A stretch of 64,000 nucleotides of DNA. Origin: Ignavibacteria bacterium (GTDB taxonomy: Bacteria; Bacteroidota; Ignavibacteria; Ignavibacteriales; Ignavibacteriaceae). The stretch covers positions 1 through 64,000 of the forward strand of contig JAUXVN010000039.1 in NCBI GenBank assembly GCA_030684555.1, read 5' to 3'. Below are positions 1-64,000 of the stretch, piece after piece. The notes beneath the pieces are model-generated. The model was not told where the DNA came from, made no database searches, and saw only the letters and a list, made by a program, of their open reading frames with translations. The position numbers and the translations under genes were made by a program. The stretch's first letter is position 1, and every line of letters starts with the position of its first letter.

Positions 1-84
1 CGGGCAAACTCCCGGAAAATAGTAACCTGTCATAACAGGAAAGCGTTAAGCTTATTTTTTCTTTGTATGATTCTGTTAGTATTT

Positions 85-495
85 TCATGTCCCAAATTTA
101 ACACTTTTTCCCTTTTTGGTTCTGGCTTGTCCAGGTTGGGAGTTAGAAGACAGAATTTTGTTTGAATAAGCATTTAATAATTTCCCTACTTCTTCTGCCA
201 ATTCATTTTCCTGGTCTGTACTTGCATATCCTAAATCTTTAGTTAGTATTAAATAATATTTACATTCCTCAAGTGAGCCTTCTGATATATTAAAGAACCT
301 CACCTTATCAGCTTTACCTCTTTTTCTATATCCCTCAGCAATATTAGCCGGAACAGAAATAGCAGCTCTTCTGAATTGCGAGGATAATCCAAATAATTCT
401 TCTTTGGGAAACGACTTAGTCATTTTGTAAACAGCCAAAACAAATTGATGAGCCTTTTGCCAAACGATTAACTCTTTAAAAGATTGAGATTTCAT
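85..495 (-). CDS. Four-helix-bundle protein (S23 / 23S rRNA intervening-sequence protein family)
   Basis: The 136-residue protein opens with the family hallmark SFKELIVWQKAHQFVLAVY and continues with SFPKEELFGLSSQFRRAAISVPANIAEGYRKR, which is diagnostic of the four-helix-bundle family first seen inside 23S rRNA intervening sequences. Free-standing copies are common and their molecular role is not established. The last ~25 residues are a low-complexity tail (SSNSQPGQARTKKG) that looks like translated repeat DNA rather than a helix. That stretch contains an inverted copy (142-155) of the heptamer repeat found just upstream of the gene. It lies downstream of the tolC gene on the same strand, 109 bp away. 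Family call is firm; function is unknown. Confidence 0.9.
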   Translation of the reverse strand: MKSQSFKELIVWQKAHQFVLAVYKMTKSFPKEELFGLSSQFRRAAISVPANIAEGYRKRGKADKVRFFNISEGSLEECKYYLILTKDLGYASTDQENELAEEVGKLLNAYSNKILSSNSQPGQARTKKGKSVKFGT

Positions 496-552
496 TTTTA
501 TTTCCTATTTAATTTATTAATAAATATTTACTTAAACTTTTATCCAGAGATT

Positions 553-601
553 TTCTGTCTTCTGTCTTCTAACTTCTAACTTCTAACTTCTGTCTTCTAA
601 C
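553..601. repeat. Heptamer tandem repeat, seven units of TTCT(GT/AA)C
   Basis: Seven consecutive 7 bp units can be read: TTCTGTC twice, TTCTAAC three times, TTCTGTC, TTCTAAC. They lie between the tolC stop codon region and the four-helix-bundle gene. A reverse-complement copy of two units (GTTAGAAGACAGAA, 142-155) lies inside the 3' end of that gene. Confidence 0.9.
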
Positions 602-604
602 TCT

Positions 605-1918
605 TCAATAAACTTTCCTACCAATTGACTTCTCAAGCCTTACTTTTACTATCTGAAAATCAGCCTCTGTAGTTTTTAAGTTTGTTTCTGCTTGCAGTTT
701 CAAAGTTTCCGCATCAATTAAGTCTGTGCTTGTTGCTAACTGAACGTTGTATTTCTCCGAAGTGATGCGGTAATTTTCAATAACTTGTTCGAGCGCCTCT
801 TTGTTTACTTTTACTTTCTCTTCAGTTTTAATTAGGTTAAGATAATTTGAGTAAACTTCCACTTGAATATTTTCTTTCAGTTGGTCAAAATTTGTTTCAA
901 GTTGAAATTTAGCCTGCTTGGCTTGCGAAACTTGTGAAGAGGTCAAACCCCAATTCCAAACATCCCAACTTAATGTAACACCAACATCCCAGTTGGAATT
1001 AAATTCATCTTTTGCCGGCTGAAATCTTGGGTTCGGGTTGCTGTAATAATAATTTCCTGTTAGATAAAGAGAAGGAAACCAATTTGAGTTGGCTGCGTTT
1101 ACAGCTTCTTTACTAGCTTCAAAACGATATGCCAATGATTTCAGTTCTTTTCGGTTGCCGATCGCTTCATCAATTATATCAGCAAGCTGGTACTTCTCAT
1201 AATTTAACGACTGCTCGCCTGCCGCAACTTTGGTCTGTGATGTAAGTTCAATCCCGATAGCTTTATTAAAAGCGATTCTTGCAAGCTCTAAATTATTCTT
1301 AGCTTCGATAAGCATAAGTTTTGTGTTGGAATATTGAACTTCTAATTTCAACATATCATTCTTTGATATCAGTCCGTTCTCGAAAAAACTTTTTGTGTCC
1401 TTCAAATGATTTTCCATTTGTTGAAGCGACTGCGCGATAACTTTGCTAATCTCATCGGTTTTGTAATAATTCCAATAAGCGCTGTAAATATTAAATGCTG
1501 CTTCATTGCCTTCTCTTGAATAATCCTGCTCTGAGGCACTTAGATTTAGTTTGGCAGAACTTTTTAACGATGATAACTTAAATCCTGTAAACAGCGGTTG
1601 ACTAAATCCAAGTTTGAACGTGTAGTTGTTTAGTATCGGTTCCGAAATTCTAATTGGAGTTGGAGAGAAGGGCATTGTTACCTCAAACGGAGGAATATTA
1701 TCACTTAGCTTTGTATAGTTTCCAAACAATTTGAACTGCGGCAAGAATTGACTGCTGACTTCACTCAACTTTGAATCGGCATAGTTTAATTTGGACATTG
1801 AGATCTTTAAATCCTTGCTATTCTTCAAACCAATTTCTAAACTTTCGCTAAGAGATAATATTTTCTCCTGAGCAAACAACGAACCCGAAATCAGAAGGAT
1901 AATTAATAGTTCTTTCAT
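605..1918 (-). CDS. TolC-family outer membrane efflux protein
   Basis: A 437-residue protein with a signal peptide (MKELLIILLISGSLFAQ, cleavage after about residue 16) and two outer-membrane-efflux repeats rich in long amphipathic helices. Features include LSLSESLEIGLKNSKDL near the start and the PSLYLTGNYYYSNPN strand segment near the middle. It should form the outer-membrane channel of a tripartite pump. It is the last gene of a minus-strand operon after hlyD-like and ABC ATPase genes (29 bp gap to the ATPase gene). Length is normal for the family. Substrate cannot be read from sequence. Confidence 0.93.
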   Translation of the reverse strand: MKELLIILLISGSLFAQEKILSLSESLEIGLKNSKDLKISMSKLNYADSKLSEVSSQFLPQFKLFGNYTKLSDNIPPFEVTMPFSPTPIRISEPILNNYTFKLGFSQPLFTGFKLSSLKSSAKLNLSASEQDYSREGNEAAFNIYSAYWNYYKTDEISKVIAQSLQQMENHLKDTKSFFENGLISKNDMLKLEVQYSNTKLMLIEAKNNLELARIAFNKAIGIELTSQTKVAAGEQSLNYEKYQLADIIDEAIGNRKELKSLAYRFEASKEAVNAANSNWFPSLYLTGNYYYSNPNPRFQPAKDEFNSNWDVGVTLSWDVWNWGLTSSQVSQAKQAKFQLETNFDQLKENIQVEVYSNYLNLIKTEEKVKVNKEALEQVIENYRITSEKYNVQLATSTDLIDAETLKLQAETNLKTTEADFQIVKVRLEKSIGRKVY

Positions 1919-1947
1919 TTTATTTCCTTTTCAATTTTCATCAAATG

Positions 1948-2856
1948 TCACTTACTCATATAATGGATAAAGACATTTTCCAGCGACGGTGTAATTGTTC
2001 TTTTGTCTATTTCCGTAATTGAGTTTTCTTCAAATAGTTTTTTAATACGAGGATAATCCTCTTCATATTTTGATACCGCAATGTTCAGCCTGTCGCCATA
2101 CATTTGAACTTCAAAATCTGTAGCCGACCTTATAAGATTATATGCTTTTCTTACCGGCGTACAAACAATCTCAAGCACCTGCATGTTCATTGATTCTTTC
2201 ACATTATTCGGCGTGTCGCAGCTAATGATTTTCCCTTTGTCCATCAGCGCAACTCTGTTACATCTTTCGGCTTCATCGAGATAGGGCGTGGACATAAATA
2301 TTGTAATGCCTTCTTTTAATAGATTAGATAGGATCTTCCAGAAATCTCTTCTTGAAACCGGATCTACTCCGGTTGTTGGTTCATCCAGAAATATTATTTT
2401 CGGTTTATGGATGAGTGTGCAGGCAAGCGCAAGTTTTTGTTTCATACCGCCTGAAAGTTTATCGGCAAGCCTATCTCTGAAGGGCGTAAGTCTGGTAAAC
2501 TCCAGAAGTTCATCACGTCGATTTTTAAAATGTTTAACTCCATGAATATCAGCAAAGAATTCGATGTTTTCATCAACCGTTAAATCGCCGTAAAGCGAGA
2601 ACTTCTGGGAGAGATAACCTATTTCATTTTTTATTAATTTTATTTGCGAAAGAAGATCATATCCAAGAACTTCTGCCGAGCCGCTATCGGGTTTTAGTAA
2701 GCCGACCAACATTCTCATTGTAGTTGTTTTCCCGGCGCCATCCGGTCCTACAAGTCCAAACATTTCACCGCGGTTCACGTGGTAGTTTACACCATCAACG
2801 GCTAATACCGAACTGTAACTTTTTTTCAAATCAGTTATTTTTATTGCTGCTTCCAT
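1948..2856 (-). CDS. ABC-2 type efflux ATP-binding protein
   Basis: A 302-residue single ATPase with Walker A GPDGAGKTTT (residues ~37-46), signature LSGGMKQK, Walker B IIFLDEPTTGVDP and a C-terminal regulatory extension typical of multidrug or polysaccharide exporters (CcmA/YbhF type). It presumably powers export together with the HlyD and TolC neighbours. The coding region is separated by 15 bp from the upstream hlyD-like gene. No membrane permease follows it before tolC, so its transmembrane partner must lie elsewhere, possibly beyond the left edge of the window. Confidence 0.93.
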   Translation of the reverse strand: MEAAIKITDLKKSYSSVLAVDGVNYHVNRGEMFGLVGPDGAGKTTTMRMLVGLLKPDSGSAEVLGYDLLSQIKLIKNEIGYLSQKFSLYGDLTVDENIEFFADIHGVKHFKNRRDELLEFTRLTPFRDRLADKLSGGMKQKLALACTLIHKPKIIFLDEPTTGVDPVSRRDFWKILSNLLKEGITIFMSTPYLDEAERCNRVALMDKGKIISCDTPNNVKESMNMQVLEIVCTPVRKAYNLIRSATDFEVQMYGDRLNIAVSKYEEDYPRIKKLFEENSITEIDKRTITPSLENVFIHYMSK

Positions 2857-2871
2857 TATTTACTCAAATCT

Positions 2872-3837
2872 TTATAGTATTATTTTCGCATCCGCAGGCA
2901 TGCCGGGTTTAAGTTCAAAATTTTTGTTTGGTATTTCAATTTTAACAGCAAACACTAACTTGGTACGTTCATCTTTGGTCTGAATATTTTTGGGTGTAAA
3001 CTCTGCTTCGGGTGAAATAAAAGTTACTTTGCCTTCATATATTTTATCGGGATAAGTATCAATTGTTATCTCTGCTTTTTGTCCGAGTTTTATTTTTCCT
3101 AAATCCACTTCAGAAATATAAATTATCAGGTTCACGCTTGATAGGTTTGAAATTTTTACGAGCGAAGACATTGGCGAAACTGTTTCTCCTGCTTCTACAA
3201 ATTTTTTAACAACAAATCCATTCAGCGGGGATATTAAATAACTATCCCTAATATTCTTTTCTAAAAGACCGACGGACGCTTGCGCTTTTTTCAAGCCGGC
3301 TCTTGCTTGTTCAATTTCCTCCGGTCGAAATAATTTTTTCACCTTCTCAAAATTTTCTTTTGCCGCAGAAAATTGAGTCAACGATATTTGGTATCGTGCA
3401 GTCATATCTTCATATTGTTTGCGCGTTATTGATTTACTATCAAACAATTTTGTATATCGTTCAAAATCATTTTTTGCCTGATTGAAATTAATCTCCGTTT
3501 GTTTCATCATTTCTTCAGCTTGCTTTATATCCTCTGATCTCGCGCCTTTAAGCATCAACTTAAGCTGTGCTTCAGATATTTGTTCTGCCGCAGATGCTTG
3601 TTCAAGTTGGAAACCAAGCGCTTCATGGTCGATTATTAGAATGGTGTCACCGGTATTAACCTTTGCGCCCTCATCTAAAAGAATTGATTTTATTTCACCC
3701 GCATTCTTTGAACTTATCGTTACGTTTGTTGATTCAATCGTTCCCGTTGCTTCGATTTTTGAACCGTCATTATCTCCGCCGCATCCATAAATTGATAGAA
3801 GCAGAATTAACGATATGATGATTTTGATTGTTTTCAT
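2872..3837 (-). CDS. HlyD-family periplasmic adaptor lipoprotein
   Basis: A 321-residue membrane-fusion protein. The start at 3837 is chosen because it gives a clean lipoprotein signal (MKTIKIIISLILLLSIYGC, acylated Cys19); eight extra upstream residues are possible in frame. It has a lipoyl/biotinyl half-motif (KNAGEIKSILLDEGAKVNTG), a long coiled-coil hairpin (~residues 70-180), the second half-motif (ISPLNGFVVKKFVEAGETV) and a beta-barrel ending in LKPGMPADAKIIL. It links an inner-membrane ABC exporter to TolC. It is the first gene of the operon, preceded by TetR operator-like sites. Confidence 0.93.
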   Translation of the reverse strand: MKTIKIIISLILLLSIYGCGGDNDGSKIEATGTIESTNVTISSKNAGEIKSILLDEGAKVNTGDTILIIDHEALGFQLEQASAAEQISEAQLKLMLKGARSEDIKQAEEMMKQTEINFNQAKNDFERYTKLFDSKSITRKQYEDMTARYQISLTQFSAAKENFEKVKKLFRPEEIEQARAGLKKAQASVGLLEKNIRDSYLISPLNGFVVKKFVEAGETVSPMSSLVKISNLSSVNLIIYISEVDLGKIKLGQKAEITIDTYPDKIYEGKVTFISPEAEFTPKNIQTKDERTKLVFAVKIEIPNKNFELKPGMPADAKIIL

Positions 3838-4252
3838 TTTTATCCTTTGATTTATTGCCAATATTTTCTTCCTTCTTTAGTAAGCATTCATTTTAGAAGC
3901 ATCATAAAGAGGTCAGTTAAGCTGATGAAGTATTGCTTTGCAGCTAATTAAAAATATTTAATTACTCGCTTTAGCGATTGAACTATTAAAAAGATTTTTT
4001 ATCCATTCAGTAAAGTAAATGTGAATCATTTTGTGTTTCTTAAAGAATTTTACTTTGTCTTGAATCCTTTCAAATTGTTTTATTGATGACAAGTTCAGCT
4101 GTATTCAGGTTGCTATTTTTTTGTTTCCGGTATTCATAATTGTATGAAGAAGATATTCGTTTATAAATTCTTGATTTTCCGGCCGCATATTTTTAATTCT
4201 TATTAACATAGTTAGTTAGTCTTCACTAACGGCATGATTAAAAATAATATCT
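3838..4252. other. Regulatory gap between tetR and the efflux operon
   Basis: There is no credible gene in this 415 bp stretch. It is AT-rich and should hold the promoter of the minus-strand hlyD-ATPase-tolC operon. It contains one strong TetR operator-like inverted repeat (4211-4230) and a degenerate relative near the hlyD start (3877-3894, TTAGT followed by AAGCATTC). Confidence 0.6.
4211..4230. promoter_or_regulatory. Putative TetR operator, copy 2
   Basis: Perfect 6 bp inverted arms GTTAGT and ACTAAC separated by 8 bases (TAGTCTTC). It matches the site at 4859-4877 at 16 of 19 positions and lies upstream of the efflux operon, just past the 3' end of tetR. Seen in sequence; binding by the adjacent TetR is inference. 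Confidence 0.65.
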
Positions 4253-4840
4253 TCATCTTATAAAAATTAATTTTCCAACAGTCTCAGCGATCTTTGTACC
4301 CCGTTGGGAGAGGGGATAAGCAAACTCACTTAATCTCCATTCAAGAACAGCGAGACGGATGACACCGAGGATTACCGTTAGAATTTCATCGGATTTCAAA
4401 TCTATCACTTGATTGTTCAATTTTGCTTCATCAATAATGGCTCTAAGAATTCTTTTCCTTTTTTCAATTATCGACAAAACCTTCTCTCTAATTAAACTAC
4501 TCTGATTAAATATATCTTCGGCGAACACAATAGATGTCATTCCAGGCTTTTTTTCAAGAAAATTAAAATGATACTGTATAAAGCATTCAATTTTCTCTAA
4601 AGGTTTTTCTTTAAGTTTTACTTCGTTAAAGAGTTTTGCATCAAACTCGCCAAACCTTCCCAAAATGCCAAGGACAATGTCTTCCTTGTTTAAGAAATGT
4701 CGATAAAGCGCCGGTTCGCTAATTCCTACCCTTGAAGCTAACTCTCTGATTGAAAAAGATTGATATCCCATTTCATGAATAATCTTGATTGCTTCATCAA
4801 TAATTGAAGCCTGTCTTTCTTCTGTACTTATACGAGCCAA
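4253..4840 (-). CDS. TetR/AcrR-family transcriptional repressor
   Basis: A 195-residue regulator with an N-terminal TetR helix-turn-helix (FSIRELASRVGISEPALYRHFLNKEDIV, ~residues 29-56) and a divergent all-helical ligand-binding C-terminus. The start is TTG with a good AAGGA ribosome site 9 bases upstream. It is transcribed in the same direction as the downstream efflux operon, 415 bp away. Matching inverted repeats before its own start and before the efflux operon suggest autoregulation and repression of the pump. The effector is unknown. Confidence 0.92.
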   Translation of the reverse strand: MARISTEERQASIIDEAIKIIHEMGYQSFSIRELASRVGISEPALYRHFLNKEDIVLGILGRFGEFDAKLFNEVKLKEKPLEKIECFIQYHFNFLEKKPGMTSIVFAEDIFNQSSLIREKVLSIIEKRKRILRAIIDEAKLNNQVIDLKSDEILTVILGVIRLAVLEWRLSEFAYPLSQRGTKIAETVGKLIFIR

Positions 4841-4858
4841 TTGTTAATTCCTTATAAA

Positions 4859-4877
4859 TTAGTTAACATTCACTAAC
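4859..4877. promoter_or_regulatory. Putative TetR operator, copy 1
   Basis: Inverted repeat TTAGT-N8-ACTAA (19 bp with the final C) about 20 bases upstream of the tetR start codon, where it could block transcription of tetR. It is near-identical to the site at 4211-4230. Confidence 0.65.
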
Positions 4878-5132
4878 AAACATAATGCTTAATAATACAT
4901 TTGTCAAGTAAAATTTTTAAAACAGAGTTCATTTAAGTGAAATCGCCCAATATTTACAATTTTAAAATCTTTTTAGGTCCTTCGGGAAAAAGTGTGTCCA
5001 TAACGTTCACACAAGGTATAAACAAATATTTATTGATGCCCACTTCAAAAAGTAAGGTGATTAACTAAATTGAGTGTATTCGTATAGTGTTTATGAGTAA
5101 CTATTATAACCTGTGAAATGAAAATATTCCCC

Positions 5133-5252
5133 GTGTGATAACCGGCACTTGACACGAGCCCATTTTTTTTTATTTGTAACAACAATCTTGATCACTCCTC
5201 ACTTAATTAATCTTTCCATTTTTTATTTGAGGGTTTATTTGAGTTATTTCTT
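5133..5252 (+). repeat. Diverged direct repeat, left copy
   Basis: Shares ordered blocks with 9167-9291: GTGTGATA, GCACTTGACA, TTGTA-CAACAA, TCACT, TTTnCCA, GGGTTT, TTG-GTTA-TTCTT, with similar spacing. The two copies flank the porin and chemoreceptor genes. Its nature (old insertion boundary or shared untranslated element) is undetermined. Confidence 0.5.
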
Positions 5253-5920
5253 ACCACTTTCATTTTCTATATTTTTAGAGGTATAAAGAAATCTAAACTC
5301 TCTTTAAAAGAAAAGATAAGAGCTATGAATAAATTTGAATTTGTGTCACTAAACGAGAAGCCGAAAAAATTTCTTATTGAGAAAGGGGTGTTTGATTAAC
5401 GGGGAAATTTAAGCAATTGTTTGTGACAAAATATGGGAGTATGATATAGATGAAAGAAAAATTCAAATTTCATTATAATGATACAAGTGGAATAATGTAT
5501 AAATGTAATTATTGTTCAATTTGATGATTTTAAGAAATATTGCCAATTGATTTACTTAGAATCCCCTTTATTTTAGCGGTTATAATTCAAGTGGTCACAT
5601 CAATCTCTTAAAAAATTATCTTCCCCCCTTTTTTACTAAACTAATTTTCGCTCTATTCGATAATGTGACAGGAACAGGACGTTAGATCTAGTATAATCAT
5701 TTTTCAAGAATTAGCATTAAGTTAATAAATCAAATTTACCTTTCGTCTGTGCATTTTCTTTTAAGGGTTCAAAATTTTGCAGATTGTAAGTAAGACAGTA
5801 AGAATATAGAGAAAATATAAATCATAAGTGAGTTAGAGTCTCCTTAATCTAATCTAATGTTAAGGGATAACTGTAACTAATTTTCAATTCAACTAAAATA
5901 AAAATAGTAAGGTAATTAAT

Positions 5921-7135
5921 ATGAACAGAATTTTACTAATATTAATATTTGGGACAACATTACTTACTGCTCAAAGCAGCGGTGATAAAGCGGGGTTCGG
6001 AATAAGCTGGGGTGGATTTGTGAAAACAGATGTTTTGTTTGACAGCAGACAAAACGTAACAATCCGCGAAGGACATTTCTTGTTATATCCCGAGAATAAG
6101 AATCTAGATGTTGATAACAAAGATATTAACGGAGAGTCGAGTTTTAATATGCTATCGATTCAAACCAGACTGACGGGAAAAATAACTGCACCGGATGTAT
6201 TAGGAGCTAAAACCAGCGGTGTTCTTGAAGGGGCGTTTTTTGGACATACAAATCCGGATATAAACGGGTTTAGATTGAGATTAGCATTTGTAAAACTTCA
6301 ATGGGAGAATTCAAGTTTTTTAGCCGGACAATATTGGCATCCATTATTTATAACTGATGTATTTGCAAATGTAGTATCATTCAATACCGGAGTTCCGTTC
6401 CAACCTTTTTCACGTAATCCGCAGTTACGTTATACATATAAAACCGGAGGGACAAGTATAATTGCTACAGCTTATAGTCAGAGAGATTTCTCTAGTACCG
6501 GACCAAACGGAATATCTTCAGAATATTTGAGAAATGGTGTTATACCCGGGCTTAATCTTAATACGATGTTTGAGTTTCCAAATCTTTTATTTGGAATTAG
6601 CGGAGATATGAAAACACTGCGTCCCAAATTAGTGAGTGAAGCAAAATATTTAAGTAATGAGAAGATTACGAGTTTTGCAGGAATGGTTTACGGGAAATAT
6701 TTCAAAGATGAATTTTCAATAAAGATGGAAGGTGTTTACGGAAGTAATCTTTATGATTTAACTCTGCTCGGCGGATATGCATCGTACGAAAAGGATGTTA
6801 TTACAAAAATTGAGAAGTATACAAACGTAAATGTTTTTTCTGCATGGACTGACATTGCTTACGGAAAGTCAACAGAGTTCGGATTGTTTGCCGGCTACAC
6901 TAAAAATCTTGGTTCAGAAAAAGCTATATTGACCAACTTCAGCCGGGGTACAAACATAGCATATGTTTACCGAATTTCACCACGTGTGATATTTAACATT
7001 GGGAAATTCAGATTAGCAGGAGAAGTTGAATATACTGTCGCAGGATATGGGACAGCAGATTCAAACGGAAAGGTAACAAATACAGAGGAAGTTGCAAACC
7101 TTAGATTGTTAACAGCATTTTATCTGTTTTTCTAA
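5921..7135 (+). CDS. Outer-membrane beta-barrel porin-like protein
   Basis: A 404-residue protein with a signal peptide (MNRILLILIFGTTLLTAQS) followed by alternating amphipathic strands through to a terminal aromatic residue (LLTAFYLFF), as expected for an outer-membrane barrel. Segments such as GFVKTDVLFDSRQ, FNMLSIQTRLTGKI and SSFLAGQYWHPLF resemble DcaP-like trimeric porins. It probably admits small anionic solutes, but the substrate is not readable. It is followed after 28 bp by a chemoreceptor, so the pair may be an uptake and sensing unit for one compound. Confidence 0.75.
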   Translation: MNRILLILIFGTTLLTAQSSGDKAGFGISWGGFVKTDVLFDSRQNVTIREGHFLLYPENKNLDVDNKDINGESSFNMLSIQTRLTGKITAPDVLGAKTSGVLEGAFFGHTNPDINGFRLRLAFVKLQWENSSFLAGQYWHPLFITDVFANVVSFNTGVPFQPFSRNPQLRYTYKTGGTSIIATAYSQRDFSSTGPNGISSEYLRNGVIPGLNLNTMFEFPNLLFGISGDMKTLRPKLVSEAKYLSNEKITSFAGMVYGKYFKDEFSIKMEGVYGSNLYDLTLLGGYASYEKDVITKIEKYTNVNVFSAWTDIAYGKSTEFGLFAGYTKNLGSEKAILTNFSRGTNIAYVYRISPRVIFNIGKFRLAGEVEYTVAGYGTADSNGKVTNTEEVANLRLLTAFYLFF

Positions 7136-7163
7136 TTGATCAAAAGAGGAAGCGAAGGAGAAT

Positions 7164-9104
7164 ATGAATTTACTTAAAATCGATAACTTGAAAATCTTTT
7201 ATAAGGTAGTGATTTTATCCCTATCAATACTGGCTATAGTATTTGTAGTATTTTTTCTCTTCTTAATGCCATATATAAGTGATGCAATGTATCATGATAA
7301 AAAAGAGAATGTTAAAAACACTGTAGAAGTTGCCTATAACATTATAGATAATTACTACAAAATGTTTAGATCAGGTGAATTAACAGAAGATGTCGCAAAA
7401 ACAACAGCTGCTGAGATGGTAAAGAAAATTAGGTATAGCGGAAGTGAATATTTTTGGATTAATGACTATTATCCAAGAATGATAATGCACCCGATAAATA
7501 CCGCATTAGACGGAAAAGATTTGAGAGAGTATAAGGATTCAGACGGTGAATTTTTGTTTGTGACTTTTGTTAATATTGTAAAAAAAGGGGGTGAGGGATT
7601 TCACGAATACAAATGGGCTAAGCCGGGGTTTGATAAACCGGTTCCGAAAATCTCTTACGTAAAAGGATTAAAGGAGTGGGAGTGGCTTATAGGTAGCGGT
7701 TTATATATGGATGATGTTGAGGCTGAGATCAGTGAAATAAAATCTAAGTTTACATATATACTTCTCCTTACATCCCTTGCTGCAATGGTTTTGGGATTAT
7801 TTGTGGCAAGAAAAATCTCTGTTCCGGTCAAACAATTGAGTGAAGCTGCGGAGAAGGTTGCTTCGGGAGATGTGAATGTTAGCGTTAATCTAAATTCTGA
7901 AGATGAACTCGGTCAGCTTGGGAAAAGTTTTAATCAGATGGTGGGAAATATAAAGCAGTCAATCGAAGAAGTTGAATTAAAGAGTAAAGAAGCGGGACGT
8001 GCAGCGGATGAAGCGAACAAAGCAAAGCATGAAGTTCTTCAACATCAGGAATATTTAGCCCGAAACACAAAAGTATTACTTGATGAAATGAAAAAGTTTG
8101 CTGAAGGAGATTTAACTGTAAGATTAACACCGGAAAAAGAGAATGATGATATTGGGAAATTGTTTTTAGGTTTTAATAGTGCGGTAACAAATATCCATGA
8201 AATGATAATTGGTGTAACAGAAGCCGTTGAAGCTACTGCGAGTGCATCTAATCAAATTTCATCGAGTACTGAAGAGATGGCAGCAGGTTCACAAGAGCAA
8301 TCGGCACAAACAACAGAGATTGCAAGTGCGGTTGAAGAAATGAGTAAAACAATTTTCGAAACTACAAAGAATGCAAGTACCGCTTCGGTTAATGCTAAGA
8401 GTGCAAGTACTCAAGCAAAAATTGGTGTTGATAAAATTGCCGAAGCTAAAAAGGGAATGGAGGAGATTATATCCTCTGCTCAATCGACCGGAAAGATAAT
8501 TAATTCGCTTGCAAATAAAACAGATCAGATCGGTGAAATTGCTCAAGTTATTGATGACATTGCAGACCAGACTAATCTACTTGCATTAAACGCAGCTATT
8601 GAAGCCGCCCGGGCAGGTGAACAGGGACGCGGTTTTGCTGTAGTTGCAGATGAAGTCCGGAAACTTGCCGAGAGAACTACAAAAGCAACTAAGGAGATTG
8701 CTGAGACTATCAAAGCAATTCAGAAGGAAGCAAAAGAGGCGGATGATTCAATGGGTGTAGCCGGTAAGGTTGTAATGAAAGGGATTGAACTTAATGCGAA
8801 TGTAGAAGAAGTTCTTGTAGGGATTAATAAAAGTGCACATTTAGTGTCAGCAGAAATCGATCAGGTTGCAGCCGCCAGTGAAGAACAATCAGCCGCTTCA
8901 GAACAGATCAGCAAAAATGTTGAAGGAATAAGTAATGTAACAAATGAAACTTCTACAGGTATTCAGCAGATTGCCAATGCAGCAGAAGATTTAAATAGAT
9001 TAACATTGAAACTACAGGAATTAGTTTCTCGTTTTCACGTTGAAAACTCCGAGAGGAATTATTTAAAAGCCCCGAACAAAGGAGCTTTAACGAGACGTAA
9101 ATAA
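7164..9104 (+). CDS. Methyl-accepting chemotaxis protein with single Cache domain
   Basis: A 646-residue receptor. TM1 is ~residues 12-36, an extracytoplasmic sCache_2-type sensor spans ~38-190 ([32 protein letters not shown]), and TM2 is ~196-216. A HAMP domain and a second HAMP-like segment (~300-350, [13 protein letters not shown]) precede the signalling hairpin, whose conserved tip is [20 protein letters not shown] near residue 470. It has a strong GAAGGAG ribosome site. Such receptors typically sense small carboxylates. It appears co-transcribed with the upstream porin and ends in a clear terminator. Confidence 0.95.
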
Positions 9105-9135
9105 AGAATAATTTCAGATAAAAATGTGCGGTCAT

Positions 9136-9166
9136 AAATCCCCCGAAATCACGGGGGATTTTTTTT
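9136..9166 (+). terminator. Rho-independent terminator after the chemoreceptor
   Basis: Ten-base-pair stem AAATCCCCCG / CGGGGGATTT with a 6-base loop followed by a run of T. It ends the porin-chemoreceptor unit. Confidence 0.95.
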
Positions 9167-9291
9167 GTGTGATAGTCAGCACTTGACAGTTTTCGTAATA
9201 TTGTTTTAATTGTATCAACAAAATTAAAGTCACTTTACTTTACTAATTTTTGCCACTTTTTTCTTAAAGGGGTTTGCTTGGGTTACTTCTT
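9167..9291 (+). repeat. Diverged direct repeat, right copy
   Basis: Partner of 5133-5252. It begins immediately at the end of the terminator T-run with GTGTGATA and GCACTTGACA and ends with GGGTTACTTCTT. Confidence 0.5.
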
Positions 9292-9501
9292 CTCAACTTC
9301 CACCGGAAACGGATTTACATATCGGGGTAGGATAACCACATCGTGTGGTTGTGAAATTGGGGGGTGGTTTCTTGCGATTGCTACAAAGAATAAAAACACT
9401 CAAAATATAAATAATAAGATTAACGGAATAGTGGACTTGCCACTGTAGTATAATAGAGTAATATTAACTGGTTAATAAATGGTTAGAGTACCTATTTATA
9501 T

Positions 9502-10380
9502 ATGTCTAAAATAAAGTACAAAGATTTAACATCATTGAATTATACTCCTTCTAAAGGAATAAAAATATTTCATTACTGTAATAAAAAAACATTTTGGTCA
9601 ATATGTAAAAATAAATCTATCTGGCTATCAAGCATTTTTTCGATGAATGATTCAAAGGAATTATCTTGGGGACGTGATATTTTAACGGAAGTCTTAAAAA
9701 AACATAGAGATGAATTTCAACAAGAATTTAGGATACAGTTAATATTTATCGTTTTTTCAATAGAAAAGAATCTTTTACCATTAATTGCATCTTTTTCGGG
9801 TGATGGTGATTTATTAAGTCAATGGCGAGCTTACGCTGATGATGGTAAAGGATTTTCTATAGGACTAGATGCATCTTATATCAATGACTATTTCCCAGTT
9901 AGATTGAAAAAGGTATTGTACAACCAGAAGGAACAAAAGAGATTATTGTTTTATTCCTTAAAAACATTTCACAAGTATTGGATTTTAAATAATAATAAGT
10001 TTAGTGGAGCTTTGTTGGAAGTGTTAATTGAGTTCTCGGTAGACATTGCTTCGTTAAAAAATCCAACTTTCTTTGAAGAAAAAGAAATAAGGTTAATTCA
10101 TCTATTACACAAAGAAAACGGTAATTGGGTTGATTCTGGCGGACATAATTCCCAAAAGGATGTTATTCCAAGTGAATCGGTTTTATATAGAAAGAGTAGA
10201 AGCAATAACCCTGATGTGCCTTATATAAATGTTTCATTTTCGTACTGCAAAAATAATATTGTCAAAGAAGTAATTATCGGACCTAAAAACAAAATGTCAG
10301 AGCACGAACTGAATAAGAGATTAAAATCATTAGATATTTCAGAAATAATTATTAATAAATCACAATCATCTTATAGATAA
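9502..10380 (+). CDS. DUF2971-family protein
   Basis: A 292-residue soluble protein with the two conserved patches of DUF2971: SMNDSKELSWG (residues 47-57) and LLSQWRAYADDGKGFSIGLD (residues 104-123). No biochemical function is established for the family, which occurs sporadically in bacteria and often in accessory or mobile regions. It stands alone, flanked by intergenic gaps on both sides. Base composition is AT-rich. It is likely horizontally acquired, but that is inference. Confidence 0.85.
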   Translation: MSKIKYKDLTSLNYTPSKGIKIFHYCNKKTFWSICKNKSIWLSSIFSMNDSKELSWGRDILTEVLKKHRDEFQQEFRIQLIFIVFSIEKNLLPLIASFSGDGDLLSQWRAYADDGKGFSIGLDASYINDYFPVRLKKVLYNQKEQKRLLFYSLKTFHKYWILNNNKFSGALLEVLIEFSVDIASLKNPTFFEEKEIRLIHLLHKENGNWVDSGGHNSQKDVIPSESVLYRKSRSNNPDVPYINVSFSYCKNNIVKEVIIGPKNKMSEHELNKRLKSLDISEIIINKSQSSYR

Positions 10381-10642
10381 ATTTTAATATAGTACCCTAA
10401 CCAGTTTTTCGATCAGACTGCGTTTTGAATAAAGTGTTGTTTTGGTCTTGATCTTAAGTAATTGTTGCAGAAAATTTGTACGATATAATCAATCAGTTAG
10501 AAATTTGTGGTTTAACCGTTCATTTGGATTTAGCTGTACTTGGCGGACTGGGTTGATAGCCACCTGCATTCAAATTAGGTTTTCACATTGATTTGTAGGG
10601 TAAATTTTTTGAAAATATATTACTGTTATCACAATTAGTAAA

Positions 10643-11125
10643 ATGAAAATAATTTTAACATTCTTTTTAGTATCAATTTTACAATTCGCTGCTTTAGCTC
10701 AACATCCAAAACCCGCTAATCCGGAGGATGATTTTGGGTGGTTTACGATTGGCTTTGGAGTTGGGAGTAAGTATGATTTTGCATCTGTGTTAAGTGCAAA
10801 CTTTGGTCGGGAGGATTTTTTGCAATTTGCACTTCATGCCAATTCTGATTTTTTTTCAGTTGGTGTTTCTTCAATTTCGGTTTGTTATGGTAAATCTATA
10901 GTGGGCGACCTTTCCAGAGTTGCATTCTCAGTTGGTCCGTCATTAGTTTCCGACAACGATAATAGTGTTGTCCGATTTAGAACATTCGGGGTTTTAGGTA
11001 GTTTGCAATTAATATATACACCGGTTAAAGAGTTGGGTTTAGGATTAGATCTTTTTTACAATCTGAACTTTAAGCAAAATATTGCGGGTGTTTCTTTAAC
11101 ATATGTATTCGAAGGGAATAAGTAA
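10643..11125 (+). CDS. Hypothetical exported protein, small beta-barrel-like
   Basis: A 160-residue protein with a signal peptide (MKIILTFFLVSILQFAALAQ, cleavage after about residue 19). The mature part is short amphipathic strands rich in Gly, Phe and Ser, ending in LNFKQNIAGVSLTYVF, like a small outer-membrane barrel. No family is recognised. It has its own upstream gap and no obvious operon partner. Confidence 0.65.
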   Translation: MKIILTFFLVSILQFAALAQHPKPANPEDDFGWFTIGFGVGSKYDFASVLSANFGREDFLQFALHANSDFFSVGVSSISVCYGKSIVGDLSRVAFSVGPSLVSDNDNSVVRFRTFGVLGSLQLIYTPVKELGLGLDLFYNLNFKQNIAGVSLTYVFEGNK

Positions 11126-11276
11126 TTATTTAACAATAATCGAAAATACGATAGACCCAACTGCACTTGATAACATCACAACATTTTGAACAAATACTTT
11201 ATCAATGGTGCTACAAGAAAATAATTAATAAAAAGAGCTATCTATCGAAAAACAAATCGAACAGGAAAAATCAGAA

Positions 11277-11822
11277 ATGAAAAGTATGTCCCGTTATAAA
11301 TCAACTGCAATTATTTTATTTATTGTGGGATTAATTTTATTAATCCCCTTTATAGCAATGCAACAAACAAATGAAGTAAACTGGACTCTATCCGATTTTG
11401 TTGTTGCGGGTTTTCTTCTCACCGGTACAGGAATAGCCTTTGATATTATCTCAAGAAAATCCTCAAAGATTTCATACCGATTTGCTTCTGCAATAGCTAT
11501 TTGTACTGCACTATTTATGGTTTGGTCAAATCTTGCTGTGGGTATAATCGGGAGTGAAAATAATTCGGCAAATTTAATGTATCCCGGAGTTCTAACGATT
11601 GGAATTGTCGGGGGATTTATTGTTAAATTTCGTCCTCTGGGGATGTCATTCGCACTGATTGCAACTGCAATTGCTCAAGTAATCGTTACGGCGATTGCAG
11701 TTTTTCTGGATTTGGGTGCTCCATACAACAGCTCGACGCAGCTTATAATTTTTAACGGATTTTTCATCGAACTATGGCTTGTTTCAGCATGGTTTTTCGC
11801 TAAAGCATCGAAGGTAAGTTAG
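11277..11822 (+). CDS. Hypothetical integral membrane protein
   Basis: A 181-residue protein with about five or six hydrophobic segments (near residues 10-30, 40-55, 68-92, 100-115, 122-145, 155-176). There are no charged catalytic motifs and no family I recognise with certainty. The start at 11277 may instead be the in-frame ATG three codons later. It is a single gene between short non-coding stretches. Confidence 0.7.
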   Translation: MKSMSRYKSTAIILFIVGLILLIPFIAMQQTNEVNWTLSDFVVAGFLLTGTGIAFDIISRKSSKISYRFASAIAICTALFMVWSNLAVGIIGSENNSANLMYPGVLTIGIVGGFIVKFRPLGMSFALIATAIAQVIVTAIAVFLDLGAPYNSSTQLIIFNGFFIELWLVSAWFFAKASKVS

Positions 11823-11916
11823 ATAGTTTAAATTAATATAGTACTGAACAAATTCTATCCTTTATAAAAAATTTTTGTAATTACTTAGGGAGATAAAAAT
11901 TAGGTTGGGAAATTAA

Positions 11917-12174
11917 ATGATCACGAAAATTGTTAGAATAGGAAATTCGAGAGGAATAAGAATACCAAAATCGATCTTTGATCAAAGTGGAATTAAGGAT
12001 GAAGTGGAACTCGAAGTTAAAGACAAAAAGATAATTATTAAAAACGTTTCTGAAGTTAGGAAGAATTGGGATTTAGCTTTCAAAAAAATGTCAAAAAATA
12101 GTGATGATATTTTGTTAAATGAACAATCTCTTTCTGATCTATCCTCATGGGATAAAGATGAGTGGACCTGGTAA
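11917..12174 (+). CDS. mazE: MazE-like AbrB-fold antitoxin
   Basis: An 85-residue protein. The N-terminal half (TKIVRIGNSRGIRIPKSIFD) is a swapped-hairpin AbrB/MazE DNA-binding domain. The acidic C-terminal half (DLSSWDKDEWTW) is the usual toxin-binding tail. Its stop codon overlaps the start of a mazF remnant (TAATG), the normal mazEF arrangement. The antitoxin looks intact although its toxin is truncated. It may still bind its own promoter. Confidence 0.88.
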   Translation: MITKIVRIGNSRGIRIPKSIFDQSGIKDEVELEVKDKKIIIKNVSEVRKNWDLAFKKMSKNSDDILLNEQSLSDLSSWDKDEWTW

Positions 12175-12305
12175 TGGTCTTACGTAGATATGAAGTTTAC
12201 CTGGTGAATTTAGATCCAACAATCGGAAGTGAAATTAGGAAGACGAGACCTTGCGTAATTATTTCACTCAAAGTCATGGAGCAAAATATTTCACCTAATA
12301 AATAA
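12174..12305 (+). pseudogene. Truncated mazF-like toxin (first ~43 codons)
   Basis: A 43-codon frame starts on the antitoxin stop codon and reads MVLRRYEVYLVNLDPTIGSE followed by IRKTRPCVIIS. This is the classic MazF/PemK N-terminus with the ribonuclease barrel's first strands. It then diverges (LKVMEQNISPNK) and stops, whereas intact MazF is about 110 residues and continues into the catalytic core. The remainder is absent because an opposite-strand gene begins 10 bp later. It is almost certainly an inactive remnant. It is too short for usual gene callers. Confidence 0.85.
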
Positions 12306-12315
12306 GGACTCAGTA

Positions 12316-12771
12316 TTACTCAACAATCTCTTTCAACTTTTCCAATGCTTTCGGCCAATGTTCATCAAAGTAGTTGACGTATTCTTCGATGGTATCTGTT
12401 TCAACTGAAACTATTGTAACTCCGTTTATTTCTTCAAATGAATAATTTTCAAGTCCGCCTGCCCATTTATCAACTTCGGGACCTTCAGTGATTTCCTTCT
12501 CGCCTTGTAAAACACCACAATGTCTTATTGAAACAAATTTATTCGGAATATTTTCTGCAATTTCCGAAACCATTCCTCCGGTGTTTCCATTTTCATCTGT
12601 CCCGATGAAGAGAATCTTAGAACCCTTTTCCCAATTTCCTTTGTAAGTCGAACTTGGATTAAACACAGCCGTCCATTGTTGATAAGTTTCGATGTTATTT
12701 ATTCCCAACATCGTGTTATAAACTTTTTCAGCAGGGGCATTAATTTCAATTTTGTATTGAAGTTTTTTCAT
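12316..12771 (-). CDS. SRPBCC / START-like (AHSA1-type) protein
   Basis: A 151-residue single-domain protein with the helix-grip pattern: YKIEINAPAEKVYNTML at the N-terminus, strands ending ENIPNKFVSIRHCG, ENYSFEEINGVTIVSVET in the middle, and a long C-terminal helix (YFDEHWPKALEKLKEIV). The family binds hydrophobic ligands or acts as a co-chaperone, and this member's role is unknown. It is convergent with the mazEF remnant; its 3' end lies at the truncation point. Confidence 0.85.
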   Translation of the reverse strand: MKKLQYKIEINAPAEKVYNTMLGINNIETYQQWTAVFNPSSTYKGNWEKGSKILFIGTDENGNTGGMVSEIAENIPNKFVSIRHCGVLQGEKEITEGPEVDKWAGGLENYSFEEINGVTIVSVETDTIEEYVNYFDEHWPKALEKLKEIVE

Positions 12772-13043
12772 TTAGACATTCCTCCAAAATTTGTTAGTAT
12801 TGAAGTCGGTTACAAGTTTACGATAGTTTTTAAAAGAGACATACACACTTATCTCAGTGCAAAGATGTAATTATTTTAAATAAAATCCTATGACTCCGGT
12901 TTCCACAAAATGAATTTGGCATAAGGAAGTATTTCTTTTTTCATAATTAAAAAGTCTGGATTAGTCAAAACAGCACTTCAAAAACTGTTGTTGATATTAG
13001 CGCGTCACTTCTTTAATTTTTGACATCATAAAAAGGATTATAA

Positions 13044-13505
13044 ATGAATTTATCAAATGAGTTCTGGGATCCTACAGTAATCTGGTTTGCAGTCGGTCTA
13101 TTAATACTTGTTTTGGAGCTAGCCGTTCCGGGTTTAATTTTATTCTTCTTCGGCATTGGGGCGTGGCTGGTAGCTTTACTGACTCTTCTATTCGACATCA
13201 ATATTAATATACAGCTTCTAATATTTTTCATCTCATCTGTTATACTTCTTTTCTCTTTACGTCAATGGGTGCGTCAACTTTTTACGGGTAAAATGGGTAT
13301 TTCGAAAAATGATGAAGAGAGTAGTGGAGATTTGGTTGGTGAAAGAGCTACTGTAGTTGAAGCTATTATACCACCGTCAAATGGACGAGTAGAAATTCAT
13401 GGAACAAATTGGACAGCAGAGTCCGACATTGAAATTAAAGCCGGTGATATTGTAGAAATTATCGGGATGAAAAATTTAACATTAAAAGTTAAAAAAATTA
13501 ATTAA
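13044..13505 (+). CDS. NfeD-family membrane protein
   Basis: A 153-residue protein with three N-terminal transmembrane helices (~residues 11-80) and a C-terminal OB-fold (GDLVGERATVVEAIIPPSNG, IEIKAGDIVEIIGMKNLTLKV). This is the short NfeD form without a protease domain. It is followed after 13 bp by a stomatin gene, the normal partner. Together they form membrane microdomain complexes whose cellular role is still debated. Confidence 0.93.
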   Translation: MNLSNEFWDPTVIWFAVGLLILVLELAVPGLILFFFGIGAWLVALLTLLFDININIQLLIFFISSVILLFSLRQWVRQLFTGKMGISKNDEESSGDLVGERATVVEAIIPPSNGRVEIHGTNWTAESDIEIKAGDIVEIIGMKNLTLKVKKIN

Positions 13506-13518
13506 GAACGGAGTTTTT

Positions 13519-14442
13519 ATGGAACCGATTACAATAATACTAATTGGTCTGATAATTTTTGTATTTCTTGTTTTTGTAAATACAATTAGAATTGTTCCCC
13601 AACGTTCAGCATTTATTGTTGAACGGCTCGGTAAATATAATGCAACATTGGAAGCCGGTTTTCATATGTTGATTCCTTTCACCGATAAAGTATCTTATAA
13701 ACTTACTTTAAAAGAACAGGCTCTTGACGTACCTTCACAGGTTTGTATTACTAAAGATAATATTTCTGTGGAAGTTGATGGGATTCTCTATCTTCAAGTG
13801 ATTGACCCAATGAAAGCATCTTATGGAATCAACAATTATCAGTTTGCAGCAGCACAATTAGCTCAAACAACTATGAGAAGCGTTATTGGAAAGCTTGACC
13901 TTGACAGAACTTTCGAAGAACGAGATACAATAAATACTGCAATAGTTGATGCGGTTGATAAAGCATCAGAGCCATGGGGAGTAAAAGTTACACGATATGA
14001 AGTAAAAAACATTGTTCCGCCTCAAAGTATCAAAGATGCAATGGAAAAACAGATGCGTGCTGAACGTGAAAAACGAGCATTGATTGCAGAATCTGAAGGG
14101 GACAAGCAGGCGAAAATAAATCGTGCCGAAGGGGATAAACAGGAAATGATTGCTAAGTCGGAAGGCGAAATGCAAAAACGGATTAATGAGGCAGAGGGAC
14201 GCGGACAAGAAATTGAAAGAGTTGCAACTGCTACAGCAATGGGAATCCGCGAGATTGCAAAAGCCATTAATGAAGAAGGGGGAATGAATGCAGTTAATTT
14301 AAGAGTGGCTGAACAATATCTCGGTGCTTTTAGCAATCTTGCAAAAACTAATAACACAATTATTCTTCCAAATAATTTAACGGATGTTGCCGGTATGATT
14401 GCAACTGCAATGTCAGTAATTAAGAATGAATCAAAGAAATAA
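13519..14442 (+). CDS. SPFH/Band 7 stomatin-like protein (paraslipin type)
   Basis: A 307-residue protein with an N-terminal membrane hairpin (~residues 3-22). The SPFH domain follows (NTIRIVPQRSAFIVERLGKY, VTRYEVKNIVPPQSIKDAM). A charged coiled coil with repeating AEGDKQ / SEGEMQ blocks spans ~185-235, and a C-terminal oligomerisation helix ends the protein. It is co-transcribed with nfeD and ends before a strong terminator. Confidence 0.95.
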   Translation: MEPITIILIGLIIFVFLVFVNTIRIVPQRSAFIVERLGKYNATLEAGFHMLIPFTDKVSYKLTLKEQALDVPSQVCITKDNISVEVDGILYLQVIDPMKASYGINNYQFAAAQLAQTTMRSVIGKLDLDRTFEERDTINTAIVDAVDKASEPWGVKVTRYEVKNIVPPQSIKDAMEKQMRAEREKRALIAESEGDKQAKINRAEGDKQEMIAKSEGEMQKRINEAEGRGQEIERVATATAMGIREIAKAINEEGGMNAVNLRVAEQYLGAFSNLAKTNNTIILPNNLTDVAGMIATAMSVIKNESKK

Positions 14443-14770
14443 ATTAAAGTAAAAATGGTGATTCTATAAGGGGAGGTTTGAGTTGAATCCGTAGAGGAAT
14501 CTAATTAATTAGAAACTCTACGGATTTTTTGTACTTTTTGGACAATCACTAATTCCTCTGCTCTAACAGTGAATTCAAGCTATCTCTTAAATTCATTCTT
14601 CATTAGAAAATTTTGTGTTTAATTGATTAACTCTCCAAAATTGTGGAAATTTATATTAGAGATTAAAATTTATAATGAAAAACTTATTACGAAAACAAAT
14701 CAGACCAATATGAAATTTTCCCCTCGTAAATATCCTATCAAAAAACATTCAGAAAAATTAAGGTGAAGAA
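14443..14770. other. 328 bp gap with terminator and ABC-operon promoter region
   Basis: No gene. It holds the terminator at 14486-14530. A 13 bp sequence at 14655-14667 (ATTAGAGATTAAA) matches the marR-region inverted repeat at 11 of 13 positions. An AGGTGAAG ribosome site precedes the first ABC-operon gene. Confidence 0.5.
14486..14530 (+). terminator. Rho-independent terminator after nfeD-stomatin
   Basis: Eleven-base-pair stem AATCCGTAGAG / CTCTACGGATT followed by TTTT. The loop itself contains a smaller palindrome (TCTAATTAATTAGA). Confidence 0.92.
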
Positions 14771-15556
14771 ATGACATCCCGATCAAACAAATTTATGCTT
14801 ATCTCTTTTATAGCGACAATAGTTTTTATAATAACCGGATGCAGCAATAGGGAAAAGATTACCAATCTTTCGCAACTTGACGGGAAAGAGTTTGCAGTTC
14901 CAACTGGGACAGTTGCCGATAAACTTGTTTTATCAAAATTTCCGAATGCTAAATTTAAGTATTTTAATAGCGTACTTGATGCAAGTATGGCTGTAAAAGC
15001 CGGTAAAGCGGATGCCGCCGCATATGATGAACCGATCTTAAAAAATATTGCCGCAAAAAATCCCGGGTTAAAAGTTCTTTCTGAAATGATCACAGTTGAC
15101 AATTACGGTTTTGCAGTGAATCTTGAAAATAGTGAGCTAAAAAATTCTATTGATAGTGTGGTTGCCCAATTAAAATCAACCGGTAAATATGATGAACTAT
15201 TAACCCGCTGGCTCCCTAAAGCCGGCTCCCCCGGCACATTACCTCAAATTCAATTGACAGGAAAAAACGGTACACTGAAATTTGGTACGTCGGCAGTAAC
15301 TGAACCATTCGCATTTATAGACGGGACACAAAAAGTCACCGGTTTTGATATTGAAATAGCTTATTACATAGCTCAAAAACTTGATATGCAGCTTGAAATT
15401 ATTAATATGGATTTCGGTGCGATGATACCTGCATTAATTTCAAAAAAAGTTGATATGATTGGCGCTTGTATTACTATTACAGAAGAGCGTTCAAAGAGTG
15501 TGTTATTTTCAGTCCCATATTATACCGGTGGTATTGCTGCATTAATTAAAGAATAA
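14771..15556 (+). CDS. Amino-acid-type solute-binding lipoprotein with reversed lobe order
   Basis: A 261-residue lipoprotein (signal ending ITGC, Cys24). Residues ~30-150 look like the second lobe of a family 3 solute-binding protein (LSQLDGKEFAVPTGTVADK, VKAGKADAAAYDE, LKSTGKYDELLTRWL). Residues ~165-261 look like the first lobe (GTLKFGTSAVTEPFAFIDG, VTGFDIEIAYYIAQKLDM, MIPALISKKVDMIGA, ITEERSKSVLFS). In ordinary members the order is the opposite, so the protein appears circularly permuted. It is the first gene of a four-gene ABC operon, 12 bp before the fused permease. The ligand is unknown; amino acids or cystine-like compounds are plausible. Confidence 0.88.
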   Translation: MTSRSNKFMLISFIATIVFIITGCSNREKITNLSQLDGKEFAVPTGTVADKLVLSKFPNAKFKYFNSVLDASMAVKAGKADAAAYDEPILKNIAAKNPGLKVLSEMITVDNYGFAVNLENSELKNSIDSVVAQLKSTGKYDELLTRWLPKAGSPGTLPQIQLTGKNGTLKFGTSAVTEPFAFIDGTQKVTGFDIEIAYYIAQKLDMQLEIINMDFGAMIPALISKKVDMIGACITITEERSKSVLFSVPYYTGGIAALIKE

Positions 15557-15568
15557 CGGAAATCAATA

Positions 15569-17836
15569 ATGAAAAAAAATATTGTCGTTTGGTTTGTTTA
15601 TTCAATTCTTATTTTACTGCTGACAAGCTGTAGTGATACAAAAACATCAATTACTAAATTAGAAGATATAAAGAATATCTCTATTGGTGCGATGACCGGT
15701 ACCACCGGTGAACAAATTGCCATTACAAGATTTCCTGAAGCCAAAACAAAAAGTTTTGACGATATCATGGATGCTATTGCTGCATTGAAGTCAAATCAAA
15801 TTGAAGCAGTTATTACGGCATTTCCAACAGCATTAAATGTTACAAAGCATAATCAAGATTTAACAATCCTTTCTGAAGCCGTTGATTTTGAGAATACCTG
15901 TATTGCAGTAAAAAAGGGGAATGACGAGTTTCTTTCAACTCTTAATAATATAATTACTGAGCTTGAGAATGACGGCACATTAGCCGATATGAAACGGAGA
16001 TGGTTAAAAAATGATTTGTCCCCTTACGATGAACCAAATATTTTACTTCCAGAAAAAGGAAAACTGCTAAAGATTGGTACAAGCGCTACAAGAGAACCAT
16101 TCTGTTTTGTCGATGGAAATCAAAGAGTAACGGGACACGATGGTGAATTTGCAAGGAGAGTAGCTGCAAAACTAAATAGACAGATGCAGTTTGTTGATAT
16201 GAAGTTCTCTGCATTGATTCCTGCACTGCAATCAGGTAAGGTTGATATTATTGTAGCCGGAATGAGTTCAACCGAGGAGCGCGCAAAATCGGTCGATTTT
16301 AGTAAATCATATTTTAGAAACTCACAAGTTTTAATAGTTAAAAAGAGTGATGTATCAGACAATGTAATAGCAACAACACCGCTACTCCGAACTCCTTCGG
16401 ATCTAAAAGATAAAAAAATAGGTGTGCTGCTTGGTTCTGTTCATGATACTTACGCAATAAAAAATTATCCCGAAGCTGCATTACTCCAATATAAAAGTCC
16501 GCCGGAATTAGTTCTTGGCGTAAAGTCAGGTAAAATTGATGCTGCCCTTTATACAACCGAAACATTACTCGAAATTCTCCGTTTGGATAATGAATTGCAA
16601 ATGCTTGGCGATACACTCTTCACAATCCCTATAGGTATGGGGTTTAATAAAGGGAATAGTCAACTCAGGGAGAAATTTAATCAATTTCTAAAAGATATTA
16701 AGAGTGATGGTACTTTTGATGACATGAAAAATCGCTGGGTATTAAAGGGTGAAACCATAATGCCGGAGATTAAAAATTCTAAAAGAAACGGAACGCTTAT
16801 TGTCGGGACTGTAAGCGATAAAGGATTACCATTCACTATTGTTAAAGATAATCGAATGATAGGATTCGATATTGAAATATCTGAAAGATTTGCAGCCTAT
16901 CTCGGAAAAGAATTAAAACTCGTTGATATGGAGTTCGGAAGTTTGATTATTTCGGCGGTTACAAACAAAATCGAAATGATCTCAAGCACGTTGATGATCA
17001 CAGATGAGCGGAAAAAGCAAATTGACTTTTCCGATGAATATATGCGGCTTGGTGCAAGTGTTTTTGTTTTGGGAAAAAATCTTCAAACAAAAAATGTAAT
17101 CGGGGAAAGTTCAGAGAAAACTGAATCAATTATAACCAATTCATTTTTGTACTCACTTAAAGAGAGTTTCTATAACAATATAGTTTTAGAAAATCGTTAT
17201 CTATTGATTTTAGATGGTCTTCAGACAACAATAATTATTTCAATACTTGCAACAATATTTGGAACGCTGCTCGGTGGACTGATTTGTTTTATGCGAATGT
17301 CTAAAAACAAAATTTTATTAATACCGGCGAAGATTTATATATCAATTTTACGCGGTACGCCTGTTCTTGTAATTTTGATGATAATCTTTTATGTCGTGTT
17401 TGCATCTGTAGATATAGAACCTGTTATTGTTGCAGTGATTGCATTCGGACTCAATTTTGCCGCATACGTTTCTGAAATGTATAGAACCGGAATTGAAGGC
17501 GTGGATAAAGGGCAAACTGAAGCAGGTATCGCAATGGGTTTTACCAAGGTAACTACTTTTATTTATATCATTCTTCCTCAAGCTGTGAAAAGAATTTTGC
17601 CTGTTTACAAAGGAGAAGTTATTTCACTTGTTAAAATGACATCGATAGTCGGATATATAGCAGTTCAGGATTTAACCAAAGCAAGTGATATTATTCGTAG
17701 TCGTACATTCGATGCATTTTTTCCTTTAATCATGGTTGCAGTTTTATATTTTATTATCTCATGGCTTCTTATGTTTTCACTTGGATATGTTGAACGAATG
17801 ACGACTCCGAAGCCTAAATTGAAGAGGGGAGTGTAA
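15569..17836 (+). CDS. Fused solute-binding (two permuted modules) and HisM/GlnP-type permease
   Basis: A 755-residue lipoprotein-permease fusion (lipobox LLTSC, Cys21). Lobes read in order second (28-148), first (164-258), second (275-393), first (406-503), then a linker and a membrane domain (~540-745). The permease carries the EAA loop AGIAMGFTKVTTFIYIILPQ, marking the polar amino-acid family. Each pair repeats the reversed lobe order of the neighbouring lipoproteins. The acylated N-terminus and membrane C-terminus would hold four lobes at the outer face of the inner membrane. One base separates its stop from the ATPase start, so expression is tightly coupled. Confidence 0.9.
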   Translation: MKKNIVVWFVYSILILLLTSCSDTKTSITKLEDIKNISIGAMTGTTGEQIAITRFPEAKTKSFDDIMDAIAALKSNQIEAVITAFPTALNVTKHNQDLTILSEAVDFENTCIAVKKGNDEFLSTLNNIITELENDGTLADMKRRWLKNDLSPYDEPNILLPEKGKLLKIGTSATREPFCFVDGNQRVTGHDGEFARRVAAKLNRQMQFVDMKFSALIPALQSGKVDIIVAGMSSTEERAKSVDFSKSYFRNSQVLIVKKSDVSDNVIATTPLLRTPSDLKDKKIGVLLGSVHDTYAIKNYPEAALLQYKSPPELVLGVKSGKIDAALYTTETLLEILRLDNELQMLGDTLFTIPIGMGFNKGNSQLREKFNQFLKDIKSDGTFDDMKNRWVLKGETIMPEIKNSKRNGTLIVGTVSDKGLPFTIVKDNRMIGFDIEISERFAAYLGKELKLVDMEFGSLIISAVTNKIEMISSTLMITDERKKQIDFSDEYMRLGASVFVLGKNLQTKNVIGESSEKTESIITNSFLYSLKESFYNNIVLENRYLLILDGLQTTIIISILATIFGTLLGGLICFMRMSKNKILLIPAKIYISILRGTPVLVILMIIFYVVFASVDIEPVIVAVIAFGLNFAAYVSEMYRTGIEGVDKGQTEAGIAMGFTKVTTFIYIILPQAVKRILPVYKGEVISLVKMTSIVGYIAVQDLTKASDIIRSRTFDAFFPLIMVAVLYFIISWLLMFSLGYVERMTTPKPKLKRGV

Positions 17837-17837
17837 C

Positions 17838-18926
17838 ATGATCAGAGTAGAAAATTTGTCGAAGAAATTCGGTGAACTTACGGTATTGAAAGAAATCAAT
17901 ATTGAAATTCATAAGGGAGAAGTGATTTCTATTATTGGTCCCTCCGGTACGGGGAAAAGTACATTTTTACGCTGTCTTAATTTGTTGGAAACCCCAAGCG
18001 GCGGAAAAATATTTATCGATGAAATCGATATATTGGATAAGAGTACTGATGTTCCCAAGATTCGTCAAAAAATGGGAATGGTTTTTCAATCTTTTAATCT
18101 TTTCAGCCATCTCACGGTTATGGAAAATTTGACGATCGGACAAATTAAATTACTTGGCCGCAAGAAAGAAGAAGCCGAACAGAAAGCAATGGATTTACTT
18201 AAGTTAGTAGGACTTGCAGAAAAAGCTGACAGTTTTGCCGATGAACTTTCGGGTGGGCAAAAACAGAGAGTTGCTATCGCCCGCTGTTTATCAATGGATC
18301 CGGAGATTATTCTTTTTGATGAACCGACTTCTGCCCTTGATCCAACTATGGTTAGTGAAGTTCTTGCGGTTATTCGCCGGCTGGCAAAGGAAGGAATGAC
18401 ATTAGCAATAGTTACTCATGAAATGGATTTTTCACGGGATGTTTCCAACAGAGTTTTTTACATGGACGAAGGTTTGATTTATGAAGATGGTTCGCCTCAA
18501 CAGATATTTGAAAATCCACAAAGGGAAAAAACGAGAGCATTCATCAATAGAATCAGAAGTTTTAATTATAAAATAGACAGTCCCGATTTTGATCTCTACG
18601 CAATGAATGCTGAAATCGAACGTTTTTGTGAGAAGCATGTTCTCCCCAAAAAAATGATAAATAATGTGCTGCTTATTCTCGAAGAACTTATGATGATTAA
18701 TAAATCTGTATCAAAAGAAATTGATGTGAATCTAACTTTGTCATACTCTGAAAAACGGGATACACTCGAAATCATTTTCGAAAGCGGTGGTGATGAAGGA
18801 AATATCCTTGAAAAAATTGATCAGGACGAGATAGGTTTAATGATAATTAATAATCTGACCGAGAGCATTGAATATTCAAGTCTTAACAATAGGAACAAAT
18901 TAAATATGTTCTTAAAGAAAGGTTGA
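17838..18926 (+). CDS. Polar amino-acid ABC ATPase with RsbW-like C-terminal domain
   Basis: A 362-residue protein. Residues 1-240 are a normal GlnQ-type ATPase: Walker A GPSGTGKST (34-42), signature LSGGQKQR (137-144), Walker B ILFDEPTSALDP. About 120 further residues follow, where GlnQ proteins usually end. This tail (ALPHA: AEIERFCEKHVLPKKMINN; then LLILEELMMIN, LEIIFESGGDEGN, DEIGLMIINNLTESIEYS, NRNKLNMFLKK) follows the order of an RsbW/SpoIIAB-like GHKL kinase fold. Its ATP-lid residues are poorly kept (the N-box Asn is shifted by one, the G1 Asp is Glu), so it may be a binding or sensing domain rather than an active kinase. Confidence 0.9.
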   Translation: MIRVENLSKKFGELTVLKEINIEIHKGEVISIIGPSGTGKSTFLRCLNLLETPSGGKIFIDEIDILDKSTDVPKIRQKMGMVFQSFNLFSHLTVMENLTIGQIKLLGRKKEEAEQKAMDLLKLVGLAEKADSFADELSGGQKQRVAIARCLSMDPEIILFDEPTSALDPTMVSEVLAVIRRLAKEGMTLAIVTHEMDFSRDVSNRVFYMDEGLIYEDGSPQQIFENPQREKTRAFINRIRSFNYKIDSPDFDLYAMNAEIERFCEKHVLPKKMINNVLLILEELMMINKSVSKEIDVNLTLSYSEKRDTLEIIFESGGDEGNILEKIDQDEIGLMIINNLTESIEYSSLNNRNKLNMFLKKG

Positions 18927-18932
18927 AACGTA

Positions 18933-19703
18933 ATGAAAAGTACTTTCATCTTTATCGTGTTGTTAAGCTTTGTGTTTGTTTCATGTTCAAAGAAGAATGA
19001 AAAAATAAACGATATCTCACAACTATCTGATAAAAAGATTTGTGTCCTCACGGGTTCAGCAGGTGATATCGCTGCAAGAAAGTTTTTCCCTAATGCAAAA
19101 TTTCTTGATATGGTTTCGGCTGCGGATGCCGCTTTAACAGTAAAAACCGGTAAAGCAGATGCATTTATTCATAATAAAAGTGTATTGCTAAATATAATAG
19201 ATAAGGAAAGCGAATTAATTATTCTCGATAAACCTATCTCTGAAGTACTGATTGCAGGGGCGGTAAGAAAAAATAATGAAACCTTACTTAATGAAATAAA
19301 TAAAGCTTTAAATAAATTGAAAGCTGAAGGTATTTTATACGAGATGAAAAGAAAATGGATAAGCCCAAAATATCAATCGGTACCGGAGCTGCCGTTGCTG
19401 CAAACCAATAATCAAAATAGTATTCTCAAGATGGGGACATGTGCAAGAGCCGAGCCGTTATCATTTTTATATAATAATATTATTACGGGGTTCGATATAG
19501 AATTGGCTCTCAGAATCGGTGAAATAATTGGTAAAAAAATAGAAATAACTGATATGACGTTCGAGAGTTTAATCCCTGCACTGCAATTGGGGAAAATTGA
19601 TTTTGCATTCTCAAATTTTAATGTAACCGAAGAGCGTAAAAAGTTTGTTGATTTTTCGGAAGAGTATCTTTCAAACGATATTTCTGTTTTGGTAAAGAAA
19701 TAA
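18933..19703 (+). CDS. Second stand-alone solute-binding lipoprotein with reversed lobe order
   Basis: A 256-residue lipoprotein (signal ending FVSC, Cys18). Residues ~26-146 are second-lobe-like (ISQLSDKKICVLTGSAGD, VKTGKADAFIHN, LKAEGILYEMKRKWI). Residues ~158-256 are first-lobe-like (ILKMGTCARAEPLSFL, ITGFDIELALRIGEI, LIPALQLGKIDFAFS, VTEERKKFVDFSEEYLS). It follows the ATPase gene by 6 bp and closes the operon. It differs from the first lipoprotein enough to suggest a different ligand or a partner role. Confidence 0.87.
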   Translation: MKSTFIFIVLLSFVFVSCSKKNEKINDISQLSDKKICVLTGSAGDIAARKFFPNAKFLDMVSAADAALTVKTGKADAFIHNKSVLLNIIDKESELIILDKPISEVLIAGAVRKNNETLLNEINKALNKLKAEGILYEMKRKWISPKYQSVPELPLLQTNNQNSILKMGTCARAEPLSFLYNNIITGFDIELALRIGEIIGKKIEITDMTFESLIPALQLGKIDFAFSNFNVTEERKKFVDFSEEYLSNDISVLVKK

Positions 19704-19783
19704 TTCAGGAAATAATTTACTCTATTTCTTAATCCATAAGTAAAAATCGAAATTATTTCTTGTTTTCTTCAATAGACATAATT

Positions 19784-19800
19784 ATTTTAGAGCCTAAAAT
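19784..19800. promoter_or_regulatory. Putative MarR operator, copy 1
   Basis: Perfect inverted repeat ATTTTAG-AGC-CTAAAAT ending 11 bases before the marR start codon. The core TTTAGAGnCTAAA recurs at 20271-20283 before the octaheme cytochrome gene. Confidence 0.7.
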
Positions 19801-19811
19801 ATTTTCGATTT

Positions 19812-20267
19812 ATGGGACAAAAAAATAATCAACTCAAAGAAGCAGAACATTTTGCAGAGCTAATCTGTGATTTAATGCGCACATGCAATATCAGTGAAGA
19901 ATTTTTCGCTTCAAGTTTTAATATATCACCTGCGGAGTTTAGACTTTTAAAAGTTTTCTTCTTTACGGAATCTATTTCAGTAAAAGCGTTGTGTGAAAAA
20001 CTTAATCTATCTCCCGGCAGAATAACTCAAATAGTTAAAAATTTAGAAGAAAAGAAGTTCGTTAAAAGATCTTCTGATATATCTGATAAAAGAAATACTA
20101 TCGTAACTCTTACTACCAAAAGTAAACCATTTATAACAAATCTTTATGACAGCCACATCAAAATACATCAAAATCTCTTAAATCAATTAGATCAAGAAAA
20201 ACGTGATGCATTAGCCCATCTTTTGGAAATATTAATTCAGGACTTCAAAAAAAGAATTTCAAAATAA
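19812..20267 (+). CDS. MarR-family transcriptional regulator
   Basis: A 151-residue winged-helix protein. The recognition region is ISVKALCEKLNLSPGRITQIVKNLEEKKFVKR, followed by the wing with SSDISDKRNTIVTLT, where the DxRxxxxxLT pattern is typical of MarR. The N- and C-terminal helices form the dimer interface. It lies between the amino-acid ABC operon and the cytochrome operon, all in the same direction. Matching inverted repeats before marR and before the cytochrome gene make it the likely regulator of the latter. The inducing signal is unknown. Confidence 0.92.
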   Translation: MGQKNNQLKEAEHFAELICDLMRTCNISEEFFASSFNISPAEFRLLKVFFFTESISVKALCEKLNLSPGRITQIVKNLEEKKFVKRSSDISDKRNTIVTLTTKSKPFITNLYDSHIKIHQNLLNQLDQEKRDALAHLLEILIQDFKKRISK

Positions 20268-20270
20268 TAC

Positions 20271-20283
20271 TTTAGAGACTAAA
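20271..20283. promoter_or_regulatory. Putative MarR operator, copy 2
   Basis: Inverted repeat TTTAG-AGA-CTAAA three bases after the marR stop and 31 bases before the octaheme cytochrome start. It differs from copy 1 only in the central base. Confidence 0.7.
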
Positions 20284-20314
20284 ACAATCGTAATAATTAA
20301 TCAATAAAACAAAA

Positions 20315-21889
20315 ATGAAAAAAATAGTTACCGTACTTGTACTCATCGGATTTGTGATAACACTGGCTGTAATCTTTTTGAAGCCGGTTGAAATTGAACA
20401 GTCTGATGTAAATCTATTAAAAGCAAAATATACCAAAGAAAAAAAATCAACTGTGGATCATTCAAAGTTTGCAGTTTTACAGAAAACTTTTTCCAAACCA
20501 CAACAAGTTACCGAAGCATGTATCGGGTGCCATACTGAACGGCACAAAGAAGTTATGGCTTCAAATCATTGGAACTGGGAGCGGGAAGAATATGTTGAGG
20601 GTCGTGGAATAATTTATGTCGGGAAGAAAAATGCAATAAATAATTTCTGTATCGGTGTCGATGGGAATGAACAGAGTTGTGCTAAATGCCATGTCGGATT
20701 CGGAATGACCGATCAATTAACGGCTTTTACTGATCAAACTAATATCGACTGCCTTGTTTGTCATGACCAAACCGAGACATATACAAAAGCCTCTGAAAAA
20801 GGGGGCGCTCCTGATATGACAATTGATTTTAATAAAATTGCACAAAATGTCGGAACACCAAAACGTTCCAATTGCGGTGTCTGTCATTTCTTTGGCGGCG
20901 GCGGAAATAATGTTAAACATGGTGATCTTGAAAAATCAATGTTCGAGCCTCTAAAAGAAGTTGATGTACACATGGGAATTGATGGCGTCAATATGAATTG
21001 CGTAAGCTGCCATACCAGTGAAAATCATATGATGCTTGGAAGAGTTTATTCTTTATCATCAATGAATAGAAACAGATCTACCTGCGAACAATGCCATGGT
21101 AATAATCCGCATGAAGATGGTATTCTGAATGAACATACAATCAAAGTTGCATGTCAATCATGTCATATCCCGATTTATGCAAAAGTAAATGCAACAAAAA
21201 CTTATTGGGATTGGTCAACCGCCGGTAAATTAAAAAATGGTGAACCATACGAGGAAGATGATGCAGATGGTAATCATACTTATCTCTCAATAAAAGGTAC
21301 ATTTGAATGGGGAAAGAATCTTAAACCTGAATATATTTGGTTTAACGGAACCGCCGATCATTACTTACTTGGTGATTTAGTAAACGATACTTCAAATCCA
21401 TTAAAGATTAATAATCTCAAAGGCTCGTATAATGATAAGGAGTCTAAAATAATTCCGGTAAAAATTCATCGTGCACGGCAGCCGTTTGATCCAATAAACA
21501 AAATGCTAATTCAACCAAAATTATTTTCTGATAAATATGGTGAAGGGGCATTATGGAAAGATTTTGATTGGAGTCGTGCCTCTGAAGTTGGAATGAAAGA
21601 TGTGAATCTTCCTTATAGCGGGCGGTATACTTTTATCAATACAGAAATGACCTGGCCTATAAACCATATGGTATCCACAAAAGAAAAAACTGTTGATTGT
21701 ATTGAATGCCATACGCGTAATGAAAGTCGCCTTGCCGGATTGGACGACTTTTATATGCCCAGCAGAGATTATTCTCCTATTGTTGAAACTACAGGAAAAC
21801 TAATTATTCTGCTTACTCTGTTAGGAGTATTATTACATTTTGTTGTTAGAATATATGCGTCACGCAAACTGAATGGAAGAAGGAAATGA
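20315..21889 (+). CDS. Octaheme c-type cytochrome, tetrathionate-reductase (OTR) family
   Basis: A 524-residue multiheme protein with an N-terminal signal anchor (residues ~5-22) and a C-terminal transmembrane helix (~496-515). Exactly eight CxxCH motifs are seen: CIGCH69, CAKCH122, CLVCH146, CGVCH187, CVSCH229, CEQCH257, CQSCH280 and CIECH462. The segments SNHWNWER and NNFCIGVDGNEQSCAKCH match the OTR family. The Shewanella enzyme of this family reduces tetrathionate, nitrite and hydroxylamine in vitro, but its physiological role is unsettled. It should face the periplasm, receiving electrons from the cytochrome b encoded next (4 bp ATGA overlap). Confidence 0.92.
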   Translation: MKKIVTVLVLIGFVITLAVIFLKPVEIEQSDVNLLKAKYTKEKKSTVDHSKFAVLQKTFSKPQQVTEACIGCHTERHKEVMASNHWNWEREEYVEGRGIIYVGKKNAINNFCIGVDGNEQSCAKCHVGFGMTDQLTAFTDQTNIDCLVCHDQTETYTKASEKGGAPDMTIDFNKIAQNVGTPKRSNCGVCHFFGGGGNNVKHGDLEKSMFEPLKEVDVHMGIDGVNMNCVSCHTSENHMMLGRVYSLSSMNRNRSTCEQCHGNNPHEDGILNEHTIKVACQSCHIPIYAKVNATKTYWDWSTAGKLKNGEPYEEDDADGNHTYLSIKGTFEWGKNLKPEYIWFNGTADHYLLGDLVNDTSNPLKINNLKGSYNDKESKIIPVKIHRARQPFDPINKMLIQPKLFSDKYGEGALWKDFDWSRASEVGMKDVNLPYSGRYTFINTEMTWPINHMVSTKEKTVDCIECHTRNESRLAGLDDFYMPSRDYSPIVETTGKLIILLTLLGVLLHFVVRIYASRKLNGRRK

Positions 21890-22551
21890 TGAAAAAACAA
21901 GTTTATATTTATCGCTCGTTCGAAAGATTCTGGCATTGGACTCAATCATTTCTAATCTTTTTTCTTGCAGCAACCGGATTTGAAATACATGGTTCGTTTC
22001 AATTTTTTGGTTATCAGAACGCAGTTAAGTACCACAACATTGCCGCTTATTCTTTTATCATACTAATAGCTTTTGCAATCTTCTGGCATTTTTCAACAGG
22101 AGAATGGAGACAATATCTCCCAACTCTTTCTAATATAAGAGCACAGATAAATTTTTATCTGATTGGAATTTTTAAAAACTCACCTCATCCAACAAAAAAG
22201 ACTGTCTTAAGCAAACTCAATCCACTCCAAAGGTTAGTCTACCTTGGGTTAAAGATTTTGGTTATACCGGTGATGGTTATCTCGGGATTACTATACATGT
22301 TTTATCGTTATCCGCAAAAAGGAACTATTCAAGCATTGAATGTTGAATCATTAGAATTGATTGCATTAGCTCACACTCTTGGAGCATTTTTTCTGATTGC
22401 ATTTATCATCGCACATCTCTATTTAATTACAACTGGAGAAACCATCACATCGAATATTAAAGCAATGATAACGGGATATGAAGACCTTGAGTCGCACGAT
22501 GAACAAAAAGAAATTGAACCAACAGAAGTAAAAATTGAAAAAGAAATTTAG
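21886..22551 (+). CDS. Cytochrome b561-type membrane subunit
   Basis: A 221-residue membrane protein with four or five helices and spaced histidines fitting a di-heme cytochrome b of the formate-dehydrogenase-gamma / thiosulfate-reductase type: RFWHWTQSF, KYHNIAAYSF, IFWHFSTGEW, LAHTLGAFF and IAHLYLIT. It starts within the end of the octaheme cytochrome gene, so it probably passes quinol electrons to that protein. The C-terminus is a charged cytoplasmic tail. Confidence 0.88.
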   Translation: MMKKQVYIYRSFERFWHWTQSFLIFFLAATGFEIHGSFQFFGYQNAVKYHNIAAYSFIILIAFAIFWHFSTGEWRQYLPTLSNIRAQINFYLIGIFKNSPHPTKKTVLSKLNPLQRLVYLGLKILVIPVMVISGLLYMFYRYPQKGTIQALNVESLELIALAHTLGAFFLIAFIIAHLYLITTGETITSNIKAMITGYEDLESHDEQKEIEPTEVKIEKEI

Positions 22552-22564
22552 AATTGAGGTTTAA

Positions 22565-23080
22565 ATGGAACAGACAAAATATATGAATCCTTACATAGCA
22601 GGTGTGTTACTTGGACTATTATTACTCGTAACAATTTTTATTACGGGACGAGGATTAGGGGCAAGCGGAGCAGTTAAAAGTGGTGTTGTTGCCGCTGTAA
22701 GTACAATCGCTCCTCAACATTCGGCTGACTCGAAGTATTATAGCGATTATCTAACTGAACATGAAAATAATCCTTTAAAAAATTGGCTCGTGTTTGAGGT
22801 AATTGGAGTTATCATCGGAGCTTTTATCTCAGGGTTAGTTTCAAATAGACTCAACTTCACCTTAGAGAAATCTAAAAATGTTACATCGCGAGTTAGAATG
22901 ATTACAGCCCTTCTTGGTGGTGCTTTATTCGGATTAGGTGCTCAGCTCGGAAGAGGCTGTACAAGTGGTTCAGCTTTAAGTGGAATGGCTGTTCTCTCTT
23001 TCGGCGGTATTATCACTATGATGGCTATTTTCGGCGGCGCTTATGCATTTGCTTATTTTTTCAGAAAACTTTGGATTTAA
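22565..23080 (+). CDS. YeeE/YedE-family transporter, first component
   Basis: A 171-residue membrane protein with about four helices. It carries the conserved GAQLGRGCTSGSALSGMA motif whose cysteine is important in thiosulfate transporters (TsuA/YeeE). It is half-size, and a second family member follows after 15 bp, as in two-part YeeE/YedE systems. In this operon it may import thiosulfate or a related sulfur compound made by the octaheme enzyme. That role is inference from context. Confidence 0.88.
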   Translation: MEQTKYMNPYIAGVLLGLLLLVTIFITGRGLGASGAVKSGVVAAVSTIAPQHSADSKYYSDYLTEHENNPLKNWLVFEVIGVIIGAFISGLVSNRLNFTLEKSKNVTSRVRMITALLGGALFGLGAQLGRGCTSGSALSGMAVLSFGGIITMMAIFGGAYAFAYFFRKLWI

Positions 23081-23095
23081 AGAAGGAATTGAATT

Positions 23096-24286
23096 ATGGG
23101 ACCATTAGTACCCGATATAATTTCAAACGAATTAAATTTTGTTGTAGCTATTCTTATAGGAATAGCTTTTGGTTATATACTTGAACAAGCCGGATTTTCA
23201 ACATCAAAAAAGTTAGTCGGACTTTTTTACGGATATGACTTCACAGTGTTACGCGTCTTCTTTACTGCCGGAATTACGGCAATGATAGGGGTTATTGCTT
23301 TTGCACATTTCGGTATTTTAGATATAAGCCTTATCTATATTAATCCAACATTTTTGTACTCAGCTTTAGTTGGCGGTTTGATAATGGGATTGGGATTTGT
23401 AGTTGGAGGATTTTGTCCGGGAACAAGTGTATGCGCCGCCGCAATTGGTAAAATTGATGCGATGATATTTGTTGCCGGTTCATTTATCGGAGTTTGGATT
23501 TTTGCAGAAGCATATCCTTTATTTGAAGGGCTTTATCTCGCAGAGAATTGGGGAAACATAACAATATTTGAAATACTTGGTACATCTCAGTCAGTATTGG
23601 CAGTACTCATGACCACTATGGCAGTCGGTGCATTTATTTTTACGAGATGGGTAGAGCAAAAGGTAACCGGAAAACCTAATGAAGATGTACCTATTGCAAA
23701 ATATTTTTATGGATTTGTTTCAGTTATGATGATTTTCGGTTTAACAGCATTTTTGTTACCGGTTAAGAAAGATGTTGTGATGCAAAAAATAAATGATGAA
23801 ACTTTAATTAATTCATTTCAATACAATACTATAACTTCGGATGAACTTGCTTTTCGATTAATTGATAATGATAAGAGAGTTCAAATATTTGATTTCCGAA
23901 CGGCAGAAGATTTTAATCAAATAAAACTTCCGCAGTCTGTAAATATGACATTTGATGAATTGTTTACAAAAGATGGCGGTAGAATGCTGAATATGAAAAA
24001 TAATGTTAATGTATTTCTTGCCAATGATGAATTAACCGCAAAAAAAGCAGCTCTAATCGCCTCGGAATTAGGACATAATAATATCCGTATTCTTAAAGGA
24101 GGATTGAATCAATTTAAAACAGATATAATCAATTTTGAAAATCCTCAAATAATAGCAACAAGACAGGAAGCGAATACTTTCCGCTTTAGAACCAAAGCAA
24201 AAGAAGTAATTCCGGTTTTAATTGAAAAAAGCAAAAACACAATCGTTGTGAAAAGAGAATCCAAACGGATAGTTGGCGGCTGTTAA
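23096..24286 (+). CDS. YeeE/YedE-family transporter fused to a rhodanese-like domain
   Basis: A 396-residue fusion. Residues 1-225 are membrane helices with the paired-cysteine motif GGFCPGTSVCAAA (Cys107, Cys113). Residues ~246-341 form a rhodanese fold (VQIFDFRTAEDFNQIKLPQS, ASELGHNNIRILKGGLNQF). Where rhodaneses carry their catalytic Cys, the sequence reads FLANDE, so sulfurtransferase activity is unlikely by the usual mechanism. The extreme C-terminus ends GGC, an unusual terminal cysteine that could carry sulfur. It is the last gene of the cytochrome operon. Confidence 0.88.
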   Translation: MGPLVPDIISNELNFVVAILIGIAFGYILEQAGFSTSKKLVGLFYGYDFTVLRVFFTAGITAMIGVIAFAHFGILDISLIYINPTFLYSALVGGLIMGLGFVVGGFCPGTSVCAAAIGKIDAMIFVAGSFIGVWIFAEAYPLFEGLYLAENWGNITIFEILGTSQSVLAVLMTTMAVGAFIFTRWVEQKVTGKPNEDVPIAKYFYGFVSVMMIFGLTAFLLPVKKDVVMQKINDETLINSFQYNTITSDELAFRLIDNDKRVQIFDFRTAEDFNQIKLPQSVNMTFDELFTKDGGRMLNMKNNVNVFLANDELTAKKAALIASELGHNNIRILKGGLNQFKTDIINFENPQIIATRQEANTFRFRTKAKEVIPVLIEKSKNTIVVKRESKRIVGGC

Positions 24287-24444
24287 ACGTTGAAGTGTTT
24301 TAGAGTAGTTGCTGATCTTTTTTTTGTAAGTCATATAATTTGAAATAGAAGAATTTATTCTTGTTTAAATCCGATTTATAAAGATTGCTTTTTTAGTTAG
24401 TTAGCTTTAGTTTTGTGCTACTTCATTGAATAACGGAGATTAAA

Positions 24445-25032
24445 TTGACAACAAGTGTTTCTGCAACTACGGATGCTGAATTAATGCATAGAGTAGCTAA
24501 TAGCGATTCAAGGGCTTTAGAAAGCCTTTATAATCGGTATTCCCCAATTCTTTATACACTCATAAAAAAAATAGTAGGTGATGTAAAAATTGCCGAAGAA
24601 GTTCTTATGGATGTATTTGTGATTATTTGGAGAAAGATCGGTTACTATGATGTTAAAACCGGTAATGCATATTGCTGGTTGGTTGGACTTGCCAGAAACA
24701 AGGCTATTGATATTGTACGTAGAAAGCGATATGATATTCTTGCGCAAACTCCTTATGACGATGAATACGAAAACTCATTTATCATACCTAGAATGTCAAC
24801 TATTATTGATGATCTAGATCTTAAAACTGCTTTGAGTATAAAAGGTAATATAGAAGGAGCTTTGAAAGATTTGACCGATGCTCAGCAATATGTTTTGTAT
24901 CTTGCTTATTATGAAGGTTATACTCAAGTAGAAATAGCACAAAAATTAAAAATTCCTCTCCCTACTGTTCGATCAAAAGTTCAAATAGCTTTGACTAATT
25001 TGAGAGATAATCTTTTGAAAGGGGAAGAGTAA
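24445..25032 (+). CDS. ECF-type RNA polymerase sigma factor
   Basis: A 195-residue sigma-70 family protein. Region 2 reads LYNRYSPILYTLIKKIVGD, AEEVLMDVFVIIWRK, NAYCWLVGLARNKAIDIVRRKR. Region 4 reads LTDAQQYVLYLAYYEGYTQV, EIAQKLKIPLPTVRSKVQIAL. The start is TTG with a GGAG site 6 bases upstream; no better start is available. It is immediately followed by an anti-sigma gene (1 bp gap), the standard SigK/RskA arrangement. Confidence 0.95.
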   Translation: MTTSVSATTDAELMHRVANSDSRALESLYNRYSPILYTLIKKIVGDVKIAEEVLMDVFVIIWRKIGYYDVKTGNAYCWLVGLARNKAIDIVRRKRYDILAQTPYDDEYENSFIIPRMSTIIDDLDLKTALSIKGNIEGALKDLTDAQQYVLYLAYYEGYTQVEIAQKLKIPLPTVRSKVQIALTNLRDNLLKGEE

Positions 25033-25033
25033 G

Positions 25034-26539
25034 ATGAGTGATATACAGAAAGATTTAGCCGTTCATTTATATCCTTTCGCCCTTGGTTGCCTTGACAATG
25101 AAGATTTTGTTAAAGTTTTAAATCATATACGCGCTGGTGAAGAATTCCCTTATCAGGAGCTGGGGGAATATCAAAACTTAGCTTCACTACTCCCTTCTTT
25201 TCTGGAAATAGAAATGCCCGATCAATCTGTAAAAGATAAAGTAGCAAGAAAACTTTACAGATTAAAAGAACAAAAACGACCTGATCGAACAACAAAAATT
25301 GAATCTCCATCAGATGATTATGAGCAGATAAAAGAAGAACCTACAATTGAGGAGAGTCCGGTTAAAAAAGATCCATTTTCTGGTAATATTGATGAAGATA
25401 AAATTAGAGCTGAATTCCTTGAATCATCCGAAGTAGAAGAAACAACAACAACATTTGAATCTTACAAACCCGAGTCAGAACCCGAGCCTGAAATTGTTAT
25501 GGAAACAGAAGCCATTGAAGAGGAAGAGGTTGAGGAAGAGGTTGAGGAAGAAGAAACATTCAAACCGGTAACACCTTTCTCAAGAAGATCACCGGAGTTG
25601 AATAGACCAAAACAAGAGACGCAAGTTTCTTCACGTGAAAAACAAGATAAGCCTGAACGGGATAAATACGAAGAAGAACAAAATAAATTCTCATTCCCTA
25701 ACTCTGATAATGAAAGTCTTGATCCTTACCAATCATTTACCTCAGATGGAAAAGCTAGCGTTGATGCTACAATGGAATCAGCTCTTCCTTCATTTGATCA
25801 AAAAGATGAAAGCAGCGAGAATAGCTTTTCCTCAAGTTATGTAGCAGATTCTTACTCAACAGAAAATAATTATTCATCAAATTATCAAACTCCTCCACTA
25901 GAACAGTTCAGTAGTCCTAGATTTCAATCAATTAATCCTTCTCATGCTGCTCCTGTACCTGAAAAAATTATTGAAGAAAAAATTGTTGAGAAAATTGTTT
26001 ATCAGCCTTCTAAATCTGTTTCACCTGCTTTATTTATTTTCTTCATATTATTATTGGGAGCGGGGATTGCAACAGTTTATTATTTTCTGAATAAAGAAAT
26101 TAAAACTATGAGTAATTCTCATGCCGAACAGCTTGAAAAACTTATTACGGCAAATCAATCCTCATTGGACTATAAACCGTTATTGGACTTGATTGCTGTA
26201 AAAGCAACTCAAACAGTAACTTTAATTAGTGCAGATAAAAACTCAAATAGTTTTGCAAGGATATTCTATAATCCAAAAACTGAAAAAGGATTGGTAAGAA
26301 TAGATAACCTTGAAGTGCTTGATTCTGAACAAGTATATCATTTATGGGTAAGTGTTTACAGAAGTGTAACTTCATTGGGAACAATAAAATTTAATGGCGT
26401 GAATGAATTTTATCCGGTTCAAAATTTTCCGGATATTTTCAGTCTAAAAGAAGCAACTTTCTTTATAACTATTGAACTAGTTTCAGGATCACAAAATCCG
26501 ACATCTGCCCCAATACTTACGGGCTTATTTAAGAATTAA
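25034..26539 (+). CDS. Membrane anti-sigma factor, RskA-like, with long acidic linker
   Basis: A 501-residue protein, about twice the usual RskA length. The N-terminal sigma-binding part (~1-80; LYPFALGCLDNEDFVKVL) resembles the RskA zinc-less anti-sigma domain. A ~240-residue low-complexity acidic and Ser/Pro-rich linker follows, including EEEEVEEEVEEEE. One transmembrane helix (ALFIFFILLLGAGIATVYYF, ~334-353) leads to an extracytoplasmic RskA C-terminal domain (ARIFYNPKTEKGLVRIDNLE, VYHLWVSVYRS). It presumably sequesters the sigma factor encoded just upstream until envelope stress triggers proteolysis. Confidence 0.88.
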   Translation: MSDIQKDLAVHLYPFALGCLDNEDFVKVLNHIRAGEEFPYQELGEYQNLASLLPSFLEIEMPDQSVKDKVARKLYRLKEQKRPDRTTKIESPSDDYEQIKEEPTIEESPVKKDPFSGNIDEDKIRAEFLESSEVEETTTTFESYKPESEPEPEIVMETEAIEEEEVEEEVEEEETFKPVTPFSRRSPELNRPKQETQVSSREKQDKPERDKYEEEQNKFSFPNSDNESLDPYQSFTSDGKASVDATMESALPSFDQKDESSENSFSSSYVADSYSTENNYSSNYQTPPLEQFSSPRFQSINPSHAAPVPEKIIEEKIVEKIVYQPSKSVSPALFIFFILLLGAGIATVYYFLNKEIKTMSNSHAEQLEKLITANQSSLDYKPLLDLIAVKATQTVTLISADKNSNSFARIFYNPKTEKGLVRIDNLEVLDSEQVYHLWVSVYRSVTSLGTIKFNGVNEFYPVQNFPDIFSLKEATFFITIELVSGSQNPTSAPILTGLFKN

Positions 26540-26541
26540 TT

Positions 26542-27069
26542 TTAAGAGTCTGCAGGTTTAGTTTTTCGTTTGTCTAAAAGATAGATTGTAAAAGCTAAAC
26601 CTGCTAACAAAATAAAAAGCCAAAACTCTTCTGTAATTTCAATAAAAGAATCATATAAATTAATAATGCCAAAACTATCCTGATTAAAAATCAAAATTAG
26701 AGTAGTAAAGATTAGACCAACTGCGGCATATAGAAATGTTTTAGCAGAAACTTCATTCCAAAATAAAAACAAAAACCCGAACCCGACAGAGAGTAAAAAA
26801 GCAGGTAAATAAATATTACTAACATTATTGAATAAAAATTTCTCGGTAAGAGAAATAAATATTCCGGCAAAAAATAGTTGAGTTCCCAGGAATAAAGCCA
26901 ATCTTCTATCTGAATTAAAAGCGAGGAAAACAATTCCGAGTCCGCTTAATAATAAAACGAAAGAAAAAATCACAGAATAACTTAAACTTATAAATCCGAA
27001 CAGTTTTAAAACTATCGGAAGTATAAGGAATAAAGATATGTAAGGGAAAAATCCTTTGGTTAAATTCAT
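26542..27069 (-). CDS. Hypothetical six-helix membrane protein
   Basis: A 175-residue protein made of about six hydrophobic helices with short loops and a basic C-terminus (LLDKRKTKPADS). No family is recognised. It starts 14 bp after the arginase gene on the same strand, so it is probably co-expressed with it. It is convergent with the anti-sigma gene. Confidence 0.7.
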   Translation of the reverse strand: MNLTKGFFPYISLFLILPIVLKLFGFISLSYSVIFSFVLLLSGLGIVFLAFNSDRRLALFLGTQLFFAGIFISLTEKFLFNNVSNIYLPAFLLSVGFGFLFLFWNEVSAKTFLYAAVGLIFTTLILIFNQDSFGIINLYDSFIEITEEFWLFILLAGLAFTIYLLDKRKTKPADS

Positions 27070-27083
27070 TTGTTAAATAGCGA

Positions 27084-28007
27084 TTATAAAATTCTTTGTC
27101 CCATACTCGATGCAACTAAATCCACAGTAAATTCAGCAGTAGAATTTTTTGTATCAAGTATAGGGTTAACTTCTGTAATTTCAAGTGATGACATACAGCC
27201 GCAATCTGCTATTGTTTCCATTAGTAAATGTGCTTCTCTATAACTAAGTCCACCGGAAACCGGAGTTCCCACACCAGGAGCAATTGCAGGTTCAATGCTG
27301 TCAACATCAAAACTTACATGAATATGATCAACATTAGATTTGAACTGTTTAAGCACTCGAGAAATTATTCTATGGATTCCTAATTTATCAACATCGGTCA
27401 TTGTATAAACGGGAACATTTAGTTTTCTTATGTTATCTCTTTCGAGAGAGTCAATACTTCGTGCACCGATAATGACACAGTTTTCTGGTTTTAGTTTAGG
27501 AGAAAATCCTAAAAAATCAGTCAAACGTGAATCTCCGAGTCCAAGTGAAGCAGCTAAAGGCATCCCATGAATATTTCCGGATGGAGTTGTTTCGGGAGTA
27601 TTCATATCCGCATGTGCATCGATCCATATTACACCGAGTCTCAAATTATTCGTTTTACAATGCGAAGCTATTCCGGCTATTGTTCCAATAGCCATCGAAT
27701 GATCACCCCCCAGTACTAAAGGGAAATTATTATTCCCCAATGTTTTCAGAACTTTTTTTGCAAGTAATTCATTTGTTTTAACGATTTCTTTTAAGTAGCG
27801 AAGTTTTGGGTTCCCAACTTTTTGTTTTTCGATTATCTGAATTGAAATGTCACCATGATCAATAACTTTATAACCTAATCCCTCTAACTTTTCACCAAGG
27901 TGAGCAATACGTATCGCAGATGGACCCATATCAACACCGCGTCTTCCCGACCCCAAATCAACAGGAAAACCAATTATTTCAACAGTTTTAGATTGAACTA
28001 TTTTCAT
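27084..28007 (-). CDS. rocF: Arginase
   Basis: A 307-residue ureohydrolase that hydrolyses arginine to ornithine and urea. All manganese-binding motifs are visible: GGDHSMAIG, WIDAHADMNTPE, and SFDVDSIEPAIAPGVGTPVS. The SGNIHGMPLA loop is typical of true arginases rather than agmatinases. Length is normal. No urease or ornithine aminotransferase gene is nearby. It is likely the first gene of a two-gene unit with the membrane protein downstream. Confidence 0.93.
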   Translation of the reverse strand: MKIVQSKTVEIIGFPVDLGSGRRGVDMGPSAIRIAHLGEKLEGLGYKVIDHGDISIQIIEKQKVGNPKLRYLKEIVKTNELLAKKVLKTLGNNNFPLVLGGDHSMAIGTIAGIASHCKTNNLRLGVIWIDAHADMNTPETTPSGNIHGMPLAASLGLGDSRLTDFLGFSPKLKPENCVIIGARSIDSLERDNIRKLNVPVYTMTDVDKLGIHRIISRVLKQFKSNVDHIHVSFDVDSIEPAIAPGVGTPVSGGLSYREAHLLMETIADCGCMSSLEITEVNPILDTKNSTAEFTVDLVASSMGQRIL

Positions 28008-28153
28008 TACTCCTCAAAAAATAATATAGCAAATTGTAGATGAACCAAATTAAAAAGATTCAACTTAATAAACCATGAAGATTTCACTTCAGTTTTGTAA
28101 CTTTACATATAGAATTTATAAATACAAAACAGAAACTATACTTCGAGAATTAC

Positions 28154-29500
28154 ATGCAAGAACCTATTTTACGTGTCGGAATTCTATCTGCTCCCAAAAT
28201 AAAATTTGAATTAAATGGTGATTTCATTTTAAGCGGTCACACTGATTTGTTCAGTGGAGTTTTTTCAGCCGAAATAAAAGAGAATAAAATTGTTATAAAC
28301 GGGAACGGTAAGAAAATTATTTTTGACCAAACTGTTACAATGCAGCCGAATGAACCTGAAACCGAATTCTTTACATTAAGAGATGTTATGATTGGGGTTA
28401 GATTTCATTGGGAGAGATTAGAGAAACAGAGCTTTAAGGGGTCACTTCAATTAATTATTGATGGCGCAAAAATTACTGCGATAAATCTTATAACTGCAGA
28501 GGAGTATTTAATGAGCGTCATTTCTTCAGAAATGAGTTCCAAGTCAACACTTGATTTACTTAAAGCACATGCAGTTATTTCACGAAGTTGGACTTTTGCG
28601 CAAATTGAGAAAGCAAAAATTTTGCAATTAACAGAAAAAGAGCAGCATCCTCAAACAGCTACTGAAGATGAAATAATCAGATGGTACGACAGGGAAGATC
28701 ATACCCTTTTTGATGTTTGTGCCGATGATCATTGTCAACGGTATCAAGGCATTACAAAAATATTTACCGATATTTCAAAACAAGCCGTTCAAGAAACGCG
28801 TGGATTAGTGTTAATGTTTGATGATACGATTTGTGATACACGTTTTTCAAAATCATGCGGAGGTATTTCGGAATATTTTGAAAATCTATGGGAACCGGTT
28901 CACTATCCATATTTAATTCCGGTTATTGATTACAAATATGAACCTGATAATTTTAATTTCGATTTCACCAAAGAGAGTAATGCTGAAAAATGGATCAAGG
29001 GAAATCCACCATCATTCTGTAATACTACCGATAAAATTATTTTATCACAAATACTTTTAGATTACGATCAGGAGACAACTGATTTTTACAGATGGAAAGT
29101 TCATTATACTCAGGAAGAAGTTACCAATTTACTGAAAGAAAAATTAGGGATCGATTTTGGAGATGTTGTCGATTTCATCCCGATTGAAAGAGGAGCTTCA
29201 GCAAGACTAATTAAATTAAAGATTATAGGAACTAAGAAAACAGTAACTATCGGGAAAGAGTTAGAAATTAGAAGAGCCTTATCAAAAACTCATTTATATA
29301 GTTCGGCAATAATTTTTGAAAAGAAAGAACCTTTAGTTGATGGGGTGCCAAGCGGATTTATTTTGCACGGTGCCGGATGGGGACATGGCGCAGGGTTATG
29401 TCAAATAGGTGCAGCAGTTATGGCGGCAATGGGTTATCGATTTGATGAAATTCTGTTACACTACTATAAAAATGCTATTATGAAGAAAATTTATTCCTAA
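28154..29500 (+). CDS. SpoIID/LytB-domain protein
   Basis: A 448-residue protein with the SpoIID core: ITAEEYLMSVISSEMSSKST, LLKAHAVISRSWTFAQ, TRGLVLMFDDTICDTRFSKS followed by CGG, and the C-terminal GAGWGHGAGLCQIGAAVMA. SpoIID is a peptidoglycan lytic transglycosylase in sporulating bacteria, and homologues occur in many non-sporulating Bacteroidota. No signal peptide is evident, which is odd for a wall enzyme. It heads a run of three plus-strand genes with a glycosyltransferase and an inositol-phosphatase-type enzyme. Confidence 0.9.
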   Translation: MQEPILRVGILSAPKIKFELNGDFILSGHTDLFSGVFSAEIKENKIVINGNGKKIIFDQTVTMQPNEPETEFFTLRDVMIGVRFHWERLEKQSFKGSLQLIIDGAKITAINLITAEEYLMSVISSEMSSKSTLDLLKAHAVISRSWTFAQIEKAKILQLTEKEQHPQTATEDEIIRWYDREDHTLFDVCADDHCQRYQGITKIFTDISKQAVQETRGLVLMFDDTICDTRFSKSCGGISEYFENLWEPVHYPYLIPVIDYKYEPDNFNFDFTKESNAEKWIKGNPPSFCNTTDKIILSQILLDYDQETTDFYRWKVHYTQEEVTNLLKEKLGIDFGDVVDFIPIERGASARLIKLKIIGTKKTVTIGKELEIRRALSKTHLYSSAIIFEKKEPLVDGVPSGFILHGAGWGHGAGLCQIGAAVMAAMGYRFDEILLHYYKNAIMKKIYS

Positions 29501-29519
29501 GATTAATTAGCGATTAATA

Positions 29520-30623
29520 ATGAAACTACTTTTTTCATGTTTATCGAGAAGTTGGGGTGGAATGGAGATGTACACATTAACTTCACTTCTTGCTCTGAAA
29601 AATAATGAAATCGAAGTTGATTTGTTATGTTATCCGGACTCAAAACTTCACCTTGAAGCGATAAAAAATTCAGTAAATGTAGTAACCATTAAAGCTAAAA
29701 GTTATTTCCATCCTTTACAGATAAATAAAGTTAAAAATACCATCCACAAAAACCATTATGACATAGTGCATACTCACGCTTCAAAGGATTTGTGGATACT
29801 TGTTCCAGCGTTGTCTTATATCAAAAAAAGAATTCCCTTAGCCTTGACAAAACACGTCGGGTCATTCATTGTTAAAAAAGATTTTCTACATAGATGGATT
29901 TATTCAAGAGTTGATCTAATCTTTGCAATAAGCGGAATCATTAAAAAAAATCTTTTAGATACATGTCCGGTTAATGAAAGAACTATTTCCATCTTATACG
30001 ATGGTATTGATACAGAAAGATTTAAAAGATCTGATTCAACTTCATCTTCTGTGAGAAATGAATTTAATATTAGTGAAAATGAAATTGTGATTGGAATGAC
30101 CGGAAGATTTAGCCCGGGGAAAGGACAATTAGATTTTCTAAGCTGTGCTGAAGTTCTTAACAAAAAATTTAATAATCTAAAGTTTCTTATAGTTGGAGAA
30201 GCAAGTTTCAGTGAAGATGATTATGCATCAGAAGTTCTACTAAAAGGGAAATTTATACATAATGTAATTTTTACCGGTTTCAGATCTGACATTCCTGATG
30301 TACTGGCAGCTATGGATATTTTTGTTTTTCCTTCACATGCAGAGGCATTCGGAATGGCGTTGGTCGAAGCAATGTCTATGGAACTTCCCTCCGTTGCTAC
30401 ACGTTCGGATGGAGTGCTTGATATTATTGATGATCAGCATGACGGCTTATTTTTTGAAAATAAAAATAATATTGATCTTGCAGACAAAATATCATTATTG
30501 ATTACGGATCAAGGACTTCGTTTGAGATTAGGAAAAGCTGCAAGAGGAAAAGTTTTAAGTAAGTTTGAATTGAAAAAAGTAACAGAGCTATTAATTAATT
30601 ATTATTCGAATATCATAAACTGA
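29520..30623 (+). CDS. Glycosyltransferase family 4 (GT-B)
   Basis: A 367-residue GT-B enzyme. The N-terminal acceptor domain begins LLFSCLSRSWGGMEMYT. The C-terminal nucleotide-sugar domain contains GMTGRFSPGKGQLDFL and the family motif FPSHAEAFGMALVEAMSMEL (E-x7-E). It transfers a sugar from a nucleotide donor, probably to a cell-surface glycan or lipid; donor and acceptor are not readable. It is linked to the SpoIID-like gene (19 bp) and to the next gene (8 bp). Confidence 0.92.
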   Translation: MKLLFSCLSRSWGGMEMYTLTSLLALKNNEIEVDLLCYPDSKLHLEAIKNSVNVVTIKAKSYFHPLQINKVKNTIHKNHYDIVHTHASKDLWILVPALSYIKKRIPLALTKHVGSFIVKKDFLHRWIYSRVDLIFAISGIIKKNLLDTCPVNERTISILYDGIDTERFKRSDSTSSSVRNEFNISENEIVIGMTGRFSPGKGQLDFLSCAEVLNKKFNNLKFLIVGEASFSEDDYASEVLLKGKFIHNVIFTGFRSDIPDVLAAMDIFVFPSHAEAFGMALVEAMSMELPSVATRSDGVLDIIDDQHDGLFFENKNNIDLADKISLLITDQGLRLRLGKAARGKVLSKFELKKVTELLINYYSNIIN

Positions 30624-30631
30624 AAAGATTA

Positions 30632-31387
30632 ATGAAAGAATTTAAGGAATTCGCCAAAGTATTAGCTGATGCCAGCGGGGTTATCATTAAAAACTATTTT
30701 CGTACAAAAGTAAGTGTAGATTCCAAGAGTGATGATTCCCCCGTAACTATCGCTGATAAAAAAGCTGAAGAAATAATGCGTGAAATGATAATGAAGACTT
30801 TTCCCGAGCACGGTATTATTGGGGAAGAGTTCGGAATGTATCAGACTGAAGCGGAATATCAATGGATTATTGATCCAATTGACGGGACAAAAAGTTTTAT
30901 TTCAGGAGCAATAACATTTGGAACACTTATAGCTTTATCGAAGAATGGAAAACCAGTTCTTGGAGTCATCAATCAACCGGTAATGAATGAATATTTAATC
31001 GGGGATAATGAATCAGCCTTTATTAACGGGGTTAAAACTTTGGTTAGAAATGTAAACTCTTTAAGCGATGCAACTCTTCTTACAACTGATCATCTTAATA
31101 TTGCGATGTATCAAGACAGAGAGAAGTTTAACGCTTTATTGCGCCGGGTTAAATTATATAGAAATTGGGGTGATTGTTACGGTTACTATTTGTTAGCCAC
31201 AGGTTTTGCCGATATTATGATTGACCCAATCATGAACATTTGGGATACTATGGCGTTAATCCCTATTATTAATGGTGCAGGAGGTATCATTACAGATTAT
31301 CAGGGTAATTCTGCAGAAACGGGTGATTCGATAATTGCTTCAACTCCAATGATTCACGCACATGTCATTGAACTTCTTAATAATTAA
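30632..31387 (+). CDS. hisN: Inositol-monophosphatase-family enzyme, probable histidinol-phosphatase
   Basis: A 251-residue protein with the metal-binding motifs of the family: GEEFG, DPIDGTKSFISG and IWDTMALIPIINGAGG. The short length and the TKSFISGAITFGTLIAL segment favour the histidinol-phosphatase (HisN) subgroup over inositol or 3'-phosphoadenosine phosphatases. No other histidine-biosynthesis gene is in the window. The symbol is tentative. It is convergent with the next gene. Confidence 0.85.
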   Translation: MKEFKEFAKVLADASGVIIKNYFRTKVSVDSKSDDSPVTIADKKAEEIMREMIMKTFPEHGIIGEEFGMYQTEAEYQWIIDPIDGTKSFISGAITFGTLIALSKNGKPVLGVINQPVMNEYLIGDNESAFINGVKTLVRNVNSLSDATLLTTDHLNIAMYQDREKFNALLRRVKLYRNWGDCYGYYLLATGFADIMIDPIMNIWDTMALIPIINGAGGIITDYQGNSAETGDSIIASTPMIHAHVIELLNN

Positions 31388-31398
31388 ACTGATGGATC

Positions 31399-32169
31399 TT
31401 AATGTAGAATAATCGATAAAATTAAAGTTATTAAACTTGTCACTAATCCCCATGTTTTAGGATTAGCCGATCTAAAAATTATTACGCCAAAGAGTGTCCA
31501 TATTAAGAAATAACTGAAACTACCAATAGTAAATAGTTCTATAGGATTTGCAAACTGACTGCCGACCATATTCAGTTCAAAAGTTTTATATACCGGAAAA
31601 ACAAAAAATCCATATAATGCAAACGGAATAATTGTAAATAGCGTTAACTTTTTTGTATGTGGATGTTCATTAAAATATTCCAATCCGGTTCTGACTGACA
31701 ATAACAGCCCAAAGAAAAATGTGATGAATAAAAGCACCTTCATAGTTATAGGGACTTTCCCCATAAAAATAATTTCTTCTTCCTTTTTGGTTGGGATGAA
31801 ATATTTCTTCCCATTTTTTTCAAGTTCAACTTTATAAAAGATTTTTTTTAGTGGACCAGGATACGGTATTTCGCCGACGAGTAATCTATTCTGATTTGAT
31901 AGTAAAATTGTGTCCCATGAGTTATTGGAATTTACTTTTGAAAATAGAACTATTCCTTTTACTGAGTCAATATCACATCTGATACTGATTTTGAAACTAC
32001 TACTGTCCCGGATAATCTTTTCAAAGTAATAAGTAACTTTTTTACCATCTATACCGATTGTTCCGCTTACCGGAAATTCGGGACCGGTCACGTTTTTCGT
32101 ATATCCGGCTAAAAGTGTAATAAATAAAGCTGCGGTCCAAAGAATAATAGTTTGTTTCATTCTGTTCAT
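31399..32169 (-). CDS. Hypothetical membrane protein
   Basis: A 256-residue protein with an N-terminal hydrophobic segment, an extracytoplasmic beta-rich domain (~25-140; VTYYFEKIIRDSSSFKISI, KIFYKVELEKNGKKYFIP), then four predicted helices (~143-165, 175-192, 212-232, 238-256). No family is recognised. Start could be the first ATG or the one three codons later. Confidence 0.7.
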   Translation of the reverse strand: MNRMKQTIILWTAALFITLLAGYTKNVTGPEFPVSGTIGIDGKKVTYYFEKIIRDSSSFKISIRCDIDSVKGIVLFSKVNSNNSWDTILLSNQNRLLVGEIPYPGPLKKIFYKVELEKNGKKYFIPTKKEEEIIFMGKVPITMKVLLFITFFFGLLLSVRTGLEYFNEHPHTKKLTLFTIIPFALYGFFVFPVYKTFELNMVGSQFANPIELFTIGSFSYFLIWTLFGVIIFRSANPKTWGLVTSLITLILSIILH

Positions 32170-32298
32170 TTTGTTAAAAAGTATGGTTGCTCAAAAATAC
32201 AAATTTTTTGGTGAATCGTTTTTTATTTTCATAATTAGTAAATAAATTAATCACCCACTAATTGAAAAGCTATTGTGTAATTAAATATTAATTGATTA

Positions 32299-33114
32299 AT
32301 GCCAAAACCGTTATTTATAACTAAAGATGTTCAGGGGAAAAGATTCTTAAGATCGGGGAGAGACAAAATTGTAGGTGATGTAATCTATCATCGAGAGCAA
32401 TCGTATTCACATCTCAATCATAAACGGGATATTATTGTATGGCTGCCTCCTTCATACAAAATAGATCGTACCAAGCATTATCCTGTTTTATACATGCACG
32501 ACGGTCAGAACATTATGGATCCCAAAACCGCCTATATTGGAGTTGATTGGCGTGTTGATGAAACGGTTTCAAAATTGATTAAATCCAATTTAATGAATGA
32601 AGTTATTATTGTCGGAATTTATAATTCACCCGATAGACTTGAAGAATACAGCGATTCAGTAAAAGGGCATCATTACCTTAAATATCTCGCTACAGAATTA
32701 AAAGAATTTATTGATTCAAATTACAGAACATTAACAGATAGGGAAAATACATCCGTTATGGGTTCCTCAATGGGAGGATTAATTTCTTTTCTATTAGTTT
32801 GGATTTATCCGAATGTGTTTTCAAAAACCGCATGTTTATCAAGCGCATTCTATTTTGATAATAATAAAGTTTTCCGGATGATTGAAAAATATGAGGGATT
32901 AAAGAAACATATTAAGATTTATATTGATAGCGGCGAAGACGGAAAAAGAGACGCACAAAAAATGTTTTCACTTCTTACAAGCAAAGGTTATATAATAGGG
33001 GAAGATCTGGATTATTATTATGATAAAGGAGCACTTCACACTGAAAAAGCATGGGGAGATAGATTAGAAAGACCGCTGCTATTTTTTTTGGGGAAGAAAT
33101 CTGATGGCTATTAG
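32299..33114 (+). CDS. Alpha/beta-hydrolase esterase (esterase D / Fes type)
   Basis: A 271-residue esterase-fold protein. Features are DIIVWLPPSYKI, YPVLYMHDGQNIMDP, the nucleophile elbow GSSMGG, an acidic SGEDGKRDAQ segment and a C-terminal LHTEKAW histidine. It belongs to the putative-esterase family that includes enterochelin esterase and S-formylglutathione hydrolase relatives. No signal peptide is seen. Substrate is unknown. Confidence 0.9.
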   Translation: MPKPLFITKDVQGKRFLRSGRDKIVGDVIYHREQSYSHLNHKRDIIVWLPPSYKIDRTKHYPVLYMHDGQNIMDPKTAYIGVDWRVDETVSKLIKSNLMNEVIIVGIYNSPDRLEEYSDSVKGHHYLKYLATELKEFIDSNYRTLTDRENTSVMGSSMGGLISFLLVWIYPNVFSKTACLSSAFYFDNNKVFRMIEKYEGLKKHIKIYIDSGEDGKRDAQKMFSLLTSKGYIIGEDLDYYYDKGALHTEKAWGDRLERPLLFFLGKKSDGY

Positions 33115-33204
33115 GTTAACCGCAAGTGAAAGTTCAATTCAATCTGTTTAATGAAAAGAGAAATTTTATTGTTATTTTAGAACACTTTATTTTTGGAAAT
33201 TTAA

Positions 33205-33975
33205 TTGACACGTTTTTTTTCTAAGCTCGGCAGAATTGCAATAAATCTTTTTCAAGAGATTGGACAAGTTTCACAACTGTTTTTCGGTATTTTAAAAAAT
33301 CTCCACAAAATACCAAAGAATAGAAAACTTGTTCTTTTTCAAATGGAACACATAGGGGTGAATTCTCTTCCATTAGTTTTGATTATTGCGACATTCACCG
33401 GAGCTGTTGCTGCATGGCAGGCGGCTTATCAATTAAAGGGAATTGCTCCAATATCATTTCTTGGCGGCTCAACAAGCCGGGCAATAATTACCGAACTTGG
33501 ACCAGTATTAACCGGTATTGTAATCGCCGGTAGAGTTGGTGCTTCTATTGCCGCTGAACTTGGAACAATGAAAGTAACCGAACAGATTGATGCTCTTGAA
33601 TGTATGGCAATCAGTCCGGTACGTTATCTTGTTATGCCGCGTTTTGTTGCCGCTGTCATTATGATGCCTCTAATAGTAATTTTTGCTAATGTAATCGCAG
33701 TGATTGGAGCTTATGTAGTTAGTGATTATTTCCTTGGTGTTTCCGAAGCAGTATTTTTCCAATCTGTAAAAAGATATTTCATCTTCTTTGATTTTGTCGC
33801 CGGCGTTATTAAAACAGTTTTTTTTGGTGCTGTTACTTCATTAGTCGGCTGCCATATCGGTTTAAGAACTGAAGGGGGAGCCGAAGGTGTAGGACTTTCA
33901 ACAATTAGATCATTCGTTCTTTCAGCAGCATTGATATTAATCCTCGATTATGTCCTCTGGATGTTTTTATTCTAA
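33205..33975 (+). CDS. MlaE/YrbE-family ABC permease
   Basis: A 256-residue permease with the family signature GRVGASIAAELGTMKVTEQI and LGPVLTGIVIAGRV, and five or six helices. MlaE proteins move phospholipids between inner and outer membranes together with an MlaF ATPase and an MlaD lipid-binding protein. The start is TTG with a GGA site 8 bases upstream. Neither partner gene follows; the next gene is malic enzyme. Confidence 0.92.
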   Translation: MTRFFSKLGRIAINLFQEIGQVSQLFFGILKNLHKIPKNRKLVLFQMEHIGVNSLPLVLIIATFTGAVAAWQAAYQLKGIAPISFLGGSTSRAIITELGPVLTGIVIAGRVGASIAAELGTMKVTEQIDALECMAISPVRYLVMPRFVAAVIMMPLIVIFANVIAVIGAYVVSDYFLGVSEAVFFQSVKRYFIFFDFVAGVIKTVFFGAVTSLVGCHIGLRTEGGAEGVGLSTIRSFVLSAALILILDYVLWMFLF

Positions 33976-34145
33976 TCGGAACAACAGATCTCTTTTAATC
34001 TAAGACAGATTCATTATTATTAAGAATAGTCAGTTTGATTGAACTGCATTTCATTGCATTTACTCACTCAAATCCTTAAGTTTTCACATCGGTTTTTATT
34101 TAATTTTTATTCAAAATAACTCAACGAATTTTCAGGAGAACCCAA

Positions 34146-36401
34146 ATGAAAATCTCTAAGAATGAAGCTCTTGAGTATCACAGTCAGGGAAGAAAAGGAA
34201 AAATCGAAGTCATTCCGTCAAAACCCTGTCTAACTCAACGTGACCTCTCTTTAGCATACACTCCGGGCGTAGCAGATCCATGCCTCGAAATCGAAAAAGA
34301 TCCTTCACTTGCTTATGAATACACCGCAAAAGGGAATTTGGTTGCTGTAATTTCAAACGGTACTGCTGTTTTGGGATTAGGTAACATAGGTGCATTAGCA
34401 GGTAAACCTGTAATGGAAGGGAAAGGTGTATTATTTAAAAGATTTGCAGATATAGATGTTTTTGATATCGAACTTAATACAGAAGATAGTCAAGAAATTA
34501 TTCGTACATGTCAAATTCTTGAACCGACATTCGGCGGAATTAATTTAGAAGACATTAAAGCTCCGGAATGTTTTTACATAGAAGAAGAACTAAAACGCAC
34601 TATGAACATCCCGGTTTTTCATGATGATCAACATGGGACAGCAATTATAAGTGGTGCCGCATTGATTAACGCCTGTCATGTTGCCAATAAAAAACTTAAC
34701 GAGATTTTGATTGTTTTCAGCGGTGCGGGTGCATCAGCTATAGCATGTGCAAACTTATATTTGCTTCTCGGTGTCAAACGTGAAAATATTATGATGTGCG
34801 ATTCCTCAGGTGTTATTTATAAAGGTCGACCTAAAAACATGAATGAGTTCAAAGAAAAGTATGCTGTTGATACTGACAAAAGAACTATCACCGATGCTTT
34901 GAAGGGGGCAAATGTTTTCGTAGGGTTATCTTCAGGCGGTAAAGTATCTCAGGATATGATACGTTCTATGGCACCGAATCCTATTGTGTTCGCACTCGCT
35001 AATCCAAATCCCGAAATTTCTTACGATGATGCCAAAGCAGCAAGAGAAGATATTATAATTGCTACAGGCAGATCAGATTATCCGAATCAAGTTAATAACG
35101 TGTTAGGTTTCCCCTTTATTTTCAGAGGGGCACTTGATGTAAGAGCAAGCCAAATAAATGATGAAATGAAATTAGCTGCATCTCACGCTCTTGCAGAGTT
35201 AGCAAAAGAAGAAGTTCCAGATGCTGTTAAAAGAGCTTATGGCGGACTTGAATTGACGTTTGGTCGCGAGTATATTATCCCTAAACCATTTGACCCCCGA
35301 GTTTTAACATCAGTTGCTCCGGCTGTTGCTAAAGCCGCTATGGAAACTAAAGTTGCTAGAAAGGAAATAACTGACTGGGATGCATACAAAGAAGAACTTT
35401 TAGAACATCTTGGAATCTCACGTGAAGTTGTAAGAAGAACTGTTGAAAAAGCAAAAGGTAATCCGCGAAGAATAGTATTCCCCGAAGGAGAAGAATATAA
35501 AATATTAAAAGCAGCTCAACAGCTTGTTGATGATAATATTGCCTCACCAATACTTTTAGGTGACGAGGAAGTAATCAGAAAACAACTCGAAATTCATCAT
35601 ATAAGTCCTGATGGTTTGACTTTTGTCGATCCGTTTAAGGATTCAAAATTTAATTCTTACGTAGATGAGTTTTATAAACTTCGTCAACGTAGAGGAGTTT
35701 CAAGATTAGAAGCTAAAAATTTAATTAAACAACCAAATTACTTTGGCTCAATGATGGTTAGGATGGGGGATGCAGATGGATTAATATCAGGACTAACTTC
35801 CTTCTATCCTGAAACAATTCGACCAGCATTACAAATTGTTGAGCTTGCTGAAGGAGTTAACCGTGTTTCGGGTATGTACGTGGTTCACGTCAATAAAAAA
35901 GTATATTTCTTTGCCGATACTACGGTTAATGTAGATCCTACTGCCGAAGAACTTGTCGAAATTGCTTACTTATCCGCTCAGACGGTTAAACGTTTCAGCA
36001 TGGTTCCAAAGATTGCGTTGCTTTCATTTAGCAATTTCGGTAGTGCTCAATATCCTCAATCAATTAAGGTTAGAGAAGCGGTAGAGATGCTTAAAGTTAA
36101 ATATCCTGATTTAATGGTTGACGGAGAAATGCAAGCTGATACTGCAGTAGCTCCTGAAATAATTAACGAATATTTCTCATTCTCTGATCTAAAGGAACGC
36201 GCGAATGTATTGATCTTCCCAGATCTTAATTCCGGAAACATTGCTTATAAACTGTTATGGCGCATGGCTAATGCTGACGTAATCGGTCCTATTTTGATGG
36301 GGATGAGTAAACCGGTTCACGTTCTCCAAAAAGGAGCTGATATTAATGATATCGTTAACATGGCTGCAATGGCAGTTGTAGAAGCTAACGAAAACAAATA
36401 G
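34146..36401 (+). CDS. maeB: NADP-dependent malic enzyme with phosphotransacetylase-like domain
   Basis: A 751-residue bifunctional-length protein. Residues ~1-410 are malic enzyme ([60 protein letters not shown]). Residues ~430-751 resemble phosphate acetyltransferase ([40 protein letters not shown]), which in MaeB is regulatory. It decarboxylates malate to pyruvate with NADP. It is a single gene with an upstream AGGAG site and a downstream terminator. Confidence 0.95.
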
Positions 36402-36416
36402 TTAATTTTAACTGTG

Positions 36417-36451
36417 AAGGCTGCCGTGGTTATTATCATGACAGCCTTTTC
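36417..36451 (+). terminator. Terminator after maeB
   Basis: Inverted repeat AAGGCTG / CAGCCTT with a partly paired loop, followed by TTTTCTATTTT. Confidence 0.75.
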
Positions 36452-36460
36452 TATTTTAAA

Positions 36461-37450
36461 TTAATTGAACGATAACCTCAGCGTTTCGGAGAGTGTTTTA
36501 AATTCATCGGAATTTATAAATACTTCATTAAAAATCTCTGTGATGTTTTCTCTATTTATTTTCTTGAAATCACTCTGACGCGGTGTAATGCAAACTCCTC
36601 CTATATCAACAGCAGCGGGACTTAATAAAATCTGTTTCTCACCTTGCTCAAAAAAATGTGAAGGTCTATGCTTTTCTCTAAGAAATATTACAACTCTCCA
36701 ACGAAGTTCACTCAAATCATACGATGAAAGAATATTCATCATCGGTTCTTCTTTAGTCTTTTTGAAATCTTTATAGAGATTTAGAAACTTCTTAAATGAA
36801 GCTGCAATATTGGTCTTATCACTTCCTTCAATAGAGAGAAATTTTCTCAACCCATCATCAATTGTTGTAATTTCAATTTCATTAGTGTGTAAAATTCGAG
36901 TACCATATTTTTCTTTTATTACCGAAAAGTCAGTATCCATGGTAATAAAACCTTTTTCCCCGGCTTGAAAATGAAGATGATCGGGAGCAGAAGCGCCGCA
37001 TTTTGGACCATTATAAAAAACCATGTACCTTTCACCTAAATCTTTACTGAACTCAAGCAAAGTTTCAAATGAAGTCTCTATCTGTTGAGGTTGATGAAGT
37101 AACGAAGGCAAGGTAAAATGTTCATTAAATATCGGGAAGGGATTTACAAGGATTTGAAAATCATTATTATATTTTATTCCATTTTGAGGAGTTGGGAGGT
37201 TATCGATGCAAAGAAAACATTTTCTTTCTTTGATTGAAGTTGAATCTACTTTTGCCGATGTCGAAACTATTCTTCCAGGATTACATTGCACCTTAATTGT
37301 ATAACCATCAAAATGAAATTCTTTAACTTCAACTGTGGATAATGTTCGATAGCCTGATTGGCACATCTCCCAATCTTTAATCTGATTCCTTAACAATTCC
37401 TTAGCGGCTTCGGAGAAGGAAATATTTCTATCTTTTTCAAAAAGTCCCAA
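36461..37450 (-). CDS. DUF4922 protein, HIT/GalT-like nucleotidyltransferase fold
   Basis: A 329-residue protein matching DUF4922. It has the HIT-like catalytic segment SAPDHLHFQAGEKGF and a CFLC cysteine pair. Relatives include GDP-hexose phosphorylases and ATP adenylyltransferases, so a sugar-nucleotide phosphorylase or transferase activity is plausible but unproven. The start is TTG with a GAGG site upstream. It lies downstream of a family 2 glycosyltransferase gene on the same strand, though a terminator separates them. Confidence 0.8.
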   Translation of the reverse strand: MGLFEKDRNISFSEAAKELLRNQIKDWEMCQSGYRTLSTVEVKEFHFDGYTIKVQCNPGRIVSTSAKVDSTSIKERKCFLCIDNLPTPQNGIKYNNDFQILVNPFPIFNEHFTLPSLLHQPQQIETSFETLLEFSKDLGERYMVFYNGPKCGASAPDHLHFQAGEKGFITMDTDFSVIKEKYGTRILHTNEIEITTIDDGLRKFLSIEGSDKTNIAASFKKFLNLYKDFKKTKEEPMMNILSSYDLSELRWRVVIFLREKHRPSHFFEQGEKQILLSPAAVDIGGVCITPRQSDFKKINRENITEIFNEVFINSDEFKTLSETLRLSFN

Positions 37451-37470
37451 TTGTTAATCCTCGTAATAGT

Positions 37471-37501
37471 AAAAAAAATACCCGTATTAATACGGGTATT
37501 T
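37471..37501 (-). terminator. Terminator after the family 2 glycosyltransferase
   Basis: A 26 bp perfect palindrome centred on TTAA (37476-37501) with arms AAATACCCGTA. On the minus strand it is followed by a run of T, so it ends the glycosyltransferase transcript before the DUF4922 gene. Confidence 0.88.
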
Positions 37502-37513
37502 AAAATTGATATT

Positions 37514-38974
37514 TTATTTATTCATCCGTAAACGAGATGTCAACTCAATTGTTCTTACTTTATCTTTATAAAAATTATGATTGTTCTGTTGAACAATATT
37601 AAGCGATGCATCTGAATTCCCTTCCCAACGTCTGCAGAAATAAACCGGTTCGTATATTCTTCCGATTTGGTATTCTCGAGAGATAGCAAGTCCAACAGCA
37701 TAATCTTCACCATAAGAGACATTAGGAATTTTAATACTGCGTAAAACCGGAGTATAAAAAGCACGTGGAGCGCCTAAACCGTTGATTCTTAAAGCATTAT
37801 TACGCCCATTTTCAGGTGTCCATTCTTTATGATCGATAACACCGGGAGGTATCTCCTCAAGTTTAAAGTTAGTCATTTGATATGAACCGATAACCATAGC
37901 ACACTTTTCGGAATAAAAAGCATCAACAATTTTTTGTAACGTGTTTTCGGAATTGTACATATCATCGCTGTCAAGTTGGACTGCAAATTTTCCACATTTG
38001 GGATGATGAACTGCTTCGTTCCAACAGCCGCCAATACCAAGATCTTTTCTTTCAGGGATTAAATGAATTAATCTTTCATCTTTTGAAGCGAATTCCTTAA
38101 TTATTTCTGAAGTCCCGTCATCGCTATAATTATCAACTACTATCAAGTTAAATTTAAAATTCGGTTTCTGTTTTAAGACCGAACTAATAGCGTCGGTAAT
38201 AGTGCTTACACGATTCTTTATAGGAATAATTACTGAAGCTTCAAACTCAAATTCGTTTTCATTAAAATTAACATCTTTAAAAGTGGGTGGAAGATAAGCC
38301 CCAATTGATTTCAGATGTTCTGTGCAGGCAAGTTCCATTTCGATTTGAACAGAACGATTTCTTGGGTCAACATAATCAAATAGTTTTTCGCCAGATTTGC
38401 GTGTGTCAGTTTCTACAGTTGAGTAAAGAAATTCACCAACTCGAAATAATGGAAATTTTTGCGAAACTTTTAATCTCAAATCATAAAGTCCGGCAAAATT
38501 ATATTTACCGTTTGGTTTTGAAGCAGCATAATCAAGCGCTTCTTTACTAAAAAGAAGAAGGAAACCAAAATTAAAATCGTCACGTAAAGCACCAGATTGA
38601 TATTCAATAACAGGATGATTAGTTCTAACATCCTCTTTAATTTCATAATAGTCAGAATAAGTTAAGCCCCCTCCTGTATCCGATGCTATCTGCATCATTC
38701 TTTCTAAACCAAACTGTCCGATTTCGATTTTTGTGTCCTGTTTAAGAAGAAGTGCAAATTCTGTATCCGTTTTTTCTATTATTGTTGAGATTGCTTCACT
38801 TGAAAAAGTAGATTCAGAATAAACCATTTCGCAATTCTCAATCTTTGGAAGATTTTTTTGCGATATTATTAAATAAATTTTTTCTACGCACTTTGTGGCT
38901 AATAAATTCTCAATAGTTTCTTTTGTGTGCTCTAATCCGTTATATGGTAAAAAAGCTGTTATTTTCTTAGACAT
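37514..38974 (-). CDS. Glycosyltransferase family 2 with degenerate N-terminal half
   Basis: A 486-residue protein of two GT-A halves. The N-terminal half ([20 protein letters not shown]; no DxD seen) looks like a decayed glycosyltransferase. The C-terminal half has [38 protein letters not shown] and the metal-binding QLDSDDMYN, so it should be active. Acceptor and donor are unknown. It lies next to a DUF4922 gene, suggesting linked sugar-nucleotide chemistry. Confidence 0.88.
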
Positions 38975-39122
38975 TACTGCTCCGTTTCAAATGTTAAATG
39001 CCGGAAATTTTCTTGAAGATGAAAATTAACCTGACAGATTAATGTTTTTTTCTAATTAAGATTTATCGTTAAATTGAAATTCAAATTTAGCAAATGTATC
39101 ACTAATTCTAAAGTTTAAGATT

Positions 39123-39485
39123 ATGCAGCAAATAGTTACTTATTTAGCAATCGGATTGGCAGCCGGAATGCTTAGCGGTTTTTTAGGCATTGGCGGCGGA
39201 TTATTAATAGTTCCGGCATTGGTTCTATTAGTCGGATTTTCTCAACATCAGGCACAGGGAACCTCACTTGCCCTTTTATCTTTTCCTATTGGTCTCGTTG
39301 CTCTGATAAATTATCATAAAGCGGGAATGGTAAATTATAAAGCCGCAATTTTTATGTTAATCACATTCCTCATAGGTAGTTATTTCGCCTCAAAAGTAGC
39401 TGTTACATTACCGGAAACAATTGTTAAAAAAGTTTTTGCTGTTCTTCTACTTGCATATTCTATTAAGCTGTTTACGGATAAATAA
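39123..39485 (+). CDS. TauE/SafE-family transporter, half-length
   Basis: A 120-residue membrane protein with four helices and the family hallmark LSGFLGIGGGLLIVPALVLL followed by HQAQGTSLALL. Full-length TauE/SafE proteins have eight helices; this is one repeat and would need to dimerise. The family exports sulfite, sulfonates or similar anions. It is 12 bp upstream of the TPR gene. Confidence 0.88.
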   Translation: MQQIVTYLAIGLAAGMLSGFLGIGGGLLIVPALVLLVGFSQHQAQGTSLALLSFPIGLVALINYHKAGMVNYKAAIFMLITFLIGSYFASKVAVTLPETIVKKVFAVLLLAYSIKLFTDK

Positions 39486-39497
39486 GAACTATTCTAA

Positions 39498-41339
39498 ATG
39501 AATATAAAATTTTACATATTCTTCATTTTACTTATTCCAACTCTATTAGCTCAGCAAGCCAATCTTCAAAATAAATTTATGCTTGCTCAAAGTTATGAAC
39601 AGATGGGGGAACTTGAACGTGCAACTGAAGTTTATGAAGAAGTTTATAAAACTCAGCCGGAAAACTATCAATTCTTTTTTGCACTTAATAGAATTTATAT
39701 TCAGATTAAAGAATATGATAAATCAATTCAAATTACTGAGGCGAGATTAAAATCTCAACCAAACGATTATAATTTAGTTGGAATGCTCGGTGTTACCCTT
39801 TATCTAAAAGGGGAAGAGAAAAAAACTTATGAACTTTGGGATAAACTTCTGGAGCAGGCAGGAGGTAATCAAAATGTTTATAGAATCCTCTCAAACTATG
39901 CAATAGAATTAAGAACTTTTGACAAGGCAATTGAAATTTTAGTAAAAGGAAAAAACGCTTCTCCAAACAAGACCATCTACTCTTACGATTTAGCAAACTT
40001 ATACTCACTTCGTATGCAGTATGCTGAAGCAATAAATGAATATTGCTTATTGATTGATACTGATCCGAATCAGATTAAGCAAATAGAGGGAAGAATTTAC
40101 CCGCTTCTTGCACGCCCCGAAGCGCTGCCGATAATTATTGAAACACTTGAAAAAAAGAACCCGCATATTAATACGAATTATGCCCCGTTACTTATTAATG
40201 CTTATCTCGAAAATCTTTCTTTTGAAAAAGCATTAAATCTTAACTTTGAGCTGGATAGAAAACTAAATAAAAACGGCACAGAAGTATTCAGTCTTGCTCA
40301 AAGATTATATTCACTAAAGGAATATTCATTTGCTTCAACTGCATTTGAATATTTATTGAATAACTATCCGTCATCGGCTTATGTATCGCAGATAAAACTC
40401 GGTTTTGCTAAAACATTTGAGGCTTCATTAGAGGAGAAAATTCAAAGTAGTTTGGCTTTGTGGAAACCTTATAATATGCCTAAAGTATTGCTTAAAGCCG
40501 ATTATGAAAAAAGTATTGATGCATATAAAGAAATAATAAAAAGTTATCCAAATTCTGAAGTCGCTGTTGAAGCATATTACAGAATCGGCGTTATCTATGA
40601 AAAACGACTATTGCAAATTGATAAGGCAAAAGAATCATATAACTTTATTGCGCAAAACTATAAAATGTCAAATCTCTATTCAATTTCATGTGAAGCTATC
40701 TCAAGGATAGCACTTCTTCAAAATGAAATGGATATTGCAAAAGAATATCTTGATGTTATTTTAGCTTTCCCAAGAAGTCAGCCTGTTGAGAAGAATCTTG
40801 CGAAATTTAGGAAAGCGGAACTTCTATATTTTTCCGGTGATTTTGAAGAATCACGCTCATTGGTTAATGAAGTAGTGAGCTTCTTTAAAGATAATATAGC
40901 AAATGATGCCCTTGAACTCTCAATATTGTTAAATACATCAATTAATGATTCATTGTTGTTAACAAGATTTGCAGTAGCTGAATTATTCATTTTCAAAAAA
41001 AAGTTTTCAGATGCAATTGTGATTTTAGAAGAAATCGAAACAAACGAACAAGCAATCTTTTTAAGTAATTATGCGTCTATTACTAAAATGGAATGTGAAA
41101 TAGCACTCGATAATTTCCCAACAGCATTAAAAATTGGTGAAAAAATCGTATCTAAAGAAAATTTAAACCTTTTTGGTGATAAAGCGTTATTTTTGTCTGC
41201 ACAAATTTATCAATTTGGGATTGGCTCGGATAAAAACGCAATTGAACTTTATGAACAATTATTAGCTAAATACCCAAATTCGCTTTATCTCGATAAAGCT
41301 CGAGAAGAAATTAATCATTTAAGAAAAAAAGTAAGTTAG
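39498..41339 (+). CDS. Exported TPR-repeat protein
   Basis: A 613-residue protein with a signal peptide ([19 protein letters not shown]) and many tetratricopeptide repeats throughout (for example [40 protein letters not shown]). It probably acts as a periplasmic or outer-membrane-associated scaffold. The role is not readable. It is followed by clpX after 7 bp. Confidence 0.9.
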
Positions 41340-41346
41340 ATTATTT

Positions 41347-42603
41347 ATGGCAAAAAAAAGCAACAGCAGAATAGTTAGATGTTCTTTCTGCGGTAAAGAC
41401 GGTAGTGAAGTCGGAAGTTTAATAGCAGGACCCGATGTTTATATTTGTGATATGTGTATAGGAAGCAGCGTTGATATACTTCGTAACAACCTTGCAGCAT
41501 ACAATGGCAATAAACCTAAAAAATCACACGACCTTTCACCCGATGTTATCAAGAAAACTCTTGATGAGCATGTAATAGGACAGGAACGGGCAAAAAAAGT
41601 TTTGTCAGTTGCTGTCTATAATCACTATAAAAGAATTAATACTAAAACAAATTTTATTGAACTTGATGATGTTGAAATTGAGAAGAGTAATATTCTTCTA
41701 ATCGGTTCAACAGGAGTCGGTAAAACTTTACTCGCACAAACACTCTCTAAAATTTTGGATGTTCCGTTCGCAATAGCTGATGCAACTACAATAACAGAAG
41801 CCGGTTATGTAGGTGATGACGTTGAAACTGTTCTTGTTCATTTGCTGCAAGCCTCAGATTATAATGTTGAACGTGCACAGCGTGGAATAGTTTACATTGA
41901 TGAAATTGATAAAATTGCCCGCAAAAGTGATGGCGCATCAATAACGCGTGATGTTTCGGGTGAAGGTGTTCAGCAGGCGTTGTTGAAAATCCTTGAAGGA
42001 ACTGTCGCAGGTGTTCCACCAAAAGGGGGAAGAAAACATCCCGAACAAAACTTGATTAACGTCAATACTAAAAATATTTTATTCATTGTAGGCGGCGCTT
42101 TCGAAGGAATAGAAAAAATTATTGCTTCAAGAATCAATATGAGTAAAATGGGTTTTGGTGCTGATTTAAGTGTTCAACACCACTATACTGATGATGAACT
42201 TATTTCGATGGTGCAGCCTGAAGATTTATTAAGATTTGGTTTAATCCCCGAATTGATAGGTCGAATTCCGGTATTTGCTCCACTTCATTCTTTAAGTGAA
42301 GAAGCTCTTAAGAATATCCTTACAAAACCGAAAAACGCAATCATTAAACAATATAAGAAATTGTTTTCTATGGAAGGGGTTAAACTTGAGTTTGATCCAT
42401 TTGCGTTAGATGCGGTTGTAAAAAAAGCAATGGCAAGAAAAACCGGCGCCCGTGCACTCCGCTCTATTATTGAAGATTTTATGATTGATGTTATGTATGA
42501 CCTTCCATCAAAAACAAATGTAGATAAGTGTATTATAACAAGAGATGTTGTAGAGGAAAGAGCCGATCCGATTTATATTGAATCAGATCGAAAATCGGCA
42601 TAG
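41347..42603 (+). CDS. clpX: ClpX, ATP-dependent unfoldase of the ClpXP protease
   Basis: A 418-residue AAA+ protein. The N-terminal C4 zinc finger reads [14 protein letters not shown] and CDMC. Walker A is [12 protein letters not shown], the Walker B region is [11 protein letters not shown], the pore region is GYVGDDVE, and sensor 2 is [10 protein letters not shown]. The ClpP-docking IGF-like loop region is present (MGFGADLS). No clpP gene is in the window. Start and length are typical. Confidence 0.96.
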
Positions 42604-42639
42604 CTTTGATAAAATTTTTATGTAGAATTTATCAAGTTT

Positions 42640-43905
42640 ATGAATAATAGAATTTTTTTGTTTTTGCTGTTTGTATCATTTCTAACTATACAATTAGTGG
42701 CACAAGATAAAATCCTAATTCCAATGGATTTGCGACAGACCGATCACCTAAAAGCATACGGAATAACTTTTCACGCACTCGAGAATGGTTTGAAAGCTGA
42801 TTGGCTTTTAAATTATCGGGGTGGTTCCTTTATGATTGATTATTCTAATCAGGTTTTATCTGAGTGTAGGATTGAAGGTGTTTTCTTTCAGGAACTTTCA
42901 GCATCTCAATCAGCAGATATTTATTCGTTTGTGCAAAGTGAAGATCAGAATATGGAACTGATGCGGTTGGAGAAAGCCCCCAAAGTTGCAGTCTTTGTCC
43001 CACCGGGATTTCAACCCTGGGATGACGCTGTAACCCTTGCTTTAGAGTATTCAAAAATCCCTTACGAAAAAGTTTTTAATGAAGAAATCCTTCGAGGTGA
43101 TCTCGAAAAATATGATTGGCTTCACCTTCACCATGAAGACTTTACCGGGCAGTATGGTAAATTTTACGCAAGTTTTAGTAATGCTCAATGGTATATCGAC
43201 CAACAAATACGATATGAAAATGAAGCAAAAAAACTTGGATTCAAAAAAGTATCGGAGATGATGCGGGCAGTTTCTTTAACAATAAAAAAATTTATAGGGC
43301 AGGGAGGATTCATGTTTGCGATGTGTTCGGCAACAGATTCCTATGATATTGCTCTTGCTGCGCATCAAGTAGATATTTGCGATAGAATGTATGATGGTGA
43401 TTCTCCCGATCCACAAGCGCAAAGTAAACTTGATTATACAAATACACTTGCGTTCGATAAGTTTAATCTGGAGAATAATCCCTTTGTTTATGAATATAGC
43501 GATATTGATATTCAGCCTACAGAAATATTGAATCAGGAAAATGATTACTTTACCCTTTTCGAATTTTCAGCAAAATATGACCCCGTGCCGACAATGCTTA
43601 CACAAAACCATGCAAATGTAATTCGTGGTTTTATGGGACAAACAACAATGTTCAGAAAAGAATTAATTAAAAGTTCTGTAATTATTATGGGTGAACGTCA
43701 AGGGATAAATCAGGTGAAATATATTCACGGAAATTTTGGACGCGGTACTTTTACTTTTTACGGTGGTCATGATCCTGAAGATTATCAACACGCAGTTGGT
43801 GATCCACCTACGGAATTAACGCTCTACAAAAACTCTCCGGGTTACAGATTAATTCTTAATAATGTCCTCTTCCCGGCGGCTAAGAAGAAAAAACAAAAAA
43901 CGTAG
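42640..43905 (+). CDS. Exported protein of the so-called asparagine synthetase B family
   Basis: A 421-residue protein with a signal peptide (FLFLLFVSFLTIQLVAQDK). Homologues in Bacteroidota are routinely labelled asparagine synthetase B, but the sequence lacks the N-terminal Cys and PP-loop motifs of AsnB. It contains a class I amidotransferase-like layout (KVAVFVPPGFQPWDDAVTLA, GGFMFAMCSATDSYDIALAA, FTFYGGHDPEDYQHA) with a Cys in the elbow position. It may be a secreted or periplasmic hydrolase; true activity is unknown. Confidence 0.75.
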   Translation: MNNRIFLFLLFVSFLTIQLVAQDKILIPMDLRQTDHLKAYGITFHALENGLKADWLLNYRGGSFMIDYSNQVLSECRIEGVFFQELSASQSADIYSFVQSEDQNMELMRLEKAPKVAVFVPPGFQPWDDAVTLALEYSKIPYEKVFNEEILRGDLEKYDWLHLHHEDFTGQYGKFYASFSNAQWYIDQQIRYENEAKKLGFKKVSEMMRAVSLTIKKFIGQGGFMFAMCSATDSYDIALAAHQVDICDRMYDGDSPDPQAQSKLDYTNTLAFDKFNLENNPFVYEYSDIDIQPTEILNQENDYFTLFEFSAKYDPVPTMLTQNHANVIRGFMGQTTMFRKELIKSSVIIMGERQGINQVKYIHGNFGRGTFTFYGGHDPEDYQHAVGDPPTELTLYKNSPGYRLILNNVLFPAAKKKKQKT

Positions 43906-43906
43906 A

Positions 43907-44488
43907 TTATCTGTTAAGTAACGAAAGTGCTCTTCGAATTAAATCTTCAATAGTAATTTTACTATCGGCGGTTAGCAAATCACGCGTAATTTTTTCTGCG
44001 GTTTTCAGATTATAACCTAAAGTTGTTAGTGCTGCAATTGCTTCACCCCGAATACTGCTCGAAATACTTCCACTTTCAATTCCGGATAATGAATCAACTT
44101 TACTGCGTAATTCAACAACCAATCTTTCGGCTGTTTTTCTTCCTATGCCCGGGACAGCAACAATTCGTGTAATATCAGAAGATTGTATTGCCTGGCGAAG
44201 TTCATCTACTTGAATTCCTGAGAGAATACTTTGAGCTAATTTGGGACCGATTCCATTTACACTAATTAAAAGTTCAAACATCTCTTTTTCATTTTCAGAA
44301 AAGAAACCAAATAGAGTGATTGCATCTTCACGTACACTTGTGTAGATGAAAAGAGAGACTTCCTTTAAATCAGTAATTTTTTCAAATGTTGTTATCGAAA
44401 TGTTAACTAAATAGCCTACACCATTTACATCGATAATAATCTTAGTCGGTTTTGCAGATAATAATTTACCTGATAAATAACCAATCAT
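43907..44488 (-). CDS. ruvA: Holliday junction branch-migration protein RuvA
   Basis: A 193-residue protein. The start at 44488 (MIGYLSGKLL) is chosen over a longer in-frame ATG because it gives the conserved RuvA N-terminus and an ATGA overlap with ruvC. It has an OB-fold, the paired helix-hairpin-helix motifs (LLISVNGIGPKLAQSILSG, IVAVPGIGRKTAERLVVEL) and a C-terminal RuvB-binding helical domain. It recognises four-way junctions. ruvB is not adjacent. Confidence 0.95.
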   Translation of the reverse strand: MIGYLSGKLLSAKPTKIIIDVNGVGYLVNISITTFEKITDLKEVSLFIYTSVREDAITLFGFFSENEKEMFELLISVNGIGPKLAQSILSGIQVDELRQAIQSSDITRIVAVPGIGRKTAERLVVELRSKVDSLSGIESGSISSSIRGEAIAALTTLGYNLKTAEKITRDLLTADSKITIEDLIRRALSLLNR

Positions 44489-45021
44489 CCTATAATCCTT
44501 TCGGGAAATGCTTCTACAAATGATTTCCAACTGACATTTTTTTGTGCAACCGATTTAAATCTGAATGCATGACACAAAGCTATTGCGAGAGCATCTGTCT
44601 CATCAAATTTTTTTTTATCTGTCTGAATTTTTAGAAAAGAAGAAACCATATACTGAATTTGTTCTTTTGATGCGGCTCCGGTTCCAACAACAGCCTTTTT
44701 TACCTCGCGTGGCGAGTATTCGGTAATATGTAAATCACTGTGAACAGCTGCAAGTAATGCAACTCCACGTGCGTAACCAATTTTCATAGCGGACTGAATA
44801 TTCTTACCATAAAAAGCAGTCTCAATTGCAAATTCATTAGGTGAATAATCTTGAATCAACTCTTCAATTTTATCGTAAATTATTTTGAGTTTTTGAGGAA
44901 GTTCTTTTTCTTTTGTAAGATTAATTACGCCGGAATTGATATAGAGGGGGGTGGTTTTTTTTAATTCGATAATTCCATAACCACAAAAAAGAGTTCCCGG
45001 ATCTACTCCTAAAATAATCAC
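44485..45021 (-). CDS. ruvC: Crossover junction endonuclease RuvC
   Basis: A 178-residue resolvase of RNase H fold. The acidic catalytic motifs are visible: ILGVDPGTLFCGYG (Asp7), EFAIETAFYGKN (Glu) and KKFDETDALAIALCH (Asp pair). The start is GTG. Its stop overlaps the ruvA start by 4 bases, so the two are translationally coupled. It resolves Holliday junctions bound by RuvAB. Confidence 0.95.
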   Translation of the reverse strand: MIILGVDPGTLFCGYGIIELKKTTPLYINSGVINLTKEKELPQKLKIIYDKIEELIQDYSPNEFAIETAFYGKNIQSAMKIGYARGVALLAAVHSDLHITEYSPREVKKAVVGTGAASKEQIQYMVSSFLKIQTDKKKFDETDALAIALCHAFRFKSVAQKNVSWKSFVEAFPERIIG

Positions 45022-45075
45022 TTAGTTAAACTTCCTAATCAATAAGAAAAAAATAATTTCTCAAATTTATAAAGA

Positions 45076-46800
45076 TTATGAATGATTATCATTTCTAATT
45101 TTTATGTCTTTAATTTTTAATTGTGGAAATGATTTCCCATCACGTGTCATTTGATCAACAGAGAAGACCATATCAAAAGTGGTTCGCGGTACAATTAATT
45201 TAGATAGAAAATTTCCAAGATCAAATCCGATGGAATCAAAAACTTTGTCACATCCTTTTTGTCTAACTGACATGAGTAGATGATTATTTCCAACAATCCG
45301 TGGAGTGTTTGAAACTTCAACTTCTTCTGCCAAAAAAGATGGACGCATATTACCCGGACCAAACGGTGCAAATTGATTAACGATTCTTAAAAATTTTGGT
45401 GTAAATTCAGCAAAGCGTGCTTTGGAATCAATTTCAATCTCCGGAAATAATTCGTTATGATTTATTTTTTCTTTAACAATACGATTGAATGTTTCTTTGA
45501 ATTCTTCGAATTTATCTAATTCAACTGCTAACCCGGCTGCAGCTTCATGACCACCGAAATGGATAAGCAAATCCTCGCATTCTTTAAGTGCTTCGTAAAT
45601 ATTGAAATTTGTTATACTTCTTGCAGATCCTTTGGCAACCCCGTCAATTGTAGTTAACATGATGGTTGGTCGATAATATTTTTCTACTAAGCGTGAAGCA
45701 ACAATTCCGATTACACCGGGATGCCAGTTATCACCGTGTAAAACTATAGCAAGTTCTTCATCAAAATTAATAGTTGAATTTACTTTACTGATTGCTTCAG
45801 CTAAAGTATCCTCATCTATTTTTCTACGTTCAAAATTATCTGATTCAAGTACGGAAGCAAGTTCAGTTGCTCTTTTTTCATCTTGAGTTGTCATTAACTC
45901 AACTGCAACTTTAGCATCACCTAATCTACCAACGGCATTAATTCTCGGAGCTAAAGTAAACACGATTTGAACTGAAGATAAATTTCCGGCGGAAACATGA
46001 CTGGTTTTCAATAATGCTTTAACACCGGCTCTCGGATTTTCATTGATTAATCTCAATCCTTCCATCACTAAAATTCGGTTCTCGTCAATTATAGGTACAA
46101 TATCGGCGGCTCCGGCAAGGGCAACAAGATCGAGATATTTTAATGGAAGTTCACGTCTGCCGATTCTTTCACTTATTCCTTGAGCTAATTTAAAAGCAAC
46201 ACCTGCTCCGGATAAAAATTTGAACGGATAATTGCATTCGGGTTTAATAGGGTCAAGTACAGCATATGCATCGGGGAGAATGTCTTTTGCCTGATGATGA
46301 TCGCATATTATTAAATCAACACCTAAATTTTTAGCATAATCAGCTTCATGAACTGCAGTTATACCGCAGTCAACTGATATCATCAATTTCGTGTTAATAC
46401 TTTTTGCATAGTCGATTCCGAGTTCAGAAATTCCATATCCTTCTTTTAAGCGGCTGGGGATGTAATATTCAACATCAGCACCAAGCTCTTTTAAGAACAT
46501 ATACATCAATGCGGTTGAGCAAGTACCGTCAACATCATAGTCACCATAAACCATAATTTTTTCATTATTGGTGAGGGATTCTATTACCCTTGTAGTGGCA
46601 ATGTCCATACCATGCATTTTGAATGGATCGTAAAGTGAATCTATTGTGGGGCGGAAAAATTTTTTTGCTTGAGCAAAGGATCGTACATCCCGAAGGATTA
46701 ATAATTTTGCTAAAACCTCGGAAATATTAAGAGAGTCAGCGAGCGACTTTACTTCAAAATCATCTTGGGCCGGTTTGAGTTTCCAACGTTTGTCCAACAT
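45076..46800 (-). CDS. recJ: Single-stranded-DNA exonuclease RecJ
   Basis: A 574-residue enzyme. The start at 46800 (MLDKRWKLKP) is preferred; a longer frame runs towards the RNase P RNA gene. DHH-family motifs include MVYGDYDVDGTCSTALMY, SVDCGITAVHEA, ICDHHQAKD and LAPRINAVGRLGDA, with the DHHA1 domain motif HFGGHEAAAGLAV. It degrades ssDNA 5' to 3' in recombination and mismatch repair. It sits with ruvC and ruvA in a minus-strand DNA-repair cluster. Confidence 0.95.
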   Translation of the reverse strand: MLDKRWKLKPAQDDFEVKSLADSLNISEVLAKLLILRDVRSFAQAKKFFRPTIDSLYDPFKMHGMDIATTRVIESLTNNEKIMVYGDYDVDGTCSTALMYMFLKELGADVEYYIPSRLKEGYGISELGIDYAKSINTKLMISVDCGITAVHEADYAKNLGVDLIICDHHQAKDILPDAYAVLDPIKPECNYPFKFLSGAGVAFKLAQGISERIGRRELPLKYLDLVALAGAADIVPIIDENRILVMEGLRLINENPRAGVKALLKTSHVSAGNLSSVQIVFTLAPRINAVGRLGDAKVAVELMTTQDEKRATELASVLESDNFERRKIDEDTLAEAISKVNSTINFDEELAIVLHGDNWHPGVIGIVASRLVEKYYRPTIMLTTIDGVAKGSARSITNFNIYEALKECEDLLIHFGGHEAAAGLAVELDKFEEFKETFNRIVKEKINHNELFPEIEIDSKARFAEFTPKFLRIVNQFAPFGPGNMRPSFLAEEVEVSNTPRIVGNNHLLMSVRQKGCDKVFDSIGFDLGNFLSKLIVPRTTFDMVFSVDQMTRDGKSFPQLKIKDIKIRNDNHS

Positions 46801-46835
46801 ACAATATTTTATATAAAAACTGATGAGCGTAAAAT

Positions 46836-47265
46836 TGGAATGCAAGTCTGTAAGCCGAATTCTGTAATCCCTAAAAAGGGACGGCAGTTATTTATCTAGA
46901 ATATGGTTTACACCAAATCTTAATCAGTCTACCCGAAAGCCATTCAAAGCGAACAACTCTGTTCCGTTTTACCGGAAAGACTTTCCTATTTGACCTTTCT
47001 CCGGATGGGGTTTACCTTGTTATCCTCATTAAAGAGAATAATCCTTTCAGACCTCTGAAATTACTTCCAAAGCGGTAGGCTCTTACCCTGCCATTTCACC
47101 CTTACCCACCAAAGGCGGGCGGTATATTTTCTGTGGCACTATCCGTAATTGTTAGATTGCTCAAAACAACTCCCGGGTGTTACCCGGCATCCTGTTCTAT
47201 GGAGTTCGGACTTTCCTCGCTACCAAAGCATTTGGCAACGCAACTGCCCGACTTGCACCATTCTT
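46836..47265 (-). ncRNA. rnpB: RNase P RNA, bacterial class A
   Basis: The minus strand contains the conserved core GAGGAAAGTCCGAACTCCAT and ACAGGATGCCGGGTAACACC near the 5' end, and the 3' core with ACAGAATTCGGCTTACAGAC. The ends pair to form P1: GGTGCAAGTC near 47251 with GACTTGCATTC near 46840. Length of about 430 bases fits class A. It is the catalytic RNA for tRNA 5' maturation. Ends are estimated from P1 pairing and may be off by several bases. Confidence 0.95.
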
Positions 47266-47578
47266 AGCTCAATCAATTAATTACAACTTCCTAATAAGTT
47301 GAGAATTTATTTATTTAATGATGGAATATAATAAATTTACTCTGATTTGTCATTAGATATGAACCGAGTATCCTCTTTTAATCAATCAAATTTGTGCGAG
47401 GTTAGATTTTGCAGCATAAACGCATATTTATTTTTATCCTTTTTACAAATTGGAAGAAATAATTCGATTAAATTTTATTATTCTCATTGCTGACCACAAA
47501 TCGGAGCATTCATTTTATGAATCTATTCTCAATTTCTTTCATCATACGCTCATAACAATTAAAAATTTAGGAGATAAA
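47266..47578. other. Divergent promoter region between rnpB and the thioredoxin gene
   Basis: No gene is supported in this 313 bp AT-rich stretch. An in-frame upstream extension of the thioredoxin from 47450 is possible, but its sequence does not look like protein. It should contain the rnpB promoter (minus strand) and the thioredoxin promoter (plus strand). No clear consensus elements could be assigned. Confidence 0.5.
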
Positions 47579-47920
47579 ATGTTACGAACTAATTTAACTC
47601 ACATAACATCTGAGGAAGATTTTAGCAAACAAATAAATGATAATGAAAACGTAATGGTCTGTTGCGGAAGGATGGGACCTATGTGTATTCCTGTTTATGG
47701 AATAATGGAAGAAATTGAACCGCAATACTCAAATGTAAAATTTTTTGATCTCGAATTCGATGCACCACATTCACATGTGATTCGCAACTTGCCTGAATGC
47801 CGTGGATTTTACGGAATACCTTTTACTATCTATTTTAAAAATGGTAAGGTTGTGAAAGCAACAAGCAGTATCCAGAGCATGGAACAAGTAACATCAATTT
47901 TAGATGAACAATTTAAATAA
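47579..47920 (+). CDS. Atypical thioredoxin-fold protein
   Basis: A 113-residue thioredoxin-like protein. The start at 47579 is chosen because AGGAG lies 9 bases upstream and the extension above it is non-conserved-looking. The fold is marked by strands before and after the active site and a cis-proline (YGIPFTIYF, Pro81). In place of the WCGPC motif it has VCCGRMGPMC (Cys28, Cys29, Cys36), so the nearest dithiol spacing is six residues rather than two. It lies immediately before thioredoxin reductase, suggesting they are redox partners. Confidence 0.85.
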   Translation: MLRTNLTHITSEEDFSKQINDNENVMVCCGRMGPMCIPVYGIMEEIEPQYSNVKFFDLEFDAPHSHVIRNLPECRGFYGIPFTIYFKNGKVVKATSSIQSMEQVTSILDEQFK

Positions 47921-47950
47921 TATTAGAATTTTGGGACTGAAATGAACAAT

Positions 47951-47970
47951 ATGGATTATGATGGATTATG
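47951..47970 (+). repeat. Tandem 10 bp duplication at the trxB start
   Basis: ATGGATTATG occurs twice in a row. The second copy starts the trxB frame (MDYD). The first copy, with an upstream ATG at 47942 preceded by GGGA, now reads a nine-codon frame (MNNMDYDGL) ending at TGA 47969-47971 that overlaps the trxB start. Confidence 0.9.
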
Positions 47971-48899
47971 ATGTAATAGTTATCGGTGGTGGTGCTGCAG
48001 GACTTACCGCAGGTATTTATCTTTCCCGTGCAAAAGTTAAAACTCTTATTCTAAACGAAGGAACTATTGGCGGGCAGATGGTTTTAACTCACGAGATAGC
48101 AAATTATCCCGGTGTTGAAAATGTCAGCGGTTATGAATTGTCGAATATTATGAAAAAGCAGGCGAAGAGTTTTGGCTGTGAAATCAAAGCAAACCTTCGA
48201 GTTACTAATCTGCAATTACAAGATGAAATAAAATCCGTTGAGGTGAATTCAAAAGATGTTTATACCGCAAACGCAGTTATAATTGCAACCGGTGGAAAGT
48301 CCAGAACTTTGGGAGTACCGGGAGAGAACATTTTCAAAGGAAAGGGAATTTCTTATTGTGCAACATGTGACGGAGATTTTTTCCAGGATAAAGAAATTAT
48401 TGTTGTTGGGGGTGGAAACTCGGCGCTTGAAGAAGCTGTTTCATTAACGAAGTACGCATCAAAGGTAACAATTGTTCATCAGTTTGATCACTTTCAAGCA
48501 GTCGAACATGCAATTTTAGAAGCTCAAAACAATCCTAAAATTGACTTTATTATGGAATCAACCATTTCTCATTTTTATGGTGATGAGAAACTTCACGAGG
48601 TGGATATTAAAAACCTTACCACCGGTGAGATTACTCCAAAAGAAATCGACGGTGTTTTTGTCTTCATAGGTTATGTTCCAAACACAGAAAAATTAAAAGA
48701 TACTATTCGACTTAATTCCTTTGGTGAGATTATAGTTAATCAGAATTATGAAACGAATATCAAAGGAGTTTTTGCTGCCGGAGATTCGATACAAAAAAAA
48801 TATCGTCAAATAACGACAGCAGTTGCAGATGGTACAATTGCCGCTCTCAACGTTATTGAGTATGTTAACATTCAAAAAAAAGAACTGACCGAAGTATAG
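47961..48899 (+). CDS. trxB: Thioredoxin reductase (NADPH, FAD)
   Basis: A 312-residue flavoprotein. It has an FAD-binding GGGAAGLTAGIYLSRAK, the redox-active pair in YCATCDGDFF, an NADPH-binding GGGNSALEEAVSL and the C-terminal FAD motif GVFAAGDSIQKKYRQ. It reduces thioredoxin, probably the atypical one encoded 40 bp upstream. The start region carries a 10 bp tandem duplication. Start is the ATG at 47961 or one codon earlier at 47958. Confidence 0.95.
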   Translation: MDYDVIVIGGGAAGLTAGIYLSRAKVKTLILNEGTIGGQMVLTHEIANYPGVENVSGYELSNIMKKQAKSFGCEIKANLRVTNLQLQDEIKSVEVNSKDVYTANAVIIATGGKSRTLGVPGENIFKGKGISYCATCDGDFFQDKEIIVVGGGNSALEEAVSLTKYASKVTIVHQFDHFQAVEHAILEAQNNPKIDFIMESTISHFYGDEKLHEVDIKNLTTGEITPKEIDGVFVFIGYVPNTEKLKDTIRLNSFGEIIVNQNYETNIKGVFAAGDSIQKKYRQITTAVADGTIAALNVIEYVNIQKKELTEV

Positions 48900-48924
48900 T
48901 ATTTTTAGGTTAGTTATTTCACAA

Positions 48925-48960
48925 CGGACAATCAAGAATTTGGTTGTCCGCTTTTATTTT
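48925..48960 (+). terminator. Terminator after trxB
   Basis: Stem CGGACAA / TTGTCCG with a 12-base loop that can pair further, followed by CTTTTATTTT. Confidence 0.85.
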
Positions 48961-49132
48961 AAAATATAGGACTAAGGTCATTACTCAATTCTTGATGAAA
49001 TTAACCTTCCCTAAACTTTATAAAAAAATTAATTATTCTTGCATTTTAATAAGTGTATAAATAATTTAGTTGCGTTCCTATCCAATCTTACGGGCATTTT
49101 TTTTTGATTATATAAGAAGGAGTTTTTCAATT

Positions 49133-51598
49133 ATGGAAAAAAGAATTTACTTCCAATTTCTTATTCTTCTTTTTCTCTCTATCACATCTCTACAAGCACA
49201 AGTATTTGACTGGGAATGGCAAAATCCTAAGCCCACGGGTGCCGATCATAATGATGCAATAATACTCACACCATCCAAATTTTTACTATTAGGGAATGGT
49301 GGTTCTGTTCTTATATCTGAGGATGCCGGATCTACATGGACAAGACAAAACATCGACACATCCTATCGTGATATCTATGCTGTCAGTTTTGTAGATCAGC
49401 AAATAGGATATGTTTGTGGAACGGGTGGGCTTATAATGAAAACAACCAACGGAGGGACTGATTGGCAATTCCTCAACTCAGGTGTTACCGTTGTACTCTG
49501 GGATATTGAATTCATTGATGCGAATAAGGGATTTGCAGTAGGGGCAGCAGGTAATATTCTCTCAACAATAAATGGTGGAGAGACCTGGACTTCGAGTACA
49601 ATAGGAACTACAACTATTTATAAGTTACATTTCGTTAATGATACTCTGGGGTATATGGGTTCTGCTTCAGCTACAACTGGCAGATTATTTCAAACTACAG
49701 ACGGAGGCACAACCTGGGTTAATATTTCAGCAAATATTACTGGTCTTGATGGAACTGTTAGAGGAATTTATTTTACAGATATAAATACAGGTTTTATCTC
49801 AAATAGCACAGGAAAAATTTACAAAACCACTGACGGTGGTGCAACAGGAGTTGTTGTATACAATATCGGAGCGACCACCGTTTCTATTTATGAGGTAAAG
49901 TTTATCGATCCTTTAAAAGGTATAGCTATTACATCTGCAGGGCGGATAATCACTACAGCAGACGGAGGAACAACGTGGAATCTTATTCAAACCGATGCGA
50001 CTAAAAATTTGTTTGGTTTGGGAATTCTTACTACTCCATCTAAAGCAAATGCAAGCATTATCGTAGGTGGAGATGCCGGCACAATAGTAAAAAGTTTTGA
50101 TGGTGGAATTACCTGGGAATTGGGTTATGAAGCTGCTTCCCAACAACAATTGCAACGTGCCTCGTTTCCATCAGAAAATGTTGGTTATGTTGTCGGAGGA
50201 AGTATTACAACTGGAAATACTTTCGGTGATATTTTGAAGACAACAGACGCGGGTGAAACATGGACAAAATTACCTTTTCAAACGGATACAAGAATATATT
50301 CAGTATTTTTTATTAATGATAATCTTGGATATATCGGATCAGTGGGACCAACAGGAGTTTACAAAACGACTGATGGCGGGCTAAACTGGACTTCATTAAA
50401 TACGGGTACCGGAGTTGCCAGCAGTATTATTTATGATATTGATTTCGTAGATGAGAACAAAGGCTTTGCAATTTATTCCAGCGGTTCAGTTGCCAAAACC
50501 ACTGATGGAGGAACCAGTTGGACTCCAATTTCATCAGGTTGGACAGGTGCAGCGATATATGATATGTTTATTGTCAATCAGAATGTTATGTATTTATGCG
50601 GGCCCGGGGGCAGAATTAGCCGCTCTATAGATGGTGGTTCTATTTTTGTCCAATTGACATCTTTAGGAACTGCTACTCTATATTCACTTCACTTTTTTAG
50701 CACAACAAGCGGATATATTGCAGCCAGTGGTGGAAGAATATTTAAAACCACAGATGGATTGTCTTTTAGTGAAATACCTTCGCCTGTTCTTACTACTATT
50801 ACTTTATACGCAATTCGATTTGTAAATGAGACAGACGGCTGGTTTGGAGCTTCAGGAGGAGATGTTTATTATACTGAAGACGGAGGAATAAGCTGGACAG
50901 AATCAAACATTTCACTCGGTACTTCTCAATCAACAAGAGATATACAATTTGCAGGAAACAGAATGTTTGTGATTGGAACAGACGGTATGATTATCCGCGG
51001 ATATTCTGATGTAAACATTCCTGTTGAATTGACTTCTTTCAATGCAGATATAGTGGGAACTAAAGTTGCACTCAATTGGACAACTGCCTCTGAAGTAAAC
51101 AATTCCGGATTTTCGATTGAAAGGAAAACAGAATTAAATGACTTTGTACCACTTTCTTTCATCAAGGGAAACGGAACAGTAACCGGTAAAAGCAATTATT
51201 CGTTTATTGATGATTCACCTGTTAATGGAACTTCTTTTTATAGATTAAAACAGATTGATTTTGATGGTTCATTCGAGTTTTCAAAAGAGATTCAAGTTGA
51301 TTTTTCAGGTGATTTAACTTTTAATCTTGGACAAAATTATCCAAATCCATTTAATCCGACAACTAATATCAAATACACAATTCCTTCAACCCGGAACGTT
51401 TCTTTAAAAGTATTTGATATACTAGGTAATGAAGTTGCTACATTAATTAATGAACAACAAAGTGCGGGTTCATATAATGTTGTTTTTGATACGAGGAGTT
51501 TAGGTGATAATGGAAAGTCTCTGTCAAGCGGAATTTATTTCTATCAATTAAAATCGGGCGAACTTACTTCTGTAAAAAAACTTATACTAATTAAATAG
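49133..51598 (+). CDS. Secreted Ycf48-like beta-propeller protein with type IX sorting domain
   Basis: An 821-residue exported protein. The start at 49133 has an AGAAGGAG site upstream and gives a clean signal peptide ending LQAQ; an upstream in-frame codon is less likely. The bulk (~residues 25-620) is about a dozen BNR/Ycf48-like repeats with the cores TTDGGTTWV, KTTDAGETWTKL, ITTADGGTTWNL. The C-terminal ~80 residues are the type IX secretion tail (LGQNYPNPFNPTTNIKYTIP, SGIYFYQLKSGE). It is probably displayed or released at the cell surface; ligand unknown. Confidence 0.93.
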   Translation: MEKRIYFQFLILLFLSITSLQAQVFDWEWQNPKPTGADHNDAIILTPSKFLLLGNGGSVLISEDAGSTWTRQNIDTSYRDIYAVSFVDQQIGYVCGTGGLIMKTTNGGTDWQFLNSGVTVVLWDIEFIDANKGFAVGAAGNILSTINGGETWTSSTIGTTTIYKLHFVNDTLGYMGSASATTGRLFQTTDGGTTWVNISANITGLDGTVRGIYFTDINTGFISNSTGKIYKTTDGGATGVVVYNIGATTVSIYEVKFIDPLKGIAITSAGRIITTADGGTTWNLIQTDATKNLFGLGILTTPSKANASIIVGGDAGTIVKSFDGGITWELGYEAASQQQLQRASFPSENVGYVVGGSITTGNTFGDILKTTDAGETWTKLPFQTDTRIYSVFFINDNLGYIGSVGPTGVYKTTDGGLNWTSLNTGTGVASSIIYDIDFVDENKGFAIYSSGSVAKTTDGGTSWTPISSGWTGAAIYDMFIVNQNVMYLCGPGGRISRSIDGGSIFVQLTSLGTATLYSLHFFSTTSGYIAASGGRIFKTTDGLSFSEIPSPVLTTITLYAIRFVNETDGWFGASGGDVYYTEDGGISWTESNISLGTSQSTRDIQFAGNRMFVIGTDGMIIRGYSDVNIPVELTSFNADIVGTKVALNWTTASEVNNSGFSIERKTELNDFVPLSFIKGNGTVTGKSNYSFIDDSPVNGTSFYRLKQIDFDGSFEFSKEIQVDFSGDLTFNLGQNYPNPFNPTTNIKYTIPSTRNVSLKVFDILGNEVATLINEQQSAGSYNVVFDTRSLGDNGKSLSSGIYFYQLKSGELTSVKKLILIK

Positions 51599-51635
51599 TT
51601 TTATTAGTATAAAATTGTATCAATTTATTTGAAAT

Positions 51636-51667
51636 AAAACCCTGCTGATGCAGCAGGGTTTTATATT
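51636..51667. terminator. Bidirectional terminator
   Basis: Twelve-base-pair stem AAAACCCTGCTG / CAGCAGGGTTTT with an ATG loop, between two convergent genes. T-runs occur on both strands. Confidence 0.93.
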
Positions 51668-51731
51668 TTATTGATTTCTTAAACTAAATATTTATGGCAT
51701 CTATCTAAACAAGAAAGATAGATAAAAAAAA

Positions 51732-52457
51732 CTATTCTCCGGCTGCTTCAGCAATTTCAGAAGAAACTAAAATTCTACCACAATATTCACAATTAAATAA
51801 TTTATTATTTCTTCTGATTTCTAATTGACGTTGCGATGGAACAATGTTTTGACATCCTGAACAAGCAGAACGTTTTATAGTGACAACACCTTTCCCTCTT
51901 TTTGCTTTACGAATTCTCATATAAGCAGAGTAGTCACCTTTTTTAACTAATTCTTCGACTTTTTTTCTCTCTTCGCGAAGTTTCACTTCTTCTTTTTCGT
52001 GAGTTCTTACTATTTGGTCGAGGTCAGATTTTTTCTCGTCTGAATCTTTTTTTAATTCGTTTAGAAGTGGAGTGATTTCTTCAATTTCGACGGATAATTT
52101 TTTACTTGAATCTGCAAGAGCATCATTTTCCATCATAAGACGTTTTACAACTTCATCAGAATGATCGATTTCTTTAGTAAGCGCATCATACTCTTTATTA
52201 TTTCTAACCGAAAAAAGCTGAGCTTTAAATCTCTTTTGATTTTCTAAGATACGTTCTATTTCTTTTTCGTTTTTATCCCGCTTATCAATTGATTCATTCT
52301 GTTCGCTCTCTTTTTCAGAAATTGTACGGGCAATATCATTCATCCTGCTTTCAAGGTTTTGAACCGCCAGTGGAAGATCACCGCGCATTTCTTCTAATTC
52401 ATCAAGTTGATCATCAATTAGTTGTAGTTTGTAAAGTGAGGTTAATCTATTTATCAA
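51732..52457 (-). CDS. Coiled-coil zinc-ribbon protein (CT398 type)
   Basis: A 241-residue protein. A long coiled coil (~residues 20-180) is followed by a C4 zinc ribbon (CSGCQNIVPSQRQLEIRR, then CEYCGR). Related proteins are annotated as C4-type zinc-ribbon domain proteins with unclear nucleic-acid roles. The start is TTG overlapping the stop of the upstream Nif3 gene (TTGA), so the two are translationally coupled. It is convergent with the secreted propeller gene. Confidence 0.9.
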   Translation of the reverse strand: MINRLTSLYKLQLIDDQLDELEEMRGDLPLAVQNLESRMNDIARTISEKESEQNESIDKRDKNEKEIERILENQKRFKAQLFSVRNNKEYDALTKEIDHSDEVVKRLMMENDALADSSKKLSVEIEEITPLLNELKKDSDEKKSDLDQIVRTHEKEEVKLREERKKVEELVKKGDYSAYMRIRKAKRGKGVVTIKRSACSGCQNIVPSQRQLEIRRNNKLFNCEYCGRILVSSEIAEAAGE

Positions 52458-53587
52458 TTTAAGGACTCCTTGTTTGTTTTTAAATATTCTATTGGATTTG
52501 TTCTCTTTTCCGACAACAGTACTTGTGAATTGGACTGATGTGATAAAAGAAAATAATCAATTCTGTTTTTTACTTCTTGAAGAACCGGAACTTCTGTTTC
52601 GAAATGTCCGGCATCTATTAGACAAATTTTTCCTTCGGCATCTTGAAATGTATGATACTTTACATCTGCTGTAATGAATGCATCGGCTTTTTGATTTATT
52701 GCTGTTGAAAGCAAATCACTCCCCGAGCCGCCACAGACAGCAACTTTTTTAATTTTTTCTCCCGAACCTTTGGTGAATCTTAAATTGGAGAGAGAAAGGT
52801 CGTTAGTTATTTTCAATAAAAAATCGTTCTCGTCCAACTCTTCTTTGAGCAAACCAATTGCTCCGGCGCCATATTGAAAGTTAGGGTTATCGATTTCGTA
52901 AACTTCAAATGCCGGTTCTTCGTAAGGATGAACTTCTTTAATAGTTTTGATAGCGTTGTTAATATTCCATTCATCAAAAATTACCTCAAGACGAATTTCA
53001 TCAACAGTTTCAAAATTCCCTTTTTGACCGATCACCGGATTACTTAATTCACTTCCGAGAAAAGTTCCTTTAATATTTATTTGGTTACTGCATTTAGAAT
53101 AATCGCCTATACTACCGCCGCCCATCTTAAATAAAGCCTCCGCAACAACCTCCACTGAGTTCAACGGAACATAAACAACAACTTTTTTTCTTTTAGTTGA
53201 AGAAGGGGAGAGGAATTCAATGTTTGTAAGACCGATTCTTTTTGCAAGTTGAAAACTAACCCCGTCTTTAGTGAAATCAAGATTTGTATGATACGAAAGG
53301 AGAGTAATATCGTGTTTAATTAATTTTTCTATTATTTGAGACCGTGAGTCATTATCGAAGTTTAATTTTTTTATGGGAAAAAAGAGAAGTGGGTGGTGAG
53401 AAATGATGAGGTTGCAATTTTTGGTAAGGGCTTCGTCGACAATTTCAGCAGTTACGTCAAGAGTTAAAAGTATGTTCTTTATTTCTCTTTCTAATTTACC
53501 TGCCTGAAGTCCGACATTGTCCTTGTTCCAAGCGGCACCAAGCGGCGCCCATTCCTCAAGATGTTTTGATATTAGTTTACAATTCAT
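52454..53587 (-). CDS. Nif3-like dinuclear metal-centre protein
   Basis: A 377-residue protein of the Nif3/YbgI family, long form with a central PII/CutA-like insert (~130-230). Metal-ligand motifs are LIISHHPLLFF near the N-terminus, LLSYHTNLD and the C-terminal LIDAGHFETEV. The molecular function is unsettled (sometimes annotated GTP cyclohydrolase I type 2). It is coupled to the zinc-ribbon gene, a common pairing in bacteria. Confidence 0.93.
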   Translation of the reverse strand: MNCKLISKHLEEWAPLGAAWNKDNVGLQAGKLEREIKNILLTLDVTAEIVDEALTKNCNLIISHHPLLFFPIKKLNFDNDSRSQIIEKLIKHDITLLSYHTNLDFTKDGVSFQLAKRIGLTNIEFLSPSSTKRKKVVVYVPLNSVEVVAEALFKMGGGSIGDYSKCSNQINIKGTFLGSELSNPVIGQKGNFETVDEIRLEVIFDEWNINNAIKTIKEVHPYEEPAFEVYEIDNPNFQYGAGAIGLLKEELDENDFLLKITNDLSLSNLRFTKGSGEKIKKVAVCGGSGSDLLSTAINQKADAFITADVKYHTFQDAEGKICLIDAGHFETEVPVLQEVKNRIDYFLLSHQSNSQVLLSEKRTNPIEYLKTNKESLN

Positions 53588-53591
53588 AACA

Positions 53592-53628
53592 AAAAAAAAT
53601 GCACTTCTTTTATTAGAAGTGCATTTTT
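53592..53628 (-). terminator. Terminator after ispG
   Basis: Stem AAAAATGCACTTCT / AGAAGTGCATTTTT with a short AT loop. On the minus strand it is followed by nine T residues. It ends the ispG transcript ~140 bases after its stop. Confidence 0.93.
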
Positions 53629-53765
53629 GAAATTTTATTTCCTATTCTTTTGTAATAATTTTTTTGCACTAAGTCTATTTTTTACTAACCGGATACTACA
53701 TTCTTTTTTCATATTGCTAAAATAAACTATTGATATATAATTATCAACAATTAAGCCAATTTTTT

Positions 53766-55718
53766 TTATTGAACAGTTTCCACCCATCTTCCATCCTCTT
53801 TAATCAGTTCAATTAACTCGTTTACTGCATTTTCAGATTCGATATTTCTTCTAACAATATCTTTACTTCGGTAAAGGGTAATTTTTCCCGGACCCGAACC
53901 AACGTATCCGTAATCTGCATCAGCCATTTCACCGGGACCGTTAACGATGCATCCCATAATTGCAATTTTTACTCCTTTTAACTGTTCGGTTCGTTTTCGG
54001 ATTTTATCTGTTGTTTCCATTAAGTCGAATAGAGTTCTACCACACGAAGGACAAGCAATGTATTCAGTCTTTGAGATTCGCACTCTTGATGCTTGAAGTA
54101 TTCCGAATGAAATTCTGTTAACATCTTTTAAAGTAAATTGTTCAGATTCACCCTTAATAAAAACTGCATCTCCAAATCCATCAATCAACAAAGAGCCGAT
54201 ATCGGTTGCTGACTGTAACATAAAGTTTTCTAAGCTGAGGTTTGTGTAATCCCTTTTTATTACAACCGGATTTTTGATTTCATTAAAAATAAGTTCGAAG
54301 AAAAAACGGCGCTGTTCTGCCATTCCATGCAGATTGTCCGTTTCAATAATTAAAATTACGGAAGAATCATTTTGTAATAGATTAAGATTCTCTTTATCTA
54401 AATCATCAATTGAACATTTTATAAAATTAAATATTGATGTGGATTCAGAATTTGTTTTATATTCTTCAAAAGTGAAGAGAGGAAAGCCTATTTCCTTTTT
54501 CGCAAGCTCCTTCCAAAAATTAAAATCATAAACTGCTCGAAGACCATTTGGAATATCAAACGTAATTTGATTTTTGCCAAGATAAATAAAATCAGCAGCC
54601 ATATCATTCATCGACCATTTATCAGTTTTGGCATCATAAAAATAACCAACTCGGGCTAAATCAGAATATTCACTTACGCCGGACTTGCTAAAATCAATAA
54701 AAACTCGTGGCACATTTGAGCCGCCAATACCAAGTGCTTCGAAGGATTCTCTTCTTCTATATTCAAAAGGATTTGAAGGATGTTTTTCTATAGCTTTTAT
54801 TTCTTTATGTGAGCTTCTGTTCTGATATCGAGATGCGAGAGCAATTGCAACCGGAGGTTCGAATTCAGGATCTTCTGTTAATGAGACACGAATTGTATCT
54901 CCGATTCCATCTTCAAGTAGAGAACCAATTCCAACAGCCGATTTTATTCTTCCGTCTTCACCGTCTCCGGCTTCTGTAACGCCAAGATGAAGAGGATAAT
55001 TCATTCCCTCTTCTTCCATTTTTTGAATGAGAAGTCTGTAAGCTTGCACCATAACTTGAGTATTACTTGCTTTCATCGAAAGGACAATATTATGATAATC
55101 TAAATCTTCGCAGATACGTAAAAATTCTAATGCTGATTCAACCATTCCAAGCGGACTATCGCCGTAACGGCTCATAATTCTATCTGAAAGAGATCCGTGA
55201 TTTGTCCCGATTCTCATAGCTGTGCCGTATTCTTTGCATATTTTAACAAGTGGTGAAAATCTCTCACGTATTCTTTCAATTTCGGCTTCATATTGCAAAT
55301 CTGAATACTCTATCACTTCAAATTTTTTCTTGTCAACATAATTTCCAGGATTGATTCTAACTTTTTCTACAATACGAGCAGCAAGTTCCGCTGCATTTGG
55401 AGTGAAATGAATATCCGCAATTAATGGAGTCTTGTAACCTCTTTTGCGAAGTTCGTTTTTGATTTCTTGAAGATTTTTTGCTTCATTAATACTCGGGGCT
55501 GTTATTCGAATATATTCGCTTCCTGCTTCAATCATTCTAATAGATTGCTCCACTGTAGCAATTGTATTCATTGTGTCAGTAGTTGTCATTGATTGGATGC
55601 GAATCGGGTTATTTCCGCCTAATGGAATATCACCGATTTTAACTTCTCTTGTTTTATATCGTTTATAAGTTGTTAAACTTTCGCAATATCTTTTTATTTT
55701 TTTTATTTCGTTTTCCAT
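53766..55718 (-). CDS. ispG: IspG, 4-hydroxy-3-methylbut-2-enyl diphosphate synthase (long form)
   Basis: A 650-residue [4Fe-4S] enzyme of the MEP isoprenoid pathway. The N-terminal TIM barrel reads IRIQSMTTTDTMNTIATVEQ, LIADIHFTPNAAELAARIVE. The C-terminal cluster domain has CPSCGRTLFDL and IAIMGCIVNGPGEMADADYG. Length is far above the ~370 residues of E. coli because of the extra central domain found in plants, Chlamydia and Bacteroidota. It is preceded by a DJ-1/PfpI-like gene whose stop lies 11 bp upstream. Confidence 0.96.
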   Translation of the reverse strand: MENEIKKIKRYCESLTTYKRYKTREVKIGDIPLGGNNPIRIQSMTTTDTMNTIATVEQSIRMIEAGSEYIRITAPSINEAKNLQEIKNELRKRGYKTPLIADIHFTPNAAELAARIVEKVRINPGNYVDKKKFEVIEYSDLQYEAEIERIRERFSPLVKICKEYGTAMRIGTNHGSLSDRIMSRYGDSPLGMVESALEFLRICEDLDYHNIVLSMKASNTQVMVQAYRLLIQKMEEEGMNYPLHLGVTEAGDGEDGRIKSAVGIGSLLEDGIGDTIRVSLTEDPEFEPPVAIALASRYQNRSSHKEIKAIEKHPSNPFEYRRRESFEALGIGGSNVPRVFIDFSKSGVSEYSDLARVGYFYDAKTDKWSMNDMAADFIYLGKNQITFDIPNGLRAVYDFNFWKELAKKEIGFPLFTFEEYKTNSESTSIFNFIKCSIDDLDKENLNLLQNDSSVILIIETDNLHGMAEQRRFFFELIFNEIKNPVVIKRDYTNLSLENFMLQSATDIGSLLIDGFGDAVFIKGESEQFTLKDVNRISFGILQASRVRISKTEYIACPSCGRTLFDLMETTDKIRKRTEQLKGVKIAIMGCIVNGPGEMADADYGYVGSGPGKITLYRSKDIVRRNIESENAVNELIELIKEDGRWVETVQ

Positions 55719-55729
55719 AGAATTCTAAG

Positions 55730-56248
55730 TTATAAATATTGATTTAGACTGTTTTCAATTGCCTTTGCAAAATCTAAACTAACACTTGATGAATTGGCGG
55801 TGATGATTCTTCCCTCAGAGACAACCGGTTTATCAGTGAAATTAATTCCTAATCTAATAAGTTCCATTTTATTGTCTGCAAAACATGTTGCAATTTTTCC
55901 GGATAGAATTCCGGCTTTTGCAAGTATTACAGGAGCGGCACAAATTGCTGCAATTATTCTTTTCTTTGTCGAAAATTTTTGAATGATTTTATGTAAGCTA
56001 TTATTATCCCAGTAATCTCTAATTCCGGAACCGCCGATGATTATGATAACAGCAAAACTATTTTCGTTGATATTAAAAAATTGAACATCATTCCTAACTT
56101 TAAAACCGGATGTTCCTATGCAGTAAGAAGCTGCATCGGAGGAAATAAATATGCTATAACCCTTTTTTTCAAGATAAGTTCTTACCGTAAGATATTCTTC
56201 TTCGTTGAAGTTTATTTTAGGCAGAAAAATAAGAATGCTTTTTTTTAT
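55730..56248 (-). CDS. DJ-1/PfpI-family protein lacking a canonical start codon
   Basis: An uninterrupted minus-strand frame encodes about 172 residues with a clear DJ-1/PfpI core: ILIFLPKINFNEEEYLTVR, AVIIIIGGSGIRDYW, the nucleophile elbow AAICAAPVILAKAG, then IATCFADNKMELIRLG and VVSEGRIITANS. The frame is closed by TGA upstream at about 56285-56287 and contains no ATG, GTG or TTG before the first conserved strand. Possible starts are ATA (56248) or ATT (56281), or a frameshift at the run of eight A. Members include deglycases, chaperones and proteases. It is very likely co-transcribed with ispG. Confidence 0.8.
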   Translation of the reverse strand: MKKSILIFLPKINFNEEEYLTVRTYLEKKGYSIFISSDAASYCIGTSGFKVRNDVQFFNINENSFAVIIIIGGSGIRDYWDNNSLHKIIQKFSTKKRIIAAICAAPVILAKAGILSGKIATCFADNKMELIRLGINFTDKPVVSEGRIITANSSSVSLDFAKAIENSLNQYL

Positions 56249-56401
56249 ATGATGATTTGTGATTTTATAAACCTTTTGAATTTCGATTCAAATATAATGA
56301 ATGATGTATAAACGGGAAAGAGAATGAAAAATCAATTCTACCTTACAATCAATTGTTTTGATTATCTTTGTACGTTTTCAAATTATTAAACTTAGAACTG
56401 A

Positions 56402-58267
56402 ATGAGAATCCCTGAACAAAAAGTAGAAGAAATATTACATTCGGCTGATATTGTCGATATGATTGGACAGCATGTACAATTGCGAAAACGCGGAAAAAAC
56501 TATGTTGGGTTATGTCCATTTCATAACGAAAAAACTCCATCATTTACAGTAAATCAGGATAAGCAGATTTTTTATTGTTTCGGATGCCAGGAAGGAGGAA
56601 ATATTTATAAATTCTTAATGAATTATAAAAAAATCTCCTATGTTGAAGCAATTCAGGAAGTCGCTGCCGATCTTGGAATTACAATCGATTATGAAGAAAA
56701 CCGGAGCGGGGTTTTATCAGAAACGGAAATTCTTTACGAGATTAATGAAGAAGCTGCCCGTTTCTTTTCAAATAATTTATTAAAGAATGCTGAAGGAGAA
56801 AGGGCAAAAATTTATTTTGATTCGCGTAAAATAAAAATTGCAACAATCCGTTCATTCGGATTGGGTTACGCTTTAACTAAACGTGACGCTTTGGTTGATT
56901 ATTTTGTGGCGAAGAAAATTGATATAAATAAAGCAATTGAACTTGGTTTAATCGGGCGAAGCGAAAAAGGGGCTCTTTATGATAGGTTTTATAACCGATT
57001 AATCTTTCCGATATTTTCTCCGAACGGTCGTGTAATCGCTTTTGCTGGAAGAGTATTTGAGACTTCTGAAAATATGGCGAAGTATCTGAATTCTCCCGAA
57101 TCAAAAGTTTATTTCAAAGGGAGAATTTTATATGGATTATCTCATTCAAAAGAAGAAATACGTAAGTTAAATTCTGCTATTCTTGTTGAAGGATATATGG
57201 ATTTAATTTCACTTCATCAATACGGTGTTAAAAATGTAGTTGCTGTTTCGGGGACTTCACTTACAGATGATCAAGTTCAACTTCTTTCAAGATATACTAA
57301 AAATGTAGTCCTCTTGTTTGATGCTGATAATGCGGGTGTTAAAGCCTCAATGAGAAGTATTGAGATTTTATTAAAACAAGATATGAATATCAAAATTGTT
57401 TCGCTTCCGTCGGGGGAGGATCCGGATTCATTTGTTCAAAAATTTGGGAAGGATGAGTTTGTTAATCAAATCAATCGTGCACAAAATTTCATGGAGTTTC
57501 AATTCTCTATTTATGAAGCACAAGGGAAATTTGCTGATCCGGTAACATCCGCTGAAACAATCCGTGAGCTGATTAAACCTATTGGTTTAATAACGGATGA
57601 GTTAAAAAGAAGCATGTTAATAAAATCGCTTGCGGAAAAATTTAATTTACGCGAAAAACTGCTTGAAACTGAAACTGAAAAAATCTTAAAGAAAATTGAA
57701 ATAGATGCTAAGCGTACAAATACATCACCGAATACAAAAGCAGCGTTGGAATTGATTGAACAGGATGTTTCTAAAAGGGAAAAAGAACTTAAACCCGTTA
57801 TAAGAGTCGAGAAGGAACTGATTCAATTTTTACTTGATGGCAATCCAAAAGTTATTGATTATATTTTCAGTCAAATTGATCTTGACGATTTTTATTTGTT
57901 AGAACATCATAAAATAGCAGCTTTAATTTATGATATTTATAAAGAAGAAAATTATTTCAATGTGAACTCACTTCTTTCTAAACTCGAGGAAGATAATCTT
58001 CAAAAATATTGTTTAGAATTAAGTATTGAAAAATACCGTGTAAGCGACAAATGGGATTCTAAACATGTTGTAGAAAAAGATAAAAACTCATTAAAGCATT
58101 TGAATGACGTTATTAAGAAGTTCAAGCTATTTCCTCTTGAACAAAGGATGAAAGAAGTATTAGCAGAAATGAAACAGACTGCGGATGAAAAAAGTCAACT
58201 TGATTTGATGAAAGAGAATACAGAACTCTCAAAAGAAAAAAAACTAATCGAACAGAAATATTCATAG
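56402..58267 (+). CDS. dnaG: DNA primase DnaG
   Basis: A 621-residue primase. The N-terminal CHC2 zinc finger reads CPFHNEKTPSF and YCFGCQEGGN. The TOPRIM core contains ILVEGYMDLISLHQYG and LLFDADNAGVKA. The C-terminal helicase-binding region is divergent, as usual. It synthesises RNA primers for replication. It is followed closely by a ferredoxin gene (12 bp), with no rpoD or rpsU nearby. Confidence 0.96.
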   Translation: MRIPEQKVEEILHSADIVDMIGQHVQLRKRGKNYVGLCPFHNEKTPSFTVNQDKQIFYCFGCQEGGNIYKFLMNYKKISYVEAIQEVAADLGITIDYEENRSGVLSETEILYEINEEAARFFSNNLLKNAEGERAKIYFDSRKIKIATIRSFGLGYALTKRDALVDYFVAKKIDINKAIELGLIGRSEKGALYDRFYNRLIFPIFSPNGRVIAFAGRVFETSENMAKYLNSPESKVYFKGRILYGLSHSKEEIRKLNSAILVEGYMDLISLHQYGVKNVVAVSGTSLTDDQVQLLSRYTKNVVLLFDADNAGVKASMRSIEILLKQDMNIKIVSLPSGEDPDSFVQKFGKDEFVNQINRAQNFMEFQFSIYEAQGKFADPVTSAETIRELIKPIGLITDELKRSMLIKSLAEKFNLREKLLETETEKILKKIEIDAKRTNTSPNTKAALELIEQDVSKREKELKPVIRVEKELIQFLLDGNPKVIDYIFSQIDLDDFYLLEHHKIAALIYDIYKEENYFNVNSLLSKLEEDNLQKYCLELSIEKYRVSDKWDSKHVVEKDKNSLKHLNDVIKKFKLFPLEQRMKEVLAEMKQTADEKSQLDLMKENTELSKEKKLIEQKYS

Positions 58268-58278
58268 TATAAATAATT

Positions 58279-58506
58279 ATGGAATTCAGACAAGCAAAAA
58301 CCGGTAAATTGATGATTGAGATACTTCCCAACAAATGTGATTTTTGCGGATGTTGCGTTGGCGTTTGCCCTGAAGATGCAATTGAATTGAAAGAAGCTGA
58401 AATTTCGATAATTGACGAGCGTTGTACAAACTGTTCAAAGTGTATATGGAGTTGTCCGATTGAGGTAATTGTTTTTAATAAAACCGGGGTTTTATTTCAA
58501 CGATAA
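58279..58506 (+). CDS. 2[4Fe-4S] ferredoxin
   Basis: A 75-residue ferredoxin with two complete cluster motifs: CDFCGCCVGVCP and CTNCSKCIWSCP. It is a small soluble electron carrier. It is placed near a geranylgeranyl-reductase-family flavoprotein, which could use it as donor. Start may also be the internal ATG before IEILPNKC. Confidence 0.94.
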   Translation: MEFRQAKTGKLMIEILPNKCDFCGCCVGVCPEDAIELKEAEISIIDERCTNCSKCIWSCPIEVIVFNKTGVLFQR

Positions 58507-58540
58507 AATATTCAATTAGCAGGCTGGTAAATAGATAGTT

Positions 58541-60154
58541 ATGTTTTCTTTAAAGAAAAAACGCATAAAATATTTAAATGATAATTGGGGAAAGTCATCA
58601 GACAAACATAGAAATTTTGACTTAATATCATCTTATCATAATATTTTAAATTCATATAACGATGTGAATTTTGTTGATGAAAAAACATGGAATGACTTAC
58701 AGTTTGATTCTATTTTTTCAAAGTTAGACAGAAATATTTCGGGGATAGGACAACAGTATCTTTATCATATTATGCACAGATATGAAGGAGATGAAAATCG
58801 ACTCCAAAAACGTTTTAAAATGATTAAGCACTTAAAGGGGAATCAGCAATTAAGAGAAAAAATTCAAATTAGTCTTTTTGGACTTACCGGTATTTCATCT
58901 TATTTCATTGCGAACCTTATCCTGAATAAAGAGTTACCGGGAACAAAATATTATCCGCTCTTTTATCTTTGTTCGGCTTTGACATTTGCTTCTTTGTTGT
59001 TGATTGCAGTAAACGGTAATTTTCTTTTTATTTCACTTGCTTTGCTTCTGACAAACCTAGTAATAAATAAAATGTTTTCTAACAGGGTCTATGAATACTT
59101 TACGGGCTTTTCAAGTCTTAATTCTTTAATAATTTCTGCAATTTCAATAGGAAAGCTTAATCCAGATTTACTGATTGATGAAATCGAAAGACTGAAAAAG
59201 CAAAGACATCTTCTAATCTCACTCAAAAAAAAATTAGGTTATCTTGTTATTGATAAAGAAGCACTTTCCGAATTTGGAATCGTATTAATTGAATATCTTA
59301 ACATGTTTTTCCTATTTGATATAATCGCATATTATAGATCAGTAAACACATTGTTCAAACATCAGGATGAAATACATGAAACATTTAAATGTGTTGGCGG
59401 ACTTGATGCCTACATATCAGTAGCTTCATATCTTCAGGAAAATCCAGCATATTCGATTCCGATATTCAATAATTCAGGTATAATAGAATTTTCAAATTTA
59501 TATCATCCCTTATTAAAGGGTGCTGTTTCAAATTCATTGCAAAATTTTGAAAAATCAGCTTTGATTACTGGCTCCAACATGTCAGGAAAAACTACATTTA
59601 TTAAAACTGTGGGGATTAATTTTATTCTGTCACAAACTCTATATTTTAGTTTGTCATCAGAGTTAAATATTCCAAAACTAATAGTTAAGTCAGCTATTCA
59701 TAGAAATGAAGATTTGGAAATCGGTAAAAGTTACTTCTTTGTTGAAATAGAAACCATAAATAATTTCATAAAACTTGGGGACAATAGGGGTGACTATTTA
59801 TTCCTTATTGATGAGATATTTAGGGGTACAAATACGATTGAGCGATTGGCATCTTCGACAGCAGTATTGAAGCACCTTGATAAAAGGAATAAAGTATTGG
59901 TAACAACACACGATATTGAACTTCAAGAATTACTAAATAATAATTTTAATATGTATCATTTTAGTGAACAAGTTGCATTTGAAAAATACTTTTTCGACTA
60001 CAAAATTAAAGAAGGACCATGTTCATCTGGAAATGCAATTAAACTCTTAGAAATAATGGGATATCCAATTTCTATTATTAATGATGCAAACTTATTGGTA
60101 AGGGATTTTTTATTAAAAAATAAATCGCTATTCACAACTCTTTTTAAGAACTGA
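58541..60154 (+). CDS. Membrane-anchored MutS-like ATPase
   Basis: A 537-residue protein of the MutS-related family found in Bacteroidota. The C-terminal MutS ATPase domain has Walker A ITGSNMSGKTTF (~344-355), YLFLIDEIFRGTNTIER and VTTHDIELQEL. It lacks the mismatch-recognition and connector domains of MutS. Hydrophobic segments at ~138-178 predict two transmembrane helices, so it is probably membrane-bound and not a mismatch-repair enzyme. Function is unknown. Confidence 0.88.
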   Translation: MFSLKKKRIKYLNDNWGKSSDKHRNFDLISSYHNILNSYNDVNFVDEKTWNDLQFDSIFSKLDRNISGIGQQYLYHIMHRYEGDENRLQKRFKMIKHLKGNQQLREKIQISLFGLTGISSYFIANLILNKELPGTKYYPLFYLCSALTFASLLLIAVNGNFLFISLALLLTNLVINKMFSNRVYEYFTGFSSLNSLIISAISIGKLNPDLLIDEIERLKKQRHLLISLKKKLGYLVIDKEALSEFGIVLIEYLNMFFLFDIIAYYRSVNTLFKHQDEIHETFKCVGGLDAYISVASYLQENPAYSIPIFNNSGIIEFSNLYHPLLKGAVSNSLQNFEKSALITGSNMSGKTTFIKTVGINFILSQTLYFSLSSELNIPKLIVKSAIHRNEDLEIGKSYFFVEIETINNFIKLGDNRGDYLFLIDEIFRGTNTIERLASSTAVLKHLDKRNKVLVTTHDIELQELLNNNFNMYHFSEQVAFEKYFFDYKIKEGPCSSGNAIKLLEIMGYPISIINDANLLVRDFLLKNKSLFTTLFKN

Positions 60155-60169
60155 ATTTATTGGAGTAAA

Positions 60170-61339
60170 TTGAAAAAAGAATATGACATAATTGTTGTTG
60201 GTGCAGGACCCGCCGGTTCAATGGCAGCTCGATATGCCGCTGATAAAGGGGTTTCTGTTTTGATGCTTGAAAAAGACAGAGATGTTGGTTATCCGGTTAG
60301 GTGCGGGGAAGCTATCAGTAAAGCCGGAGTCGAAGAGTTCATAAATATCGATCAAAAGTGGATAGCTGCAACGATTAGCAAATTTGGATTTGTAGCTCCC
60401 GATGGCTCGGAAGTTTTTATAGATTTTGGCGAAGCAGGCTACGTTCTCGAAAGAAGAATTTTCGATTATGCGTTAGCAGAAAGTGCTGCAAAAGCCGGTG
60501 CTGAAATTCTCACACGAGCTTACGTTAATGGTTTAATAATCGAAAATGATATTGTTAAGGGGGTTAAATATGAGTTCCGTGGAGAACAGCTTGAGGTTCG
60601 CGCAAAAATTGTAATTGCTGCTGACGGAGTAGAATCGCGTGTCGGACGATGGGCGGGATTAAAAACTCATATTGATTTTCGAGATATGGAAGCGGCTGCA
60701 CAAATTACTGCCGCCAATATTCCAATAGATCAAAACACACTCTATTTTTATTTTGGAAAAGATGTTGCTCCAAACGGATATTTTTGGGTTTTTCCGAAAG
60801 GGAATAATAAAGCAAATATTGGACTTGGTGTAAGTGGAATAACAGGGAAGAAAAAATCTGCTCTTTCTTATTTAAATGAGTTTATGGAAAAACATTACCC
60901 CGATGCGCCGATTCTTACTTCTATAGCTGGCGGAGTTCCGTGCAGTATCACTTTAGATAAAATTTCAGCACCGGGGATTATGCTTGTTGGAGACGCAGCG
61001 CGTCAAGTTAATCCACTTAGCGGGGGCGGTATTGCAAGTGGTATGATCGGTGGAAGTATTGCCGGAACTATTGCAGGAGATGCAATTAAACAAAATAACC
61101 TTTCCCATATCTTAACATACGATAAAGCATGGGCTGACCGGCTTGGAAAACGTCATGAAATATTTAATAGAATTAAAAACGGTATTTATAATTTTTCGGA
61201 TGAAAAGTTTAATGCAATTGCTCATTCATTCTTAAAAGTACCTGAAGAAAAAAGAGGATTAGGGAATTTATTTGTAACTGCATTGATGAATCAACCTTCA
61301 TTGTTGGTTGATGTTGCAAAGGTTTTTTTCGTCAAATAG
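60170..61339 (+). CDS. Geranylgeranyl-reductase-family flavoprotein
   Basis: A 389-residue FAD enzyme. It has a Rossmann motif VVGAGPAGSMAARYAADKG, the family PVRCGEAISKAGVEEF, the substrate-site motif YFWVFPKGNNKANIGLG and GDAARQVNPLSGGGI. The family saturates geranylgeranyl or menaquinone chains, including archaeal-type lipids. The start is TTG with GGAG 5 bases upstream. A ferredoxin and the isoprenoid gene ispG lie within about 6.5 kb. Which prenyl chain is reduced cannot be told from sequence. Confidence 0.88.
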   Translation: MKKEYDIIVVGAGPAGSMAARYAADKGVSVLMLEKDRDVGYPVRCGEAISKAGVEEFINIDQKWIAATISKFGFVAPDGSEVFIDFGEAGYVLERRIFDYALAESAAKAGAEILTRAYVNGLIIENDIVKGVKYEFRGEQLEVRAKIVIAADGVESRVGRWAGLKTHIDFRDMEAAAQITAANIPIDQNTLYFYFGKDVAPNGYFWVFPKGNNKANIGLGVSGITGKKKSALSYLNEFMEKHYPDAPILTSIAGGVPCSITLDKISAPGIMLVGDAARQVNPLSGGGIASGMIGGSIAGTIAGDAIKQNNLSHILTYDKAWADRLGKRHEIFNRIKNGIYNFSDEKFNAIAHSFLKVPEEKRGLGNLFVTALMNQPSLLVDVAKVFFVK

Positions 61340-61378
61340 AGTTCATAAAAGATTTATCAATTCATATTTAAAATTAAA

Positions 61379-61411
61379 AAGGTCGGAATCTTTTAATAAA
61401 TCTCCGACCTT
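61379..61411 (-). terminator. Terminator after the NifU-like gene
   Basis: Stem AAGGTCGGA / TCCGACCTT, followed on the minus strand by TTTTTAATTTT. It lies downstream of the minus-strand NifU gene and is convergent with the reductase gene. Confidence 0.85.
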
Positions 61412-61437
61412 AATAAACTATAAAAATGTTTGGTTAG

Positions 61438-61980
61438 TTAAGCTGGAATAACTTCTATTGCTGAATTCACATCTTTTTTTAGCAAACTTTCAATAGCTGT
61501 TAGTGTGCCGCGAATTGAAGTTGGACAACTTCCGCAAGCACCTTGATATCTGATTTTCAATGTATATCCGTCTAACCCGAGGACTTCCAAACCACCGCCA
61601 TCGTATGCTAACGCCGGTCTAACTTTTTGATTTAATATTTCATTAATTTTTCTGTAAAGTTGGGTAGCATCTTCATCAAGACCTTTTAGTTCTTGCTCTG
61701 CCGGAATTGTAGACACATCAAATGATTTTAATAAGCTAACAAGAGGACGTTGAATTTGCCCCCATTGTGATTCTTTCGTCTTTTCGACAGTAATAAATTT
61801 ATCCATATAAAAAACCGAAACAACACCTTCTAAATCAAAAATTAATTTAGCCAGTGGATCAGAGTTCGCTTCATCTTTATTTTGAAATTGCCGTGTCTCA
61901 TATTTTAATATTTTTTCATTAAGAATAAATTTTAGTGCTTGAGGATTTGGTGTTAATTCCACATCAATTACTTGTATCAT
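61438..61980 (-). CDS. Nfu-type iron-sulfur cluster scaffold (NifU C-terminal domain)
   Basis: A 180-residue protein. The N-terminal Nfu domain reads ELTPNPQALKFILNEKIL. The C-terminal NifU domain carries the cluster-binding CGSCPTS and VRPALAYDGGGLEVLG. It transfers [4Fe-4S] clusters to target enzymes such as IspG. It is a single minus-strand gene. Confidence 0.93.
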   Translation of the reverse strand: MIQVIDVELTPNPQALKFILNEKILKYETRQFQNKDEANSDPLAKLIFDLEGVVSVFYMDKFITVEKTKESQWGQIQRPLVSLLKSFDVSTIPAEQELKGLDEDATQLYRKINEILNQKVRPALAYDGGGLEVLGLDGYTLKIRYQGACGSCPTSIRGTLTAIESLLKKDVNSAIEVIPA

Positions 61981-62159
61981 ATATATCTCCTAAATTTGAG
62001 TTAACAAACATAGCTAACTGATCAAATTTGGTCAAGGGAAAAAGAGTTGAGACACAATTTGAAGATGAATGAATTGTCTTCCTAACACCGTGTGATGAAG
62101 TTCATTTCAAATTAGGGTGGATGTTACTATTTTACGGTTTAAATTTTGAAGATTAATTT

Positions 62160-62885
62160 ATGCTAAAAGTCTCTTTAATGCTCCTGTTTCTTTCGACTGT
62201 AGTGTTCAGCCAAAAAATAGAAACAATAGTGGTTGGAACCGGTTTTTATCCTCCATTCTCATTTAATAACGAGAAAGGGGAATTGGACGGTTACGACTAT
62301 GAGCTTGGAAATAAAATTGCAAAAGAATTGGGAAAGAAAATTGAGTGGAAACAACTTCCGTTCAAATCACTTTTTAGTTCATTAGATGAAGGTAAACTCG
62401 ATTTAATTATTGCTGCTATTCACATTACTGATGAACGTAAAAAGAAATATCTATTCAGCACTCCTTATACAAACACCGGACTTGTATTTATAATTTCAGC
62501 AGAGAGAAGAAAAGAATTTGAAAAAATTGATGATTTTTACTCCAAGAAAATAGCCGCTAAGGAGAAGTCAACCGGTTTGGAGTTTGTTATGAATAATAAA
62601 GAAAAATATAAGTTTATTATTGAAGAATGTGCAGAGACGGATTTGTGTTTTGTTGCATTGGAAAATTCTCGTGTTGACGCAATTGTAAGTGATTATTTAT
62701 CATCAAGACTATACCTCAAAAACGAATCAAAGTTTGTAATTGCAACACCTCCGTTTAATCTATGCGGAATTGGAATTGTTGCAAAAAAGAAAGATGCTCA
62801 ATTAATGAAATCCATTAATGATGTACTCTATAAACTTCAAAAAAGTAATTATTTAAAGAATTTATATATCAAATGGTTGTTGTAA
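62160..62885 (+). CDS. Family 3 solute-binding protein, normal lobe order
   Basis: A 241-residue exported protein (signal LLFLSTVVFSQ). First-lobe motifs come first (IVVGTGFYPPFSF, GYDYELGNKIAKEL, LDLIIAAIHITDERKKKYLF) and second-lobe motifs follow (IAAKEKSTGLEFVM, SRVDAIVSDYLSSRLYL, LKNLYIKWLL). This is the ordinary order, unlike the permuted proteins at 14771-19703. It is followed directly by a sensor gene, so it may serve signal perception rather than transport. Confidence 0.9.
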   Translation: MLKVSLMLLFLSTVVFSQKIETIVVGTGFYPPFSFNNEKGELDGYDYELGNKIAKELGKKIEWKQLPFKSLFSSLDEGKLDLIIAAIHITDERKKKYLFSTPYTNTGLVFIISAERRKEFEKIDDFYSKKIAAKEKSTGLEFVMNNKEKYKFIIEECAETDLCFVALENSRVDAIVSDYLSSRLYLKNESKFVIATPPFNLCGIGIVAKKKDAQLMKSINDVLYKLQKSNYLKNLYIKWLL

Positions 62886-62886
62886 T

Positions 62887-64000
62887 TTGAAATTTACGGT
62901 AAAATTTAGGTTGATGGTCTTTTTATTAATGACCATTATTTTCGGAGTTCTCTTTTATGTTCAAGGTATAATTCACGATAAATCAATTTCAGCCGAACTT
63001 TCAGACCGTGCGGCTACGGTGGCAGCGGTTTTAGCTTCTTCGGTGCAAAAAGCTTTTGTGGAAAATAAATTTGATGAGTTGAATCATTCAGTCGAAAATG
63101 TTGGTAATCAAAAGGAAATTGTTTTAATTGGAGTTTTTGATAATGTGGGAACTCTTATTTCAATATATCAAGATACCCTTCTTCTACCATATAATTATAG
63201 AGAAATACTTTTTGAAAAACAGGATATCATTGATTTACAACTTGATAATCTAAAATTAAACAGTCTCAAAATACCGATTACTGATGACGGACATTTATGG
63301 GGAAATATTTTCCTTATTTTTGATCAAACTTCCATTCGGAATCAACTTGATGTCTATAGAATTTATAGTTTTATTTTATTCGGAATAGGAATTATAGCCG
63401 TTATTATTGCTACCTGGTTTTTAACCCGATATATAAGTAAACCACTTGAAGAATTACAAACAGGAGCAATTAAAATTTCAGAAGGCGACTTTGCCTATAA
63501 ACTATCTGTTAATAGGAGTGATGAAATTGGGCAGCTTGCAACAGCTTTTAATAAAATGTCGCAGTCTATAAGTGAAATGATTAATGAACTTTCAAATAAA
63601 AACAAAGAGCTAAGCTACGCTACATCCCGTCTCAGATGGTTAAGTCAAATTGCTTCACAGATTGGTGAGGGGGTAATTGTAACCGATTTAGGCGGACTGA
63701 TTACATTCGTAAACAACGCATGGTTATTAATTCATGGATACTCTATAAATGACTTTGTGGGGAAACATATTAGTCTCTTTTTTACTCGTGACCAGTTTGA
63801 AAAGCAATTAATTCCTCTACTTGAAAAAGTAATTGAAGAAGAACAATTCAGCAGTGAAATCGGACATGTAAAATCTGATGGAACAATTTTCCCGACTGAA
63901 TCAACTGCTACTTTATTGAAGAATAAAAATGGTGATAAAATCGGAATCATTCAAATTGCAATAGACATCACTCAAATAAAAGAAAATGAAAAGCAGTTAA
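62887..64000 (+). CDS. Sensor protein with HAMP and PAS domains (partial, runs off window)
   Basis: A frame from TTG at 62887 stays open to the window edge (371 codons). It has TM1 (~residues 9-27), an extracytoplasmic sensor domain (~28-160), TM2 (~162-180), a HAMP domain (YISKPLEELQTGAIKISEGD), and a PAS domain (ASQIGEGVIVTDLGGLITFV, HGYSINDFVGKHISLFFT). A histidine kinase or guanylate cyclase output should follow outside the window. The TTG lies 1 base after the stop of the solute-binding gene, so both are coupled. Confidence 0.88.
   Translation, partial: MKFTVKFRLMVFLLMTIIFGVLFYVQGIIHDKSISAELSDRAATVAAVLASSVQKAFVENKFDELNHSVENVGNQKEIVLIGVFDNVGTLISIYQDTLLLPYNYREILFEKQDIIDLQLDNLKLNSLKIPITDDGHLWGNIFLIFDQTSIRNQLDVYRIYSFILFGIGIIAVIIATWFLTRYISKPLEELQTGAIKISEGDFAYKLSVNRSDEIGQLATAFNKMSQSISEMINELSNKNKELSYATSRLRWLSQIASQIGEGVIVTDLGGLITFVNNAWLLIHGYSINDFVGKHISLFFTRDQFEKQLIPLLEKVIEEEQFSSEIGHVKSDGTIFPTESTATLLKNKNGDKIGIIQIAIDITQIKENEKQL

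Follow-up and report, generated by a model that had tools for sequence, protein, structure and literature searches.

Can an ABC amino-acid importer be built from binding modules whose two lobes run in reverse order along the chain, and do such lobes then fold within their own module or with those of a neighbour? The question is raised by four open reading frames in the window, a stretch of 64,000 nucleotides from an Ignavibacteria bacterium (contig JAUXVN010000039.1), which lie where a sequence-only reading had placed them (Table 1; the third, for the ATPase, spans 17838–18926). That reading had proposed an amino-acid ABC importer with reversed-order binding modules, which is upheld here as an importer of the polar-amino-acid type, with the same order in other genomes and a confident compact fold predicted for the module. 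The importer is of the PAAT type by profile, with TIGR01726 (HEQRo-type permease) scoring 72.8 bits against a cut-off of 42.2, and the GlnQ model matches the ATPase at E 1.4e-90, under its equivalog cut-off. With a probability of about 0.9, the locus encodes a PAAT-type ABC importer with naturally circularly permuted family-3 Venus-flytraps, each an autonomous 2-1 unit (lobe 2 followed by lobe 1).

Table 1. Features of the importer operon and of a control gene in the window.
Feature	Position (strand)	Description	Basis
P1, lipoprotein 1	14771..15556 (+)	Stand-alone permuted family-3 binding protein, order 2-1, lipobox ITGC	
P1 N-terminal half	14849..15214 (+)	Lobe 2 + C-terminal helix of lobe 1	6svf alignment
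P1 junction	15215..15265 (+)	Old C-terminus to old N-terminus; Pro-rich, conserved	Mostly pLDDT 91–98
P1 C-terminal half	15266..15550 (+)	N-terminal segment of lobe 1	6svf alignment
Permease fusion	15569..17836 (+)	Signal with lipobox LTSC, a pair of permuted modules, then the membrane domain (2-1-2-1-TM)	
Fusion module F1	15641..16345 (+)	Lobe 2 then lobe 1	Linker, shuffling, model
Fusion module F2	16379..17074 (+)	Lobe 2 then lobe 1	Linker, shuffling, model, OpuAC match
Membrane domain	17204..17797 (+)	Polar amino-acid permease type	PF00528 and TIGR01726 above cut-off
ABC ATPase domain	17838..18557 (+)	GlnQ-like	PF00005; NF007027 E 1.4e-90, below own cut-off
ATPase C-terminal domain	18558..18923 (+)	RsbW-like HATPase_c_2, ATP-binding motifs lost	Weak PF13581 match
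P4, lipoprotein 2	18933..19703 (+)	Stand-alone permuted binding protein, order 2-1	
Control outside the system	62160..62885 (+)	Family-3 binding protein, normal order 1-2	

Lobe order and circular permutation

Lobe 2 precedes lobe 1 in all four modules, as had been deduced from family motifs, and both HMM and PDB sequence alignments concur. Residues 166–259 of P1 align with residues 9–102 of the PDB chain 6svf, and residues 34–148 with residues 114–227, both highly significantly by phmmer; since the two alignments come in opposite order, the halves of P1 are exchanged along the chain. Positions 1–91 of PF00497 fall at residues 169–260 of P1 and positions 1–92 at residues 165–256 of P4, with scores for the profile of 108.7, 221.4 and 108.0 bits that are all above the curated cut-off of 26.4. 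The four modules align with one another from end to end (30–39% identity to P1) and none follows the canonical SBP_bac_3 chain order of lobe 1, lobe 2 and C-terminal helix. Judged from these alignments, they are permuted homologues of SBP_bac_3 and not ordinary members. The protein at 62160 does have the normal order, as claimed, with one stretch that matches PF00497 positions 3–130.

The arrangement can be refined from a simple exchange of two lobes to a circular permutation with the new ends in the first hinge, because the N-terminal half comprises lobe 2 together with the C-terminal helix of lobe 1. An unrelated N-terminal domain is ruled out, since that half aligns directly with family-3 proteins of known structure; split or frameshifted canonical genes are ruled out by the separate lipoprotein signal of each gene and by recurrence of the layout in relatives.

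The structure prediction that had been suggested as a check on the first lipoprotein gives one confident compact monomer (AlphaFold2, pLDDT 95.8, pTM 0.90), whose top structural match is OpuAC (Z 13.1, rmsd 4.2, 202 residues), with the chain order kept. Canonical family-3 proteins match the model at about Z 10 over 160–180 residues. The P1 module is thus predicted to be a circularly permuted Venus-flytrap with its new ends in hinge 1, as its closest structure is itself a known natural circular permutant. Both halves are homologues of the canonical family, in opposite order and within one fold, the fold being known by prediction.

No solved permuted family-3 structure was seen among the PDB matches of the module profile; the top matches are canonical chains in two pieces, and the contiguous ones are multi-domain chains (the GlnPQ tandem and BvgS). 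A viral structure library yielded no useful match.

The module chain would start just past hinge 1 and make lobe 2 before crossing back into lobe 1, of which it supplies first the C-terminal helix and then, after a conserved linker some 18 residues long, the N-terminal segment with which it ends. With such a permuted path both module ends, and hence the lipid anchor and the membrane domain, would be attached on the hinge side. One transporter would be fed by two lipoproteins and two permease-tethered modules.

Relation to known permuted and tandem binding proteins

OpuAC from B. subtilis (2b4l/5nxx), which CPSARST relates to ProX, ModA and CysB by circular permutation (PMC2395249), shares the type II fold and chain order of the window modules, and an OpuAC-type domain is fused to the permease in Lactococcus OpuABC (PMC2861598). 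However, OpuAC is a single module of the glycine-betaine family with about 11% identity to the window modules, whereas these belong to family 3 (PF00497) and occur in tandem arrays. A Pfam search that allowed E-values up to 1 lists PF00497 and related families for the window proteins but no OpuAC family, and the two permutations are probably independent. A further permutant is TpMglB-2 (Tp0684) of Treponema pallidum, a lipid-anchored protein that is naturally circularly permuted with ligand binding kept, and for which tethering was proposed by its authors as favouring the permutation (PMC4990184). Unlike the window modules it is a type I (cluster B) glucose binder, of another fold class and with another cut point.

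As with the window fusion, Lactococcus GlnPQ (SBD1-SBD2-TMD) carries tandem family-3 domains ahead of the permease, and the match to its SBD1-SBD2 chain (6h30) runs without a break across lobe 2 of one domain and lobe 1 of the next. Its domains are nevertheless canonical 1-2 units with lobe 1 at the start and lobe 2 at the end, an arrangement from which the 2-1-2-1-TM fusion departs. GlnPQ may represent the ancestor type and not a member of the permuted class. TmArgBP and the ancestral AncQR are the closest solved sequences for both halves, but have the canonical order.

Ligand residues and the RsbW-like domain

The carboxylate-binding Arg is kept in all module types, and the amino-group Asp is kept in 76/76 P1 proteins and altered in F1, F2 and P4 of the window, with positions numbered on a GlnH reference sequence. 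Thus endowed with a full alpha-amino-acid clamp, P1 probably binds an amino acid; F1, F2 and P4, with the Arg kept and the Asp altered, probably bind other ligands or have another role.

In a sample from the organism's own phylum, the permuted modules are accompanied in 42/42 genomes by an ABC ATPase to which a degenerate RsbW-like domain is attached. Like the RsbW/SpoIIAB anti-sigma kinases, this C-terminal domain aligns to HATPase_c_2; unlike them, the window copy is motif-less and fused to an ABC ATPase. The N-box Asn, the G1 Asp, the ATP lid and the G2 glycines are lost in the displayed ABC-fused RsbW-like domains but intact in the free ones, and in this the fused domain departs from RsbW-type kinases, in which the N, G1 and G2 boxes and the lid are preserved. 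It is probably a regulatory docking site. Several relatives' operons adjoin STAS, SpoIIE and intact RsbW-like genes, none of which stands beside the operon in the window, and these neighbours suggest partner-switching control of the importers. A broader reading, which we hold only tentatively, is that permuted modules and pseudo-RsbW ATPase co-evolved in a wide importer class of single origin, in which a STAS/SpoIIE/RsbW switch either gates uptake or receives nutrient status.

The same observations can be read with the modules permuted but the operon working chiefly as a sensory input to a partner-switching pathway, in which case transport would be a side function or would have been lost. The RsbW-like domain is on the ATPase throughout, partner-switching genes adjoin several loci and three window modules are without the amino-group Asp, all of which a sensor would accommodate; yet the profiles show an intact membrane domain and an intact ATPase domain, the amino-acid clamp persists across the P1 proteins and the window operon has no such neighbours, which makes a primarily sensory role unlikely. 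A literature search for ABC ATPases with an RsbW domain returned nothing on point, which, with open-licence papers covered, is weak evidence of absence. The association of the permuted modules with an ATPase that has a decayed anti-sigma-kinase domain would tie nutrient import to partner-switching signalling, a link of which no description was found.

Pairing of the lobes

Since the AlphaFold2 models are of single chains, one module could conceivably form a domain-swapped dimer, and an obligate homodimer, in which each lobe 2 would close on the lobe 1 of its partner chain, finds a parallel in the loose domain-swapping dimer described for the closely matching canonical TmArgBP (PMC4022495). It is improbable given the confident compact monomer and the short conserved linker, whose ordered confidence suits intramolecular packing.

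In the fusion, pairing was judged from the fit statistics, pLDDT and pTM of the model. The lobes co-evolve at r 0.93 inside 2-1 modules versus 0.35 for canonical neighbours, and the 2-to-1 gap is 16–21 aa in all counted modules, the 1-to-2 gap 11–29. Modules move between genes as 2-1 units, and among the relatives there are both operons with one lipoprotein module only and fusions that contain just one 2-1 unit. The F2 unit fits OpuAC at 4.0–4.5 Å rmsd (model residues 251–488), canonical-register matches misfit real binding proteins (about 11–12 Å rmsd, TMt 0.3–0.47), and the main low-confidence stretch is the 1-to-2 junction. All point to every 2-1 pair folding on itself. The suggestion that lobe 1 of F1 pairs with lobe 2 of F2 (residues about 164–393), leaving free end lobes to pair in trans with the lipoproteins as a domain-swapped chain, finds some support in single continuous canonical PF00497 and TIGR01096 matches at fusion residues about 165–391 and on whole-genome profile matches that sometimes cross gene ends, but is contradicted by co-evolution, shuffling, linkers, model and minimal operons alike and is very improbable. 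Annotation of such fusions by family profiles can thus come out of register: the best PF00497 match in this one spans two different modules.

Distribution and origin

The same order, sought across genomes as had been proposed, recurs in many bacterial phyla. The relatives with 2-1 order amount to 86 genes, and (2-1)n-TM fusions are found with n=1–3 and also with n=4. Partial extra lobe-2 remnants are present in two fusions (L113 and L133). The permuted modules form a single clade with a support of 0.979 in a tree with only 15 canonical sequences, and by this phylogeny the permutation of the family-3 module apparently arose once. The single event would most likely have been a duplication and trimming of a GlnP-like tandem binding-domain fusion.

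Matches in a plasmid collection are all below 60% identity, and the top ones are annotated as ordinary glutamine-binding proteins. Nothing on point was found for permuted family-3 proteins in open-licence papers, which is weak evidence of absence, and the modules apparently constitute a new widespread variant of natural permutant, seemingly undescribed. Natural permutation has so far been met in isolated cases, whereas here it concerns a large amino-acid family in many phyla, with one to four copies ahead of the permease. The family offers a clean test case for why the ends of a Venus-flytrap move to the hinge, for example through tethering.

Circularly permuted modules in the operon

The operon encodes two stand-alone lipoproteins, P1 and P4, a permease fusion that contains two binding modules, F1 and F2, and an ATPase. 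Matches to PF00497, the family-3 (amino-acid) solute-binding proteins, cover two stretches in P1, three in the fusion and two in P4. When P1 is aligned with the solved binding protein 6svf, residues 166-259 correspond to 9-102 and residues 34-148 to 114-227, positions from which the halves are seen to be reversed. The four modules align with one another along their whole length, with 30-39% identity to the first module. The 6svf and PF00497 alignments thus bear out the reversed lobe order that the sequence-only reading had proposed for these modules, and PF00497 also upholds the normal order that it gave to the protein at 62160; no further family-3 proteins were found in the genome besides these. 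The N-terminal half comprises lobe 2 together with the closing helix of lobe 1, which has the RW motif at its end, and the exact term is therefore a circular permutation with new ends in hinge 1.

Coordinates of the operon and of related features at loci from other genomes
Feature	Sequence	Positions
Lipoprotein P1	window	14771-15556
Permease fusion	window	15569-17836
ATPase	window	17838-18926
RsbW-like domain of ATPase	window	18558-18923
Lipoprotein P4	window	18933-19703
Four-module permease fusion	L171	4177-7995
Single-chain system	L202	4609-7359
Fusion with lobe-2 remnant	L113	9707-11446
Fusion with lobe-2 remnant	L133	1659-2585
Operon, two copies	G123:C1	about 978-984 kb; 1183-1190 kb
NMT1/THI5-like gene	L108	4081-5112
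NMT1/THI5-like gene	L113	5840-6919
NMT1/THI5-like gene	L133	3835-4671
NMT1/THI5-like gene	L138	5875-6936
NMT1/THI5-like gene	L089	173-1165
STAS, free RsbW-like HATPase or SpoIIE-type neighbours	L106	4377-5135
Same	L108	5075-7039; 13556-14320
Same	L138	
Same	L085	6987-8868

The unit of folding and inheritance

Five independent lines identify the pair of lobe 2 followed by lobe 1 (2-1) as the unit of folding and inheritance. In every module counted, 16-21 residues separate lobe 2 from the lobe 1 that follows it, and between modules 11 to 29 separate lobe 1 from the next lobe 2. The P1, F1, F2 and P4 types switch between free lipoproteins and fusions as whole 2-1 pairs, with fusions composed of F1-P4-F2 (L145, L108, L138), of P4-F2 (L077, L089, L106) or of F1 or F2 alone. 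Distance matrices of the two lobes correlate at 0.93 within a module versus 0.35 between canonical neighbours. Some Chlorobiaceae operons consist of a single lipoprotein, a membrane domain free of binding modules and an ATPase, and so offer no further lobe for pairing within the operon. The structural argument rests on the fit values, TM-scores, pLDDT and pTM of predicted models. P1 is predicted with a pLDDT of 95.8 and a pTM of 0.90, and the chief confidence break in the F1-F2 model lies between the modules, at residues 242-249. In that model the 2-1 unit of F2 superposes on OpuAC, a glycine-betaine binding protein, at 4.0-4.5 A. Canonical binding proteins matched to the stretch from F1 lobe 1 into F2 lobe 2 do so only at about 11-12 A, and canonical chains reach Foldseek TM-scores of no more than 0.47.

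It had also been suggested that the fusion lobes pair as canonical neighbours, or that the chain pairs in trans with the lipoproteins. Both are wrong, with all five lines against them. The permuted-module reading is right.

Distribution and gene architecture

A four-module profile parts permuted relatives sharply from canonical proteins: full-length permuted matches with E below 1e-53 occur in six of 60 genomes, including that of the window, and the next-best matches are half-length, canonical and no better than about 1e-17. In a phylum-wide sample, permuted modules are present in 42 of 395 genomes, many of which are Chlorobiaceae according to the named loci. A scan of named genomes returned 166 related stretches, the best 80 of which, mostly from metagenome assemblies, are labelled Ignavibacteria, Chlorobiaceae, Geobacteraceae, Pelotomaculum and other Bacillota, KSB1, Lentisphaerae, Verrucomicrobia, Desulfobacteraceae, Gemmatimonadetes, Burkholderiaceae and others; among these 80, P1 identity across phyla is 61-81%. 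Profile scans and lobe-specific HMMs place the reversed order in many phyla. The conservation of P1 and its orthologues is unusually high for a binding protein.

Lobe-specific HMMs read 2-1 in 86 genes, 2-1 followed by the membrane domain (TM) in 16, 2-1-2-1-TM in 10 and 2-1-2-1-2-1-TM in 12, with the canonical 1-2 order in only two genes, both stand-alone. One permease fusion of 1272 residues carries four permuted modules in tandem (L171), and in a member of the Bacillota the whole system forms one chain of 916 residues, 2-1-TM-ABC followed by an RsbW-like domain (L202). Two fusions retain a partial extra lobe 2 ahead of the membrane domain, which is probably a decayed module. One genome holds the operon twice, with identical ATPase-domain scores. 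At L075, L082, L088, L121, L127 and L147 the P1-like genes stand apart from the ATPase, and these genomes have permuted ORFs of fusion size at other sites. A gene for an NMT1/THI5-like binding protein recurrently adjoins the operon in Chlorobiaceae and others, and precedes a SpoIIE gene in L108, L113 and L138.

An RsbW-like domain on the ATPase

The last 120 residues of the ATPase show a weak match to HATPase_c_2, of the RsbW family. Aligned fused copies have lost the N-box Asn, the G1 Asp, the ATP lid and the G2 glycines, all of which are retained in free RsbW-like neighbours, and judged by these motifs the fused domain is degenerate. Compared genome by genome, it is found in all 42 genomes with permuted modules, and without them in one further genome, which is 81% complete. 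Bacillota loci fetched by the ABC-fused domain alone have 2-1 genes alongside, divergent copies included. Of 62 ATPases with the domain in the assembled loci, 61 are accompanied by a permuted partner, encoded close by or within one and the same chain. The domain is absent from three ATPases that neighbour canonical binding proteins. Since many of these loci were chosen via permuted modules, comparing whole genomes gives the fairer test.

Genes for STAS proteins, SpoIIE-type phosphatases and intact RsbW-like proteins adjoin the operon in several loci; none was found beside it in the window. Some loci hold a full partner-switching set, and one SpoIIE-type phosphatase has Cache and HAMP domains. 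We hypothesise that the RsbW-like domain docks or gates via partner switching.

Predicted ligands

Residues are numbered after a GlnH sequence that was consistent in checks of its length and residues. On this numbering every module type shows Arg75 without exception. The residue that holds the amino group, Asp157, is retained in 76 of 76 P1 modules. At that position F1 has Ala, Ser or Gly, strong F2 matches have mostly Thr, and P4 has Asp or Asn; in the window these three modules carry Ala, Thr and Asn, respectively. These residues suggest that the P1 ligand is probably an alpha-amino acid and that the other modules may bind ligands of a different kind. A further invariant residue of P1 is the Cys at GlnH position 68, which lies in the region of the pocket.

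Origin and known permutants

In a tree of 56 permuted and 15 canonical sequences, a small canonical set, with lobes re-ordered beforehand, one clade holds all permuted sequences with support of 0.979, and the permuted branch is probably of single origin. In the solved GlnPQ tandem 6h30, one unbroken stretch of chain spans lobe 2 of a family-3 domain and lobe 1 of the domain after it. Duplication and trimming is the standard model of permutation (PMC3320104), and we infer that the simplest route was duplication and trimming of a tandem fusion like that of GlnPQ.

Natural permutation of binding proteins is already known. CPSARST shows OpuAC, the top structural match of the permuted module, to be a permuted form of ProX, ModA and CysB (PMC2395249), and TpMglB-2 is a natural permutant of type I, for which the authors put forward tethering as a reason (PMC4990184). 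In the open-licence literature, no description was found of a permuted amino-acid-family branch, of its permease fusions with tandem modules or of the ATPase that accompanies it. The permuted family-3 variant is broad across bacteria, and its transporter motor carries a signalling-like domain.

Follow-up and report, generated by a model that had tools for sequence, protein, structure and literature searches.

The window, by which we mean the whole 64 kb stretch of DNA analysed here, carries four genes of an ABC importer in a tight run on one strand: a solute-binding lipoprotein, a permease fusion, an ATPase fusion and a 256-aa solute-binding protein, in that order (Table 1). The product of the third gene matches NCBIfam PRK09493, the GlnQ/ArtP-type importer ATPases, over residues 1-239 (E 1.4e-90, below the equivalog cut-off), and its ATPase domain was matched by Foldseek to 4yms_A with 55% identity and a TMt of 0.98. 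The Walker A motif, the LSGGQ signature, Walker B and the H-loop are invariant among 63 aligned members. The fused protein provides the ATPase to an ABC importer of the polar-amino-acid type, and its transporter partner is the permease fusion encoded just upstream.

Table 1. Coordinates of the importer genes and of the domains and motifs of the fused ATPase.
Feature	Position	Strand	Detail	Basis
Solute-binding lipoprotein	14771..15556	+	261 aa, permuted halves	Pfam
Solute-binding domains fused to BPD_transp_1 permease	15569..17836	+	755 aa	Pfam; gene order matched in relatives
ABC ATPase fused to pseudo-RsbW domain	17838..18926	+	362 aa plus stop	ORF, translation, Pfam, AlphaFold2 (full-length protein, pLDDT 92.1)
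GlnQ/ArtP-type ATPase domain	17838..18545	+	aa 1-236; Walker A GPSGTGKST, LSGGQ, Walker B and H-loop intact	
Degenerate RsbW/SpoIIAB-type (HATPase_c_2) domain	18546..18923	+	aa 237-362, 126 aa	
Conserved first helix of the tail, candidate partner-binding surface	18594..18635	+	aa 253-266 (LYAMNAEIERFCEK)	Conservation; helix in AlphaFold2 model
N-box remnant	18681..18701	+	aa 282-288 (EELMMIN); canonical Asn position is Ile287	Alignment to intact RsbW
G1-box remnant	18777..18812	+	aa 314-325 (FESGGDEGNILE); canonical Asp position is Ser316	
G2-box remnant	18825..18848	+	aa 330-337 (DEIGLMII); Gly333 kept	
Solute-binding protein	18933..19703	+	256 aa, permuted halves	Pfam; equivalent position in several relatives

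A C-terminal domain related to anti-sigma factor kinases

A sequence-only reading of this DNA had proposed that the ATPase carries an RsbW-like (GHKL) extension, to be checked by a profile search and a structure prediction, and both bear it out. The Pfam profile HATPase_c_2 (PF13581) matched residues 253-357 with an E-value of 0.0012 for the whole protein and 7.1e-5 for the isolated domain, a sub-threshold match at 23.3 bits against a curated cut-off of 27.4. Chance does not account for it, since this profile also picks up 73 of 83 homologous tails (best E 8.5e-9), a profile-profile comparison of the tails with the intact RsbW proteins encoded beside the fusions of relatives gave E 1.3e-11, and the top folds in the PDB are those of RsbW, SpoIIAB and UsfX.

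The tail was modelled by AlphaFold2 with a pLDDT of 92.7 and a pTM of 0.87, and its predicted elements follow the order E-H-H-E-E-H-E-E. The top PDB matches of this model in Foldseek and VIA-align were Bacillus subtilis RsbW, Bacillus SpoIIAB, mycobacterial UsfX and the RsbW domain of Rv1364c, and VIA-align gave Z-scores of 12-14 over 104-123 residues against RsbW-type structures. Many of the top structural matches were solved together with STAS antagonists: RsbV/RsbW (6m37, 6m36), UsfX-RsfB (8ih8) and SpoIIAB-SpoIIAA (1th8, 1tid, 1til, 1thn). A sequence search of the PDB with the tail or the tail profile gave no significant match, so that fold comparison alone provided these structures. An identity as a GHKL domain of the histidine kinase type was rejected, with Z-scores of 7-8 as against 12-14 for the RsbW-type proteins. 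Pfam found no TOBE or ACT domain in the tail, and the predicted fold, GHKL/RsbW, is neither of these extensions nor an unrelated one.

By sequence similarity and its predicted Bergerat-type fold, the tail is a member of the HATPase_c_2/RsbW family. Its likeness to the anti-sigma kinases SpoIIAB, RsbW and UsfX, in homology as in predicted fold, extends over the whole 126 residues. The tail family differs from these kinases in its missing ATP- and Mg-binding residues, its short ATP lid and its fusion to an ABC ATPase, and no sigma factor was seen nearby.

Loss of the nucleotide-binding residues

Three motifs singled out in the sequence-only reading are the degenerate N, G1 and G2 boxes of the tail, and the partial loss of nucleotide-binding residues noted there extends to the whole family. 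At position 287, where the N-box asparagine is expected, 91 distinct homologues have I, L, M, V, R, Y or A and none has Asn; at position 316, the site of the G1 aspartate, the same set has S, N, T, Y, G, C or H and no Asp. In the profile alignment the ATP-lid segment of the tails is also shorter than that of intact RsbW, while the G2 glycine is retained in 76 of the 91 homologues. With both of these residues of an RsbW serine kinase replaced, the asparagine being the one that coordinates Mg/ATP and the aspartate the one that binds adenine, the tail appears to be a pseudo-kinase.

Conservation is found elsewhere in the domain. Asp252, Phe263 and Glu305 are invariant among the aligned homologues, Gly318 and Asn322 are also strongly kept, the first helix (LYAMNAEIE-FCEK) ranks with the best-conserved parts of the tail, and a Y-S-E-K hairpin is strongly conserved too. 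Since Asp252, Phe263, Glu305 and the first helix are not nucleotide ligands, this pattern fits a domain that was retained for binding something else, and the first helix may have a role in such binding.

In a Chlorobiaceae clade that has no linked STAS gene (loci L073, L074, L076, L077, L085 and L088) the G2 region is degraded (e.g., DHSAESAIWGMMQ), which suggests relaxed constraint. A correlation between the G2 glycine and a nearby STAS gene (31/31 versus 20/32) was not significant after allowing for relatedness and was dropped.

Distribution and origin of the fusion

At least 128 relatives were identified in the genome contigs of bacteria and archaea that were scanned, and the 80 best-scoring loci, which do not sample the family evenly, were analysed. 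About 90 distinct homologues from many phyla keep both the extension and the junction, and the gene order of the transporter is matched in relatives, which answers the question raised in the sequence-only reading whether homologues in other genomes share this arrangement. The fusion occurs in at least 8 phyla, including Ignavibacteriota, Bacteroidota, Chlorobiota, Thermodesulfobacteriota, Pseudomonadota, Bacillota, Gemmatimonadota, Planctomycetota, Cloacimonadota and others, with the proviso that the phylum labels of some metagenome bins may be wrong. Cultured isolates are among the carriers, namely Trichlorobacter thiogenes, Methylobacter tundripaludum, M. marinus, Methylovulum miyakonense, Nitrosomonas communis, Rhodocyclus purpureus, two Sporomusa strains, Pelotomaculum propionicicum and Formimonas warabiya, the last with several copies in its genome.

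A search of plasmids with the full-length protein identified a member on pSRC1 of Selenomonas ruminantium, whose annotation says no more than amino acid ABC transporter ATP-binding protein; with the tail alone as query, tblastn found no fused member on plasmids at E 0.01, and a search for close relatives in viral contigs found none either. The near-fixed length and junction of the fusion suggest a single fusion event. Within the window's own lineage the gene is patchy, being found in 9 of 97 near genomes at E 0.01 (one weak hit included), and the 41 nearest genomes contain no other close GlnQ-type ATPase, the next ABC ATPases being 38-40% identical. Horizontal spread is therefore likely.

Partner-switching genes beside the fusion

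In the loci of relatives, where genes were called by a longest-ORF rule, the fusion is recurrently followed by a STAS gene of about 111 aa and then, in many cases, by an intact RsbW kinase of about 140 aa. Recurrent upstream genes encode a Cache-HAMP-SpoIIE phosphatase, often together with an NMT1-type binding protein. A STAS gene on the same strand is present within 1.5 kb downstream in 28 of the 79 loci with enough downstream sequence; its start lies -24 to 94 bp after the fusion stop in 27 of them and at 1129 bp in the remaining one. Counted over all 80 loci, STAS is found in 34, where the density of STAS genes in the window's genome would predict about 2.6; this control is a density estimate rather than a matched gene set because near relatives offer no close non-fused GlnQ ATPases. 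SpoIIE is encoded upstream on the same strand in 19 of the 20 loci that have a downstream STAS and more than 4.5 kb of upstream sequence.

By a simple pattern, the N-box (E-x3-N) is intact in 12 of 13 linked same-strand RsbWs and the G1 aspartate in 13 of 13, and the serine motif [YF]ISS-x-G is present in all 27 STAS proteins of the profile set. Many relatives, though not all, have the partner-switching set of PP2C phosphatase, Ser-site STAS protein and intact kinase linked to the fusion.

The arrangement of these genes varies. In methanotrophs and nitrifiers an RsbW-type gene lies convergent after STAS; in a second Chlorobium copy (L163, L164) the fusion-STAS-RsbW trio precedes the solute-binding and permease genes; and in four loci (L016, L025, L056 and L071) STAS or RsbW is upstream of the fusion. 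Just past the trio the genes differ between loci and belong to metabolism or transport, and the ten proteins scanned there included no sigma factor. In many linked operons (L022, L023, L031, L042, L089 and others) an NMT1/THI5-type solute-binding protein is encoded directly before the Cache-HAMP-SpoIIE phosphatase and may be its ligand-presenting partner.

The linkage is by no means general. STAS is absent from slightly more than half of the relatives' loci, some of which end at contig ends, and at least 7 changes of linkage fall on supported branches of the tree, with 16 on the best tree. Neither the operon of the fused gene nor the rest of the 64 kb window contains a STAS, SpoIIE or intact RsbW gene. 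These observations count against a partner switch acting on the importer. Other contigs of the same genome yielded 11 matches to STAS, 13 to SpoIIE that pass the cut-off, and several RsbW genes, and the STAS proteins nearest the operon-linked kind are encoded on contigs C22 and C61. The fused protein of the window groups with Ignavibacteriota and related sequences, two of which (L016 and L025) have a linked STAS. With none in the window's operon, the gene for any STAS partner would need to lie at another place in the genome.

On contig C22 of the window's genome (G000:C22:240-1715, L165) a STAS gene is directly followed by a gene for a 492-aa protein with an RsbW-type N-terminus, the remainder of which looks acetyltransferase-type by eye.

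A possible partner switch acting on the importer

The tail has probably lost ATP binding while keeping its predicted fold, which points to a docking site rather than a kinase. On balance we lean towards a partner-switching circuit that gates the ABC importer, with a STAS protein docking on the RsbW-derived tail of the ATPase, as the most economical reading of these loci. Whether fused ATPases of this kind form a widespread and unrecognised class of importers that are direct outputs of partner switching, STAS docking gating uptake post-translationally, seems to us evenly balanced. The sequence-only reading had suggested that the tail is regulatory and might either read the nucleotide state or bind a partner to gate transport. 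A regulatory role gains support and would still be a putative one; of the two modes, partner binding is favoured because relatives encode STAS and the rest of the circuit beside the fusion.

In relatives, the membrane-bound Cache-HAMP-SpoIIE phosphatase would sense an external signal and dephosphorylate the STAS protein. Unphosphorylated STAS might then dock on the pseudo-RsbW tail and alter importer activity, by activation or by inhibition, and phosphorylation of STAS on its serine by the intact RsbW kinase would release it from the tail. The importer would thereby occupy the place of the sigma factor in the classical circuit. In the window's organism, where the importer and the tail are present, the same circuit may operate with a STAS partner encoded elsewhere in the genome. 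Arg20 of SpoIIAB, which is needed for both of its partners, aligns to Ala or Thr in the tails; this speaks against a partner switch and means that the docking surface must differ from that of SpoIIAB.

The main rival turns the importer into an input: the tail would sequester or release STAS according to transport or ATP state, thus reporting nutrient flux to the kinase and to other STAS targets in other parts of the cell. Transport-coupled signalling is established for other ABC importers, and linkage of the fusion to STAS, RsbW and SpoIIE is compatible with either direction of the signal. However, a complete sensory phosphatase, with its Cache domain in the periplasm, is already encoded in the linked operons and has the look of the input, and no consistent alternative output gene is linked, so we regard this direction as unlikely.

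The tail might instead serve only for structure or dimerisation, stabilising the ATPase dimer in the manner of other C-terminal domains, with no STAS partner; the STAS, RsbW and SpoIIE proteins would then regulate something else. SpoIIAB and RsbW proteins form dimers, more than half of the loci, the window's included, are without a linked STAS, and it is possible that the tail is such a partner-free module in these lineages. As a general explanation it is improbable, since the proximity of STAS to the fusion (less than 100 bp in 27 of the 79 loci, across several phyla) and its recurrence in other gene orders are not explained by chance or by co-location of unrelated functions.

The former nucleotide pocket might bind a small molecule such as the imported solute and inhibit transport, as the ACT-type domain of MetN does. 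This would agree with the remodelled pocket region and the strongly kept Asp252, Phe263, Glu305, Gly318 and Asn322, but strong conservation falls on the first helix and the Y-S-E-K hairpin and the linked genes are those of protein partners, and we think it quite unlikely. Sensing of energy state by unusual binding of ATP or ADP, the other mode envisaged in the sequence-only reading, could draw on the frequent G2 glycine; it is very unlikely and was set aside, as the N-box asparagine and G1 aspartate are missing throughout and the lid is shortened.

Comparison with known systems

Partner switching is known mainly for the control of sigma factors and, in a few cases, of diguanylate cyclases. An importer with a docking domain would, if the partner switch proposed here is correct, be a new class of output as well as a new form of post-translational control of ABC transporters. 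It would also be the second example, after MlaB-MlaF, of control by a STAS protein over an ABC ATPase. As the family is present in cultured bacteria, the model is directly testable.

In the MlaF-MlaB complex the ABC ATPase MlaF has the STAS protein MlaB bound to it, and small proteins were proposed as regulators; the authors found no further PDB entry that combines STAS with ABC domains (PMC7367683). The fusion, with its putative STAS binding, resembles this complex in tying a STAS protein to the ATPase of an ABC transporter. MlaB binds the ATPase core and the tail of MlaF is only about 25 aa long, whereas the fusion has a full RsbW-type domain; its relatives also have a linked dedicated kinase and phosphatase. 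Among the ABC ATPase tails that are named in the passages covered (TOBE, ferredoxin-like and R-domain) there is no RsbW-like one (PMC7367683). The tails of MetN (ferredoxin-like/ACT), MalK and ModC (TOBE) are likewise C-terminal domains of importer ATPases and are generally thought to be regulatory, as stated there (PMC7367683), but they are of unrelated fold, the tail of the fusion being of the GHKL/RsbW fold and accompanied by genes for protein partners.

The SiaABC partner switch was proposed to act on a diguanylate cyclase and not on a sigma factor (PMC7647112). SiaABCD and HptB-HsbR-HsbA share with the linked operons a HAMP-PP2C phosphatase (SiaA), a kinase, an antagonist-like protein and, on the reading favoured here, an output other than a sigma factor (PMC7647112), and differ in that the proposed output is a diguanylate cyclase, whereas here the transporter ATPase itself would carry the docking domain. 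Neither STAS proteins nor partner switching come up in a 2023 review on how transporters are modulated (PMC10710835). No published description of such a fusion or operon was found in the open-licence literature; subscription journals may hold one.

Arrangement of the solute-binding domains

The solute-binding proteins of the window's operon have the two halves of SBP_bac_3 in the order H2 then H1. In the 261-aa lipoprotein H2 spans residues 34-148 and H1 residues 169-261, the 256-aa protein is H2-H1 too, and the permease fusion has H2-H1-H2-H1 before the permease. Given this order, the free-standing solute-binding proteins look circularly permuted, and the permuted order is also visible in relatives (e.g., L163). 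The number of solute-binding halves on the permease is variable, as seen from a comparison with L013, L015, L016 and L030: the protein has 755 aa in the window, 993-1008 aa in near relatives and a maximum of about 1250 aa in methanotrophs. In L057 and L058 (6231-8381) the ATPase and the pseudo-RsbW tail are part of a single 717-aa frame with an extra N-terminal part, which is probably a permease.

Follow-up and report, generated by a model that had tools for sequence, protein, structure and literature searches.

An octaheme cytochrome operon with a split YeeE transporter and a cysteine-tailed rhodanese-like domain points to sulfur, not nitrogen

Octaheme cytochromes of the OTR family take their name from tetrathionate reduction, and metagenome studies take the presence of otr as a sign of 'tetrathionate reduction' (PMC9040765, PMC7887784). 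The only member that has been studied enzymologically comes from Shewanella oneidensis (PDB 1sp3); its reported activities are the reduction of tetrathionate, of nitrite and of hydroxylamine (work cited in PMC11237559). In Dethiobacter alkaliphilus, octahemes resembling OTR and SirA are clustered with rhodanese genes, and one of them is upregulated on thiosulfate. Their identity to OTR/SirA is however only 20-23%, and the accessible text mentions neither a YeeE module nor a C-terminal Cys (PMC10376724).

Polysulfide and thiosulfate reductases of the PsrABC/PhsABC type are quinol-linked and combine a molybdenum enzyme with subunits of the FeS and NrfD kinds. Periplasmic rhodaneses accompany such enzymes; the Sud protein of Wolinella, for example, is associated with polysulfide reductase. 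In Desulfurivibrio, a rhodanese is found within the Psr operon itself (PMC12142623).

The YeeE transporter family contains thiosulfate importers (PMC11073785). It also has members that are split in two, PmpA/PmpB or YedE1E2, for which import of zero-valent sulfur, and not of thiosulfate, has been demonstrated (PMC10812762; PMC11582611). Transporters of the PmpAB type increase the sulfane sulfur of the cell and confer stress resistance (PMC10812762).

The window, which is the whole stretch of 64,000 nucleotides that was analysed, contains four tightly packed genes on the forward strand at 20315-24286, according to its ORF list. The gaps between them are -4, 13 and 15 bases. A sequence-only reading had placed an octaheme cytochrome, a cytochrome b and YeeE/YedE genes in one operon, and all four genes are indeed there, on one strand. 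A MarR-family gene (19812..20267, forward strand; PF01047, 39 bits) ends 47 bases 5' of the OTR gene and is probably the regulator of the operon. Five further loci (L062, L063, L066, L068 and L070) have a related MarR gene immediately 5' of OTR. A scan for sigma-70-type promoters and terminators gave no signal exceeding that of shuffled sequences.

The first gene (20315..21889, forward strand) encodes an OTR-family cytochrome of 524 amino acids with 8 CxxCH motifs. It scores 578.3 bits on TIGR04315, where the curated cut-off is 375, and aligns over nearly its full length with the Shewanella enzyme (E 3.6e-122), which also has eight CxxCH hemes. C112 and K201 are the counterparts of Shewanella Cys64 and Lys153, and both are invariant in alignment A1. 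In a larger set, the active-site Lys is found in 99 of 100 sequences and the Cys in 93 of 100, the remainder being gaps that are partly due to trimmed N-termini. Unlike the Shewanella protein, the window OTR has a hydrophobic segment at either end (residues 4-22 and 496-514, from hydropathy), so it is probably anchored in the membrane with its body in the periplasm. It also has its own cytochrome b next to it, and the position of Shewanella Asp150 is Asn, as it is in 98 of 100 members of its clade (in the set with trimmed N-termini). This means that the active site may differ from that of Shewanella OTR, a point against the explanation preferred below.

The cytochrome b (21886..22551, forward strand) matches PF01292, prokaryotic cytochrome b561 (95.8 bits versus a threshold of 30.1, E 3.4e-27), and six of its His are invariant across 35 relatives. 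Its top NCBIfam model is PhsC, the thiosulfate reductase cytochrome b, with a score below cut-off. It is presumed to be the quinol-oxidising partner of OTR.

The next two genes share a single transporter profile between them. The product of 22565..23080 (forward strand) covers positions 175-309 of PF04143, the C-terminal half of YeeE, and that of 23096..24286 (forward strand) covers positions 4-165, the N-terminal half. From these matches, the pair is read as two halves of one transporter. The sequence-only reading saw two members of the thiosulfate-transporter family; two complete transporters are ruled out, since the matches are complementary. TsuA/YeeE is one protein of about 330-350 aa with three conserved Cys, whereas the proteins here are 171 and 396 aa, the first-position Cys is missing, and the curated TsuA model, with its cut-off of 400, gives a weak 51.6 bits. 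The resemblance is instead to PmpA/PmpB and YedE1E2, which likewise consist of two short halves with one invariant Cys apiece (PMC11582611, PMC10812762). These are C132 in the C-terminal half (25 of 25 sequences) and C107 in the N-terminal half (all transporter-bearing rows), and the corresponding Cys of YedE1E2 are essential for uptake of zero-valent sulfur (PMC10812762). What sets the window pair apart from PmpAB is that it shares an operon with a respiratory-type cytochrome, and that its N-terminal half continues into a rhodanese-like domain bearing a Cys at the C-terminus.

This domain and its invariant terminal Cys are the most informative parts of the operon, and were absent from the sequence-only reading. 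The domain spans about residues 244-345, with a PF00581 match at 258-342 (37 bits versus 22.2). Foldseek finds the rhodanese fold (3gk5, TMt 0.74; 2hhg, 0.67), and pLDDT is mostly 74-90 in an AlphaFold model that was built on 19 sequences and is unreliable in its membrane part. No conserved Cys is present in the domain among 25 relatives, and none of 88 GGC-tailed fusions has the catalytic loop Cys. The absence of a catalytic Cys leaves the loading of the tail unexplained, which counts against the explanation preferred below.

The protein ends in GGC, with C396 as its last residue (arm codons at 24275..24283, forward strand, immediately 5' of the stop codon). Mean model confidence for residues 381-396 is below 50, which is consistent with a flexible tail. 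The GGC tail is present on 88 of 91 YeeE-rhodanese fusions and on 35 of 61 rhodanese hits; it was seen on none of 1619 background ORFs from neighbouring genes, which rules out chance or composition as its origin. Some Bacteroidales variants lack YeeE and have a stand-alone, periplasmic rhodanese beside OTR and cytochrome b, and this too ends in GGC. These stand-alone rhodaneses mostly carry a lipobox and an active-site Cys. The fusion was not found in plasmid records.

Such a tail is reminiscent of the sulfur carrier SoxYZ, where SoxY bears a GGCGG arm. Both have a C-terminal Gly-Gly-Cys on a flexible tail, but the fold here is rhodanese-like and not that of SoxY, the motif is GGC rather than GGCGG, SoxZ is absent from the operon, and the carrier role here is putative. 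In Hyphomicrobium, SoxYZ has also been proposed as the partner of SoxT, a transporter resembling YeeE (PMC11582611).

The sequence-only reading knew of no described system with this exact set of genes. A literature search, made largely in open-access papers, likewise found none that joins octaheme, YeeE and rhodanese in such an operon. That reading had also made its proposal depend on conservation beyond this genome. In 296 genomes of the phylum, 24 of the 43 OTR loci have the same gene set, spread over 13 families, which is far more than chance would produce. Outside the phylum, five Acidobacteriota loci have the operon, as do MAGs with the labels Chthonomonadia, LCP-89 and Planctomycetales. 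Named strains among the carriers are Mariniphaga anaerophila DSM 26910 (L116), Gaoshiqia sediminis A06 (L127) and Carboxylicivirga linearis FB218 (L131). A neighbourhood private to the source genome is thereby ruled out.

In a quick tree of full-length sequences, the OTRs of YeeE-rhodanese operons form one clade (102 rows, SH-aLRT 99), with two exceptions that both sit on short contigs. Shewanella OTR, the source of the known activities, falls in another clade and has no YeeE-rhodanese operon, which is a point against the explanation preferred below. In 27 rows of the tree, OTR is linked to cytochrome b without YeeE or rhodanese. This means that OTR is able to work without the module, which again counts against the preferred explanation. 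Plasmid records have OTR at only five places, of which four are in Paracoccus and one is in Photobacterium; cytochrome b without YeeE was seen at both of the places examined. A family of small genomes (f24, by inference perhaps green sulfur bacteria) has OTR and cytochrome b alone, and short soluble OTRs occur singly, without partner genes. Acidobacteriota additionally carry OTR relatives of 1070-1130 aa with 13-14 CxxCH.

In genomes that lack OTR, the same YeeE-rhodanese-Cys module lies directly behind genes of the PsrABC/PhsABC type. In one of these (L239), the molybdopterin protein matches 2vpw, named thiosulfate reductase in the PDB, with E 2.4e-185, and its best NCBIfam model is PhsA. Elsewhere the two systems are neighbours: in L129 and L152 the OTR operon adjoins a Psr operon that has a YeeE-rhodanese-GGC module of its own, in L153 Psr genes lie downstream of it, and in L154 a PsrA gene is found at the contig end. 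The Psr-linked modules of Acidobacteriota likewise terminate in -GC. The source genome has no PhsA/PsrA over cut-off (at best 51 bits, against PhsA), and the operon has no molybdopterin catalytic subunit. Its catalyst is an octaheme cytochrome with a cytochrome b, in contrast to the molybdenum enzyme of PsrABC/PhsABC.

This interchange points to sulfane sulfur of the polysulfide or thiosulfate type. Given that the module is shared with polysulfide/thiosulfate reductases, OTR probably reduces sulfane sulfur handed over by the tail. The operon as a whole points to sulfur and not to nitrogen. OTR could also be an ammonifying nitrite/hydroxylamine reductase with unrelated neighbours, and the Shewanella enzyme does act on both compounds (Atkinson 2007, cited in PMC11237559). 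We consider this highly improbable: sulfur genes are co-conserved over 13 families and several phyla within one OTR clade, and a sulfur-reductase-type operon occupies the same place.

In the pathway of the sequence-only reading, OTR would use electrons from quinol to reduce free tetrathionate, and the thiosulfate so formed would enter through the YeeE pair, which would make the rhodanese domain an accessory. The family name, the conserved counterparts of the active-site Cys and Lys, and the thiosulfate importers within the YeeE family (PMC11073785) all fit. But the halves resemble zero-valent sulfur importers (PMC10812762, PMC11582611), the proposal gives no reason for the invariant C-terminal Cys, and rhodanese-GGC is retained where YeeE is lost. 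The enzymes that swap places with OTR are moreover of the Psr/Phs type, on which TtrA models reach only 29-69 bits. The pointer to sulfur in that reading is supported, but nothing singles out tetrathionate, and we regard this pathway as unlikely.

The explanation we prefer, and to which we give an even chance, is that OTR and cytochrome b form a quinol-linked sulfane-sulfur reductase, for which the Cys-tailed rhodanese would be the carrier, while the YeeE pair would import sulfane sulfur. Reduction would face the periplasm and be PsrABC-like in its work, with an octaheme cytochrome as catalyst. We infer the electron path, domain location, reaction direction and carrier function of the tail as follows. 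Electrons would pass from menaquinol through cytochrome b to membrane-anchored OTR. The source of sulfane sulfur could be polysulfide, S0, thiosulfate or tetrathionate. The C-terminal Cys would bind this sulfur and, swinging like the arm of SoxY, present it to the Lys-ligated OTR heme, where sulfide would be formed or a polythionate-type substrate split. The YeeE halves may form one membrane channel beside the arm, through which a portion of the sulfane sulfur would enter the cytoplasm.

A broader version is offered more tentatively. Here the periplasmic rhodanese-like domain, with its (G)GC arm and split YeeE channel, would be a new class of covalent sulfur carrier, serving both the PsrABC type and OTR-cytochrome b, two quinol-linked reductases unrelated to each other, and what the OTRs of this clade naturally act on would be arm-bound sulfane sulfur.

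The direction of the reaction cannot be read from a gene neighbourhood, and this too counts against the preferred explanation. The system might run oxidatively, with OTR oxidising GGC-bound sulfane sulfur or thiosulfate, electrons flowing through cytochrome b to the quinone pool, and YeeE importing sulfur for use in the cytoplasm, as SoxT does with SoxYZ. The arm is similar to that of SoxY. SoxT is a YeeE-like importer (PMC11582611), and soxY-S3/soxZ adjoin otr in lucinid symbionts (PMC11237559). The interchange is with reductases of the Psr/Phs type, however, the window ORFs around the operon include no recognisable sox gene, and several carriers are, judging by their names, presumed anaerobes. 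This makes the oxidative direction quite unlikely.

The operon could also be protective or assimilatory and not respiratory: OTR and cytochrome b would clear excess periplasmic polysulfide or persulfide, and YeeE would supply the cytoplasm with sulfur. The effects of PmpAB-type transporters (PMC10812762) and the MarR genes upstream in the window and five relatives are in line with this. A quinol-linked octaheme complex would however be an expensive scavenger, and substitution by PsrABC-type genes suggests respiration. We find this role decidedly unlikely.

For one large clade of OTRs, the operon offers a concrete alternative to tetrathionate reduction, namely a Psr-like sulfane-sulfur reductase with a Cys-tailed carrier. 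If true, many environmental 'tetrathionate reducers' of the Ignavibacteria and Bacteroidales would reduce sulfur or polysulfide instead, and periplasmic sulfur relays could be searched for by their rhodanese-GC tails.

Four genes lie almost without gaps on the plus strand, at 20315-21889, 21886-22551, 22565-23080 and 23096-24286. The product of the first is an octaheme cytochrome belonging to the tetrathionate reductase family (OTR), which scores 578 bits with NCBIfam TIGR04315 (cut-off 375); the second encodes a prokaryotic cytochrome b561 (Pfam PF01292). The third matches positions 175-309 of the Sulf_transp profile PF04143, its C-terminal half, and the fourth positions 4-165, its N-terminal half, followed by a rhodanese domain (PF00581). 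As the profile halves are complementary, the two proteins are predicted to be one split transporter (YeeA and YeeB) of PmpA/PmpB or YedE1E2 type (PMC11582611, PMC10812762). The sequence-only reading had put an octaheme cytochrome, a cytochrome b and paired YeeE/YedE proteins in one operon, which the Pfam and NCBIfam matches bear out for all four genes; it had missed the rhodanese domain. Upstream of the operon lies a MarR gene (19812-20267). Directly after the operon come genes for a sigma-70-family (ECF-like) sigma factor and then for an anti-sigma protein with a domain of RskA type (24445-26539). At 14771-19703 there is a row of family-3 solute-binding proteins, one of which is three binding domains fused to an ABC permease (755 aa). 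An ABC ATPase follows; its C-terminal third is a weak match to PF13581, a histidine-kinase-like ATPase domain.

The window OTR aligns over nearly its full length with Shewanella OTR (PDB 1sp3). Counted along this alignment, its C112 and K201 correspond to Shewanella Cys64 and Lys153, which are reported to be active-site residues (Mowat et al. 2004). Both are invariant among 21 diverse relatives, and 98 of 100 operon members have Asn in place of Shewanella Asp150. The protein has two hydrophobic segments, 4-22 preceded and 496-514 followed by positive charges, so its body is probably periplasmic and held in the membrane by both termini.

The neighbourhood is conserved beyond this genome, a point on which the sequence-only reading had staked its proposal. 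Of 296 genomes from the phylum, 40 have a TIGR04315 match above cut-off. Among 43 full-length OTR loci typed there, the window's own included, 24 (13 families) carry OTR, cytochrome b, YeeE and a rhodanese with a C-terminal Gly-Gly-Cys (GGC) as a single operon. Eleven have OTR and cytochrome b only (10 from one family), seven are short OTRs standing alone, and one (L073) has OTR and YeeE without the operon's cytochrome b. In Acidobacteriota, reached via a named MAG, the GGC operon is present in five of the loci retrieved, and 13 have OTR-cytochrome b only. OTR-cytochrome b also exists without the module of split YeeE and rhodanese. The Acidobacteriota loci L189-L197 and L199 encode OTR-related multiheme proteins that are longer (1070-1130 aa) and contain 13-14 CxxCH motifs. 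Unbiased sampling covered these two phyla. A named scan added 80 loci picked for similarity to the window, which show carriers and give no frequency; nearly all have the operon. They come from Ignavibacteria, Melioribacteraceae, Prolixibacteraceae and Marinilabiliales, and from MAGs labelled Chthonomonadia, LCP-89, Acidobacteria and Planctomycetales.

In a quick-method tree with SH-aLRT support only, a single clade (support 99) unites 100 operon OTRs with those of two short-contig loci (L150, L187). The majority of cytochrome-b-only OTRs sit outside this clade, in a group next to it; Shewanella OTR groups with the soluble OTRs. Also outside are two OTR-YeeE operons that lack the cytochrome b (L073, L180). 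Their fusions terminate in GGLCS and LYCTAH, which have a near-terminal Cys and lack GGC. Downstream in L073 is another 8-heme protein.

GGC followed by at most four residues ends 88 of 91 complete YeeE-rhodanese fusions and 35 of 61 separate rhodanese hits. These loci hold 1619 other complete ORFs with a length of 100 aa or more; this tail is on none of them, and only one ends in GC. The GGC tail recalls the SoxY arm, GGCGG. G394, G395 and C396 are invariant in the alignment of fusions, whose rhodanese active-site loop has no Cys; this leaves the terminal and channel cysteines as the only conserved ones. The AlphaFold model of the window fusion, unreliable in its membrane part, has a confident rhodanese-like domain, a helix at 356-380 and an unstructured tail, and its Foldseek matches are rhodaneses. 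Bacteroidales have two variants. In one, without YeeE, OTR-cytochrome b is followed by a separate GGC-ended rhodanese, mostly with lipobox and active-site Cys; two such loci (L147 11801-15373, L153 11780-15599) continue with a rhodanese lipoprotein, a porin-like protein and a double-domain rhodanese. The other reads OTR-cytochrome b-rhodanese-YeeA-YeeB-rhodanese, with three GGC tails. From lipobox and signal-anchor starts, the Bacteroidales rhodaneses would be periplasmic. The tail is absent from the readable other rhodaneses of the window's genome and from its second split YeeE pair. That pair (L002 1513-2596, contig C149) lacks a rhodanese and adjoins genes judged by eye to be small thioredoxin-like and arsenate-reductase-like. 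Far from the OTR operon, a lipoprotein that combines two rhodanese domains, keeps the active-site Cys and lacks a Cys tail (L162 1282-2292, contig C94) could belong to the same pathway.

The fusion was also searched in the same 296 genomes. Full-length matches came from OTR operons and a few OTR-less genomes, whose loci were fetched; about twenty weaker matches covered the N-half only. In L238-L241 the genes immediately before YeeA, YeeB and rhodanese encode a molybdopterin oxidoreductase and an NrfD-like protein; L239 and L241 also have an FeS protein. The best model for these oxidoreductases is PhsA (463-536 bits, under the cut-off of 694), and that of L239 matches PDB 2vpw at E 2.4e-185. 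The arrangement recurs, with -GC tails, in Acidobacteriota and others (L243, L247, L248, L251-L254). L244, L249 and L250 have the module and no recognised reductase; L237 lies on a short contig. In L129 and L152 OTR and Psr operons adjoin, and each brings a module of its own. Psr-type genes follow the OTR operon downstream in L153, and the contig of L154 ends in a PsrA-type gene. The PsrABC-YeeE-rhodanese(-GC) operon is widespread and, as a module, seemingly undescribed. For the OTR operon, the literature covered, mostly outside subscription journals, gave no description, which is weak evidence of novelty.

One module is thus shared between PsrABC-type genes and OTR-cytochrome b, which suggests equivalent work by the two enzymes. 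Evidence from neighbourhoods is correlational. Psr-type enzymes reduce polysulfide or thiosulfate; the classical periplasmic rhodanese feeding Psr is Sud of Wolinella. A periplasmic rhodanese has been proposed as sulfur donor to Psr (PMC12142623). The earlier proposal of a sulfur pathway was right about sulfur and incomplete. Tetrathionate is one candidate substrate; import of thiosulfate by the YeeE pair is probably wrong, because YedE1E2 imports zero-valent sulfur, needing one Cys per half (PMC10812762). In lucinid symbionts soxY/soxZ adjoin otr (PMC11237559), and this separately hints that OTR may receive its substrate bound to a carrier. The sequences, their conservation and the interchange of neighbours are direct observations; we infer topology, electron flow, direction and carrier role from them. 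Module interchange, the rhodanese-Psr proposal, YedE1E2 import, the SoxY-like tail and the lucinid neighbourhood point to a role to which we give an even chance: OTR-cytochrome b would carry out quinol-linked reduction of sulfane sulfur, presented to OTR on a carrier.
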